From the IMG/VR virus record IMGVR_UViG_3300045996_004605, positions 1 to 39,221 of that record: DNA of 39,221 bases, one strand, 5' to 3'. Under the pieces are notes generated by a model, which saw only the letters and a program-made list of their open reading frames with translations, ran no database searches and was not told where the DNA came from. Numbering within the stretch: the first letter of the stretch is position 1; each line of letters starts with the position of its first letter. Source of the DNA: a virus. Shown in pieces: positions 1-39,221 of this stretch. Position numbers and translations under genes: made by a program.

Positions 1-369
1 TTAAAGTATCGTCGGTGTTACGTCACCCAGCGCGTCCAGTATGTCGTCCGGTGTAAAAATGTTCGGGTTTTGCAGCATCTTGTACGTTACTTCGACGTCT
101 TCCGTAACGATGGTTTCGACTTCTTCGCCTGTAATAGAGTCGGTCGCTGTTTCCCTTGCCCATACAGGCGCGCCCTGGTCGTCGAAGATCGGCTGCCCCG
201 TCAGTTCGTCCGTGGCCTGGACGTTCCGCGTTTCGTTTACGGTTTTCGTCGGGTTAATGTCTTCGGGTATCTCGTAAACGATATCGCCGGGGGCCTTGTT
301 AAGCGCCCATTCCAGGCCGGAAGGGATTATGGCGTCTACATAACGGCCTTTTGCAAATCGGATATACAT
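1..369 (-). CDS. Small tail-fibre-associated protein, function unknown
   Basis: This 122-residue protein is the last gene of the tail module in the window and ends in TAA at position 1, so it is complete. GGAGGTG lies about 10 bases before the ATG, and the start overlaps the fibre stop codon (TAATG), which suggests translational coupling. The protein is acidic, has no membrane segment and is rich in Thr, Val and Glu. Its middle, about residues 42-95, alternates short Asp/Glu/Thr stretches, and the C-terminus reads NIFTPDDILDALGD. Small genes directly after a fibre gene often encode fibre-assembly or tail-tip proteins such as the XkdW/XkdX class. That role is inferred from position only; I do not recognise a family. 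Confidence 0.75.
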   Translation of the reverse strand: MYIRFAKGRYVDAIIPSGLEWALNKAPGDIVYEIPEDINPTKTVNETRNVQATDELTGQPIFDDQGAPVWARETATDSITGEEVETIVTEDVEVTYKMLQNPNIFTPDDILDALGDVTPTIL

Positions 370-3300
370 TAGGCGGTTACACCTCCGTAATTTTTGATAA
401 GCGGGCGGCCTGGAAGCCTAAACGCGTCGCCCGCGCCCGAAGCTACGCCATCCATGCGAATGATTCCCGTAGTATCCGTGGACGCCCCGGCTAATAGAAC
501 TAGATAAAGTTCTCCCGTTGCCCCATCTTTGCAAAGCATGGAAAGAATGGTTAAGTGAGGTACCGATGTGCTTAAGGGCGCGACAATAACTGGCGCAAAA
601 TGAGAAGCCCCTGAACCGCCCCGATTCCTGGGGCCGCTAGATAGAGAAAACTGGTTTCCTTCTTTCGGCAGGAAATAGTCGTTATTCCCTAGCCCGTATT
701 CGTGCCAGGGTATCGCGTCCATAAAGTAGTCCAAACCTCTACCCGTTGGCATCATAGCGTTAGCCAGGTCGTCGCTTTTTAACGAAGCATCGACGAAAGC
801 GTCAGGTAACGGTAAGTTTGGGGTTATGGGTGTTATATACCGCCCTGTCGGGGTCAGGTTTTTTATTCCTGTTCCAAAGGACGTTTGCAGCGCAAACCTG
901 CTAATGGTGCGTACTTGCAAATTGGGCAGCCCCACGCTGCCTACAATTCCCTGGTACGGCGTCGCCTGGTACATAACCCGCAAGTAATCGCCTAGCTGTG
1001 GGGTATAAACCGACTCATAAACCAGGTGTACCGTTCCCGTCGCAGGGGCTGCGCCGAATGTGATAAGGGCCGCGCCTTCCACGGTTGCGTTAGCTTTTAC
1101 CGCGCCCGTAAGGGCGGTTACGGTTAAGGTATTCCCGCTGCCACTTACTACCGTAGTTTCTACCCATCCACCAGCGCCGTCACTGATTCGGATAGGCTGG
1201 CTACCGCCGAAGTTCGCCGCTGCTAGGCTTACGTCGATAGTCGTAGCGCCTTCCGCTGCGTCTGCCGTAAGCTTTGTCACAATATTTTTACAGCTTACAG
1301 TATACCCGCTGTTCTGCATAACGTTTCCTACGCGAACATGGTTTACCTGGGTTACGTTGTACTTATTCGTATAAAAGTCGGTCTTTTCTCCGTCGCTTGC
1401 CTGGCCTTCGTCGGTCCAATCATGTACCAGGAAGCCTTTTACACTGGGTATGAAATGGGCATGGCGCTGCGCTGTTGCCCAGTCATGCGCTACCTTGGCG
1501 CCGTTAGCGGGGGCTGCGTTTAATACAACGGTTAGGGTATTCCCGTCTGCGGAAAACGTAGCCGACGATACACTGGCGAAGCCTGTACCCGGTAAAAATA
1601 CCAGGCTTCCGTATAAATCCGTATAGTAGGTTACGTTTATCCCTTGCGCGCTGGTCGGCTTTGTAAACGTAAAAGTAGTACGCGCCCCATCGGCTGCTTC
1701 ATTCGCATATACCAGTAAGTCTTCTTTACTTGATTCCATACTTCCCGTAGGTTCGAAGCTTGTCGCCGACGTTGCCGTTGTTGCCGTCATGCCTGGGGTT
1801 ACGCCCTTCCCGTAATAATGACGTAATCCCTGCCCGTTCAGCGCTACCTTAGCCGCCATCTTATTCGGTACCAGCGATAAACCGTACGGATTCGCACGCC
1901 CGTTTACGCCTGTAATGCCGCCTACGTCGTCGCCCCAGGTTGCGAAGTCGCTGCCGGGGCCGTCCAGGATTCGGTCGCCGCTTGCTGCACTAAAGCCATC
2001 GGGAAGCGGGTCGCCTGCTCTTACGACGTTGGAAATGCGTACCGAATCTATTTTCCCGTTAAGCCAGGAGTCCCCCGTAACGAAACCGTTAATCTGTATC
2101 GTCGTCGCAGCGGTACCCGACGAAGCGGCTACGCTGGTCGTTCTTTCGTCTAATTGCAACGTAAGCAGGGTGCCGTTATACGTTGCTTTGAAGTAATGCC
2201 AGTCGCCAGCCTTTGCATTAGCAAGGGATAGATTAGCCGTATTATGCGCCGTCGTATTAGGCGTTTCCCATATAGAAGTCGAAAGCCCGCCTGTACCTAT
2301 CCCAACCGCTGCCACGCGGTTATTAAGGTCTACGCTTCCTGCAAAAAAGTAAACCAGGTTCATTTCGCCCGCAGCATTTCCGCTAAACCCCTGCTGGAAA
2401 AAGCCCTCAATCGTCCAGCCGCTGGCGGGAACGTTCACGCTGTAGGTTTCCCCGTAGTCGGGCGCTTTTAATGCCTGGCCTTGTATACCGTTCTCGAAGC
2501 CTTCGGTTCCGCTGCCAATCTTCGTATTCGCTACAGCCGAACCGTTCGCCGTTCCCGCCATGGTTCCGTTAAACATAACCCGAAGCAAGGTACTCGCATC
2601 GTCGGCCATTTCCCCCGCGATATTCAGCCCGATATAATCCCGCTGGTAGCGTGTCGGGTTCGCCGTTTTCAGCTGGCCACGCAGCAGAAGGTCCTTTGCT
2701 TTTTCCAGCAAGGCTTCATCATTGAATCCCGTAAGGCTTACCAGGTGCCGCAGGTCCCCGCCTTCCAGGTCCGACGCGTCGATAATATTGCTGTAAAGCC
2801 CGTCGGGGCGGTCGGATACCATGGCCATATCGAATGTTCCGCTAGTATTAAGGCTGACGTTCCTAACCTCTATTGTGGTAGCATCTACAATACTTAATAT
2901 TTCGAATACAATTCCCGGTACCGTAACATGGGCTATTTTATCCCCTACAACGGCTTTTGCCGAAGAAACAACTTTAATTTGTTTAACTTCGTCAAGAGTG
3001 AAACCAGCGGCATCTATTTCCTGTGTAATGCTCATAACGTAGCAATCCCGTGCCCCGTTCGGGTTCGTATCGGGGTCGAATCCCGCGTTATTTCTGCGGC
3101 GTACCTTAAGCAGCGGAAGGGCGTATACGTAGCCGTCGTATGTGGCTAAAATACCTTTACTTTCATCGTCGCCGCGTCCTGCTATATATAGCCCTGTGTC
3201 TGCTAATAGGTTAACGGGGTGCCAGGTTTCCCCAGCCTGCGTAAACTCCCGTCTTGAAAGTTCTACAGCATCTGTGGTGTTGGTCGTAATAGGGGCGCCG

Positions 3301-3854
3301 TTGCCCCCTTGGGCCATGACGGCGGCATTACTCCAAGCCTGCTGTAATCTCCGCATACCTTCGGGATACGTGTCGAAGTCTGCGCCCTCTACTGTACGAA
3401 GTCGGGTCTGCCATTGTTGGGTCGTGGCGTCACGCCAGGATTCCAAGAAAGCCAGGTCCCAGCGTTCGCCTGTTGTGGGCGGGGCGGGAAGTTCTACTTT
3501 GTTCGCCAGGGCTGCTACTCCTAACCCGTTTATGCTTAAGACATTACCTGCCACTAGGGCCTTAAACCCGGCGATAATCATAGCATTTTCCCAGCCCGAA
3601 AAGGCCGCAGTTGGCGGCGTCATAAGCGCGGCGTCGTTCCTGTTAGAATCGAACAGACCATTGTTTCCCTGCCATTCCAGTACCCCGCTATGGGCAGCAG
3701 CTGCGGCCAATTCCGACGCCAGCGTTACCTGGGCGTCGGCTACGCCTTTTTCCAGGCGGTTCAGGTTGCCCGCGCTTAAAGGGGTCCCTTGCTGTACGAC
3801 GTTCCCGCCGCCGTCTACGATATGATCCTTCCAATCCGTTTTATTGTATTGCAT
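369..3854 (-). CDS. Tail fibre / receptor-binding protein with LamG-like domain
   Basis: This 1161-residue protein is the largest gene after the baseplate and is the probable host-recognition fibre. Its N-terminus (about 1-50: TDWKDHIVDGGGNVVQQGTP, then LNRLEKGV) matches the usual baseplate-attachment segment of Gram-positive phage fibres. About residues 420-620 look like a LamG/concanavalin-type jelly-roll, with GWTIEGFF, DWHYFKATYNG and GKIDSVRISNV at the usual strand positions; such domains often bind carbohydrate. The rest is Ser/Thr/Gly/Ala-rich beta repeat-like sequence, and no C-terminal chaperone domain is evident. AAAGGAGG precedes the ATG. Codon choice, with many GTA, TAC and TTA codons, looks different from the head genes and would fit module exchange, but I did not measure this. 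Confidence 0.85.
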   Translation of the reverse strand: MQYNKTDWKDHIVDGGGNVVQQGTPLSAGNLNRLEKGVADAQVTLASELAAAAAHSGVLEWQGNNGLFDSNRNDAALMTPPTAAFSGWENAMIIAGFKALVAGNVLSINGLGVAALANKVELPAPPTTGERWDLAFLESWRDATTQQWQTRLRTVEGADFDTYPEGMRRLQQAWSNAAVMAQGGNGAPITTNTTDAVELSRREFTQAGETWHPVNLLADTGLYIAGRGDDESKGILATYDGYVYALPLLKVRRRNNAGFDPDTNPNGARDCYVMSITQEIDAAGFTLDEVKQIKVVSSAKAVVGDKIAHVTVPGIVFEILSIVDATTIEVRNVSLNTSGTFDMAMVSDRPDGLYSNIIDASDLEGGDLRHLVSLTGFNDEALLEKAKDLLLRGQLKTANPTRYQRDYIGLNIAGEMADDASTLLRVMFNGTMAGTANGSAVANTKIGSGTEGFENGIQGQALKAPDYGETYSVNVPASGWTIEGFFQQGFSGNAAGEMNLVYFFAGSVDLNNRVAAVGIGTGGLSTSIWETPNTTAHNTANLSLANAKAGDWHYFKATYNGTLLTLQLDERTTSVAASSGTAATTIQINGFVTGDSWLNGKIDSVRISNVVRAGDPLPDGFSAASGDRILDGPGSDFATWGDDVGGITGVNGRANPYGLSLVPNKMAAKVALNGQGLRHYYGKGVTPGMTATTATSATSFEPTGSMESSKEDLLVYANEAADGARTTFTFTKPTSAQGINVTYYTDLYGSLVFLPGTGFASVSSATFSADGNTLTVVLNAAPANGAKVAHDWATAQRHAHFIPSVKGFLVHDWTDEGQASDGEKTDFYTNKYNVTQVNHVRVGNVMQNSGYTVSCKNIVTKLTADAAEGATTIDVSLAAANFGGSQPIRISDGAGGWVETTVVSGSGNTLTVTALTGAVKANATVEGAALITFGAAPATGTVHLVYESVYTPQLGDYLRVMYQATPYQGIVGSVGLPNLQVRTISRFALQTSFGTGIKNLTPTGRYITPITPNLPLPDAFVDASLKSDDLANAMMPTGRGLDYFMDAIPWHEYGLGNNDYFLPKEGNQFSLSSGPRNRGGSGASHFAPVIVAPLSTSVPHLTILSMLCKDGATGELYLVLLAGASTDTTGIIRMDGVASGAGDAFRLPGRPLIKNYGGVTA

Positions 3855-3871
3855 AGATTAGCCCGCCTCCT

Positions 3872-4168
3872 TTAGATCCGTTGCAATGTATACTTAAAAG
3901 TGATCAGTAGCCCGTTGATGGTTGGCTTCGTGATGTTATCGGGCTGATCGTCCCAAACCGCGCCTTCCGTGTCGATGACTTGAAATTTGGTGATCGTGCC
4001 GTTTACGGTGTCATCCAGGTAAAATTGCACCGTAATGACATCACCGGCTTGGCTGATGGAGTGGATCGGCATATCGTTCACGACGCCGCCGATCGTGTAA
4101 GTACCTTTAACTAGCTTCGACTGCAACCAATCTTTCATTTTCTGATGAGCCGTTGTCGTAATCGCCAT
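3872..4168 (-). CDS. Short tail-tip protein, unknown
   Basis: This 98-residue protein lies between the DUF2313-like baseplate protein and the fibre. It starts at ATG with TAATG-type overlap onto the upstream stop (shared base 4168), so it is probably coupled. It has a short helical N-terminus (about 1-20) followed by an all-beta stretch with VITVQFYLDDTVNGTITKFQV and GLLITFKYTLQ. This resembles the small beta-rich linker proteins found between baseplate and fibre in PBSX-like phages. No catalytic motif or signal peptide is visible. Function is inferred from position only. Confidence 0.75.
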   Translation of the reverse strand: MAITTTAHQKMKDWLQSKLVKGTYTIGGVVNDMPIHSISQAGDVITVQFYLDDTVNGTITKFQVIDTEGAVWDDQPDNITKPTINGLLITFKYTLQRI

Positions 4169-4974
4169 TAAACCAACACCTCCGTTCCCGCGTTAACCGC
4201 ACCCGTAGCTTGATATACTTTGGTTATTACTCCATAAGTTTGGATGGCCGACTCTTCAGCATTGAAAATCGCTGTTTCATTCGCCGTTTCTGTTCCGCCC
4301 AACAATAAGTTGCCCGCAAGTTCATACGGTTGTATTGTCCTGACGAAGCTGGCCTTTAATTGTTCCGTTGCGATATAGTTCACTTCTTGTCGTACGGGCT
4401 GGCCGTCGTACTTCGTGCCAGCAAATAGCTGTTCACTCGCAAAGGCTTGGAAAGGATAGCTCAGAGCAACATACTGGCCGATAAAATTAACCTTGTGGTC
4501 ATATAACCAGGAGCCTTGATACTTTGGCAACAAATGCGCTTGAATAACATCCTCGATCTGTTCATAAAAGCTTGCATTGGTGATAAAGGCCGAATCGAAA
4601 GAGAATAAGACGGTGGATGTCGCTGCATCAACCGTAACGTTTACCGGTTTGTGGGTATAAGCCTCGGCGACGCTCTCAAGCATGGACCTGGAAAACTTTG
4701 CTTTTGATCTAATTCGCGCCATAACTCGACTTCGGCGAATCTCCAAAGGATCGCTCTCCACAACATCCAGTCCAACCCTAACTTCCCAATCCCAAAGCCA
4801 CCATGTTGCAGTCTTGACGAAAAACTGATCCAGGATCTCATCCAGAGCCAGGCGAACACTATCCATTTCAACGCCTTCAGATTGAAGGATGGAACGCATA
4901 ATCTGGCTAGTCGCGTAATAGGGGGGGAGGTAAGTCATCATCTCCATCCCCCGGATACTGGTGATCTCACTCAC
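4168..4974 (-). CDS. Baseplate wedge protein, DUF2313 / XkdU-like
   Basis: This 268-residue protein follows the baseplate J gene, the position of XkdU/YmfQ (DUF2313) proteins in myoviral prophages and of Mu gp48. The N-terminus has the expected pattern: YLPPYYATSQIMRSILQSEG, then a predicted helix with LALDEILDQFFVKTATWWLWDWE. The segment DPLEIRRSRVMARIRSKAKF, followed by TVDAATSTVLFSFDSA, is typical of this family. The protein is longer than most DUF2313 members and has an extra C-terminal region from about residue 170, which may help attach the fibre. The start is GTG and overlaps the upstream stop (GTGA), so the two genes are coupled. Confidence 0.82.
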   Translation of the reverse strand: MSEITSIRGMEMMTYLPPYYATSQIMRSILQSEGVEMDSVRLALDEILDQFFVKTATWWLWDWEVRVGLDVVESDPLEIRRSRVMARIRSKAKFSRSMLESVAEAYTHKPVNVTVDAATSTVLFSFDSAFITNASFYEQIEDVIQAHLLPKYQGSWLYDHKVNFIGQYVALSYPFQAFASEQLFAGTKYDGQPVRQEVNYIATEQLKASFVRTIQPYELAGNLLLGGTETANETAIFNAEESAIQTYGVITKVYQATGAVNAGTEVLV

Positions 4975-6086
4975 GTTAAGGTCACCGTTCCTTTGACAGC
5001 AACTTCTCCCGGATCAATCGGTATATTGGAAGTGCCTCCGTTGATCAATAAATCTGAATAGTCCTGCACACCTGAAACCTCTAACAACATTGCCCCGATG
5101 CGAACGTACTTCACGGTAGTATCCGAGCTGAAAGCAATGTCCTGCAAATGCAAAACAAGAGCACTTTCAAACGCTGCGGTAGCTGTCGGCAACGATACCA
5201 CGCCATCCAAAACCAGACTTGCCGAAACGTCGATATTCACGGCGGCAGCTGCTTCGACGGTCACGAAAGCACCAATGGGAGCTTTGCCTTCACCTTGTCC
5301 CGGAACGGGATCAATATAGTCCTGGACAGCCGATACAACCTCCACGCTGGCAGGTAGTTTATCCGCCCCCAATATGACGACTTTAACCGTTCCCGCCCCG
5401 TCCCACCGTGGAATCACGAAAGCATTGCCGACGCCAGGAACCTCCATTGCCCAATTCTTGTAATCCGATTTGTTTCCTCCAACCGATATGGCTCGTGATT
5501 CCTGCAAATAACGATTCAGAAGGGATGCGTCGTCCTCTACATCCAGCCCACCAGTTGCAGCCGACAAGTTTGTGATAGATTGTACGCCGTCGATCGGTTC
5601 TGAAAAATGCTTAATCGCTCCAATTGGAACATTCCCATTTTTGCCAGGGACAACAGCTTCTGCCGTTCCGAAACCTTGACCTGTACCGTCCAAGGTAATC
5701 GTCTCTAAAATTTTGAACAGAATGGCGGGGGAAACCGCCGTGCTTTCCGTACTGACAATGCGACCAGCGGGAACCGACACGCCGGGGCTTCCTGTAACTT
5801 TAATCTGATCTTCCGGCGTCCTTGCCGGGACAGCTGGAAGCCGAGTCATACCATTTTCCTCGCAGCGCATATCAAGATAGGTTCCAAACGTAGTCTGGGC
5901 GAACCCTCGGCGAAGCACTTCCTTGGCCCACTCCGCTGCAAGCGTCAATTCGATCGCCACTGGAGCCAGCGCATCATAGGGGGGTGAGCCCTCCACCTTC
6001 TCCAAATCGGTCGGAAGACGAGCCAACATGCGCTCCCGTATGTTCTCCTCGGTTTGATCTTGCAAGAATTCCGGCAAATCGCTCAA
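4971..6086 (-). CDS. Baseplate J-like protein (XkdT / Mu gp47-like)
   Basis: This 371-residue protein matches the Baseplate_J family, whose members form the wedge ring around the tail hub. The N-terminal PEFLQDQTEENIRERMLARLP with GSPPYDALAPVAIELT is the classic start of XkdT-like proteins. VPAGRIVSTESTAV, NVPIGAIKHFSEPIDGVQSI and NRYLQESRAISVGGNKSDYKNWA fall in the expected order. A second part, from about residue 235, has the usual DYIDPVPGQGEGKAPIGAFVTVEAA segment. It starts at TTG after GGAGGTG with 8-base spacing, overlaps the upstream stop as TTGA, and is 4 bases coupled to the next gene. Length agrees with the family. Confidence 0.93.
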   Translation of the reverse strand: MSDLPEFLQDQTEENIRERMLARLPTDLEKVEGSPPYDALAPVAIELTLAAEWAKEVLRRGFAQTTFGTYLDMRCEENGMTRLPAVPARTPEDQIKVTGSPGVSVPAGRIVSTESTAVSPAILFKILETITLDGTGQGFGTAEAVVPGKNGNVPIGAIKHFSEPIDGVQSITNLSAATGGLDVEDDASLLNRYLQESRAISVGGNKSDYKNWAMEVPGVGNAFVIPRWDGAGTVKVVILGADKLPASVEVVSAVQDYIDPVPGQGEGKAPIGAFVTVEAAAAVNIDVSASLVLDGVVSLPTATAAFESALVLHLQDIAFSSDTTVKYVRIGAMLLEVSGVQDYSDLLINGGTSNIPIDPGEVAVKGTVTLT

Positions 6087-6523
6087 TTCATATTCACCTC
6101 CAACCGTCTCGGATCGCCGATCACAGGCACGACCGTGAAGGCGGTCACCAGCTCATCGCCCTTCCAACTGAAATTAAAATCCTTTACAGATTGGGTGCGG
6201 GGATCTACGAGCAGCGTTTCGCTGATCGTTCTTTCCACTTCAGATAATGCCGCTGCACGTGAAGGCTGCTTTCGCACCTGCCCGTGTTCACAGCCGTAAT
6301 CCGTCGAATAGATCAGATGGGCGAAGCGTTGAGTCATGACCGCCTTTATGCACCATTGCGCCCACGTTGTCAGCCCATCGGCCATTACCATGCGACCGGC
6401 TCCATCCGTCACAAAATCGCCTTTCTGAAAGTCAAACAACCAACCAGGCGGGTATTGGACACTGTTTTGTTCATCCCCAGTGTTCAAGCCAGGTACATCG
6501 AACGTAGGAAACAGGTTAGGCAT
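6083..6523 (-). CDS. Baseplate wedge protein, DUF2634 / XkdS-like (gp25 type)
   Basis: This 146-residue protein lies immediately before baseplate J, the position of XkdS (DUF2634) in PBSX and of gp25/gpW-like lysozyme-fold wedge proteins in other contractile tails. Internal features fit: LFDFQKGDFVTDGAGRMVMADG, then WAQWCIKAVMTQRFAHLIYS and SEVERTISETLLVDPRTQSV, followed by a beta C-terminus ending in GDPRRLEVNMN. The ATG is preceded by AAGGTGG, and the gene overlaps both neighbours by a few bases. There are no catalytic residues, so a structural role is expected. Confidence 0.87.
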   Translation of the reverse strand: MPNLFPTFDVPGLNTGDEQNSVQYPPGWLFDFQKGDFVTDGAGRMVMADGLTTWAQWCIKAVMTQRFAHLIYSTDYGCEHGQVRKQPSRAAALSEVERTISETLLVDPRTQSVKDFNFSWKGDELVTAFTVVPVIGDPRRLEVNMN

Positions 6524-6941
6524 CGGCGGACACCACCTTGCTGATCACAATCGGATCGTCGCGCACCCATAACACCAGTACCCGATCGCCAGGCTGAAGC
6601 GCCGGAGCAAAGTTCAAATCAACGTGCGGAAGCTGGCCGCTACTCTCACCACCGGCAAAATCCAGCCTGGTGAGCTCCGAATAGGACGTGTCGGGTGTGT
6701 CCTCACCCGAAGCACTGACCGGCGACGCAATCCTGCAAACGCGAGATTCGATCGGGATCATCGCATCCACCAGCCACTCGGCCACCAAGTAATCGCTGCG
6801 AGGAAGGAGGGGGTCGAACTGATCCAGTCGCAAACTCCCGTCTTCCAGGATGGTTCCCAAGTCCATTGAATTCGGCGCTGCCAACTTCTTTGCTGTCCTG
6901 GCGTCAATCGCTCGGGCCAGCCGGTTCACTCCTTTGCTCAC
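6516..6941 (-). CDS. Baseplate protein, DUF2577 / XkdR-like
   Basis: This 141-residue protein sits between the hub (XkdQ-like) and the XkdS-like gene, the place of XkdR. The C-terminal segment LQPGDRVLVLWVRDDPIVISKVV is a small beta barrel edge typical of DUF2577 and OB-like baseplate spike-associated proteins. The protein is longer than XkdR, with an insertion around residues 60-95 rich in Ser, Asp and Glu. It starts at GTG after GGAGGTG (about 8 bases). The family call rests on position and the C-terminal motif and is moderately sure. Confidence 0.72.
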   Translation of the reverse strand: MSKGVNRLARAIDARTAKKLAAPNSMDLGTILEDGSLRLDQFDPLLPRSDYLVAEWLVDAMIPIESRVCRIASPVSASGEDTPDTSYSELTRLDFAGGESSGQLPHVDLNFAPALQPGDRVLVLWVRDDPIVISKVVSADA

Positions 6942-7930
6942 AGACTTTCCACCTCCATGACCATACTGCGGGAATCCGCATCGTGTTGAATCCCTATAAC
7001 AACAAAATCGCCTTCCAAGGTGGCCGCCGAGATCGACACCTTGTCCCCTTTACGAAGGAAGGGAAGATCCGGAGCGAAGATCGTTCGCTGCTTTCGGGGG
7101 TCTCCGCGTTCAGACAGCACTTCCTCTGCTGCCGTCTTTGCCGCCACTGCGGTATCATACTGCTCCTGATAAAGCACGTCTTGCAGGATGCCGAATTCGG
7201 TCTTGCCATCCACTGTAGCGACGATCGGCGCACGACCTTCTTCGTTTTCTTTGCCAACTATTTTGATACGAGTAACGAGATCCTCCAAATCTTGCTTGTC
7301 TGTCACACGCTGGATGACATCATCTTCGAATCGGTACACCATCGAATTCTGCCCCAGGGGAAGAATACTGATCTTGCCGCCATTTGCACGGACAATATGC
7401 TTACCACCGCCGCGCTTGAGGATTTGATCCAGCACCTTCTCCAACATACCGGCCAGCGTATCGCCTCGGAACACTTGCTTGGAGAGCGCGACGTCAGGGA
7501 CATCAATTTGCCCGATGGGGATCTCCCAAGCTTTGGCGATGTCCTCGATCACGACGCGGGCCTGCGTGCCGTTCGGGTAATACCGATCATCCTTGCTGCG
7601 CAAAAGATAGATCAGCATGTCATAGGCCGTAATCGACAACACACCGACCGAATCGTTGGTATATTCCCAATCAAAAATAATGCCTTGATGAATCTCTTGC
7701 CATCCTTGCCCCCAGTCAGCTCGAAGAACGGTTCGCCCCCCGAGCGGCAATTTCTGATGTAGCCATCCCGATCCGACCTTCTGATTCAATACTTGAAATT
7801 TCAACCTCGCGGCCAGCTCACCGGACTGTTCTTCCCAGCTCAATCCGTTGGCAACATTGGTCAAAGATAGTCGATCACCTTCAGGCAATAGAACAGCAAT
7901 GTCATACTTGACTTCGGTTAGATTGATCAC
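6938..7930 (-). CDS. Tail hub protein, XkdQ / gpD-like
   Basis: This 330-residue protein resembles XkdQ, the hub component that plugs the tail tube above the baseplate (gp27/gpD fold). It has the sequence order of that family: GLSWEEQSGELAARLKFQV near residues 28-47, ILGGRTV-type strands, WEYTNDSVGVLSITAYDMLIYL near 87-109, and a C-terminal FLRKGDKVSISAATLEGDFVVIGIQHD near 290-318. The start is GTG after AAGGGGG. It overlaps the next gene by 4 bases and follows the LysM protein with a 12-base gap. This order is the same as xkdP-xkdQ-xkdR-xkdS-xkdT in PBSX. Confidence 0.85.
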   Translation of the reverse strand: MINLTEVKYDIAVLLPEGDRLSLTNVANGLSWEEQSGELAARLKFQVLNQKVGSGWLHQKLPLGGRTVLRADWGQGWQEIHQGIIFDWEYTNDSVGVLSITAYDMLIYLLRSKDDRYYPNGTQARVVIEDIAKAWEIPIGQIDVPDVALSKQVFRGDTLAGMLEKVLDQILKRGGGKHIVRANGGKISILPLGQNSMVYRFEDDVIQRVTDKQDLEDLVTRIKIVGKENEEGRAPIVATVDGKTEFGILQDVLYQEQYDTAVAAKTAAEEVLSERGDPRKQRTIFAPDLPFLRKGDKVSISAATLEGDFVVIGIQHDADSRSMVMEVESL

Positions 7931-7942
7931 AGCATCGCCCCC

Positions 7943-8584
7943 TTAACCGGGCAAGCGCAAAACCTGTCCGGGAACGATCTGGTTCGGATCAGGGCCGATC
8001 AGCGCTTGGTTGAGGTCATAAATTTCCCTATACCGCGCTCCGTCGTAAAGGGTCCTTTTGGCGATGGCCCAAAGCGTATCCCCGTTTACGACGGTATAGG
8101 TTGTCTTTGCTGGAGGAACCGATCGGGAAGCGGACAAGATTTTCACTTCACCCTTGGACTTCGGTTCGCCAGCAGCGTAGATCAGAATATCCCGCGCCTG
8201 CACCAACTTCAAGGAATATTGCATATCCCCGTGACCGCCTAACCAAGTGTGTTCGAATTCCTCGATATACATATCATGGTTGAACGGGGTTTCTGTCACC
8301 AGCAGCCGCAGCTTTGCACCATCTTCGCGCCAGCCTGACAAATCACCGGCGATCGAGCGCGGATCGCGCCACGATTTGACCAACACCGTGTTTTTACGAG
8401 CTCCGCCGGGGAAAATGCCCTCGAAACTGACGCGCACTAGCATACTGCCACGGGGCAATGCGAATTCCCCTAATGCGATGGACTCGAACGTCTGAATGCG
8501 GGCGGAGGTGGCAGCGGTGATTCGTTCCGGGTTCATCGGAAAATGCAGTCGAGCGCCGTTCTCATCCGTCAAATAAAAATCCAT
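7943..8584 (-). CDS. LysM-domain tail protein, XkdP-like
   Basis: This 213-residue protein links the tape measure gene to the hub gene, as XkdP does in PBSX and gp53-like proteins do in myophages. The N-terminal part (about 1-130) is beta rich with LHFPMNPERITAATSARIQTF and a YIEEFEHTWLGGHGDM segment. The C-terminal LysM domain (about 160-212) is clear: TTYTVVNGDTLWAIAKRTL, then the YREIYDLNQALIGPDPNQI segment and PGQVLRLPG. LysM binds peptidoglycan GlcNAc, although in tail proteins it may serve assembly around the tail tube. The ATG has GGGGGTGG upstream. Confidence 0.9.
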   Translation of the reverse strand: MDFYLTDENGARLHFPMNPERITAATSARIQTFESIALGEFALPRGSMLVRVSFEGIFPGGARKNTVLVKSWRDPRSIAGDLSGWREDGAKLRLLVTETPFNHDMYIEEFEHTWLGGHGDMQYSLKLVQARDILIYAAGEPKSKGEVKILSASRSVPPAKTTYTVVNGDTLWAIAKRTLYDGARYREIYDLNQALIGPDPNQIVPGQVLRLPG

Positions 8585-8595
8585 GCCGCCACCCC

Positions 8596-11500
8596 CTACA
8601 CGCTATTGTTCGTCGACGATTCCAAGCGAAGGCCAATCTTCTCGGCGATCTCGTCGGCGATCTCATCGCCATGCTGACGGATCGCCTCGATGACCCCTTC
8701 GCCGTCGCCTTCGACGTTGATCGAGAACTGTACGCCGCCCAAGTTAATCGTCATGCCACCACGCGCCTGGGCAAAGGGAGCGACAGACGTAAAAGAAGGA
8801 GTTGCCGCAGCAAAAGAAGGCGTCAACGGGTTGCCAACGATGCCGCCAAGGGCGAAAGGGCGGACACCCAGCATTTGCCCGGCTTGTTCCCAAAGTTCTC
8901 TGCCCCGGCCTCTCATACGCGCCGATAGAGGAATGATCGCTTCCGGCCCCGCCTCGCCGATCAATCCAAGATGGGGGCGGGTAATCAGCCCGCCTCGGGC
9001 ATATGCCCGTGCACCGGCTTGCTCACCGGCGTCTTGCCCACTACTGAAGCGAGCAAGGGGATGGACACCCAGCCTTTGTCCAACTTGCTCCCATAGATCG
9101 CGTCCCCGGTCCCGCATACCAGCGGAAAGGGGGATGATCGCTTCCGGTCCTGCTTCGCCAACCAGCCCCATATGCGGACGGGTGATCAAACCCCCGCGTG
9201 CATATTTCTTGCTTCCAGCGGCTGCTTGTCCTGCCGCTTCGCCTTCTTGGAAGGCTCCGCCGACTTTGTCCCAGAAGCTGCCCCATTTACCCTTGATGTT
9301 TTCCCATGCGCCGGAAGCCCAGCTTTCGACGTTCTTCCATTTCGTCGTCCACCAGTCCCCGTCGAATAACGTACTGCCGATCGCTTCGCGGGCATTGTTC
9401 CAGATTTCGCTCGCCCGTGTCCAGCTATCGCTTGCCCATGTCTCGACGTCGCTCCAGTTGTCATTCCACCACTCACCGTTAAATAGAGTGGAGTCGATCG
9501 CGGCGAGGGTATTGTTCCAGGTTTGTTTCGAGTTCTCCCAAGAGGCATCTGACCAGGCTTCGACATCGCCCCATTTACCGCTCCACCAGTCCCCGTTGAA
9601 AAGAGTTGATCCAATGTATCCCACCGCATAACCGACGCCTTTGGCGATCGACTGCGGACCGGTATCGGAAATCCATGTCCAGGTGGCCGATGCCCCATCT
9701 TGAAGCGACGGCCACAAGGTCGAATCGAACCAGCGGGAAATATCCTCGCCTTTGCTGCCGATCCATTCGCCGACTGCGCCACCGCCGATTGAACCCAAGA
9801 TGCCGCCAATCAGTCCGCCGATGGCCGTCCCGACGCCCGGCACCACAGAGCCGATGGCCGCACCCCCGGCAGCTCCGGCAGCGAATCCTCCCCAACCGCC
9901 AACCGCGCCGCCAATGGCTTGATTCCGTTCCTTGCCTGGCGCGGCTTCGGCGATGCCATACGCATCCATGGCAAGGCTTAACGGTAGAAGCAGCTTGCCC
10001 GCGCCCCGCCCAAGTCCCCTCATCAACGTCCCACCAGCTTGCGATCCGCCAATCCCGGTTTCAATGATTCCAGAAGCGGAAGGAGCCGTCGATCTGCCAA
10101 ACCATTTGCTCCACCAAGATGACTTCGGTGTTTCGGGAATGGCGTGATTTACGACTTCATGCAGCGCGGGGGGACGAGCAGCTTTGAACTGATCCCGCGC
10201 TCGCTGTACATTTGACTGTTGAACTTCTGCCTCGGCAGATAACTTGCTGACTTCTTGAGAAGAACCGATCACTTTCCCCCGAGCGGCCTCCACGGCCTTC
10301 CGGGCGACTTCGACCTTCTTGTCCAATCCAGGAGGCGGCTTGATTCCCGCTTTCCGGTATAATCCCGCTGCATCCAAAGATTGCTTCTGGAGCTGCTTGT
10401 ATTGTTTCACTGCATCGTTCAATTGAGCCTGGTTGGCTGTTCGCGCCACCTCCGCCGCACGGATCGCGTTCTCGGCTTCTTTGGCCTTGGTGACCGCATC
10501 GCGGTAAGATGCTGCCGCGTCCTTCAGGTGGCCGGTGGATTGTGCCATATCCATCGCTGAAACGATAGGCGCTTCTGGCGCAGCCGCAACAGCCTTGCGG
10601 CCAAGTAGTCGGTGATACCAAGGGGTTTCGGCGGTGCTTGTCGCCCTCTTGACCATTTCCGCCGCTGCGGCAGGTTCGGCGGAAGTTTCTGCTGCAGATC
10701 CACCTCGTAACCATCGGGTAGCGGTTCGAGCTCCTTTGGACATTCCCCCGACAACCATTGCAGGACCCTTGAGGATTCTCCCGACTTTCGTTAGCAGCCA
10801 TGCATCCATCATCAAAGCAAGCGCCTGGCCGACGCCGCTGCTTGTCTCGCCGCCCAACCAGGTCGGTTGCAAATTCAGGAAGGCGTCTTTCGCTTTCTCC
10901 GCAATTTTCCCGGCGTCGAACGCCTCAAGGAATGCTTCAAGAAACGCATGTCCAGCTGATCCCCCAGCCTGGATAAACGGGGATTCGCTGACTTTCGCTC
11001 CGGGGTCGGCAGCGCCCAACGCGGTCATGATGAAGCCGCCAATTCCGCCACCCAATGCTCCGCCGATCTTGGCGGAGAGGTTCTCGACCTGGGCTTGCCC
11101 CTTGCTATTCCACCATTCTGAAAACAGGTTATTTAGATCATCGAAAATAAAACGAACTTTCCCCGAGAAATCAAGCTGCTGGAAATCGGGATTATCCAAA
11201 TACTTCTTCTGGACATAGCCAAAAGCGACCTCGAATTTTCGAAGTATCCAGTCCGAAGCTTCACGCGAAGTTCGCTGAAGAACATCGCCCCATTGCTTGA
11301 CTTTGTCCTGGTTTTTACCAAAGAAGCCGTTGACTTTATCCAGGCGGGTAAGCAATGATTCCTGAAGACCCCTGCCCCATCTGGTGAAAATGTTGACGTT
11401 AAAAGTATCGAGAATTTGCGAAGCCAATCCTCGGGCCGTTTTGCTCGCCGTTTTTTCCATCATGCCGTCAAATTGGCTCATGCCTTTGAGAATAAGTTGA

Positions 11501-12294
11501 ATGGACTTATCCGCAGGAAGGAGTCCTTTCTGCGATAAATCCCGAACCTGTGCAATGGTCAAACCCAACCCGTCGGCAAGGTATTTCCAAGCCTGCACGC
11601 CCGCATCCGTGAGTTGGTTCATATCCTCCGCCGTAACCCGGCCTGCCGATCTCATCTGACCGAGGGCGGTGACGATACGCTCAATTCCGAAAGAACCGGT
11701 ACCGAATGCCGCCGTGACATTGCCGATTTTCGTCAGCATTGGAATGATTTCATCCTGTTGAAACCCGCGTACAAGAAGTCCCTGCGCCTGCTGGATGACA
11801 TCCGATTGAGAGAAAGGGGTAGCAATAGCAAAATCCTGAACTTGTTTCATAAACTCTTCAGATTTTTTTGCGCTTCCCAGCATCGTCTCAAATCCGATAC
11901 TTGCCGTTTCCAAATCATCGGCAAGCTTGATCGGCCATATAATGCCGCCGCCGATCCCGGCCCCCGCGCCGAGCAACCCAAGAGTAGACGTTGCCATCCG
12001 CCCCAACGATCGCAACGGTCTTGTCGCAAAATCAAGCACCCGAACCGTGATGCGATAAGAACCACCGGCCACCTGACGGGCATAACTGCCCACTTGCCGG
12101 ATCACGCTGGAAGCTCGGTCAAGTGCAAAGATCGCGAGCTGCCAGCGGGAACGGTTCATCCCGTCCAATTGCTTTCGCGTTCGCGCCACCGTCTGATCGA
12201 ACCGGCTCACCTTTTTCTCGGCGCCGGACAAGGCAGGTTCGGAACGATCCTCGACTGTCACGGGAATTTCTATGCGATACACTTCTTCCGCCAT
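8596..12294 (-). CDS. Tail tape measure protein
   Basis: This 1232-residue protein is the longest product and sets tail length. The conserved tape-measure core lies at about residues 120-300, with FETMLGSAKKSEEFM, FAIATPFSQSDVIQQAQ, GSFGIERIVTALGQM and GRVTAEDMNQLTDAGV. A coiled region follows at about 560-700 and a Gly/Ala-rich hydrophobic stretch at about 790-850 (GGLIGGILGSIGGGAVGEW). Next come three 39-residue Trp-rich repeats and two copies of a 67-residue ARGGLITRPH unit; both are listed separately. The ATG follows AGGGGGTGA and lies 7 bases after the end of the frameshifted tail chaperone. No peptidase domain is evident. Confidence 0.95.
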   Translation of the reverse strand: MAEEVYRIEIPVTVEDRSEPALSGAEKKVSRFDQTVARTRKQLDGMNRSRWQLAIFALDRASSVIRQVGSYARQVAGGSYRITVRVLDFATRPLRSLGRMATSTLGLLGAGAGIGGGIIWPIKLADDLETASIGFETMLGSAKKSEEFMKQVQDFAIATPFSQSDVIQQAQGLLVRGFQQDEIIPMLTKIGNVTAAFGTGSFGIERIVTALGQMRSAGRVTAEDMNQLTDAGVQAWKYLADGLGLTIAQVRDLSQKGLLPADKSIQLILKGMSQFDGMMEKTASKTARGLASQILDTFNVNIFTRWGRGLQESLLTRLDKVNGFFGKNQDKVKQWGDVLQRTSREASDWILRKFEVAFGYVQKKYLDNPDFQQLDFSGKVRFIFDDLNNLFSEWWNSKGQAQVENLSAKIGGALGGGIGGFIMTALGAADPGAKVSESPFIQAGGSAGHAFLEAFLEAFDAGKIAEKAKDAFLNLQPTWLGGETSSGVGQALALMMDAWLLTKVGRILKGPAMVVGGMSKGARTATRWLRGGSAAETSAEPAAAAEMVKRATSTAETPWYHRLLGRKAVAAAPEAPIVSAMDMAQSTGHLKDAAASYRDAVTKAKEAENAIRAAEVARTANQAQLNDAVKQYKQLQKQSLDAAGLYRKAGIKPPPGLDKKVEVARKAVEAARGKVIGSSQEVSKLSAEAEVQQSNVQRARDQFKAARPPALHEVVNHAIPETPKSSWWSKWFGRSTAPSASGIIETGIGGSQAGGTLMRGLGRGAGKLLLPLSLAMDAYGIAEAAPGKERNQAIGGAVGGWGGFAAGAAGGAAIGSVVPGVGTAIGGLIGGILGSIGGGAVGEWIGSKGEDISRWFDSTLWPSLQDGASATWTWISDTGPQSIAKGVGYAVGYIGSTLFNGDWWSGKWGDVEAWSDASWENSKQTWNNTLAAIDSTLFNGEWWNDNWSDVETWASDSWTRASEIWNNAREAIGSTLFDGDWWTTKWKNVESWASGAWENIKGKWGSFWDKVGGAFQEGEAAGQAAAGSKKYARGGLITRPHMGLVGEAGPEAIIPLSAGMRDRGRDLWEQVGQRLGVHPLARFSSGQDAGEQAGARAYARGGLITRPHLGLIGEAGPEAIIPLSARMRGRGRELWEQAGQMLGVRPFALGGIVGNPLTPSFAAATPSFTSVAPFAQARGGMTINLGGVQFSINVEGDGEGVIEAIRQHGDEIADEIAEKIGLRLESSTNNSV
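8845..9207 (-). repeat. Tandem 67-codon duplication in tape measure gene
   Basis: Two copies of a unit of about 201 bases encode ARGGLITRPHMGLVGEAGPE... and ARGGLITRPHLGLIGEAGPE..., each continuing through a RGR-LWEQ-GQ-LGV segment. The copies begin near 9206 and 9005 on the minus strand. The GEAGPEAIIPL motif is common once near the C-terminus of tape measure proteins; here it occurs twice, with substitutions showing that the duplication is not recent. Confidence 0.8.
9262..9615 (-). repeat. Three 39-codon Trp-rich repeats in tape measure gene
   Basis: Three units with a period of 117 bases encode STLFNGDWW, STLFNGEWW and STLFDGDWW, each followed by a W-DVE-W or W-NVESW segment and a tryptophan-rich helix. 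The DWW/EWW codons lie near 9350, 9467 and 9584. Repeats of this type change tail length in proportion to copy number. Confidence 0.8.
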
Positions 12295-12300
12295 CGGCGA

Positions 12301-12492
12301 TCACCCCCTGTTCCTACCTTGCCGGTTGAGCAACGCGGTTCGTTCTTGCGTTTCCGCTTCCATAGCCGCTTTGGTCGAGACGAAACAAAAGAGCCGCTCA
12401 CCTTCCGGCAACTTCATGACTTCACTTGGAAAGCGCCCTTGACGCTGGAAAATGTGATGCAGGAGGGTAAGGGTGCCTCCTGCCTGAATCAG
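12301..12492 (-). CDS. C-terminal extension of tail assembly chaperone (made by -1 frameshift)
   Basis: This stretch is the downstream half of the gpG-gpGT type tail chaperone. It has no good start of its own and reads through in the -1 frame from the A AAA AAC slippery site at 12492-12498. The extension adds 63 residues (LIQAGGTLTLLHHIFQRQGR, then FPSEVMKLPEGERLFCFV) and stops at TGA 12301-12303, just before the tape measure start. The LLHHI...FPSE...LP.GE pattern is typical of the T domain of Gram-positive phage tail chaperones, which binds the tape measure protein. The fused product would be about 230 residues. Confidence 0.82.
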   Translation of the reverse strand: MIQAGGTLTLLHHIFQRQGRFPSEVMKLPEGERLFCFVSTKAAMEAETQERTALLNRQGRNRG

Positions 12493-12498
12493 TTTTTT
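12459..12498 (-). promoter_or_regulatory. Programmed -1 ribosomal frameshift signal
   Basis: On the minus strand the heptamer AAAAAAC (12498 to 12492) is in the correct zero frame (TTA AAA AAC TGA). Eight bases downstream is a perfect 8-bp stem, GCAGGAGG pairing with CCTCCTGC, with a 9-base loop (12459-12483). Slippery site, spacer and hairpin have the geometry of a standard -1 frameshift element, and the stop codon follows the slippery site directly. Confidence 0.85.
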
Positions 12499-12992
12499 AA
12501 GACGTCCTCCGCCGTGTCGTCGGATTCCTCTTCGTCATAGCCATAGCCGGAAAGCTCGTCGATCTGCGCAATGACCGCTTCTTTCTCACCCGGCAGCAGC
12601 ACTTTGTCGATGAGTTGCACACCGCTGATCACGCCGAGCTGATCCCATGCCGCCTTGTTGTTCCATACTTTCTTGCGGTCATCTTCGATCGTAGCCTCAT
12701 AGATCAGGTTGGAGCGGTACCGCGCCGTGTCGGTATCTTCCGGCATCTTAATGCCGCCCAGCCTGCGGTTTTTCTTATATTTCGTCGCCTTATCCCGGCA
12801 GGCGTTGTATTCGGCTTCGGACAACGGGCGGATGCGGAACTTGAAATATACTTTGCCGCCTCTGGCAACCTCGATCACTTTCCGCTGTTCTGCCGTATCA
12901 TTCGCCGCATCCAACATCCCCCGCAGGATGTCGGATTCGCTATCCAGCAATTCCTCGTTGGTCATACGTTCCTGTCCGACTTTTTCTTCCAT
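12489..12992 (-). CDS. Tail assembly chaperone, XkdN-like (G product)
   Basis: This 167-residue protein lies between the tail tube and the tape measure, the invariant site of the tail assembly chaperone. It resembles XkdN-type proteins: a short acidic N-terminus, then VYFKFRIRPLSEAEYNACRDKATKY, LIYEATIEDDRKKVWN, VISGVQLIDKVLLPGEKEAVIAQ and an acidic tail (YDEEESDDTAEDV). The ATG follows GGGAGGAATT. It normally ends at 12489, while a fraction of ribosomes should shift into the 12301-12492 frame and make the longer GT form. Confidence 0.9.
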   Translation of the reverse strand: MEEKVGQERMTNEELLDSESDILRGMLDAANDTAEQRKVIEVARGGKVYFKFRIRPLSEAEYNACRDKATKYKKNRRLGGIKMPEDTDTARYRSNLIYEATIEDDRKKVWNNKAAWDQLGVISGVQLIDKVLLPGEKEAVIAQIDELSGYGYDEEESDDTAEDVLKN

Positions 12993-13028
12993 GACTTAAT
13001 TCCTCCCGATAGATGTGAGATAAGGAAA

Positions 13029-13051
13029 GCCTGGAGAGCTTATCCCCAGGC
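13029..13051 (-). terminator. Weak terminator-like hairpin after tail tube gene
   Basis: A 6-bp stem (GCCTGG/CCAGGC, 13029-13034 with 13046-13051) follows the tail tube stop on the minus strand and is followed by TTTCCTTA. The U-tract is broken, so it may be an attenuator or an mRNA-protecting 3' hairpin that favours tube and sheath over downstream genes. Confidence 0.4.
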
Positions 13052-13061
13052 CATTCCGTTC

Positions 13062-13508
13062 TTAGCGATTGATGCGAAGCACGCCGGTGAAATTGAATAC
13101 CGGGTCTGCCGTGCCAGGGCGCAGGCTGTCCGTCAGTTTCTTCAGCAGGATGGCGTCACGGATAACCGTCTCCGTAAAGGTGAGCGTCATCGTGTAGCTC
13201 TGCATGATCGCCCAGGTCAGTTTCTGACCCGCCGGTTGATAATCGCTGTTCGTGACATTGATTTGCGACTGCCACGTATTGACTTCAGCGAGGAACGTTC
13301 CGTCCCCGTCATACAGCTCGCCGTTATTCCCGCGCATAATGTTGCGGAAATCGAGCACGCCTTGATCCAGCATCTGCTGCAAGTCCGGCGGGTTGTTTAC
13401 CCGGAAACTCCAAGCCCGTTGAATGATGTCCCCGACTTGAATGTTTGCTACATCAATGCTGCCGTCCGGGACGCAATCCCGGAAAATATACCTTGCATCG
13501 TTCGGCAT
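13062..13508 (-). CDS. Tail tube protein, XkdM-like
   Basis: This 148-residue protein follows the sheath gene and matches the XkdM family (DUF2001), which forms the inner tube of contractile tails. Length agrees with the family (about 147). Recognisable parts are ARYIFRDCVPDGSIDVANIQ at the N-terminus, GELYDGDGTFLAEVNTWQSQINVTN in the middle and QSYTMTLTFTETVIRDAIL near the C-terminus. GGAGG lies 8 bases before the ATG and the gene is 13 bases from the sheath gene. A hairpin follows its stop. Confidence 0.93.
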   Translation of the reverse strand: MPNDARYIFRDCVPDGSIDVANIQVGDIIQRAWSFRVNNPPDLQQMLDQGVLDFRNIMRGNNGELYDGDGTFLAEVNTWQSQINVTNSDYQPAGQKLTWAIMQSYTMTLTFTETVIRDAILLKKLTDSLRPGTADPVFNFTGVLRINR

Positions 13509-13521
13509 CGTTCAAACCTCC

Positions 13522-14943
13522 TTACGCCGTAAGCGGCGAGAATTGGAAACCAAAGTCCAGATAAATCTTTTCGATGCTGTCGAGATCGACCAGTTCCGAA
13601 AAACGGAACCAGGACGAATCACCTTCCGGCGCGTTGTCCGGATCGATGATGAGCTTGCCGGATTCCAACCCGCCTTCGCGAATCATCTTTTCGATGATGC
13701 CGTTGGCGATCGTAATGACGAACGCGCGTCCGTCGGCGTTGTTATTCCACTTGCCAAGGTACGGGTGGAGCGTGAACACGACCCGATCGATCAATTCGAA
13801 CCGGGTTCGGGTGCGGCGAATTTTCTTCCAGCCTTCGTCCTCGTCGTCCAGCAGCGTCACCTTCGTATTGATCCCGTAATCAATCTGAGCCAAACCGTCC
13901 GGGTTGAGCGAGAAGGTGAGCATGCCGGATTGGATCGCTTCTTTGTATTGCGTATTGGTCAACTCCCCGACCAGGCCGATAGAGCCGGTGATCGGAACAT
14001 GCGTCAAGCTGGCATTGTAGGCGCTGGAAGCGATGATCCCGGCCACGCGTGCAGCGGCTTTCGCCCCTTCAAGTGCGCCGCTGGCCGTTTCGAATCCGTT
14101 ACCGATATAAACCATCGCAAAATCATTGAACGCTTTAGCATTCGTCTTCCGCGTTTCGAACGCCACGCTGGTCGGCTCGCCAACCACTCCGATGATTCGC
14201 CCGCCGCCATCAGCCAGCATGCGATTCACGAACGATTGAAGAGAGGCATGCACGGAGGCATCCTCGGAATCGACAGTGATCGAATCAAAAAACTTCCGCT
14301 CCAGCAGTTCGAAGGCATCGGCATAATCCGTACCGATCACGGTAGCATCAGCGCCACCGGTTAATGCCTGATCTGCGATCGCTGCAAGGGTACCATTGCC
14401 ATCAGCTACCTTCGCGGCCGTCAAGTATTCGCTTACTGCACCTACGGCGGCCACAAGATCGGCAGGCTCGGTTTCTCCCTTGGCAAAGGTCACGCGTTCC
14501 AGTTGCCGGGTATTCTCATACAAAAGCAACTCGCGAAGGGACGTGTCTTCCAACGAATCCCTGACCGTCACTTTGAAAGATCGGGTTGTCGGATATTTGG
14601 AGTCCAGCTTTACTGCATCGATCGGTTCGGCAGTTGTGTCTTTCAACGTGATCGTCGCTTTCGTCCCGCCCGTTCCCACGCGGATCGCAAGTACCGAGCT
14701 GGTTCCTCCGTTAAAGATTTCTTGAATGCCATCCGGACCGGCCCCGCTTCCGAGTTTCTTGGCGATGTCGGTTGGCGTTTCGATCGTTAATACTTGCCCG
14801 AGCGGCCCCCAGTTCGATTTGATGACGGCGGCGGCGATCCCGACGGTACCCGTAACTACCCGAACATCGCCCGCATTGTGCCACCGAACATAGATATCGG
14901 GGCGAATCTTCTGCTCGCCCAATACAAACACTTCTCCCGGCAT
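13522..14943 (-). CDS. Contractile tail sheath protein, XkdK-like
   Basis: This 473-residue protein is a tail sheath of the PBSX XkdK/Mu gpL class. The N-terminus has the family pattern PGEVFVLGEQKIRPDIYVRW, VTGTVGIAAAVIKSNWGPLG and a glycine-rich IFNGGTSSVLAIRVG. The middle carries the inserted domain, and the C-terminal conserved half (about 270-470) contains AARVAGIIASSAYNASLTHV, then a long helix and DLDSIEKIYLDFGFQFSPL. The gene follows a short unknown gene by 6 bases and has AGGTGTAA before the ATG. It establishes a myovirus-type contractile tail. Confidence 0.95.
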   Translation of the reverse strand: MPGEVFVLGEQKIRPDIYVRWHNAGDVRVVTGTVGIAAAVIKSNWGPLGQVLTIETPTDIAKKLGSGAGPDGIQEIFNGGTSSVLAIRVGTGGTKATITLKDTTAEPIDAVKLDSKYPTTRSFKVTVRDSLEDTSLRELLLYENTRQLERVTFAKGETEPADLVAAVGAVSEYLTAAKVADGNGTLAAIADQALTGGADATVIGTDYADAFELLERKFFDSITVDSEDASVHASLQSFVNRMLADGGGRIIGVVGEPTSVAFETRKTNAKAFNDFAMVYIGNGFETASGALEGAKAAARVAGIIASSAYNASLTHVPITGSIGLVGELTNTQYKEAIQSGMLTFSLNPDGLAQIDYGINTKVTLLDDEDEGWKKIRRTRTRFELIDRVVFTLHPYLGKWNNNADGRAFVITIANGIIEKMIREGGLESGKLIIDPDNAPEGDSSWFRFSELVDLDSIEKIYLDFGFQFSPLTA

Positions 14944-14949
14944 GGAACT

Positions 14950-15168
14950 TTACACCTGCCTTTTCTTAAAATTTTGAATGGCTTTTTCGACTTCAACCTT
15001 CGTTAACTGATCTTTATCCACAAGCCGCATCGCCCCGGCCATGACATCGACCGAAACGCCAAACGAGCGGGCAGCGGCCATGATCTCCCGCTTGCTATAC
15101 ACCGATTCTGCCGCCGACTGCGAGGGGGGCGTCTTATCCGGTCTCACTCTTGGTTCGTTCCCTTCCAC
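14950..15168 (-). CDS. Small tail-module protein, unknown
   Basis: This 72-residue basic/helical protein lies between the tail terminator and the sheath. I placed the start at GTG 15168 because GGAGGTG lies 6 bases upstream and the upstream gene ends one base earlier. A longer frame begins at 15183 but lacks a suitable ribosome binding site. The C-terminal half reads SKREIMAAARSFGVSVDVMA, then AMRLVDKDQLTKVEVEKAIQ, two helices that resemble a small DNA-free helical hairpin. Its position equals small XkdJ-region proteins; function is unknown. Confidence 0.7.
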   Translation of the reverse strand: MEGNEPRVRPDKTPPSQSAAESVYSKREIMAAARSFGVSVDVMAGAMRLVDKDQLTKVEVEKAIQNFKKRQV

Positions 15169-15169
15169 G

Positions 15170-15991
15170 TTACACACCTCCAATATGGATATTGTTCAAG
15201 GCATCGTAGCTCTGCGCTGTTCGCAGGATGCCAAAGCGGACATCGAGCGTAATTTGACCAACGCGAAATGCGTCCTGGCTGCTGTCGGCAGAGACGCGCT
15301 GGAAAATCATCTTGGAATCGTCGAGCATTCTCGTTTCGCCGTCCATGGCGGTTTGTCGGGTCGTTCGCTCCAGCCATTCCTTCCGCGCCGGAACTTGCGG
15401 AACAAGCATATGTCCTCGAAGGGTTGCCTCGATCCATGCGCCCCAGTGTGTCGTCTGGGTGCTGCGGATCGCGGCCAGCCGCCAGTAGAGAGCGGGCGAC
15501 GCGCTGGTCGGATTCCAAAGCAGCGGATCGGTCTGAATCGCCGGAAATCGCTGACTTGTCCACGCGGCGAGCGCCGTCACCGGATCGGGTTCGACAGGCG
15601 TATGCGTAAGCCACGCGAGCGAGAATACTTCGAATTGGACGCCGCGCGTGATCGCCTCGAACTTTTCATCCACCATATCCGGACTGGCGCTGCCGGTGAA
15701 CCGGCAAAGAATGGATTCGCCGGTACCGGAATCCGTCAGCAACTGGTGATCCAGCGCAGCCATGACAGCGGACACGAGATCATCCACATATTGAAACTTC
15801 GTATGCGACAAGTACGACCAGACTTCGATCATATGGCTGCTGCCAGCCCAGTCGTTTTCCTCCACTTCCGAACCTTTGGTCAGCACCAGATACGGTTTTT
15901 CTGCATCTTCAGCTGCGGCATCCGTCTCATAAACCTGGCCGTTAATTTCCGGGATGTGATCGATGAGCCACTGGCGGATCGCACTGCGCAT
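15170..15991 (-). CDS. Tail completion / terminator protein
   Basis: This 273-residue protein follows the neck (HK97 gp10-like) gene, where the tail terminator is expected. The N-terminal half fits that family: RSAIRQWLIDHIPEINGQVY, DAEKPYLVLTKG, WSYLSHTKFQYVDDLVSAVM and AALDHQLL. This is the gpU/gp17 type ferredoxin-like fold. The C-terminal half, from about residue 135, is an unusual extension with LYWRLAAIRSTQTTHWGAW and RVGQITLDVRFGILRT, possibly a second copy-like domain. I set the start at ATG 15991, which has GGAGGGAA upstream and overlaps the upstream stop as ATGA; earlier in-frame codons lack a good site. Confidence 0.75.
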   Translation of the reverse strand: MRSAIRQWLIDHIPEINGQVYETDAAAEDAEKPYLVLTKGSEVEENDWAGSSHMIEVWSYLSHTKFQYVDDLVSAVMAALDHQLLTDSGTGESILCRFTGSASPDMVDEKFEAITRGVQFEVFSLAWLTHTPVEPDPVTALAAWTSQRFPAIQTDPLLWNPTSASPALYWRLAAIRSTQTTHWGAWIEATLRGHMLVPQVPARKEWLERTTRQTAMDGETRMLDDSKMIFQRVSADSSQDAFRVGQITLDVRFGILRTAQSYDALNNIHIGGV

Positions 15992-16443
15992 CAGGATTCC
16001 CTCCAAATCGCCCGAACCGCTTCGCGCAAGGTGCCAATATGCCGCATTACGGTCGGTTTGATGACCGGCATCGGTTTCATGCCTTTGACCGAGCGTACAA
16101 AAGCGAACTTCCCGCCGCCGATGGGAAACCTCAGCGCCTTCTTGAACTTGGGTCGGATTGCTTGCTTCTTCGGCCCATAGAGACCGGTACCGGTTTCCAG
16201 GTACCCGCCGTAGCGCATCGTATGCGCCAAATAGACGATGACTTGTCCGCCATCACCGCGAGAAGAGTCGCCTCGTATCACCGCCCCGCCTTGAATCCCT
16301 TGTCGCGCATGACCGGTTTGATCTTCCCAGGAGGCGCTTTGCTTGGCATCGCCTTCCATGATTTTTCCGATATGCTTTGCGGTCAGGAATGTCGCCGCTT
16401 TGCGTCGCTGTATTTTGTCGCGGACATCATCCAGGATGGCCAT
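15991..16443 (-). CDS. Neck / head-tail joining protein, HK97 gp10-like
   Basis: This 150-residue basic protein resembles HK97 gp10-like neck proteins that close the head and join the tail. The diagnostic segment is YLAHTMRYGGYLETGTGLYG, followed by a proline-rich part (PMPVIKPTVMRHIGTLREAV). In many family members the equivalent is 'YA..vEfGt....a.PflrPA'. The region ALRFPIGGGKFAFVRSVKGM precedes it. The start lies after GGGTGAAG, one base after the previous stop, and the end is coupled to the tail terminator. Confidence 0.82.
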   Translation of the reverse strand: MAILDDVRDKIQRRKAATFLTAKHIGKIMEGDAKQSASWEDQTGHARQGIQGGAVIRGDSSRGDGGQVIVYLAHTMRYGGYLETGTGLYGPKKQAIRPKFKKALRFPIGGGKFAFVRSVKGMKPMPVIKPTVMRHIGTLREAVRAIWRES

Positions 16444-16444
16444 C

Positions 16445-16831
16445 TCACTTCACCCTCTCCAGATCCGCCAAGTAGCCGCAGATCTCTCCCTGAACGATTT
16501 GCGGATGAACGGACTTGACCTTGAATTTCCCGTAAGGGTACGCGTCAAATTCTTGCAACACGTCCGGCCCGCTCGGGAGATTGGCCACATCATCGGCCAG
16601 TAGGGCATAGTCGGAACTGACCTCTTTACGCCCGGCCCGTTCGGAAACGATGTCCGCTTGCGTTTGGTGAGAGCTTTCGAAGACGCGAACGGTGAGCGGG
16701 CCGATCTGCGACTTGACTTCCTCGAAGCCACCGTCCGATTTCACTTTCTGCGTGACGCGGATCGTGATCTCGATCGGATTCTGGCGGATGTTCCAACGAA
16801 TGTGCGCTTTTCTTACCGCTGCATCGACCAT
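16445..16831 (-). CDS. Head closure / connector protein
   Basis: This 128-residue protein lies between the adaptor-like gene and the neck gene, so a role in head closure is likely. It is mostly beta strands: IEITIRVTQKVKSDGGFEEV, IGPLTVRVFES, and PYGKFKVKSVHPQIVQGEIC near the C-terminus, as expected for the stopper/head-closure fold of SPP1 gp16-like proteins. The ATG overlaps the upstream TAA (TAATG), following GAGGTG. No other function is visible; the call rests on position and predicted fold. Confidence 0.68.
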   Translation of the reverse strand: MVDAAVRKAHIRWNIRQNPIEITIRVTQKVKSDGGFEEVKSQIGPLTVRVFESSHQTQADIVSERAGRKEVSSDYALLADDVANLPSGPDVLQEFDAYPYGKFKVKSVHPQIVQGEICGYLADLERVK

Positions 16832-17196
16832 TAGATCACCTCGGGCCGCTTCACATTCAGCATAAAACTGCCCGCTGCGTTGGCCGGTGGGGTTTTCGCC
16901 ATCTCATCAAACGTTTGCGCCATCTTCAGCGACCCGCTCAAGGCCGTAGTTAAATTGACCCGCTCGTATTGCTCTGCACCGGTCTGATAAGAAGCGATGT
17001 CGCCGAGCCGTTTTTGAATTCGGGCTGCTTTGCGACGCCAACCTTCCGCTGCCGCCGCATAGACATTGGCTGCCGACTGGAGCAGCCGGTCCAGCCGCTC
17101 GTTCGTAAAAGCGGTGTCCGCTTCGGTACCGTTTACCGGGATTTCTTCATCGAGCAGCTCGCGGAGCTCATCGCGCAGATCGTCCGTCGGCGTCAT
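16831..17196 (-). CDS. Head-tail adaptor protein (gp6/gp15-like)
   Basis: This 121-residue, mostly helical protein is the first gene after the major capsid gene and its terminator. The series DDLRDELRELLDE, FTNERLDRLLQSAANVYAAA, WRRKAARIQKRLGDI and ERVNLTTALSGSLKMAQTFDE is the helical hairpin pattern of head-tail connectors such as HK97 gp6 and SPP1 gp15. It begins at ATG after GGGAGG. Because a strong terminator lies just upstream, its transcription needs readthrough, antitermination or a second promoter. Confidence 0.75.
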   Translation of the reverse strand: MTPTDDLRDELRELLDEEIPVNGTEADTAFTNERLDRLLQSAANVYAAAAEGWRRKAARIQKRLGDIASYQTGAEQYERVNLTTALSGSLKMAQTFDEMAKTPPANAAGSFMLNVKRPEVI

Positions 17197-17214
17197 GCTG
17201 CATTCCTCCCATGG

Positions 17215-17240
17215 AAAAAAGAAGCTGGATCACCAGCTTC
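17215..17240 (-). terminator. Rho-independent terminator after major capsid gene
   Basis: On the minus strand a perfect 8-bp stem, GAAGCTGG with CCAGCTTC (17221-17240, loop of four), is followed by six T residues (17215-17220). It lies 28 bases after the capsid stop and 19 bases before the next gene start. It would reduce transcription into the tail genes unless bypassed. Confidence 0.85.
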
Positions 17241-17267
17241 TCTGCCATTTATTTTGAGAATAGACGG

Positions 17268-18296
17268 TTACGCTAAGGCGATCTTCTGTACGTTTTCTCC
17301 AACCGCCGCATAGACCCCGCGAAACGCATAGCCTACCATCTGGCTTTCAACCAGCCGCGTCAGATCGCCTTGCGTCGTCTCAATCTGCAAGTCTTTCTTG
17401 AGCAGTTCCTTAAATCCTCGTTTCGGACGGATCAGATAGGCCGCGCCCGGTGCAACGCCGGTATAGCTATGATCTTTCTTCCCCACTTTGATCTCGTACC
17501 CGTCATAATAAATGATCGTATCGATCCCGGCGATCGGCGCATAAACGGTGCCGTCATAAGTGAAACCTTTCAAAGCCATTTCGATGTCGGTTTGATCCGC
17601 GCTGTTCGCTAGCAAGGTGCTGCCTTGGCGTTTCTTCGTCGCGGCATCCTTCTTCGCTTGATAGAACGTTTTCCACACCGAGACCCAGCGCGGTTCGCCT
17701 GCTGCCGTTTGAAACGTTGTCAGATTCGCACCTGCATAGTTGAAGCTGATAATGGGGGAGAGGTGAATGTGATTCAGTAGGGCATTGAATCCTTCACCCA
17801 TCGACCGGTTCAGCATTTCCACTTCAAACGAACGGTTGAATTCGATCATCTGCTTGGTATACTCGAAGGCGGCGGAATACGTAACGATTCGCGCGACAGG
17901 ACCTTGTTCGGCTTGCAGGCTGCCGAACCGTGCTTCCTGGCCTTCCAGGTGTTCCACAAAAATGACCGCGCCGGTCAGCGCCCACTTCGAATCGAGCAGT
18001 TCCGGCAGGTTGGGATCGGAAACGAGATCGTAAATCGGTTTATACAAGACCGGCACGCGTTCCCGGCCAAGTTCCACGTCCAACGTTACCTTGCCGAGCA
18101 GCTCCTTGAAGTCGGCGGCGCTGCCCAGGGAAAGCATTTCGCCAATCGGCTTGGACAGCTCCGGCATGTCCATTTCGCCATTGACGATTTTTTTGCCAAT
18201 CTCGTACAGCTTGCCGTCGAGGACAAACGGTACCGCGCTTTCAAACGTCCCTTGTCGACGCGCGGTCCGCAGGGTGTCCAAAGAAACAATATTCAT
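17268..18296 (-). CDS. Major capsid protein, Mu gpT-like
   Basis: This 342-residue protein is the major head subunit. The order protease/scaffold, cement, capsid and its length agree with Mu gpT-like HK97-fold capsids. It begins IVSLDTLRTARRQGTFE and has a long N-terminal helix and hinge (YEIGKKIVNGEMDMPELS, then SLGSAADFKELLGKVTLDVE). The C-terminal half contains GFTYDGTVYAPIAGIDTIIY and ends VGYAFRGVYAAVGENVQKI. It has AAGGAGG before the ATG, and the stop is followed by a strong terminator, as expected for a very highly expressed gene. Confidence 0.9.
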   Translation of the reverse strand: MNIVSLDTLRTARRQGTFESAVPFVLDGKLYEIGKKIVNGEMDMPELSKPIGEMLSLGSAADFKELLGKVTLDVELGRERVPVLYKPIYDLVSDPNLPELLDSKWALTGAVIFVEHLEGQEARFGSLQAEQGPVARIVTYSAAFEYTKQMIEFNRSFEVEMLNRSMGEGFNALLNHIHLSPIISFNYAGANLTTFQTAAGEPRWVSVWKTFYQAKKDAATKKRQGSTLLANSADQTDIEMALKGFTYDGTVYAPIAGIDTIIYYDGYEIKVGKKDHSYTGVAPGAAYLIRPKRGFKELLKKDLQIETTQGDLTRLVESQMVGYAFRGVYAAVGENVQKIALA

Positions 18297-18325
18297 GGCT
18301 GTTCATTCCTCCTTATATTGTTGAG

Positions 18326-18871
18326 TTAAGCGATCACATTGCCGTCGCGTAAGCTGACCAGCAAAGCGTTCAATTGTTCCTTGATCTCGTTGATCAAGGC
18401 TTGTTCAGCGGCAGTATAGGCACCTCCGGCATCAGCCGATGCGACGTCCGCCACCGCGACCCCCTGAACGACACCGTTGGCTTGAGGCGAAAGCTTCAGG
18501 CAGATGACATTGTTGGCATCCTTGGCGCTGGTGACGATGCCGACAAAGCGATGGCCCACCGCCGTCTCCGTGAATTTCTTGGCCGCAGCGTCCCAAAAGA
18601 GAGGGGTGCCCACCGCGAACGTTTGAGCGACGTCGATGGCATCCGTTTCATACTCGGCCTCCTCAATCGCGAGAATAAGGGAGGCCGTTTCCCCCGCCTC
18701 TGTGGTGATCGACTGCAAGGCCACACCGAAAAATCCGCCAAGCAGAATAAACATTCCGGCAACGACGACGGTGCTTTCCGGCACGGTGACCGAGACGGAT
18801 TTCCCATCGGTGATTTTGGCGCGCGCTAACACAGTTACTGTGCTGGGCACCGGTTGTCCGAGATCAGGCAT
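18326..18871 (-). CDS. Capsid decoration / cement protein, DUF2190-like
   Basis: This 181-residue protein lies between scaffold and capsid genes, the position of DUF2190 cement proteins. Family features include VAGMFILLGGFFGVALQSITTEAG, AIEEAEYETDAIDVAQ, VGTPLFWDAAAKKFTETAVGHRFVGIVTSA and a last strand with VICLKLSP. The usual motif is 'kGd.vywd...~~~t......~~G~a~~a'. A C-terminal helix (ALINEIKEQLNALLVSL) is an addition and may bind the capsid. AAGGAGG precedes the ATG. Confidence 0.85.
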   Translation of the reverse strand: MPDLGQPVPSTVTVLARAKITDGKSVSVTVPESTVVVAGMFILLGGFFGVALQSITTEAGETASLILAIEEAEYETDAIDVAQTFAVGTPLFWDAAAKKFTETAVGHRFVGIVTSAKDANNVICLKLSPQANGVVQGVAVADVASADAGGAYTAAEQALINEIKEQLNALLVSLRDGNVIA

Positions 18872-18895
18872 GGTTCGTTATTCCTCCTTCAGAAA

Positions 18896-19372
18896 TTAGA
18901 TAGATACCCGTTTCGTTTTTGCTCCGCTTTCCACCGGTTTCGGGTGGCCGGTGAATGTCGGTTGATCCGTATGCAAACGGCTGATCATCGCCTTGACGGA
19001 ATCATCGGCCAGCAACGTATCAATTTCGCCGGCGATCACTTCCTTAGTCGCTCCGTCACGCGGCTTCAGCATCTTCAGAATCAATCCTTGCGCCATTTCG
19101 CCTGTGACTTTTTCCTTCACGATGCTTTGCACTTGCTGATCCTGATTAGCTTTATCGGCTGCACCCAGCGCTTTCACCGCTTCGTCCACCTTGGCGAGAA
19201 GCGCACTGTCCTCGGTGACGCCGAGTGCCGTCTTGACCTTGCCTAGCAAATCCAGGGCGTCCGCCGCTTTCTTTTGCCCTTCCGGATCAAGCGCCGAAAG
19301 AACATCAGCAAGGGTGACCGTCCCATCAGCAATTTTCGCTTTGAGCTGCGCCAGCAATTCCTTCCAATCCAT
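18896..19372 (-). CDS. Scaffold protein from internal in-frame start (Mu gpZ-like)
   Basis: Within the protease gene an ATG at 19372 (DWKELLAQLKAKIADG) has an excellent GAAGGAGGAG 6 bases upstream, which itself encodes the residues EGGDD. A separate product of 158 residues, identical to the C-terminal part of the larger protein, is therefore expected. It is Lys/Glu/Ala-rich and helical, as scaffolds are. Phage Mu gene Z is nested in-frame in gene I in the same way, so this is a known arrangement; the site here is seen directly. Confidence 0.78.
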   Translation of the reverse strand: MDWKELLAQLKAKIADGTVTLADVLSALDPEGQKKAADALDLLGKVKTALGVTEDSALLAKVDEAVKALGAADKANQDQQVQSIVKEKVTGEMAQGLILKMLKPRDGATKEVIAGEIDTLLADDSVKAMISRLHTDQPTFTGHPKPVESGAKTKRVSI

Positions 19373-19939
19373 ATCGTCTCCTCCTTCGTTTGCGTCGTCC
19401 ATTTCGCCGAGCGCCACGATCCGCGTCGGCATGCCGGAGCGATCGAGCGGCGTCCAGTCGATGGACAGCGGCTTGTAATCCAAAACCTTGGTTTCCCCGG
19501 CCACCGTTTGCAGTTTGGGCATGCCGAAGATGCTGACTTGCTTCACCCGCCCGGATCGAATCCAACGCTTCAGATCCTTCGCGGCGGCATCCACGACGCC
19601 GCGAAAGTACGCCCGTGTGCCTTCCATTCGCGCACCGACCCAATGCGTCACCGGCGGATCGAATTTATTGGCGACATCCTCCGGTTTTTGATGGCCGAGA
19701 AATCCAGAAAGCGTATCGCTGTTGACGTGACTGACAATCGCTTTAAGGCTCTCCGGCGTATAGTCCCAGCCCCGTGTCGATTTCCCCGCTGGAACTTCCA
19801 CCACGACCTCCAGCGGGTCCTCATCGCCTGCTTTGATCGCCTCAAGATTGACGCCGGGGGCGAGAGGGATATCTTGCGGTGTCATTTCTCCCGACAGAGC
19901 GGCAGGGAGCAAAGCCCACTTGTTTTTTACTTTTGCCAT
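18896..19939 (-). CDS. Prohead protease / scaffold fusion, Mu gpI-like
   Basis: This 347-residue protein combines an N-terminal protease region (about 1-185) with a C-terminal scaffold. The protease part resembles Mu gpI-type enzymes that cleave scaffold and capsid: VVVEVPAGKSTRGWDYTPES, SGFLGHQKPEDVANKF, TRAYFRGVVDAAAKDLKRWI, VKQVSIFGMPKLQ and KPLSIDWTPLDRSGMP. A Ser, His and Asp/Glu set is visible but the catalytic residues cannot be fixed from sequence alone. I chose ATG 19939 because AAGGAGGTG lies 9 bases upstream; the GTG at 19951 is too close to the site. Confidence 0.85.
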   Translation of the reverse strand: MAKVKNKWALLPAALSGEMTPQDIPLAPGVNLEAIKAGDEDPLEVVVEVPAGKSTRGWDYTPESLKAIVSHVNSDTLSGFLGHQKPEDVANKFDPPVTHWVGARMEGTRAYFRGVVDAAAKDLKRWIRSGRVKQVSIFGMPKLQTVAGETKVLDYKPLSIDWTPLDRSGMPTRIVALGEMDDANEGGDDMDWKELLAQLKAKIADGTVTLADVLSALDPEGQKKAADALDLLGKVKTALGVTEDSALLAKVDEAVKALGAADKANQDQQVQSIVKEKVTGEMAQGLILKMLKPRDGATKEVIAGEIDTLLADDSVKAMISRLHTDQPTFTGHPKPVESGAKTKRVSI

Positions 19940-19960
19940 CCTTTTTTTCACCTCCTTCTT

Positions 19961-20047
19961 GGGTTAACCCTGTGGGTTGCCCCGGTAACCCCGTTATAAC
20001 GCGTGATAACGGGGGTGCGCGACCCTCCGCATAGTTTCGGAGGGGTC
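19961..20047 (-). other. Cluster of hairpins between head genes
   Basis: The 135-base gap between the F-like gene and the protease gene contains a row of inverted repeats: the 10-bp palindrome GGGTTAACCC (19961-19970), GGGTT/AACCC (19974-19991), CCCCGTTAT/ATAACGGGG (19989-19997 with 20006-20014), and GACCCTCCG/CGGAGGGTC with one bulged base (20021-20029 with 20038-20047). None has a U-tract, so they are not ordinary terminators. They may be an RNA processing, attenuation or antitermination element. Confidence 0.55.
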
Positions 20048-20074
20048 AAATCGTACAAGCGCTCAGACCGGCTT

Positions 20075-21082
20075 CTAGGACGCCTCCAAGTATTCGGTGG
20101 CATACCAGGTATTCAGCGCCGGGTGGCTGGTCGGATTGTCGATCCATTCGCGCAGCTGCCGAACAAAATCCGTGGAGGAAACATGCTGTTCAACCAGGAA
20201 GGACAGCGTGTTCGGATGAGCAGGGTAGGGCGGGGGGTCGTCCACCGCATACACCCCCAAGCCTAAACCCACATCATGGCTTGCCAGCTCGTCGCAAATA
20301 TCCCGGACTCGATGCGCGGACGACAAGCAGAACTTGATGCCGGTGCATGATGGCGATGCCCGCGCCGATTGGATACTCCCTTGACCGAGCGCCGCAGTCG
20401 TCTCCGTGCGGGCCACGCGTAGCGCCTGATAACTCAGATCACCGGGGATTCGGCCCTTCATCCGCTCCATCATCCCTTCATAATATTTGGACATCACGTT
20501 CGCGTCGGCTCGAACATATTTCTCCAACGCCCTTGCAGTCGTGATCGCATCCTGACCCCCGACAATGCCGTCTTGAATGATGTTCAGTAAAACCTCTCCC
20601 GCGCCTTTGGACAGATCCCAAATACGACCAGATAGTTTCAGGCCGCCTACGGTCCGCGCCCATAACGCACGCACCGCTTCGTCGTTCACACGGACATACA
20701 TCCGCTCAAGGCCGCTTTTGGAAATACGGGGGATGTCCACCTTCTGCGTCATCAGGTCAATGGTCACGGCCCGATTGAAGCTCGATCCGATCTCCACGGC
20801 AGCGGTCAGGTGATCCATCAGCGTGTCGGTCAAATCGTCGCGAAGCTGACCGATGAGCTCCTGCAGCTGAACGTGGATGCCCGCCATCATGCCATCGTCC
20901 GCCGGGGAGTTGCCGCCACGTTTCAATCGCGCGGCGATCGTATCCGCAACGCGGACGAACAGCTTGCGTATTTCCGGGTCTTGCTTTAACCGGAGTTCCA
21001 GGAACGCCCTGCGAGCCTCCAAAGCCTCTCCGGCATACTCTCCCGCCGATCGCTTGATCTGGTCGATTTCATCCCGTTTCAT
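20075..21082 (-). CDS. Head morphogenesis protein, Mu gpF / SPP1 gp7-like
   Basis: This 335-residue protein lies downstream of the portal, the place of Mu gpF and SPP1 gp7, minor head proteins that enter the prohead with DNA. The diagnostic stretch is ARALEKYVRADANVMSKYYE, YQALRVARTETTAALGQGSIQSA, and the later CLSSAHRVRDICDELASHDV followed by PPYPAHPNTLSFLVE; the usual family motif is 'R..R.ia.Tet....~~........ C~~C'. The C-terminal PAHPN segment resembles the 'HP.C' portion of the family. The ATG overlaps the previous stop as ATGA. Confidence 0.86.
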   Translation of the reverse strand: MKRDEIDQIKRSAGEYAGEALEARRAFLELRLKQDPEIRKLFVRVADTIAARLKRGGNSPADDGMMAGIHVQLQELIGQLRDDLTDTLMDHLTAAVEIGSSFNRAVTIDLMTQKVDIPRISKSGLERMYVRVNDEAVRALWARTVGGLKLSGRIWDLSKGAGEVLLNIIQDGIVGGQDAITTARALEKYVRADANVMSKYYEGMMERMKGRIPGDLSYQALRVARTETTAALGQGSIQSARASPSCTGIKFCLSSAHRVRDICDELASHDVGLGLGVYAVDDPPPYPAHPNTLSFLVEQHVSSTDFVRQLREWIDNPTSHPALNTWYATEYLEAS

Positions 21083-21393
21083 CTTCGATCAGCTTCCCGC
21101 CCGAATTGCGTCTGCTCGTCAAACAAGGCTTTGTTTTTCGTTTCCAGCGCGAAATCGATGAGCGAATCGCGGATCACCCGGCCGCTTTCCTGGATGATCC
21201 ATTCCGAGGCGGGTATCAGATCGCATTCCGGAGTCCAATACTCTTTTTGCTCGGAAGGCACACGAACATAATACGGAACCCCCCAATAAGCCCGAGGTTC
21301 GATCATGACGACGTAACCATTCGAACCGACCGGCAAACCGTAATTCAGCGTATCGGTAACGATGACTACCGGTTGCATGAGATGATATTTCAT
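21079..21393 (-). CDS. Unknown protein between portal and head protein
   Basis: This 104-residue protein is translationally coupled at both ends. The N-terminal half is beta-rich (PVVIVTDTLNYGLPVGSNGY, then IEPRAYWGVPYYVRVPSEQK) and looks like a small SH3/KOW-type barrel. The C-terminal half is helical (RDSLIDFALETKNKALFDE). Similar small proteins occur between portal and head morphogenesis genes, but I recognise no named family. The start has AGAGGCG upstream. Confidence 0.75.
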   Translation of the reverse strand: MKYHLMQPVVIVTDTLNYGLPVGSNGYVVMIEPRAYWGVPYYVRVPSEQKEYWTPECDLIPASEWIIQESGRVIRDSLIDFALETKNKALFDEQTQFGREADRR

Positions 21394-22892
21394 GACACTC
21401 GCCTCTTTCGCAGTTCGGCCTCGATGGCTTTGATCTCCCCAATCCCAAGCGCCCCATCGGCTAGTCGCTCGGATTCAATTCGGTTATTGAGAATACGCTG
21501 CCGTTCGGTATCCGCTTCCGGATCGTCCGAGTCATACTCTCGCATCGTCGGAATGTAGGCTTTCAGAAAATCCGCTGCCGAATCCTTACTCAAGAACCCG
21601 CCTTGCACCGCTGTGTCCAGGCCCGTCGTCAGCGCATTGACCGTATCGGCCAGTTCTTTCTCGTCGCGCGGATCGATCTCTTCCCATTCCAATGTTGTCG
21701 CGTACGTCGTGAAGCTTTTTAATTCTGCCTGGCTCGTCATCGCCAACACCATCCGGGCGAGCCGCTGCCAGTTTTCCGTGAAGTTCTCCCGCTTGCGGCT
21801 GATCGTCCGCACAAAGACCGGCATTTGCTCCTTAACACTGGACAACGCCCCCGGCGTATGTACACCCAATACGAATTCGGGGACTTCCGACGTTGAAACA
21901 ATGCAATAAAAGAGAAGCTTCAGCAAACTGGCTGCGTCACCGGTCGAGCTGCGAACCTCAATAAACTCGGCGTCCTCGCCTTCGGTCATAATCAGGAAGT
22001 CGCGTCCGTCGAGCGTGATCGCCCCGCCTTCCTTGGCATATTTCGCCGGATCTTCGATTGCGAAATTATTCCGAAGGAAGGCGGCCACGTCCTTGAGATT
22101 AAACTTCAAACGCGGGGTGGAATGCATTTTCGAACCTTGCAGAGCGTGAAGCATCACATCATGGTACGCTTTCAGAAACGGCTCGATCGGTTCGAGATCG
22201 CTTTGACCAAATTCCCGAGTCTCGTTCTTTTCGTTCTGGAAGTGCTCAATCGGGATGAAGCCCCAGTGATTTTCTTCTTCGAACACATCAGGGAAACCCG
22301 GAATCGAATCGCCTTCCAGCCGAACTTCCCGGCGCTTGGCGCTGATCCGCTGCGTCACGCGGGTTTTGCGCTTGCTGTCGAACTCATCGGTCCATTCCAA
22401 ATTGGATTTCAGAACATACTCTTCCACTTGGCCGGTGAGCGGATTGCGGTTGATCGCATCCACTTCTTCATTCGGAATGATGGTGTACACGAGCCGTGTC
22501 TTTGTCTCCGGGTACAATACTGCATCCGTTTCCTGACGGGAGAGCCAGACAACACAATCGCCTTCCAGCAACGCCTTCTTGTGAGTCCGAGTCATCTTCG
22601 ATGTTTGCCCGGAAAAAAAGTCATTGACCACATCCTTGGCTGCCTCATCTTCAGACAGGAAGGAGGGCACACCGATAAACCCGCTCTTCACATTGATGAT
22701 CGGTTTGCAGAACCCGGCGCCCAGCTTGTACGACTCTTCGGTGTTGTCGTAGAGGGCCCGCGCCAGTTCATAATCGACGCGGCTGCTGTCCAGTTTGTAA
22801 TTCGAGAAGCCACGGCCAACCATCGCACTGGCTCGATGCCGCAATTTGGATACTTCACCGACGGCCCATTTCATCCACGTGCCTAACCCCAT
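21390..22892 (-). CDS. Portal protein (SPP1 gp6-like)
   Basis: This 500-residue protein follows the large terminase and has portal features. The sequence TEESYKLGAGFCKPIINVKSG is a common first-core segment, and PRLKFNLKDVAAFLRNNFAI, VRSSTGDAASLLKLLFYCIV, STSEVPEFVLGVHTPGALSS and WQRLARMVLAMTS follow in the wing-crown order. Length matches the SPP1/Mu gp29-like portals (about 500). The C-terminus (TERQRILNNRIESERLAD and a helix) is the crown. The ATG follows AAGGGG and overlaps the terminase stop by ten bases. Confidence 0.92.
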   Translation of the reverse strand: MGLGTWMKWAVGEVSKLRHRASAMVGRGFSNYKLDSSRVDYELARALYDNTEESYKLGAGFCKPIINVKSGFIGVPSFLSEDEAAKDVVNDFFSGQTSKMTRTHKKALLEGDCVVWLSRQETDAVLYPETKTRLVYTIIPNEEVDAINRNPLTGQVEEYVLKSNLEWTDEFDSKRKTRVTQRISAKRREVRLEGDSIPGFPDVFEEENHWGFIPIEHFQNEKNETREFGQSDLEPIEPFLKAYHDVMLHALQGSKMHSTPRLKFNLKDVAAFLRNNFAIEDPAKYAKEGGAITLDGRDFLIMTEGEDAEFIEVRSSTGDAASLLKLLFYCIVSTSEVPEFVLGVHTPGALSSVKEQMPVFVRTISRKRENFTENWQRLARMVLAMTSQAELKSFTTYATTLEWEEIDPRDEKELADTVNALTTGLDTAVQGGFLSKDSAADFLKAYIPTMREYDSDDPEADTERQRILNNRIESERLADGALGIGEIKAIEAELRKRRVS

Positions 22893-24613
22893 ATTCTCAA
22901 CCCCTTAAATACGCTCAATAATCCGCTATCCAATACCCCCGCGCCTTTTGCAAGCGTTCGGCACGCCTCCAAAGCATCCGGTCCGTCGTCGTGCGCACCC
23001 ATCGGGAACTGCTTCAGTTGTTCCAGCAGCCGTTTATGACGGGCATCGAATTTCATGTATTTGTTTTTGACATCCGGCTGAAGCGTCTGAATCCGCATCG
23101 TTTTGTCGCCGTGTTGGTTTACTTCATCGATAGGGAGGTACAGCCCCAGCTCAGCGGACTTCTCGGCAATCTTCTCCTTGAGAAACCATTGAAACTGGTT
23201 CGTTTCGCATCCCAACTTGGTATAACCCTTGCCAAAGCTCAACCGCAACCAGCGCTCTTTTTCCATGACATCGGTGATGATCACGTCCGGGTGTCGCCGC
23301 TCGATGTCGGCATCCAACACGTATAGGTAGCCGGTGCGGTTTTGTTTGGCGATCGTCACGATGGCCGAGAAGTCGCTTGTTTTCTTCTTGCCCAGGGACG
23401 GATCGACAAACCCGATAAACTCGAAGCCAACGGAGAAGTCCATCGCCATCGGGTTGTAATAGTCGATCCATTCTTCCTGGAACAAGCAGTCCTCGGGATT
23501 GATCGGTTCGTTCTGTTCCTCCGAGTTAAATGACGCCTCTCCTTCCACAACCTTCATCACCATCAGGTCGTAATAGGAGAGCTTGGCTTCCCAAAGCACT
23601 TGCGTTCCGGCCAACATGTCCTCCCGATGATCTTGGAAATAGGCGAGGGCGTCTTGCTCCCGGCTCTCATTGTCCAGATCCGTAAGAATCATTTCCCAGG
23701 CATCCCAAAGATCTTTGCGCGGGCTGAAGGAGAAGACGGCCTTGTACTTCTTCGTCTGATAGCCCGGATTCCGCAGGATGTTCGCCAGCAGGCTGTCGTA
23801 ATGCAGAATCGTACCAATGTAAAAAATGTCCGTATAGGTGTCCCCGGACTTGGATACCGCCTTGAAAAACCAGCTCGCCAGCTTCTTGCGTTGCTGCGGC
23901 GTTTGCACGTTCTCGTCGTTCTCGATGTCGTCGAGCAGGATCAGGTCAGGACGCCAATTCTTATGTTTGCGGCCCCGAACCTTCTTGCCGCTGCCGATGG
24001 CCTCGGCTTTGATTCCGGTGCTGGTCAGAATGACATCGTTCCGCCAAACCTTTCCCTTCAGCTCGCCGAAGTCCTCGCGGATCGCGGCGTTCTCTTCGAA
24101 TTCATCACGAATCAGTTCCAGGAAGCCCTCGGCCTGATCGGAGCTATCGGAGAGAATCAGCACATACCGCTTGTACTCGTACAGAATTGCATGAGCTGCA
24201 TCCTTGAATGTGACATTCGTCGACTTGGCGTGACCCCGAGGAGCGGCGATGGCTTGCTTGCTGCCCGGCAGCTGGTTGATCTTCTTAGCGGCTTCGCTGT
24301 CCATCGGAACGATGTTCTTCAGGACACCTTTGGTCCAAAGCTCGTCCAGCTCGCGATGGAAGTCCGGCGTCTCCCGATTGAAGTAGTGCGAGAAATACGC
24401 CTTGCCGAAATACTCCAGGTCGAGAGCGCCAAGCTTCCGTCGCAAACCTTGCTTCCCGGTCAGCAGCTTACCGTCCCGGTACTGCCTCCGCAGCTCCAGT
24501 CGCTCGGGTGAATCATCCCGAACTAAATACACCTCCATGAGCTGCCGAATGGCATTCGTCTCCTGGAGAGCGCTGAGATCTGTTTTTTTGGCAAAATCTT
24601 TGAGAATACTCAA
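22883..24613 (-). CDS. Terminase large subunit (Mu gp28-like)
   Basis: This 576-residue protein is the packaging motor ATPase/nuclease. A Walker A-like motif APRGHAKST lies at residues 124-132 and Walker B LILLDDIEND at 224-233. The RNase H-like nuclease domain carries FVDPSLGKKKTSDFSA (D404) and the C-terminal HDDGPDALEA (541-550), which supplies the last acidic residues. A TIGTILHYDSLL segment corresponds to the coupling motif. The start codon is TTG (24613) after GGGGGTGA, and it overlaps the stop of a 38-residue frame as TTGA. Confidence 0.94.
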   Translation of the reverse strand: MSILKDFAKKTDLSALQETNAIRQLMEVYLVRDDSPERLELRRQYRDGKLLTGKQGLRRKLGALDLEYFGKAYFSHYFNRETPDFHRELDELWTKGVLKNIVPMDSEAAKKINQLPGSKQAIAAPRGHAKSTNVTFKDAAHAILYEYKRYVLILSDSSDQAEGFLELIRDEFEENAAIREDFGELKGKVWRNDVILTSTGIKAEAIGSGKKVRGRKHKNWRPDLILLDDIENDENVQTPQQRKKLASWFFKAVSKSGDTYTDIFYIGTILHYDSLLANILRNPGYQTKKYKAVFSFSPRKDLWDAWEMILTDLDNESREQDALAYFQDHREDMLAGTQVLWEAKLSYYDLMVMKVVEGEASFNSEEQNEPINPEDCLFQEEWIDYYNPMAMDFSVGFEFIGFVDPSLGKKKTSDFSAIVTIAKQNRTGYLYVLDADIERRHPDVIITDVMEKERWLRLSFGKGYTKLGCETNQFQWFLKEKIAEKSAELGLYLPIDEVNQHGDKTMRIQTLQPDVKNKYMKFDARHKRLLEQLKQFPMGAHDDGPDALEACRTLAKGAGVLDSGLLSVFKGLRIWG

Positions 24614-24726
24614 ATAGCGTCACCCCCGGCGGACAGGCTTCGCCACCCGGCTGCCGTTCGGCGCTGGTTGACGAAGCATGTGTTCCCGGAGATCCCCGGC
24701 CCTGCCGTAACAAGGTGCCGCTTCAT
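24610..24726 (-). CDS. Possible 38-aa coupled ORF between NusG-like gene and terminase
   Basis: This short frame exactly fills the gap between the NusG-like gene and the large terminase. Its ATG overlaps the upstream TGA (ATGA) and its TGA overlaps the TTG start of the terminase (TTTGA), the coupling style seen across this operon. The product is small and basic (KRHLVTAGPG, NQRRTAAGW). No clear ribosome binding site of its own is present and no family is recognised. It may simply keep ribosomes moving into the terminase gene. Confidence 0.4.
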   Translation of the reverse strand: MKRHLVTAGPGISGNTCFVNQRRTAAGWRSLSAGGDAI

Positions 24727-25223
24727 TCCGGTGCTTTTTCCAAAACTTCAATGCCAAAATCAATGTCTTTCGGTTCTCCGAACAACGTGAGTCTCACTGT
24801 TGCCCGGCTCTTGCGCCGATCCACACGGACGATTTGTCCTTCCAGGTGCTTCAGCGGCCCGTCGACGACGGTAATCCTATCGCCGTCTTGCACCTTCGAC
24901 ATTCCGATCAGTTCGCTTTCCTGGCACCAGGTGAGCACATGGGCCATTTCATTGAGCGGTACAGGAGAAGGGGTTGGCCTGCCCAGGATTTCGATCACAC
25001 CATCCGGTGCGACAATTTTGTAATAGCTTTCATTGTCCAGAAACGTGTAAACGAACACATATCCGGGGAAAAGCAGGCGGGATACTTCTTTCGTTTTACC
25101 ATCCCGTCGTTCTATCAGCTTGCGCCGAGGAGTTAACGTTTGAATATGCGGCGCACTGCGGGCGAGTCTCTTCTGAACGTTCAGTTCTTCGCCAGTCAGG
25201 ACATGCAGCACATACCAGTTCAT
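24723..25223 (-). CDS. NusG/LoaP-family transcription antiterminator
   Basis: This 166-residue protein is a NusG paralogue carried by the phage. The N-terminal NGN domain reads NWYVLHVLTGEELNVQKRL, then RLLFPGYVFVYTFLDNESYY and GVIEILGRPTPSPVP. The C-terminal KOW domain reads VQDGDRITVVDGPLKHLEGQ, IVRVDRRKSRATVRLTLFGE and a last strand (FGIEVLEK). Starting with a short N-terminus and a GRPTPSPVPL segment, it resembles the LoaP class of specialised NusG proteins that antiterminate particular operons. ATG 25223 follows GGAGGCCGAGGA and overlaps the upstream TGA. It sits between the terminase subunit genes, in an operon that contains strong terminators. Confidence 0.88.
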   Translation of the reverse strand: MNWYVLHVLTGEELNVQKRLARSAPHIQTLTPRRKLIERRDGKTKEVSRLLFPGYVFVYTFLDNESYYKIVAPDGVIEILGRPTPSPVPLNEMAHVLTWCQESELIGMSKVQDGDRITVVDGPLKHLEGQIVRVDRRKSRATVRLTLFGEPKDIDFGIEVLEKAPE

Positions 25224-25786
25224 TCCTCGGCCTCCAATCGCTCGGCCACCCGATTCGCCACCTGGATGAGTCGTTCGCACAGATCCGGCTCGACGCCTCC
25301 CAGTTCGGCGTACACTTCCTTCTTGAATTCAGCCAATGCCACTTTCGTCCGTTCGGCCAGATCGGCCTTAATTTTGTCTTTATAAATCTTGGTGCGGGAG
25401 AGGGAGACCATGACTCGGGCTGCCTTCTCCAGCGGCATGTCGTCCCATTCTTCCTGCGCCTGGGCGAACTTTTTGGTCAGCTCGCCCGCCATGATTTGAA
25501 GTCCGCCTTCCGTGTAATCCGTATCCGGGTTTTGCTTGATCAATTGGATCAGCGCCTTCGTTTGCTCCTGGGCTTCTTGCAGCCGCTGGGTGGCCCGGCC
25601 AATGCGCAGCGCATAGCGTCCGATGGAACTCTTGGAAACTTCAAATTCATGTTCATCCAGATAGTCGGAAATTTCGGTGTAGGTGTATTTGGTATCCAGC
25701 AACATGGCGTCAACCTGATCCTTGATATGAACCGGCAGATCATCCACCTTCGAGCGAACACGCCGTTTCTTGTGCTGGTCGCCCAT
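25220..25786 (-). CDS. Terminase small subunit, DUF3486 / Mu gp27-like
   Basis: This 188-residue protein matches the DUF3486 small terminase class (Mu gp27). Family features appear in order: RRVRSKVDDLPVHIKDQVDA, YTEISDYLDEHEFEVSKSSI, GRYALRIGRATQRLQEAQEQ, and a helical C-terminal region (IMAGELTKKFAQAQEEWDDM, SRTKIYKDKIKADLAE). The N-terminal half is an HTH domain for recognising phage DNA; the C-terminal half is an oligomerising helix bundle. The ATG overlaps the upstream stop by one base (TGATG). Confidence 0.9.
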   Translation of the reverse strand: MGDQHKKRRVRSKVDDLPVHIKDQVDAMLLDTKYTYTEISDYLDEHEFEVSKSSIGRYALRIGRATQRLQEAQEQTKALIQLIKQNPDTDYTEGGLQIMAGELTKKFAQAQEEWDDMPLEKAARVMVSLSRTKIYKDKIKADLAERTKVALAEFKKEVYAELGGVEPDLCERLIQVANRVAERLEAEE

Positions 25787-26103
25787 CAGATCGCCACTCC
25801 CGGATCATCGGGAACGGAACCTTCTAAGAGATCAATGCCTTCGACCGTCAAACGGATGACCGCGTCGTTCGCATAAGCGTTGTACGAATTGATGCGATCG
25901 TTGGTATATTCGATGTACCCCTTGTTTTTGAGGTAATCCAAATGCTTGGAAATGTCCGGGCTGATGATAATGCTGTCATTGACCATCACATTGACGAGCT
26001 GCCTGCACAGGAGGGAGTTGTTATGCCCTTTGACCAAGGAACGCATGATATACCCCCGAACCGCTTTGTTGTGTTGTACGCCTTGATACATTTGCTCATC
26101 CAT
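25786..26103 (-). CDS. Small winged-helix protein, Mu gp26-like
   Basis: This 105-residue protein lies in the position of Mu gp26. It reads as a winged helix: QHNKAVRGYIMRSLVKGHNN, SPDISKHLDYLKNKGYIEYT and DAVIRLTVEGIDLLEG, the last part being the typical wing with 'RLT..G.~L'. It probably binds nucleic acid or acts in packaging, but no function is known for the family that I can state. The ATG overlaps the previous gene by eight bases. Confidence 0.75.
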   Translation of the reverse strand: MDEQMYQGVQHNKAVRGYIMRSLVKGHNNSLLCRQLVNVMVNDSIIISPDISKHLDYLKNKGYIEYTNDRINSYNAYANDAVIRLTVEGIDLLEGSVPDDPGVAI

Positions 26104-26371
26104 CGAATTTTCTTTGCCCCCCGATCTGCAAGTCGTGTATCTTGTCGAGCTTCTTGTCGACGTTGTTCATGGTTCGGATAAAATCTTCCCGCGTGGTATA
26201 GATGAAAGGAAGGTCGGATTTGAGATCGTCCAGTTCCTTCTCCAATTCGTCGACCCTCGTGGCTGTTTCTTTGATTTGCTGCTTGATCTCGGTCATCGTG
26301 GTCTTTAGGAAGAACCCGATCACGGCGATGGCGAGCAAGGTAGCTGTTTGCATGGCCCAATTCAAATCCAT
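26096..26371 (-). CDS. Membrane-anchored coiled-coil protein, DUF2730 / Mu gp25-like
   Basis: This 91-residue protein has one N-terminal membrane segment (about residues 7-23, TATLLAIAVIGFFLKTT) followed by a coiled coil (TEIKQQIKETATRVDELEKE, then DLKSD) and a second helix (RTMNNVDKKLDKIHDLQ). Mu gp25/DUF2730 proteins have this same shape and position. It could equally be called a holin-like or XhlA-like membrane protein acting with the holin. AAGGAG precedes the ATG. Confidence 0.75.
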   Translation of the reverse strand: MDLNWAMQTATLLAIAVIGFFLKTTMTEIKQQIKETATRVDELEKELDDLKSDLPFIYTTREDFIRTMNNVDKKLDKIHDLQIGGQRKFDG

Positions 26372-26374
26372 CCG

Positions 26375-26833
26375 CTAAACTCCTTCCCGCAGCTCCAACG
26401 AACCGGAGATAGCGGCGCCCTGCTTAAGTTCTAGCACTTTCGCCTCGACGGTATTCCGAATGTAAGTGTCCAGATCCCCGAGCGTTTCGTGCAGCGCATG
26501 TAAGTAATCCGGCTCCAACGTTCGAACGATTTCATCAAACGCCTGTTTAGAGAGGTTGACGAGATCGTCCTTGGTGGCCTGCCCGTTCTTCACCGCATTC
26601 CGTAAATCCTTGGCCGTTGTTTGTTCAATCGTTTTCACGGCTTTCGAGGCGACATCGTCCAATCGGGTCATTGCCGTCTGCACAAGTGCCCGTTGGTCGT
26701 CGTTCTTGATTTTCGCCGTTTCCGCCGTCACTTTCGCCACACCCTTATGAATATAGAGCAGGGCATAGGACGAGAGCAGTGTGAGTACCCCAAGTACCAG
26801 GTTGATCAGAATTTCTTGCGCCATATCTTGCAT
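26375..26833 (-). CDS. Phage holin, LLH family
   Basis: This 152-residue protein has one N-terminal hydrophobic segment (about residues 9-28, ILINLVLGVLTLLSSYALLY) and a long charged helical cytoplasmic region. Its shape matches the Phage_holin LLH family, including the basic/acidic segment ETAKIKNDDQRALVQTAMTR, then LDDVASKAVKTIEQT, and the C-terminal AFDEIVRTLEPDY. It is the first gene of the late operon after the switch region. The start codon has AAGGAGAGGG upstream. It would form the membrane lesion that releases the endolysin encoded at 27300-28049. Confidence 0.8.
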   Translation of the reverse strand: MQDMAQEILINLVLGVLTLLSSYALLYIHKGVAKVTAETAKIKNDDQRALVQTAMTRLDDVASKAVKTIEQTTAKDLRNAVKNGQATKDDLVNLSKQAFDEIVRTLEPDYLHALHETLGDLDTYIRNTVEAKVLELKQGAAISGSLELREGV

Positions 26834-26856
26834 GTTCGCACCCTCTCCTTATCGCA

Positions 26857-26898
26857 AAATAAAAAAGCTACCACGAGGCTTTCGCCTATTGGTAGCTT
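26857..26898 (-). terminator. Rho-independent terminator after the Mor-type gene
   Basis: On the minus strand AAGCTACCA pairs with TGGTAGCTT (26865-26873 with 26890-26898) around an inner GGC/GCC stem with a GAAA loop, followed by TTTTTTATTTT. It ends the Mor transcript 52 bases after its stop codon, making the activator gene a single-gene unit. Confidence 0.92.
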
Positions 26899-26932
26899 AT
26901 TACAGTGCTTACGAACCTTTTAGAAGGGATTC
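26897..26932 (-). promoter_or_regulatory. Candidate activator-dependent late promoter with dyad element
   Basis: Minus-strand TGTAATAAG (26897-26904) resembles a -10 element, with no good -35. Instead an imperfect dyad, GAACCTT...AAGGGATTC (26913-26932), covers the -35 region. Mor/C-dependent promoters of Mu lack a -35 and carry a dyad there. A start near 26890 would lie in the 5' part of the terminator, so a transcript beginning there could not form it. This is an inference from position and symmetry. Confidence 0.35.
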
Positions 26933-26950
26933 CCCGTAGTTTCTTCGCGA

Positions 26951-27259
26951 CTAGAAAAGGGTGAGCTGGTTTTCATCTACTTCCGGTATAGACTTGATTC
27001 CCTCGCAAATTTCCCGAATCCGTCGCTCGCTCAAATTATATTTTTTGGCAAGCTGATGGGAATTGCTCCCTCTATATTCCTCTTTGATCTTCTGATCCCG
27101 TATCGGTCGCAAGAAAAAGTCGGAAGAGGGAATATAGAAGGTGTCCCCCTTGGAGTAATCCGCCAGCTTAAGCAGGTTCTCCGTGCCGATCAACTCAGCA
27201 ATGGGGCGGTATCGCTCGGGAATCATATCCGGCGTCAGTTCCTTGATCCAGTCATCCAA
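26951..27259 (-). CDS. mor: Mor/C-family late gene transcription activator
   Basis: This 102-residue protein matches the Mor family. The N-terminal part contains PERYRPIAELIGTENLLKLA, followed by GDTFYIPSSDFFLRPIRDQK (the conserved loop) and a C-terminal HTH, IKEEYRGSNSHQLAKKYNLS then ERRIREICEGI. In Mu, Mor activates the middle promoter and C the late promoters; only one such gene is present here. It has its own promoter (27277-27303) and terminator (26857-26898), and lies between the lysis and packaging genes rather than in the early operon. GGAGGTG lies about 12 bases from the ATG. Confidence 0.9.
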   Translation of the reverse strand: MDDWIKELTPDMIPERYRPIAELIGTENLLKLADYSKGDTFYIPSSDFFLRPIRDQKIKEEYRGSNSHQLAKKYNLSERRIREICEGIKSIPEVDENQLTLF

Positions 27260-27276
27260 AGGGGTTTCACCTCCCT

Positions 27277-27303
27277 ATTATAGCAAATTTACGAAAATGT
27301 CAA
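27277..27303 (-). promoter_or_regulatory. Sigma-A type promoter for the Mor-type gene
   Basis: On the minus strand TTGACA (27298-27303) and TATAAT (27277-27282) are both perfect; the spacer is 15 bases, short of 17, but the -10 is extended (TGCTATAAT). The -35 overlaps the stop codon of the endolysin gene. Transcription would start about 10 bases further on, before the GGAGGTG of the Mor gene. Confidence 0.75.
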
Positions 27304-28049
27304 CCTTCGACCGTGATTCCTTTCTCGATTCTGTACTGGATAACCAATTCGCGCCAGAAATCATAGCTTCCCGTTTTGGTCTCCATTCGGTCGGCATAAT
27401 AGGCGGCAGCTTCCTGTGCCCACGTCGGGGCGGGGATGTCGCTTAAGCCCTCCAGCTTGTCGATGCGTTCGGCTTGCTCCTTCACAGTCGCTTGCAGTTC
27501 TTCGAATGCTTGTCTTTCTTCAGTTGTCATCGATTCATCCTCCATCTCTTGATAAGCTAGTTGTACATCCTGCACGACATCCGCCCATTCAATGCCATGA
27601 TAGGCGAGGTAATCGTCGGGATCGGTGTGATTTGTCCCGCCCAGTTGGACGGAAACCATATGATGGCTCCAGAGCGTCAAGCCCTCCACCGGCTGCAAGC
27701 CGTAAGCTCGCAACCAAAATGCCGCCAGCCAAGTCCAGCGTTCGAATGCGTCGCAGAACCGTTCGAAGTCGCGACTCTGGCACAACTCGATGTGCAGATA
27801 CCGCTTGTTGGCTACACTTCCGGCCCCATACGCAATGTAATCCGTATCGGCCACCTGGGTAATCGAGTCGTGATCCACGAATGCATGAACGAACGCATTC
27901 TGCCATGTGCGCGATTCGTACGCCCGCTCACCAGTATCGGAATCCTCCCAGGTTGCTGTAGCATGCAAAACGATACCTTCGGGGTTGCCATTGCGAAAGG
28001 GGATTCGCGGAAGGTCCGGGATCAGGTCTTTCGTGATTTCGTATTCCAT
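27300..28049 (-). CDS. N-acetylmuramoyl-L-alanine amidase endolysin
   Basis: This 249-residue protein is an Amidase_2 (PGRP fold, zinc dependent) endolysin. The zinc-binding pattern is visible: H29 in GIVLHATAT, H129/H130 in WSHHMVS and the aspartate segment GGTNHTDPDDY (138-147). This is the XlyA/PlyG-type motif. A coiled segment follows (MTTEERQAFEELQATVKEQA) and then a C-terminal domain with APTWAQEAAAYYADRM, typically used for wall or oligomer binding. AAGGAG precedes the ATG. No signal peptide is present, so the holin must release it. Confidence 0.93.
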   Translation of the reverse strand: MEYEITKDLIPDLPRIPFRNGNPEGIVLHATATWEDSDTGERAYESRTWQNAFVHAFVDHDSITQVADTDYIAYGAGSVANKRYLHIELCQSRDFERFCDAFERWTWLAAFWLRAYGLQPVEGLTLWSHHMVSVQLGGTNHTDPDDYLAYHGIEWADVVQDVQLAYQEMEDESMTTEERQAFEELQATVKEQAERIDKLEGLSDIPAPTWAQEAAAYYADRMETKTGSYDFWRELVIQYRIEKGITVEG

Positions 28050-28068
28050 AAGCTTATGCTCCTTCTTA

Positions 28069-28788
28069 TTACCGAGTGGCTGCCGATCGTCGACGAACGA
28101 TCGCTTTGATCATGTGACCATTACCAGTCTGTGTCTGGCCGTCCTGTACCCGCTGTACCGTGTAACGAAAGCCGGAAGCCACTCTTTGCTTGTTCGTGAT
28201 GATCGCGTCCACTAGTTTGCGGCCATCCCGTTTATATCCACCCAAGAGTGGGATCGGTACGAATTTCGGTACACGGACAACGTCGCCGATATCGGCAGAG
28301 TCCCGAATATATTGGATATCCTTCATCCGTTTCACGACATCTCGTTTAAGTAGCGTTCTTTGTTTGACGGGCATTTTCTTGACATTGAAGGCGTAATCTG
28401 CCAGGCGTATCGCCCGCAGAGCGCGGTCGTACTTCCCGCCATTGTCTACACATTCCGAAGCAATCGCTTCGACGCACCCAAGCCGGTCTTTCCAGCGAAA
28501 CTTTGGAGTGAATGCGATTTCCTCATCGTCTTCATCTTCCGGGTCTCTCTCGGGCTTGAAATCCACGCCCCGGTCATGAATGAAGGACCTGCCGCTTTCG
28601 TCATCCACGATCCGCCAGTTGCGTTTCCGATCGGCATACCAAAAGGCGGCGTGGCAAGCGTGATCAAAATGGACGTAGAGTTCAGCTTGATCCATGGCAT
28701 CCACATCCCGAAAGGGGTGCTCCACGGAGTCCACGCCCCTATGTTTCAGATATTTTTCGGTCGCCATGTCTTGAATGACGTAAGGCAT
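28069..28788 (-). CDS. Unknown middle-region protein, 239 aa
   Basis: I do not recognise this 239-residue protein. Visible features are a strongly acidic stretch (KPERDPEDEDDEEIAF, about 77-92), histidine-rich DHACHAAFWYADRKRN (about 42-57), and a basic C-terminal half (VKQRTLLKRDVVKRMKDIQY and a PLLGGYKRDGRKLVDAIIT strand) which could bind nucleic acid. It starts at ATG after AAGGAGGG and overlaps the preceding gene by about 50 bases. It precedes the endolysin; a regulatory or DNA-binding role is only a guess. Confidence 0.7.
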   Translation of the reverse strand: MPYVIQDMATEKYLKHRGVDSVEHPFRDVDAMDQAELYVHFDHACHAAFWYADRKRNWRIVDDESGRSFIHDRGVDFKPERDPEDEDDEEIAFTPKFRWKDRLGCVEAIASECVDNGGKYDRALRAIRLADYAFNVKKMPVKQRTLLKRDVVKRMKDIQYIRDSADIGDVVRVPKFVPIPLLGGYKRDGRKLVDAIITNKQRVASGFRYTVQRVQDGQTQTGNGHMIKAIVRRRSAATR

Positions 28789-29047
28789 CTGTTATCCCTC
28801 CTTGATGGGGATTTCGTGCGGTTCGATTCCCTGGCGTTGGAAAGGTGAATCCGTACATGAGCAAGATTTCCTGTTCGTACGGCACGGTTTCAAAAAATTC
28901 TTCGTTCGCCTGGATCGGGACACCGCGAACCAGATCTACCAACCGTTTGACATTCGCCTGGTTGACGGCAATGCCCCGCCGCATCAATATCTCTCGGATG
29001 ACGGCCATGTCCATCGTTAATTCAAACTTCACCTTGATTGTCGCCAT
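28739..29047 (-). CDS. Unknown small protein, 102 aa
   Basis: The start at ATG 29047 (GGAGGG upstream) gives a 102-residue protein beginning ATIKVKFELTMDMAVIREIL. The N-terminal beta strand then helix (MRRGIAVNQANVKRLVDLVR) resembles a small CopG-like or other ribbon-helix-helix-type fold, but the sequence is not conclusive. The final 20 or so residues overlap the next gene's reading frame by about 50 bases, so the C-terminus may be poorly constrained. No named family is recognised. Confidence 0.6.
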   Translation of the reverse strand: MATIKVKFELTMDMAVIREILMRRGIAVNQANVKRLVDLVRGVPIQANEEFFETVPYEQEILLMYGFTFPTPGNRTARNPHQGGITDALRHSRHGDRKISET

Positions 29048-29216
29048 CGCGTTCCCTCCGTTTCTCAAGCAATGAGAGTTTGCGAGAATGCGCTTCTTCC
29101 TTACGCCAATGATGATCGAACAGTTCCTCGGCCTCTTCCGACTGCTCGTGAAAATCGATCGAGTCCATGGCGGAACGATGGTAACGAATCCAAAGCCAAT
29201 GCCACCATCTTCGCAT
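29022..29216 (-). CDS. Unknown small charged protein, 64 aa
   Basis: This 64-residue protein has AAGGGG about 11 bases before its ATG and starts two bases after the preceding stop. It has an aromatic N-terminus (RRWWHWLWIRYHRS) and a charged helical tail (HEQSEEAEELFDHHWRKEEA). The tail overlaps the next gene by 26 bases. The short tryptophan-rich start could contact a membrane or a partner protein; the function is unknown. Confidence 0.6.
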   Translation of the reverse strand: MRRWWHWLWIRYHRSAMDSIDFHEQSEEAEELFDHHWRKEEAHSRKLSLLEKRRERDGDNQGEV

Positions 29217-29218
29217 GC

Positions 29219-29560
29219 TTATCCACCCCTTAACGCCACGATGGACGCCTTCAGCTCGGTAGCCAGAAGAACAATTTCGTCCAAGTCGGATTGCCTGATG
29301 TCGCGTCCTGCGAGGTGGATAATACCCTCAAGCTTATCTAACCATTCTTCTTTCATAGCCGGGAGAAGGGCGAGTTCTTCCCCTGGACTGACAGGACGAA
29401 CCAGCAGAGGACGTCCTTCGATGAACAATATATCCTGCCCTTGCAATTGCTTTAATTGATCGATCATCACCTTCGGTACGACCGTCAAACCATGCTCTTG
29501 CAAAATTTGAAGATGTCCGGGTCCGATCGCGCGTTCAGCGAGCATTTGAACTTGATTCAT
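29219..29560 (-). CDS. Unknown middle-region protein, 113 aa
   Basis: I set the start at ATG 29560, preceded by AAGGAGG with 7-base spacing; longer frames from 29596 lack a comparable site. The protein has helical segments NQVQMLAERAIGPGHLQILQ and DKLEGIIHLAGRDIRQSDLD around a beta middle part (DILFIEGRPLLVRPVSPGEE). A leucine-rich pattern and no catalytic residues suggest a small regulatory or interaction protein. It lies after the DnaC-like gene with another small gene between. Confidence 0.65.
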   Translation of the reverse strand: MNQVQMLAERAIGPGHLQILQEHGLTVVPKVMIDQLKQLQGQDILFIEGRPLLVRPVSPGEELALLPAMKEEWLDKLEGIIHLAGRDIRQSDLDEIVLLATELKASIVALRGG

Positions 29561-29795
29561 GGGAAAACCTCCTTCCTTGTCGCTTGCGTTTGCCATTTAT
29601 TTTGAGAAAACCTTGAATAATTCGCTTCTCCGCTGCTGTCCGCACAGTCAAGGCATAACACCGCAAATCGGTGTTCCAATGGATCGATCGGTGACTTTTG
29701 TTCAGTAGGAGACATAAACGGATCAAATGATGGCGATAATCGGCTGTAACATGCGCAGCGCCGGTCGTATCCGTCAACACGGTGTAAGCCATCAT
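29535..29795 (-). CDS. Unknown small protein, 86 aa
   Basis: This 86-residue protein starts at one of two adjacent ATG codons (29795 or 29792) after AAGGAG. The central part (HHLIRLCLLLNKSHRSIHWN, then LRCYALTVRTAAEKRIIQGF) is hydrophobic/basic; the end is very basic (KINGKRKRQGRRFSHE). It overlaps the following gene by 26 bases and the preceding stop codon. It may be a small nucleic-acid-binding protein. No family is recognised. Confidence 0.6.
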   Translation of the reverse strand: MMAYTVLTDTTGAAHVTADYRHHLIRLCLLLNKSHRSIHWNTDLRCYALTVRTAAEKRIIQGFLKINGKRKRQGRRFSHESSSNAR

Positions 29796-30649
29796 GACAG
29801 CAACTCCTTGAAGCGGTAATCCAAGGCCAGCGGGTCCTCATCCTCACGCAGCATCATCTTCCCCAGGAATTGTTTGCCGGTCTTGGGACTGCGCGTTCTC
29901 TCGAACAGGCGGCCTGCCGTCGCTTTGGAAAGAAACCCGATCAATTGATGGTAATATTCGCTGGTGTACACGATCGGGAGTTGTTTCCGGTAACGATAAT
30001 CGACAATGCCATAAAACTCCTTGATCCACGTATCCCTTTGACTTTCCTTGCAAATGTCATCCATCACAAGCAGCTCGCAGTTATAAATCCTTTGACGAAT
30101 ATCGTCGACCATAAACGCTTCATCCGAATTGCTATAGTACGAGAGCCATTCTGTGAAGCTCTGCACCCAGTTGAAGAACAGGGGATAGACACCCAGTCCG
30201 ATCAGCGGCGCGACCGTCGCCGTCACCAAATGAGTTTTGCCGCTGCCGGACGTGCCCAGAAGGCCGAACCATGGAACGCCATTCAAACTTTGCCCTCTCT
30301 TGACGCGGGCGACCAGCCCATCCGAATATTCCCTCGCCAGCTCGCACGCTTGTACGACTCGCGGATCGGCTCCGGCGATGATGAAGTTGTCGAACGATTT
30401 ATGCAACGCGTCCTCACTCATGTTTGATGATTTGAGCATGCGCTGAAGCTTCTTGCGTTCGATGCACTCGCACCGGTGAGCGGCATTGCGTTCAGGGTTG
30501 AAAATAAATCCTTCATCCTTGCACTTCGGGCAATCATAGATTGCCGGTGAGTCGTCTTCGGAAAGCTTCCTCGGCGCTGACATCGCGCTTGCCTTGTACA
30601 CCTGAATGCGTTCGAGAAGAGACGGCAGGGCTTCCTTCAGGCTTTGCAT
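29792..30649 (-). CDS. DnaC/DnaI-like AAA+ helicase loader
   Basis: This 285-residue protein is an IstB/DnaC-family ATPase. An N-terminal zinc-binding group (YDCPKCKDEGFIF, Cys 40 and 43, then CEC, Cys 60 and 62) precedes the AAA+ domain. Walker A is GTSGSGKTH (132-140), Walker B is LLVMDDI (193-199), and later segments YTSEYYHQLIGFL and AGRLFERTRSPK supply sensor and arginine residues. It should load the replicative helicase at the transposition fork. AAAGGAGACTC is in front of the ATG, and the gene overlaps the DnaD-like gene by 116 bases in another frame; the alternative start at 30583 has a weaker site. Confidence 0.9.
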   Translation of the reverse strand: MQSLKEALPSLLERIQVYKASAMSAPRKLSEDDSPAIYDCPKCKDEGFIFNPERNAAHRCECIERKKLQRMLKSSNMSEDALHKSFDNFIIAGADPRVVQACELAREYSDGLVARVKRGQSLNGVPWFGLLGTSGSGKTHLVTATVAPLIGLGVYPLFFNWVQSFTEWLSYYSNSDEAFMVDDIRQRIYNCELLVMDDICKESQRDTWIKEFYGIVDYRYRKQLPIVYTSEYYHQLIGFLSKATAGRLFERTRSPKTGKQFLGKMMLREDEDPLALDYRFKELLS

Positions 30650-30902
30650 GGGCAGAGTCTCCTTTCTGAAGGTTCCGCAAAATTCCGCGCGTATAGTTCT
30701 CTTTGATGTTCGGATACTTCTCGATATGGGTGGACAAAGCGCGAATCACCTGGGACGGCTCGTATTTGTCCCAATACTCGTATTCCCGATTTTTGATGCC
30801 TTCCGAAACCTTCCCGGTCGAGCGCGTAAACCGAATCGTTTCCCAATAAGCCTCAATGACGCTGCGCTGTGCGTCTGTGTACCGCTCTAGCAAGTTCGGC
30901 AC
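30534..30902 (-). CDS. DnaD-like replication protein
   Basis: This 122-residue protein resembles the C-terminal (DnaD_2/DnaB_2) domain of Gram-positive helicase-loading proteins: VIEAYWETIRFTRSTGKVSE, EYWDKYEPSQVIRALSTHIE and NYTRGILRNLQKGD, where 'Y..gIL.n' is the recognisable part. It lacks the usual N-terminal winged helix. I chose GTG 30902 because AAAGGAGGA lies upstream at 8-base spacing; the earlier ATG at 30935 overlaps another short gene. Its last third is read in parallel with the start of the DnaC-like gene, so both are constrained. Confidence 0.7.
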   Translation of the reverse strand: MPNLLERYTDAQRSVIEAYWETIRFTRSTGKVSEGIKNREYEYWDKYEPSQVIRALSTHIEKYPNIKENYTRGILRNLQKGDSAHAKPEGSPAVSSRTHSGVQGKRDVSAEEAFRRRLTGNL

Positions 30903-30906
30903 GGGG

Positions 30907-31065
30907 TTATCCTCCTTTCGTATCCCGTCGGTCATTGAGCTTCCAGAGAAAGAGCCGTGAGAACAGCTCCAGCTCTCGCGTCCATGTAGTGGCCGGTTTA
31001 TCCTTCAGAAGCTCATATACATCGCGGTAATCAATCACGTTAGGCTCATGCCGTTCGCTATCCAT
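30907..31065 (-). CDS. Unknown small protein, 52 aa
   Basis: This short gene fills the gap between the GemA gene and the DnaD-like gene. ATG 31065 overlaps the GemA stop by eight bases and a CGGAG lies upstream. The product begins DSERHEPNVIDYRDVYELLK and ends with FSRLFLWKLNDRRDTKG, a compact helical pattern with several aromatic and charged residues. Its stop is part of the AAAGGAGGATAA used to start the next gene. Position between two replication/regulatory genes suggests a small accessory factor. No family is recognised. Confidence 0.6.
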   Translation of the reverse strand: MDSERHEPNVIDYRDVYELLKDKPATTWTRELELFSRLFLWKLNDRRDTKGG

Positions 31066-31492
31066 GACGCCGTTGCTCCGAGCGCAAGACCCCTTTCAAG
31101 GATTCGATCAAGGAAGCGGCTGCGGCGAGTGGGAGCCATTCCAACCGGGAGACTCCACTATATTTTTGCATGAATGCCTGAAGGCGCTTTGGATTGTCGG
31201 CCCATCCCAATTCACGTTCCAAGGAACGGATTTTGTGAATTTGTTCCGGGGTGGCCATCCCCGATCGTCGAGTGCCTGTTGTCGTTTGCGTCGGCTGCTT
31301 GCCGCCGATCCGGTTCATTTCCTCAATCAAGGCATTGGCTTGCCTGTTGGTTAGGGCTGAGGTGCTGCGCTGACCGGTCTGGCGTTCGACCAGATCGCGC
31401 AGCAGTGTTTCGTCGAATCCGATTTCCCCGGCCAGCGCCCATATTTTGCGGTTTTGTTCGGGAGTCCGTTTCTCCACTTTTGCCCGGCTCAT
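31058..31492 (-). CDS. gemA: GemA/DUF1018-family protein (Mu gp16-like)
   Basis: This 144-residue protein matches DUF1018, the Mu GemA/gp16 family, which affects host gene expression and gyrase in Mu. The conserved pattern is present: RTPEQNRKIWALAGEIGFDE then LLRDLVERQTGQRSTSALTN and, in the second half, TPEQIHKIRSLERELGWADN, KYSGVSRLEWLPLAAAASLI. I set the start at ATG 31492 after GGAG; it overlaps the previous gene's stop (ATGA), whereas upstream in-frame residues look unrelated. In Mu, gemA precedes mor, but here several genes separate them. Confidence 0.85.
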   Translation of the reverse strand: MSRAKVEKRTPEQNRKIWALAGEIGFDETLLRDLVERQTGQRSTSALTNRQANALIEEMNRIGGKQPTQTTTGTRRSGMATPEQIHKIRSLERELGWADNPKRLQAFMQKYSGVSRLEWLPLAAAASLIESLKGVLRSEQRRHG

Positions 31493-32130
31493 TTCTCGTA
31501 CTCCAAGCCGACGCCGATACTGTCTTCCACGAAGATGGCTTTGCGCACTTGTGCGATCTGCTCGGGCGATAACTTGGAGAAGAACCGGTCGATCAGCTCC
31601 GCATTCTTGATTAGACGGATCGCATCCAGTTCTTCCTCGCATTCGCCGGTGACGCCCACGCTCTCTAGGACCCGCTTGTCCTTAAGATAATCGCCCTTCA
31701 GCTTCTTTTTGACGGACTTGATGATCGAGGCGTCCAGATCCAAACCTTGCAGCACGTCGTCCAGCGTCTGGCCATCGGAAGCAAAGTCCTCTTTGAACAG
31801 GGCAATCAGCGCTTCCTTGAAACGGGCTTCCGTCGTGTACTTCACTTCTTCCTTGCGGACGATCTTGGCTTTCGCCACTTCGCCGAGATGTCTGACCAAC
31901 ACGACGTAATCGTCGATTTCGAATTTTTCCTTCTGCGAGACATTGAAATGCCCTGTGAATCCGAAAATCTGCAGATATTTCAAATTTTTGTTGTCCATGA
32001 CTTCGACTGCGGCAGCCTGCAATTCGGCTTTGATGGCGTCGAGCTGCTTCGTTTTGTCCTTGATCTCTTTTTCAAGTACAATGCCCAAGTCGACCAAAGC
32101 GGCCAGATCTGCCAGACGTTCCGTATTCAT
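31489..32130 (-). CDS. Unknown early protein, 213 aa
   Basis: This protein starts at ATG 32130, overlapping the AbrB-like stop (ATGA), with AAGGGGGT upstream. The N-terminal 40 residues form a predicted coiled coil (VLEKEIKDKTKQLDAIKAEL), followed by a compact region (KYLQIFGFTGHFNVSQKEKF then VVLVRHLGEVAKAKIVRKEE). A long helical C-terminal part follows, with many Lys, Asp and Glu (SIIKSVKKKLKGDYLKDKRV). Its place resembles that of Mu Gam, a DNA-end protector with a coiled coil, but the sequence does not allow a firm match. Function unknown. Confidence 0.65.
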   Translation of the reverse strand: MNTERLADLAALVDLGIVLEKEIKDKTKQLDAIKAELQAAAVEVMDNKNLKYLQIFGFTGHFNVSQKEKFEIDDYVVLVRHLGEVAKAKIVRKEEVKYTTEARFKEALIALFKEDFASDGQTLDDVLQGLDLDASIIKSVKKKLKGDYLKDKRVLESVGVTGECEEELDAIRLIKNAELIDRFFSKLSPEQIAQVRKAIFVEDSIGVGLEYEK

Positions 32131-32417
32131 TCGGCGGCACCCCCTTGCAAGGCACCGGCCAGGCGAGCATCGGATACTTGGGCATCCATATGCCCCACGC
32201 ACGAGCTGCATACGAACCGGCCGTTGAAGACGATCAGCCCATTTCCCGAGCCGCAGAACAGGCAGCTGCCTTCCGTGCGTTGCAGCAGGATCGAGCCGTC
32301 TTCACCGTCGACGACGATCTTGAAACGTTCACAATCCGTCAGGCCGTACTCCCGACGCATTGCCGCCGGAAGCGTGATCGATCCGCTCTTACTGATTTTC
32401 TTGTTGAATTCTTTCAT
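32127..32417 (-). CDS. AbrB/SpoVT-type DNA-binding protein with zinc ribbon
   Basis: This 96-residue protein begins with an AbrB-like swapped-hairpin domain (KKISKSGSITLPAAMRREYG, then CERFKIVVDGEDGSILLQ), a transcription regulator fold common in Bacillota. A C-terminal zinc ribbon follows with Cys pairs CLFC (about 52-55) and CSSC (about 70-73). AAAGGAGG lies 9 bases before the ATG. It opens a new gene block after a gap that also holds a plus-strand gene. It may set early-to-middle timing or act on the host transition-state network. Confidence 0.85.
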   Translation of the reverse strand: MKEFNKKISKSGSITLPAAMRREYGLTDCERFKIVVDGEDGSILLQRTEGSCLFCGSGNGLIVFNGRFVCSSCVGHMDAQVSDARLAGALQGGAAE

Positions 32418-32524
32418 GCAGATTGTCCTCCTTTTGTCAATACATGAAACCCCGTAGGTATTCCCTAAGTAAACTTATCCTTCCAGACCTGATAGACTGA
32501 TAGAGAGAAAGGAGGGGAACGCTT

Positions 32525-32701
32525 ATGGATTTTGAAAAAATCAGGGCCGAATCGCTCCAAGAGATTTCCAGCACCTTGAATAAAAACGACCCTGGGATTG
32601 CAAAACTCGCGGTTTCCATGCTGAGCCTGTCTTCTAGGCTAATGACATCCATGTTGACGAAATACCACGACGAGCTGCAAAAGCAACAAAATCGGAACTA
32701 A
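32525..32701 (+). CDS. Plus-strand 58-aa protein (candidate moron)
   Basis: This is the only plus-strand gene between the minus-strand early genes. ATG 32525 has AAAGGAGGGG with about 8 bases spacing, and the stop is followed directly by a strong plus-strand terminator (32711-32745). The product is helical and amphipathic: DFEKIRAESLQEISSTLNKN, then GIAKLAVSMLSLSSRLMTSM and a charged tail (LTKYHDELQKQQ). Genes of this form with own signals (morons) are often expressed in the lysogen. No promoter could be confirmed, and no family is recognised. Confidence 0.7.
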   Translation: MDFEKIRAESLQEISSTLNKNDPGIAKLAVSMLSLSSRLMTSMLTKYHDELQKQQNRN

Positions 32702-32710
32702 AATCCAGGC

Positions 32711-32745
32711 GGGTCGCCGTTTGGCAGAACGGCGGCCCTTATTTT
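32711..32745 (+). terminator. Terminator of the plus-strand gene
   Basis: An 11-bp stem with one G-T pair, GGGTCGCCGTT and AACGGCGGCCC (32711-32738) around the loop TGGCAG, is followed by TTATTTT. It lies ten bases after the stop of the plus-strand gene. The same hairpin also sits directly after the minus-strand stop at 32739 and may work in both directions. Confidence 0.85.
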
Positions 32746-32987
32746 ATGGATCGTTCCAGAGCGTCGGCCAATTCTCCAGCCAATCTATCAGCCTCTTGGC
32801 TAGGACTCTTTTCAGGAAAAAACTGCTGGTGAAGGATATAGATCACGCCGTCCGACTTATTAATTCCAGCAACCGTAATGCTGCTTCCATCACGAGAACA
32901 GGAGATGTCTAACGTCTTTCCATCGAGATCGGGCCATTCAAAGCTCGGGATGTTATCGAAAAGACCATTCTCACGTTGATCGCTCAT
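32739..32987 (-). CDS. Unknown early protein, 82 aa
   Basis: I set the start at ATG 32987, preceded by GGAGGG at 5-base spacing, and it overlaps the HNH gene by 17 bases. The 82-residue protein begins SDQRENGLFDNIPSFEWPDL and has beta-rich DGKTLDISCSRDGSSITVAG, then GVIYILHQQFF and an acidic helical C-terminus. It is the last gene before the convergent plus-strand unit and terminator. No family recognised. Confidence 0.65.
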   Translation of the reverse strand: MSDQRENGLFDNIPSFEWPDLDGKTLDISCSRDGSSITVAGINKSDGVIYILHQQFFPEKSPSQEADRLAGELADALERSIK

Positions 32988-33585
32988 GCAAACCCTCCTT
33001 CGTTTTCCTTTCACGCTGATGTGTCTTCGAGATTAGATCCGCAACAAGAATGGCGCTTCTCGTGAGATCCGCATCGTTCTGAATTAGCCTCCGCCTGTTC
33101 AACACCGCGAGCTGCCCGCGTGAAACGAGGATCAGGTTATCCGGATCGAAATTCCGCCGGTTGCCATCACCGAAAATAACAGCGCATCCTTTGGGCAAAG
33201 GCCGACCGTGGTGTTGCTCCCAGACAAGAAGATGCTTGCTGCGCCACTTGTTCGGATCGGCAATCTTGATATCCACATAATCATCGCCATTGACCCTCTC
33301 GGTACCGACGGGCCGATAATTATGCGGTCGATGCCCCTCCGGGAATTGGGTATCCTCTCCGCCAACCCACCATTTTTTCTTGCCCTTGTTAAAGGGCTTG
33401 TGGCCGGGCTTGAACCGCCCGTCCAAACCGGTATTCAACTTATGGTTTCTGATAAAAGATTTAATCTGCGAAACTCTCAGGTTCAAACCGAATGTCTCGT
33501 TGACAAGAGTGGTGAGATCGGCATGAGGGCGGCCATGGACGTGCGCTCTCACAAAAGCTTCCTGTTCCGGGGTGAAGAGCCTCAT
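32971..33585 (-). CDS. HNH endonuclease-type protein
   Basis: This 204-residue protein has an N-terminal DNA-binding part (RLFTPEQEAFVRAHVHGRPH, then LNLRVSQIKSFIRNHKL, an HTH) and a C-terminal HNH segment: VDIKIADPNKWRSKHLLVWE, QHHGRPLPKGCAVIFGDGNR and RRNFDPDNLILVSRGQLAVL. The latter matches HNH_3-type nucleases, where H in KHLLVWE and the N in DPDNL are catalytic. Such genes may be homing endonucleases or help packaging in Mu-like phages. It overlaps both neighbours slightly, and the start at 33585 overlaps the preceding stop. Confidence 0.88.
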   Translation of the reverse strand: MRLFTPEQEAFVRAHVHGRPHADLTTLVNETFGLNLRVSQIKSFIRNHKLNTGLDGRFKPGHKPFNKGKKKWWVGGEDTQFPEGHRPHNYRPVGTERVNGDDYVDIKIADPNKWRSKHLLVWEQHHGRPLPKGCAVIFGDGNRRNFDPDNLILVSRGQLAVLNRRRLIQNDADLTRSAILVADLISKTHQRERKTKEGLHERST

Positions 33586-33821
33586 CCCTTTTCGCCTTCC
33601 AGCATTTGCGGCAGCTTGGTGTCAGCATTGATTTTCCCGTCCATAAACGATTTTGCTTTTAAGACCAGCGCACCGTTGGCGATAATTTGCGTGGCGATAT
33701 CGGAAACCGCCTTGGCTCGAACGATTTCATCCTGCAACTTGTCACCTTCCAAATCTTCGTCGCCCAGACGTTCCAGCTGCGCAAACAGGTGATTGTTCAA
33801 ATCAACAAGTGTATTTTTCAT
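33582..33821 (-). CDS. Small conserved phage protein, 79 aa
   Basis: I set the start at ATG 33821, with GGGAG upstream. The 79-residue protein (KNTLVDLNNHLFAQLERLGD, then EGDKLQDEIVRAKAVSDIAT and ANGALVLKAKSFMDG) resembles a small helical protein common in early regions of Mu-like phages, though I cannot name a function. It is a four-helix pattern with conserved acidic and aliphatic positions. It overlaps the HNH gene start (ATGA). Confidence 0.7.
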   Translation of the reverse strand: MKNTLVDLNNHLFAQLERLGDEDLEGDKLQDEIVRAKAVSDIATQIIANGALVLKAKSFMDGKINADTKLPQMLEGEKG

Positions 33822-33825
33822 CGTC

Positions 33826-34332
33826 TCACTCCCAAAAACACCAGGCGGGGCGGCCATCCTTGCAATACGTAGCAATAGCCAGCTGCCGGTATAACCTATC
33901 CGCATTGATGATCGTCATTTGTCCAATGCAGTCCAGATCAGCGTGCGGGATGATCTGCTCGTCGATGACAGCATAAGGCGAAGTCTGGATCGCGCGACGA
34001 GCCTCGTCGTCCCCGATCCCGGAACAGACCGCAGCAAAGCGCAGCGAGATCGGAAATCGTTTCACATGTGCCAGCATTTCAAACAGGTGAGCTAAGCCGG
34101 ATATGGGGCGTTTTAGCGTTTCCATGATAGGAAAACCGCCTTTCTCATTGAGTTGTAATGTGCATTCGCCAGTCAAGGAATCGACATGCACGGTATATAG
34201 GCTATCCGCGCCGTCGGACGCTGCGCTGAAGGTAGATGTCCCGCAATGCGGGCAATCCTCCAGCTCTCCGTCGATCTCATAAAACCGTTGGTGACAATGG
34301 TTGCATAACGCTCGTTGCACTTCGATAATCAT
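33826..34332 (-). CDS. Unknown early protein with zinc ribbon, 168 aa
   Basis: I set the start at ATG 34332, which has GAGGAGGG upstream; the earlier frame from 34374 lacks this. The N-terminus carries two Cys pairs, CNHC (about residues 10-13) and CPHC (about 27-30), forming a zinc ribbon. A beta-rich stretch follows (TVHVDSLTGECTLQLNEKGG), then a helical segment (RPISGLAHLFEMLAHVKRFP). The C-terminus (CIGQMTIINADRLYRQLAIA) is not recognised. A nucleic-acid-binding role is likely from the ribbon. Confidence 0.65.
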   Translation of the reverse strand: MIIEVQRALCNHCHQRFYEIDGELEDCPHCGTSTFSAASDGADSLYTVHVDSLTGECTLQLNEKGGFPIMETLKRPISGLAHLFEMLAHVKRFPISLRFAAVCSGIGDDEARRAIQTSPYAVIDEQIIPHADLDCIGQMTIINADRLYRQLAIATYCKDGRPAWCFWE

Positions 34333-34370
34333 AGGTGCCCTCCTCAAAACAAAATCCGTAATCCTGTTCG

Positions 34371-34580
34371 TCACTTACTCATGTCAGCCTCGAAAAATCT
34401 GCCGTTCCACTTGATCCGCCACATTTCCACGGACCCGGTGTGCTTCTTTCCGCCGTGGCGGAAATGACCGGAGAAGCCGAGCGTACCATTCGAATAGCTC
34501 ATAAAATCCGTCAAGGTCAGATACACATGCTCGCCACTGGCGAAGAGCAATTTCACAATACTTCCGATCGCTGGAGTCAT
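34371..34580 (-). CDS. Unknown early protein, 69 aa
   Basis: This 69-residue protein lies after MuB. The sequence GSIVKLLFASGEHVYLTLTD, then NGTLGFSGHFRHGGKKH and SVEMWRIKWNGRFF, is beta-rich and may be a small SH3-like domain. Only GGGGAAA is upstream of the ATG, a weak site. The gene is followed by a 38-base gap before the next start. No family is recognised. Confidence 0.6.
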   Translation of the reverse strand: MTPAIGSIVKLLFASGEHVYLTLTDFMSYSNGTLGFSGHFRHGGKKHTGSVEMWRIKWNGRFFEADMSK

Positions 34581-34595
34581 TGGCTGTTTCCCCGA

Positions 34596-35543
34596 CTAGA
34601 GCATCATCATGCTGCTGGCCTTCAGAATGGTATCCAGCGTCAGCGTATCCCCGCCATCCTCGCGATGGACGCGCAGCACGTTGTCCAGCGTCCGGGCGAG
34701 CAGGCGGAAGCATCCGGACTTGCTATTCGTTCCCCGAACGATCATTTCTTCCAAGGCGTCCGGATCGAACGAGAATCCCGCCAAATACTCCCGGACTTCC
34801 TTTTCATTCAGACCGTACAGCGCTGTCCGGGCATCCACCCGGTTGGCAAAACGCTCCAGGTAGCCTTTAATCAACGCCTCCAGTTTCGGTTCTCCAGCAA
34901 TAACCAAACCGACGCGGCTGTTGTTTCCATAGATCGAGCGGAGGATCTCCATCTTCTTCTGGGTGTATTTATTGATCAGCTTGTCCGCTTCGTCCACGAT
35001 CAGCAAATACCCTCGGTTGACATTGAAAAATTGAATGATACCTTGTTTCTTCCTATAAATGCTGCCCGTGGTCGGCGGAATGCCGAGCGCTTCTTCGATG
35101 GCATCCAACAAATCTTTGCATCCCATGGAATCATCGCATTCGATGTACACCACGCGATCCATGCGAGAGAAATGCTTCAACGTGTGCGACTTGCCATACC
35201 CCGTCTTCCCGATCACGATGCCCAGCTTGCCGAATTCCTGGCATTCGGTACATAGACCGATGATGTCGCGGGCGTCCCGACCTGCAAAAAACTTGGGGGC
35301 GACCATCGGAACCGGTTGAACCAACGCACTCTTGTTATGCTCCAGGAACTGGGCGACCGCCGGTTCCACTTTGGAGTTCTCCGCGTCGTATTTGCCGGAA
35401 AGAAACCGAGACAACGCCGTCCGCGAAACGTTCAATTCCCTTGCCATTTCCGTAATGGTGGTATTCGAACGGGTCAAATGGTCGTTCATGCGTGCGGCCA
35501 AATCCGTTTTGATCGTATACAGTTTCGTGGCTTCCATCGCCAT
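34596..35543 (-). CDS. MuB-type AAA+ ATPase, transposition target selector
   Basis: This 315-residue protein is the MuB counterpart. An N-terminal HTH (TTITEMARELNVSRTALSRF) precedes an AAA+ domain with Walker A GKTGYGKSH (about residues 112-120), Walker B LLIVDEAD (180-187), and later GNNSRVGLVIAGEPKLEALI and YGLNEKEVREYLAGF. It should coat target DNA and deliver it to the transposase, with a role in target immunity. ATG 35543 has GGAGGG at 7-base spacing; an in-frame ATG at 35549 is too close to that site. It follows the transposase gene by 13 bases. Confidence 0.92.
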   Translation of the reverse strand: MAMEATKLYTIKTDLAARMNDHLTRSNTTITEMARELNVSRTALSRFLSGKYDAENSKVEPAVAQFLEHNKSALVQPVPMVAPKFFAGRDARDIIGLCTECQEFGKLGIVIGKTGYGKSHTLKHFSRMDRVVYIECDDSMGCKDLLDAIEEALGIPPTTGSIYRKKQGIIQFFNVNRGYLLIVDEADKLINKYTQKKMEILRSIYGNNSRVGLVIAGEPKLEALIKGYLERFANRVDARTALYGLNEKEVREYLAGFSFDPDALEEMIVRGTNSKSGCFRLLARTLDNVLRVHREDGGDTLTLDTILKASSMMML

Positions 35544-35556
35544 GTTCATCCCTCCG

Positions 35557-37629
35557 TCAGCCGAGTTCCATCAGCTTTTCTAGTGCTTTCTCGGCACGTT
35601 TTTGGTAATAATCGTTTTCGATAGGAGCAGGGCGGGTTTTCTTGTTGCGTGCATCCTCTTTGTACTGCTTGTCCGACGGCAGCGCGACGACCTTCGAGGG
35701 TTTTCCTTTAACCGGCTGGCCTTGGATAAACAATCCGGCGACACGGCCCTGGGCGTTGCTGTGCTGGCCGATCCGCTCTTCCAGCGGGGTCGTCAACTCC
35801 TTCAGACGCTCCTTGTCGGCTCTCAATTGGCGATTCTGCGCCTGCTTGTGTTCCTCCAGCGCCTTCTGCGGGACGCGCGGTGCAATGCGGAGCAACTCTT
35901 GACTTTCCGCCTCGCAAATTTTGTCCCCGGTGTTCCTGTCATACACATACAGCCGGGTGACGTCATTTTCATCCCATTTGATATTGACGTGGTCGTCAAT
36001 GTAGGTGTCCAGTTCCGACGCGCGGTATTCGTAGCCAAAACGCTTAATGCCAACCTGATAGACGCGAACGTTCACTTCGGCTTGCATCAGCATGGTAGCG
36101 GCGAAAGACTTCGGCGGAGCCGCCTTGAAGTAACGCTCCGCGTTCCTGAACACTTCCTGCGGTGTATGCCATGGTTCGCCCTGGTCTTTCAAGCCACTAT
36201 GCTTGCGGGTATGGTATTCCTCGTCTCGCCACTTACGCCAGAGCGTGCAAAGCTCGTCCATCGCGATCAGCTCGCCGCGCTCCAGCATGCCGGGAATATC
36301 TTTCTTGACCTTTCCGGCGGTGCGCGATCCGGTCAGCGTCCCGGTGTAACTAAGCAGCCACTTCTCGAACCGGTTGATTAGCGTCAGGAAGAAACGCTCG
36401 ATCAGCGCCTTGCCCCACGGTTGATAAGGTAAGGAACGATAGTCGTCCTGGATGCCGATGCTTCGATAGAAGCCCGTTACCTCGCTATCCAAACTAATCC
36501 GTTCCGTCCGCTTGCGACCGGTGAGCGTCTCGGCGGTAAAATCCTTTCCGTTGTCGATCTTGAGCCATTGCGGGACGCCGCCGATCTCGTTGTAAACCAT
36601 ATTAATGATGGACTGCTTGATCACTTGTGCGTTGGACGTATGACAGATAATGTCTCCGACAATGCACCTACTGCGTGTATCCACCCAAGCGATCAAGATC
36701 GGTTTGATCGCAGTCCGCTGCCCGTTCGGATACGTGTACTCGACCCAAATGTCCATCGTATGCCCATCGCCTTGCACCAGACCCATGACGGGTACGGATT
36801 GCAAGTCCTGCGATGCCCGCCGCATTTTCTTGTTCCGATAGACACGTTCGCCGTTCCCAGCAAGGAAATGCGCATTTTTTAGCCGTTTCACATCCATCAG
36901 ATAGCCGATATACCGGGCCACTGTCTGATAGGAGGGGTAATCCCATGCTTTAGTCGATGCAACTTGTGTTAGCTTGGTATACACCATATCGATGGTGCCC
37001 TTGTTTGCGGCGAATCGTTGATCGAACCAAAGATTTTCGATGAAGGCTTTCGCTTCCTCCGACAGCGACGGGAAGGTGAAGATTTCTTTCGGTTTGCGGC
37101 ACAGCGATAAAATTTTGAAATAATCGTAATTATGACCATTTTGCTTGCCAAGCTTCATCGCCCAGGCACTTGCTTCCAGATAGGCTTGCGAATGGCGGTA
37201 TAATGTCCGTTGACTCATGCCAAGCGTTGCCGCAAACTCTTCGGCAAACCCCGTTCGATCGCGATCCGCATAATTCAAAAATTCCTGAATGCCTTTCGCC
37301 ATCTCGACAGCCTCATAGTAGCGGTTGCCGAATTGCTTGATATACCCGTCCAGATCGATGTCGATGTACCAAGGAACTACATCGGATTCGATTCGTTCTT
37401 CGACCACAACATCCCCTCCCTCGATGTTTCGTGCTTCCTTGTAGGCTCTTCGTGCCATCTTTGATAGAGAGGAAAGTGAGACGAGAATCCGGGGCTTACC
37501 GCCATCCGGTCTTGGCTCTGACTTTGTTGTGTAATTATCTGGCTTTCTACTGATTCTGGAAGCTAGTCCTTTGTAGGACACACCTTCCAATTCAGCAGCT
37601 TCTTCGATGGTGACAAAAGTTTCTGCCAC
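35557..37629 (-). CDS. MuA-type DDE transposase
   Basis: This 690-residue protein is a transposase of the MuA class. A wHTH at the N-terminus (ETFVTIEEAAELEGVSYKGL) and a second DNA-binding part (about 105-270) precede the RNase H-like catalytic domain with D288 (LVQGDGH), D359 (WLKIDNGKDF) and E411 (ALIERFF). Spacings of 71 and 52 residues match MuA (D269/D336/E392). A beta-barrel and a basic C-terminal part follow, ending with EKALEKLMELG. The start is GTG after AAAGGAGG. This gene establishes replication by transposition. Confidence 0.95.
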   Translation of the reverse strand: MAETFVTIEEAAELEGVSYKGLASRISRKPDNYTTKSEPRPDGGKPRILVSLSSLSKMARRAYKEARNIEGGDVVVEERIESDVVPWYIDIDLDGYIKQFGNRYYEAVEMAKGIQEFLNYADRDRTGFAEEFAATLGMSQRTLYRHSQAYLEASAWAMKLGKQNGHNYDYFKILSLCRKPKEIFTFPSLSEEAKAFIENLWFDQRFAANKGTIDMVYTKLTQVASTKAWDYPSYQTVARYIGYLMDVKRLKNAHFLAGNGERVYRNKKMRRASQDLQSVPVMGLVQGDGHTMDIWVEYTYPNGQRTAIKPILIAWVDTRSRCIVGDIICHTSNAQVIKQSIINMVYNEIGGVPQWLKIDNGKDFTAETLTGRKRTERISLDSEVTGFYRSIGIQDDYRSLPYQPWGKALIERFFLTLINRFEKWLLSYTGTLTGSRTAGKVKKDIPGMLERGELIAMDELCTLWRKWRDEEYHTRKHSGLKDQGEPWHTPQEVFRNAERYFKAAPPKSFAATMLMQAEVNVRVYQVGIKRFGYEYRASELDTYIDDHVNIKWDENDVTRLYVYDRNTGDKICEAESQELLRIAPRVPQKALEEHKQAQNRQLRADKERLKELTTPLEERIGQHSNAQGRVAGLFIQGQPVKGKPSKVVALPSDKQYKEDARNKKTRPAPIENDYYQKRAEKALEKLMELG

Positions 37630-37648
37630 TTTCCCCCTCCTTTCAAAA

Positions 37649-37801
37649 CTAGAGCGCGTTTGCTACAATGAAGGGGAGTAGTTTTTGCAAACTATTCAAG
37701 GTGCGGGGGAGCGTCGTCCATTGAGCGGTGGGACGCTCCTTTTGCATTCCCGCTAAACCCCGTCTGATGTCTTCCCATGTTGTATCTGCGCCCATAATCA
37801 T
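37649..37801 (-). CDS. Possible 50-aa early protein
   Basis: A 50-residue frame lies between the coiled-coil gene and the transposase. ATG 37801 has AGGAG 9 bases upstream, overlapping the previous stop, and a second ATG follows two codons later. The product begins with MIMGADTTWEDIRRG and ends with LQKLLPFIVANAL, an amphipathic helix. The same DNA on the plus strand may encode a short RNA (37661-37745), so the two could interfere. It is a small unknown gene unless tests show no translation. Confidence 0.5.
   Translation of the reverse strand: MIMGADTTWEDIRRGLAGMQKERPTAQWTTLPRTLNSLQKLLPFIVANAL
37661..37745 (+). ncRNA. Candidate plus-strand antisense RNA ahead of the transposase gene
   Basis: A plus-strand extended -10 (TGCTACAAT, 37661-37669) lies 17 bases from a poor -35 (TTTCAA, 37641-37646). 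Downstream are a small hairpin (TAGTTT/AAACTA, 37679-37694), then a larger GGAGCGTC/GACGCTCC hairpin (37708-37739) followed by CTTTTGC. The predicted RNA is about 70 bases, antisense to the short gene just upstream of the transposase. All evidence is pattern-based. Confidence 0.3.
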
Positions 37802-37804
37802 CAA

Positions 37805-38146
37805 TCAAGTCTCCTGTTGTCCGTCTTGGCAGTCCTCTTCTTCTTGCCTGGCTTCCGCAGCCAATTGTTCAGCTTTGGCTTGCTGATCCAGCAAGTACCG
37901 TTCCAACCCTGCCAGATATTCCATTTTGCTGTTTGCGTAAGCGAGAAACTTCTTGATCTCGATCTCAAGCTGCGTTCGCTGGTTGCGTACATGCGCCAAT
38001 TGTTCCTCGTTTGCCTTGAGTACCGCATCCAGGAAGATGTCCGCTGAGCTTGGTGTCAAGTATTTGATTCCTCGAACCAGCTCCTCAATGTGATTAAACC
38101 CGGTTTGATACGTGGCTAGCAGAGCCTCGCTTTTAATTTTCTTCAA
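37805..38146 (-). CDS. Coiled-coil early protein, unknown
   Basis: This 113-residue protein uses TTG 38146 as start, with AAGGAGG at 8-base spacing; a longer frame to 38245 would overlap the upstream gene. It is almost all helix: KKIKSEALLATYQTGFNHIE, LVRGIKYLTPSSADIFLDAV, then LAHVRNQRTQLEIEIKKFLA and a Gln/Glu-rich C-terminus. Its place between Ner-like and transposase genes suggests a helper for transposition or regulation, but no named family is visible. Confidence 0.7.
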   Translation of the reverse strand: MKKIKSEALLATYQTGFNHIEELVRGIKYLTPSSADIFLDAVLKANEEQLAHVRNQRTQLEIEIKKFLAYANSKMEYLAGLERYLLDQQAKAEQLAAEARQEEEDCQDGQQET

Positions 38147-38159
38147 TCCGCGTTCCTCC

Positions 38160-38372
38160 TTACGCCGTTCGCTTGATAGATTCCGGGTCGATCCCGAGCG
38201 TGGCAAAAATTTTAGGCAGATACTTCTTGCCAGAGCGGTCGCCATGGAGAATCAGGTTGAGGTACACCTTGCTGGTGCCGATTTGTTCGGCAAGTTCCAC
38301 TTGGGACATCCCTTCGTCGATCAATCGTTTTCTGATAACAACACCGATCGGCGTCAACTCTCTTTTTTTCAA
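38160..38372 (-). CDS. Ner/Cro-like XRE-family HTH regulator
   Basis: This 70-residue protein is the first gene of the early operon and should act like Mu Ner or a Cro, shutting off the early and repressor promoters. The HTH is clear: GMSQVELAEQIGTSKVYLNL followed by ILHGDRSGKKYLPKIFATLG. I prefer the TTG start at 38372, because AAGGAG lies 10 bases upstream, while the ATG at 38399 includes that site within the coding frame. The leader before it is about 240 bases long. Confidence 0.85.
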   Translation of the reverse strand: MKKRELTPIGVVIRKRLIDEGMSQVELAEQIGTSKVYLNLILHGDRSGKKYLPKIFATLGIDPESIKRTA

Positions 38373-38616
38373 TGCGATCACTCTCCTTCCGTATGTCATT
38401 CGTGTTGTACCGTAGCGCCCTCCCTGTTCACCACCTTTCCATGATTAGGCGAAACGGCTATCTATGTTAAGCGACAAAGTGCATGCAACTAGTCGCGTTA
38501 GGGTTAGATGATATGAAGTTTTCAAAGATCAAGAATCTACCACGCTCGTGTTATACCTGTTTCTACCAGATGATGTGTGATAGAATCGAAAATGATGAAT
38601 TTGTTTATCCAAAGTA
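38373..38616 (-). other. Long early mRNA leader
   Basis: From the early promoter start near 38610 to the first start codon there are about 240 bases, forming the longest intergenic stretch in the window together with the operator region. I see no gene, repeat array or strong hairpin. It includes a short frame starting GTG GTG AAC that would encode only 12-13 residues. On the plus strand an extended -10-like TGATAGAAT (38578-38586) lacks a -35. Confidence 0.5.
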
Positions 38617-38646
38617 ATTATAAACCCCACGGTTGTGGGGTGTCAA
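38617..38646 (-). promoter_or_regulatory. Early promoter (consensus), operator in its spacer
   Basis: On the minus strand TTGACA (38641-38646) and TATAAT (38617-38622) are perfect consensus elements with an 18-base spacer. The spacer contains the palindrome CCCCAC-AACC-GTGGGG, so a protein bound there would block RNA polymerase. It drives the Ner-like and transposase genes. Confidence 0.92.
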
Positions 38647-38758
38647 GGGAATGACAACACATTTGTGGGGTAAATAAATAATGTTATATGTTCTATTTGC
38701 ACCACGATTGTGTGGTTATTGCCTTAACCAGGTATCTGCTAACCACACATTGATGGGG
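38625..38758. repeat. Four operator palindromes (CCCCAC-N4-GTGGGG type)
   Basis: Four related dyads lie at 38625-38640 (CCCCAC/GTGGGG), 38655-38670 (CAACAC/GTGGGG), 38700-38715 (CACCAC/GTGTGG) and 38743-38758 (CCACAC/ATGGGG), each with a T-rich 4-base centre. Centres are 30, 45 and 43 bases apart. The site in the early promoter spacer is perfect; the others are weaker. They are the probable repressor sites and, by analogy with Mu, may also serve as the transposition enhancer. Confidence 0.85.
38663..38690 (+). promoter_or_regulatory. Possible repressor promoter
   Basis: Plus-strand TTGTGG (38663-38668) and TATATG (38685-38690) are separated by 16 bases. Neither is perfect. The -35 overlaps the second operator, which would allow autoregulation. 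The repressor start codon is about 80 bases downstream, past operators three and four. Confidence 0.35.
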
Positions 38759-38768
38759 AGAGTGAACT

Positions 38769-39221
38769 ATGTCGAAAGAATTCGGCGAAAGATTGAAAAA
38801 AGCATTAAACGAGGCCGGACATACTCAAAAGAGTGCATCGGAAGAACTTGGATTATCCAAAAATGCTATGACAAACTATGCCGGCGGAAGAATACCAGAG
38901 GCCATGATTCTTTACCGGATCGCAAAGCTAAGTTCGGTATCAATGGAATGGCTTCTAACAGGTGAAGAGCATGCTCCTAATGGGGATCAGGTATCAAGCA
39001 CCGAAGAAGGTGCACATCTTCCCGGCTTAGAGGTTGAGGTGAGGGATATCGAGCTGCTGACGAAAATTAAGCAGCTCTCACGCGATAATCGGATTAAAGT
39101 TGAGGGTGTAATCGAAGGAATGCTTTTGGGGCAAGGTGGTGCGAGCCAACCCACCAGAAACGTGGGAACGTCATCCAGATCGATCAGTGGAGAAGAAGCC
39201 GCAGCTAGAGATGCAGGCTAA
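38769..39221 (+). CDS. Phage repressor, XRE-family HTH
   Basis: This 150-residue protein is divergent from the early operon and is the likely lysogeny repressor. The N-terminal HTH (residues about 5-60) reads FGERLKKALNEAGHTQKSAS, EELGLSKNAMTNYAGGRIPE and LYRIAKLSSVSMEWLLTG, a typical XRE domain. The C-terminal half, with an acidic stretch and EVEVRDIELLTKIKQLSRDN, probably mediates oligomerisation. No Ser/Lys LexA-like protease dyad is evident, so induction by self-cleavage is unlikely. GGGGAGAG lies before the ATG. Stop codon is exactly at the window end. Confidence 0.9.
   Translation: MSKEFGERLKKALNEAGHTQKSASEELGLSKNAMTNYAGGRIPEAMILYRIAKLSSVSMEWLLTGEEHAPNGDQVSSTEEGAHLPGLEVEVRDIELLTKIKQLSRDNRIKVEGVIEGMLLGQGGASQPTRNVGTSSRSISGEEAAARDAG

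Follow-up and report, generated by a model that had tools for sequence, protein, structure and literature searches.

What does a NusG-like gene do between the two terminase genes of a Mu-like phage, and through which site would its product act? The question is posed by a stretch of 39,221 nucleotides (the window), positions 1 to 39,221 of a single IMG/VR virus record, IMGVR_UViG_3300045996_004605. PHROG matches place a Mu-type transposase and a B protein at the high-coordinate end of the window, and by the same profiles the gene order on the minus strand is terS, loaP, terL, portal, head genes and tail genes. The host of this Mu-like phage belongs to the Paenibacillus-type bacteria; syntenic prophages were found in Paenibacillus sanguinis, Paenibacillus popilliae and a Brevibacillus MAG, as well as in two more genomes of the family of genome G001. 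The order also matches that of Faecalibacterium phage Mushu, where terS and terL overlap with no gene between them. A preliminary description of this DNA, made from the letters alone, had put the NusG-like gene between the small and the large terminase gene, coupled by ATGA to the former, and both the sequence and the profile matches of the two neighbours bear this out. The genes concerned are:

Positions 26951 to 27259, minus strand: candidate Mor/C-like late activator gene, at the position of the Mushu gene called 'transcription activator'.
Positions 25220 to 25786, minus strand: small terminase gene terS (phrog_426, E = 4.9e-35), with an ATGA overlap with loaP.
Positions 24723 to 25223, minus strand (read from 25223 to 24723): loaP, 166 amino acids with NGN and KOW domains, a NusG paralogue of the LoaP class.
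Positions 22883 to 24613, minus strand: large terminase gene terL (phrog_38, E = 5.2e-103), the first gene 3' of the RNA element described below.

That the window gene encodes a LoaP and not a housekeeping NusG is strongly supported, with sequence, fold and tree in agreement. The NGN and KOW domains read earlier from the translation were recovered by Pfam (NusG/NGN at residues 1-95, E = 5.6e-16; KOW at residues 114-143, E = 2.5e-4, where the 21.2 bits lie just under the Pfam cut-off of 22.3 bits). The proposed LoaP type was upheld by the NCBIfam model antiterm_LoaP (NF033641), which the protein matches at 161 bits (cut-off 125), and its score against the NCBIfam NusG model, 78 bits, is below the cut-off of 135.7. 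Among solved proteins, the nearest in sequence is 8f5g (103 bits vs 52 for the best NusG), which we take to be a LoaP although the entry, titled 'NusG-RNA complex', itself names NusG. An AlphaFold2 model of the window protein (mean pLDDT 90) gave TM scores of 0.79-0.90 to three 8f5g chains and of about 0.5 to NusG entries. In a tree of 73 proteins the NusGs split off with a support of 100/99, and it is this position, together with the NCBIfam cut-offs, that excludes a housekeeping NusG; in genomes G001, G002 and G003 the nusG of the host is present alongside the phage loaP. Residues E38-R39 of the window protein align with the E-R of 8f5g, and R39 is nearly invariant; the RNA-contact residues of the LoaP of B. 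velezensis are E40, R41 and I143.

NusG-like antiterminators are already known in phages, as phage-annotated NusG genes and as PHROG 6386, the profile that the window protein matches. Sinorhizobium phage phi3LM21 resembles the window in having a NusG-like gene upstream of its terminase genes, although that protein is only about 30% identical to the window LoaP, and no match to the RNA family RAGATH-28 (see below) was found in phi3LM21. The arrangement had been called unusual, which goes too far: of the 50 records with a related terL that were sampled, 28 have LoaP, and in this terL lineage the arrangement is common.

An antiterminator function had also been proposed for the gene at the outset. 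The LoaP identity on which this was built stands, but a probable cis element immediately behind the gene had been overlooked. Its parts are:

Positions 24612 to 24725, minus strand: conserved, structured RNA element of a divergent RAGATH-28-like kind, which starts with the stop codon of loaP and lies in the gap before terL.
Positions 24700 to 24715, minus strand: UNCG hairpin CCUUGU-UACG-GCAGGG, the candidate LoaP-binding hairpin.
Positions 24637 to 24648, minus strand: conserved 3' block of the RNA, GGGUGGCGAAGC.
Positions 24621 to 24627, minus strand: ribosome-binding site of terL, GGGGGUG, whose predicted partner in the minimum-energy fold is CACCUU at 24717-24712.

From the loaP stop to the terL start the window and its close relatives have 109-115 noncoding nucleotides, with blocks that are nearly invariant, and the element is 78-86% identical to its relatives vs 50-63% at third codon positions of loaP. 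It folds better than shuffled sequences (z = -2.6 for the window and -3.2 for L002), and in the predicted fold the outer helix of the window-clade element pairs with the terL ribosome-binding site. The UNCG hairpin starts seven nucleotides past the loaP stop codon (24715-24700), and the closing pair of its loop is U-G. In the whole record, such hairpins with at least six pairs were found only twice on the minus strand and not at all on the plus strand, and the motif is rare in 16 cellular regions (0.008 per kb per strand). In nearly all relatives a UNCG hairpin is found in the same place, N being A, U or G, and is built of a stem, a UU bulge and then either GA-UUCG-UC (gut phages) or GU-UNCG-GC (the window group), while GGNUGGCGAAGC or close variants of it follow loaP in most LoaP phages. 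No compensatory changes were seen among eight close sequences alone. Across 20 relatives, 85.6% of the cells of the 5' hairpin are paired and its covariation score is 0.556 vs 0.157 for shuffled alignments, with no shuffle reaching the observed value and controls slid along the alignment scoring 0.166 at most. An 11-nucleotide complementarity of ACCUUGUUACG to what is presumably the 3' end of 16S rRNA, recognised via the 1492R primer, was set aside because L005 breaks it.

Judged by its sequence, the window RNA is a divergent relative of the Rfam family RAGATH-28 (RF03052). When the window was scanned with all Rfam families, no known RNA was found at E up to 1, and the link emerged only via relatives: gathering-level matches to RF03052 lie between loaP and terL in L093, L100, L104, L105 and L116, and L008 and L175 are likewise above the cut-off. 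The best RNA match of the window at the expected position is to RF03052 (24719-24637, 24.2 bits, E = 6.6e-4 for the record); because this is below the curated gathering cut-off of 45.3 bits, we speak of a divergent relative and not of a member. The alignment is full-length (1-85), and the two RNAs have in common their place, the 5' UNCG hairpin and the 3' GAUGGCGAAGC block, both in register, whereas the inner pairs of the window hairpin are GU/GC in place of GA/UC and the window RNA is devoid of a U-tract. A strict-filter scan of 399 Bacilli genomes with RF03052 gave no match, but it also missed the RNA-bearing G001 and is thus uninformative. RAGATH families owe their names to gene neighbourhoods common to twister and hammerhead ribozymes. 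We found no known function for RAGATH-28, and no paper naming it or tying RAGATH to NusG, in a search outside of which the original RAGATH paper fell.

Phage LoaP and this RNA travel together. A terL-based scan of viral contigs yielded 80 loci, in many of which a LoaP gene lies upstream of terL and is followed by a UNCG hairpin and a GGNUGGCGAAGC-type block. Among the 50 terL-related records, an RF03052-like RNA stands directly after loaP in 26 of the 28 that have LoaP and in none of the 22 that do not, the limit for such a call (E up to 0.02) having been chosen post hoc, with the best match in a LoaP-less record at 0.046. Of the two LoaP records left over, a variant of the RNA can be seen in L108 but not in L009. 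Searching viral contigs with the RNA pattern only returned 18 loci, several of them records already in other samples, and LoaP was upstream in all 18; some of these loci have no detectable homologue of the window terL downstream. A search by LoaP similarity added four more contigs whose loaP is followed by RAGATH-28, with scores above the cut-off in two of them and under it in the others, and the phage-type loaP and the RNA were found in the same four of 396 Paenibacillaceae genomes. Both are absent from L091, L092 and L088, and in L091 another ORF occupies their place. The terL tree contains four independent gains or losses, in all of which the RNA moves with loaP, a number too small for significance (sign test, p = 0.125). 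In the surroundings of 16 cellular LoaP loci (about 16.5 kb per locus), the few matches to the UNCG motif that were examined lie in coding sequence and are taken as chance.

For an RNA that lies directly 5' of terL in the window clade, and whose CACCUU is matched with the ribosome-binding site of terL in the window fold, one may also consider that it mainly governs terL translation: it would mask the ribosome-binding site, LoaP or a terminase protein would open or lock it, and the terminase subunits would thereby be balanced. We regard this as unlikely, since most gut-phage elements end some 200 nucleotides before terL, other genes lie between the element and terL in L107 and L108, and some of the 18 loci found by the RNA pattern have no detectable homologue of the window terL behind the RNA. 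The constant partner of the RNA is loaP, not terL.

Since the RNA accompanies LoaP through many phages, it is probably the site where LoaP boards RNA polymerase. We think there is a good chance that the RNA after loaP is a cis-acting LoaP-loading site that makes late transcription processive, and antitermination in the late operon appears the likeliest role for LoaP. Points that weigh against such a site are the sub-threshold RAGATH-28 score of the window RNA and its missing built-in terminator, the U-G pair that closes its UNCG loop, the want of compensatory changes among the close sequences, the single good terminator further on with a U-tract that most close relatives do not share, the failure to find the motif outside coding sequence near cellular LoaP loci, and the small number of independent gains or losses. 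In lambda (N with nut) and in HK022 (put), antitermination works through an element of the growing transcript that modifies the polymerase, resulting in processive read-through of phage genes. Antitermination by N has been treated as such a modification of polymerase by an RNA element (PMC12691694). The protein and RNA of these systems are unrelated to those discussed here, and the analogy is functional only. The LoaP of B. velezensis requires a UNCG hairpin in the dfn leader as this is transcribed, and at the terminator after that hairpin it counteracts NusA-dependent termination (PMC12691694). Like the dfn and mln leaders with their LoaP, the phage system combines a NusG paralogue of this class with a UNCG hairpin in nascent RNA, which in many of the phage relatives is followed by an intrinsic terminator. 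It differs in its target, which is a late operon instead of an antibiotic cluster, in the position of the RNA, which is behind loaP inside the operon and not in a 5' leader, and in the RNA itself, which is larger, has a conserved 3' block and, in the window clade, is without a built-in terminator. A terminator directly after the UNCG hairpin, as in the dfn and mln targets, is thus absent in the window but present in about ten gut-phage elements, in which a long hairpin with a U-tract at its end encloses the conserved block.

A scenario along the following lines may be envisaged. LoaP would be a product of the first part of the late operon, a part that comprises a holin-like gene, two small genes, terS and loaP. 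The RNA transcribed right after loaP would then display the UNCG hairpin, to which LoaP probably binds as the hairpin exits the polymerase, and LoaP would stay on the elongation complex and render it resistant to termination, which would allow transcription of terL and of the genes for portal, capsid and tail, about 24 kb of the contig. This would amount to a feed-forward arrangement, in which the structural genes are read efficiently only once LoaP has accumulated. In those gut phages where the RNA ends in a hairpin resembling an intrinsic terminator, the element may for that reason act as an attenuator under LoaP control, as the dfn leader does; the window clade has no such U-tract, and there the element would mainly be a loading site for later terminators (17219-17242), and perhaps it also masks the terL ribosome-binding site.

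Alternatively, the RNA could have a function independent of LoaP, in mRNA processing, as a ribozyme or as a packaging signal, and be a hitch-hiker in the module. The naming of RAGATH after the surroundings of twister and hammerhead ribozymes, a hammerhead ribozyme in L110 and the low number of independent gains or losses by which loaP and RNA can be told apart would fit such a function, which we nevertheless hold to be quite improbable given that the co-occurrence was found from both search directions, that loaP and RNA are jointly missing from three loci, and that a UNCG hairpin is the published type of LoaP ligand. That LoaP is instead a moron acting on host transcripts, with no role in the phage operon, is very improbable: although LoaP antagonises NusA in vitro (PMC12691694), so that host NusA might be its target, and Paenibacillaceae hosts have cellular LoaPs of their own, loaP is translationally coupled within the packaging module and linked to a cis RNA, and the published LoaP activity depends on the hairpin.

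Two intergenic terminators with U-tracts were recognised:

Positions 17219 to 17242, minus strand: intrinsic terminator after the major capsid gene, -15.2 kcal/mol with a U-tract, candidate site of LoaP read-through.
Positions 26865 to 26898, minus strand: leader terminator that follows the activator gene and precedes the holin-like gene, -19.9 kcal/mol with a U-tract.

Our first terminator finder called 28 sites on the coding strand vs 35 on the opposite one, and in view of this lack of a coding-strand excess only intergenic sites with real U-tracts were accepted. Terminators were called in 20 of 28 loaP-terL gaps vs five of 22 control gaps, counts that include weak and distal ones, and only about ten of the gap terminators enclose the conserved block; neither the window nor its close relatives have a U-tract in the element. 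The strong terminator previously placed after the capsid gene (17215-17240) is credible at 17242-17219, where the sequence is GAAGCTGG-TGAT-CCAGCTTC-TTTTTT. It is the only good intrinsic terminator among the read-through sites then suggested, and the only good downstream terminator that we found in the window; a clear U-tract at this place was seen in two of the six phages compared (the window and G084), the hairpin of the other four lacking a clear one. What had been taken for a weaker terminator after the tail tube gene is a hairpin (13052-13028) with no good U-tract. The row of hairpins at 19961-20047 does exist, but these are probably not terminators, as they have no U-tract and contain a conserved DNA palindrome instead.

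This palindrome, a near-perfect CCCCGTTATCACGCGTTATAACGGGG at 19989-20014 on the minus strand, is situated mid-record between the MuF-like and protease-like genes; the 19961-20047 palindrome is present in six of six phages compared and is a perfect CGTTATAACGCGTTATAACG in several relatives. Mu has its strong gyrase site at the corresponding central place, and a central DNA site is by this analogy possible at 19989-20014.

At the front of the operon, the candidate Mor/C-like activator gene is kept in seven of seven phages compared, as is the hairpin of the leader terminator (26898-26865), with paired changes. The candidate activated promoter, with an operator-like CGGGGAATCCC at 26936-26926 and a -10-like TAATAA at 26902-26897, overlaps this terminator, and the predicted start of the late transcript falls within its 5' arm. 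The terminator may therefore stop early transcripts while late ones, starting inside it, escape. In the early region, a strong hairpin at 32702-32752, flanked on the plus strand by a T-rich stretch, is possibly a terminator as well.

More generally, we are somewhat inclined to view RAGATH-28 as the cis recruitment and attenuation element of a phage LoaP system, a Gram-positive counterpart of N/nut from which cellular LoaPs may descend. Under this interpretation it is a NusG paralogue, and not a small RNA-binding peptide, that would gate a phage late operon. The cellular LoaPs sampled form a single clade (100/99 in the tree of 73 proteins) that is nested among phage LoaPs, so that the LoaPs of cellular antibiotic operons may derive from the phage system; with two cellular families in the tree (Paenibacillaceae and Brevibacillaceae only), this hints at a phage origin. 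Phage antitermination by a NusG paralogue with an RNA site of its own is undescribed in the papers found, and none of these ties LoaP to terminase genes; most subscription papers, including the original ones on LoaP and RNA, were outside the search. RAGATH-28, an orphan structured RNA family, would gain a protein partner of its own and a function that can be tested, and the reach of LoaP antitermination would extend from antibiotic clusters to phage late operons. The dozens of co-evolving LoaP-RNA pairs also represent a natural collection from which recognition may be read through variation, which is seen in the RNA as GU-UNCG-GC vs GA-UUCG-UC and in the protein as E-R vs I-R.

Several smaller features of the relatives were observed along the way. 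In some gut phages, namely L104 (5667-5690), L151, L102, L183, L184, L187, L196 and L197, the loaP stop codon UGA lies inside the UUGAUUCGUC loop of the RNA, so that a ribosome terminating there would be placed on the hairpin. In L093, L094, L096, L098, L100, L104, L109 and L185, the stretch from the RNA to terL contains clusters of CGTTTAAA-type repeats. The hammerhead ribozyme of L110, which is of type II, is located at 2716-2779 of a contig that has LoaP and the RNA as well.
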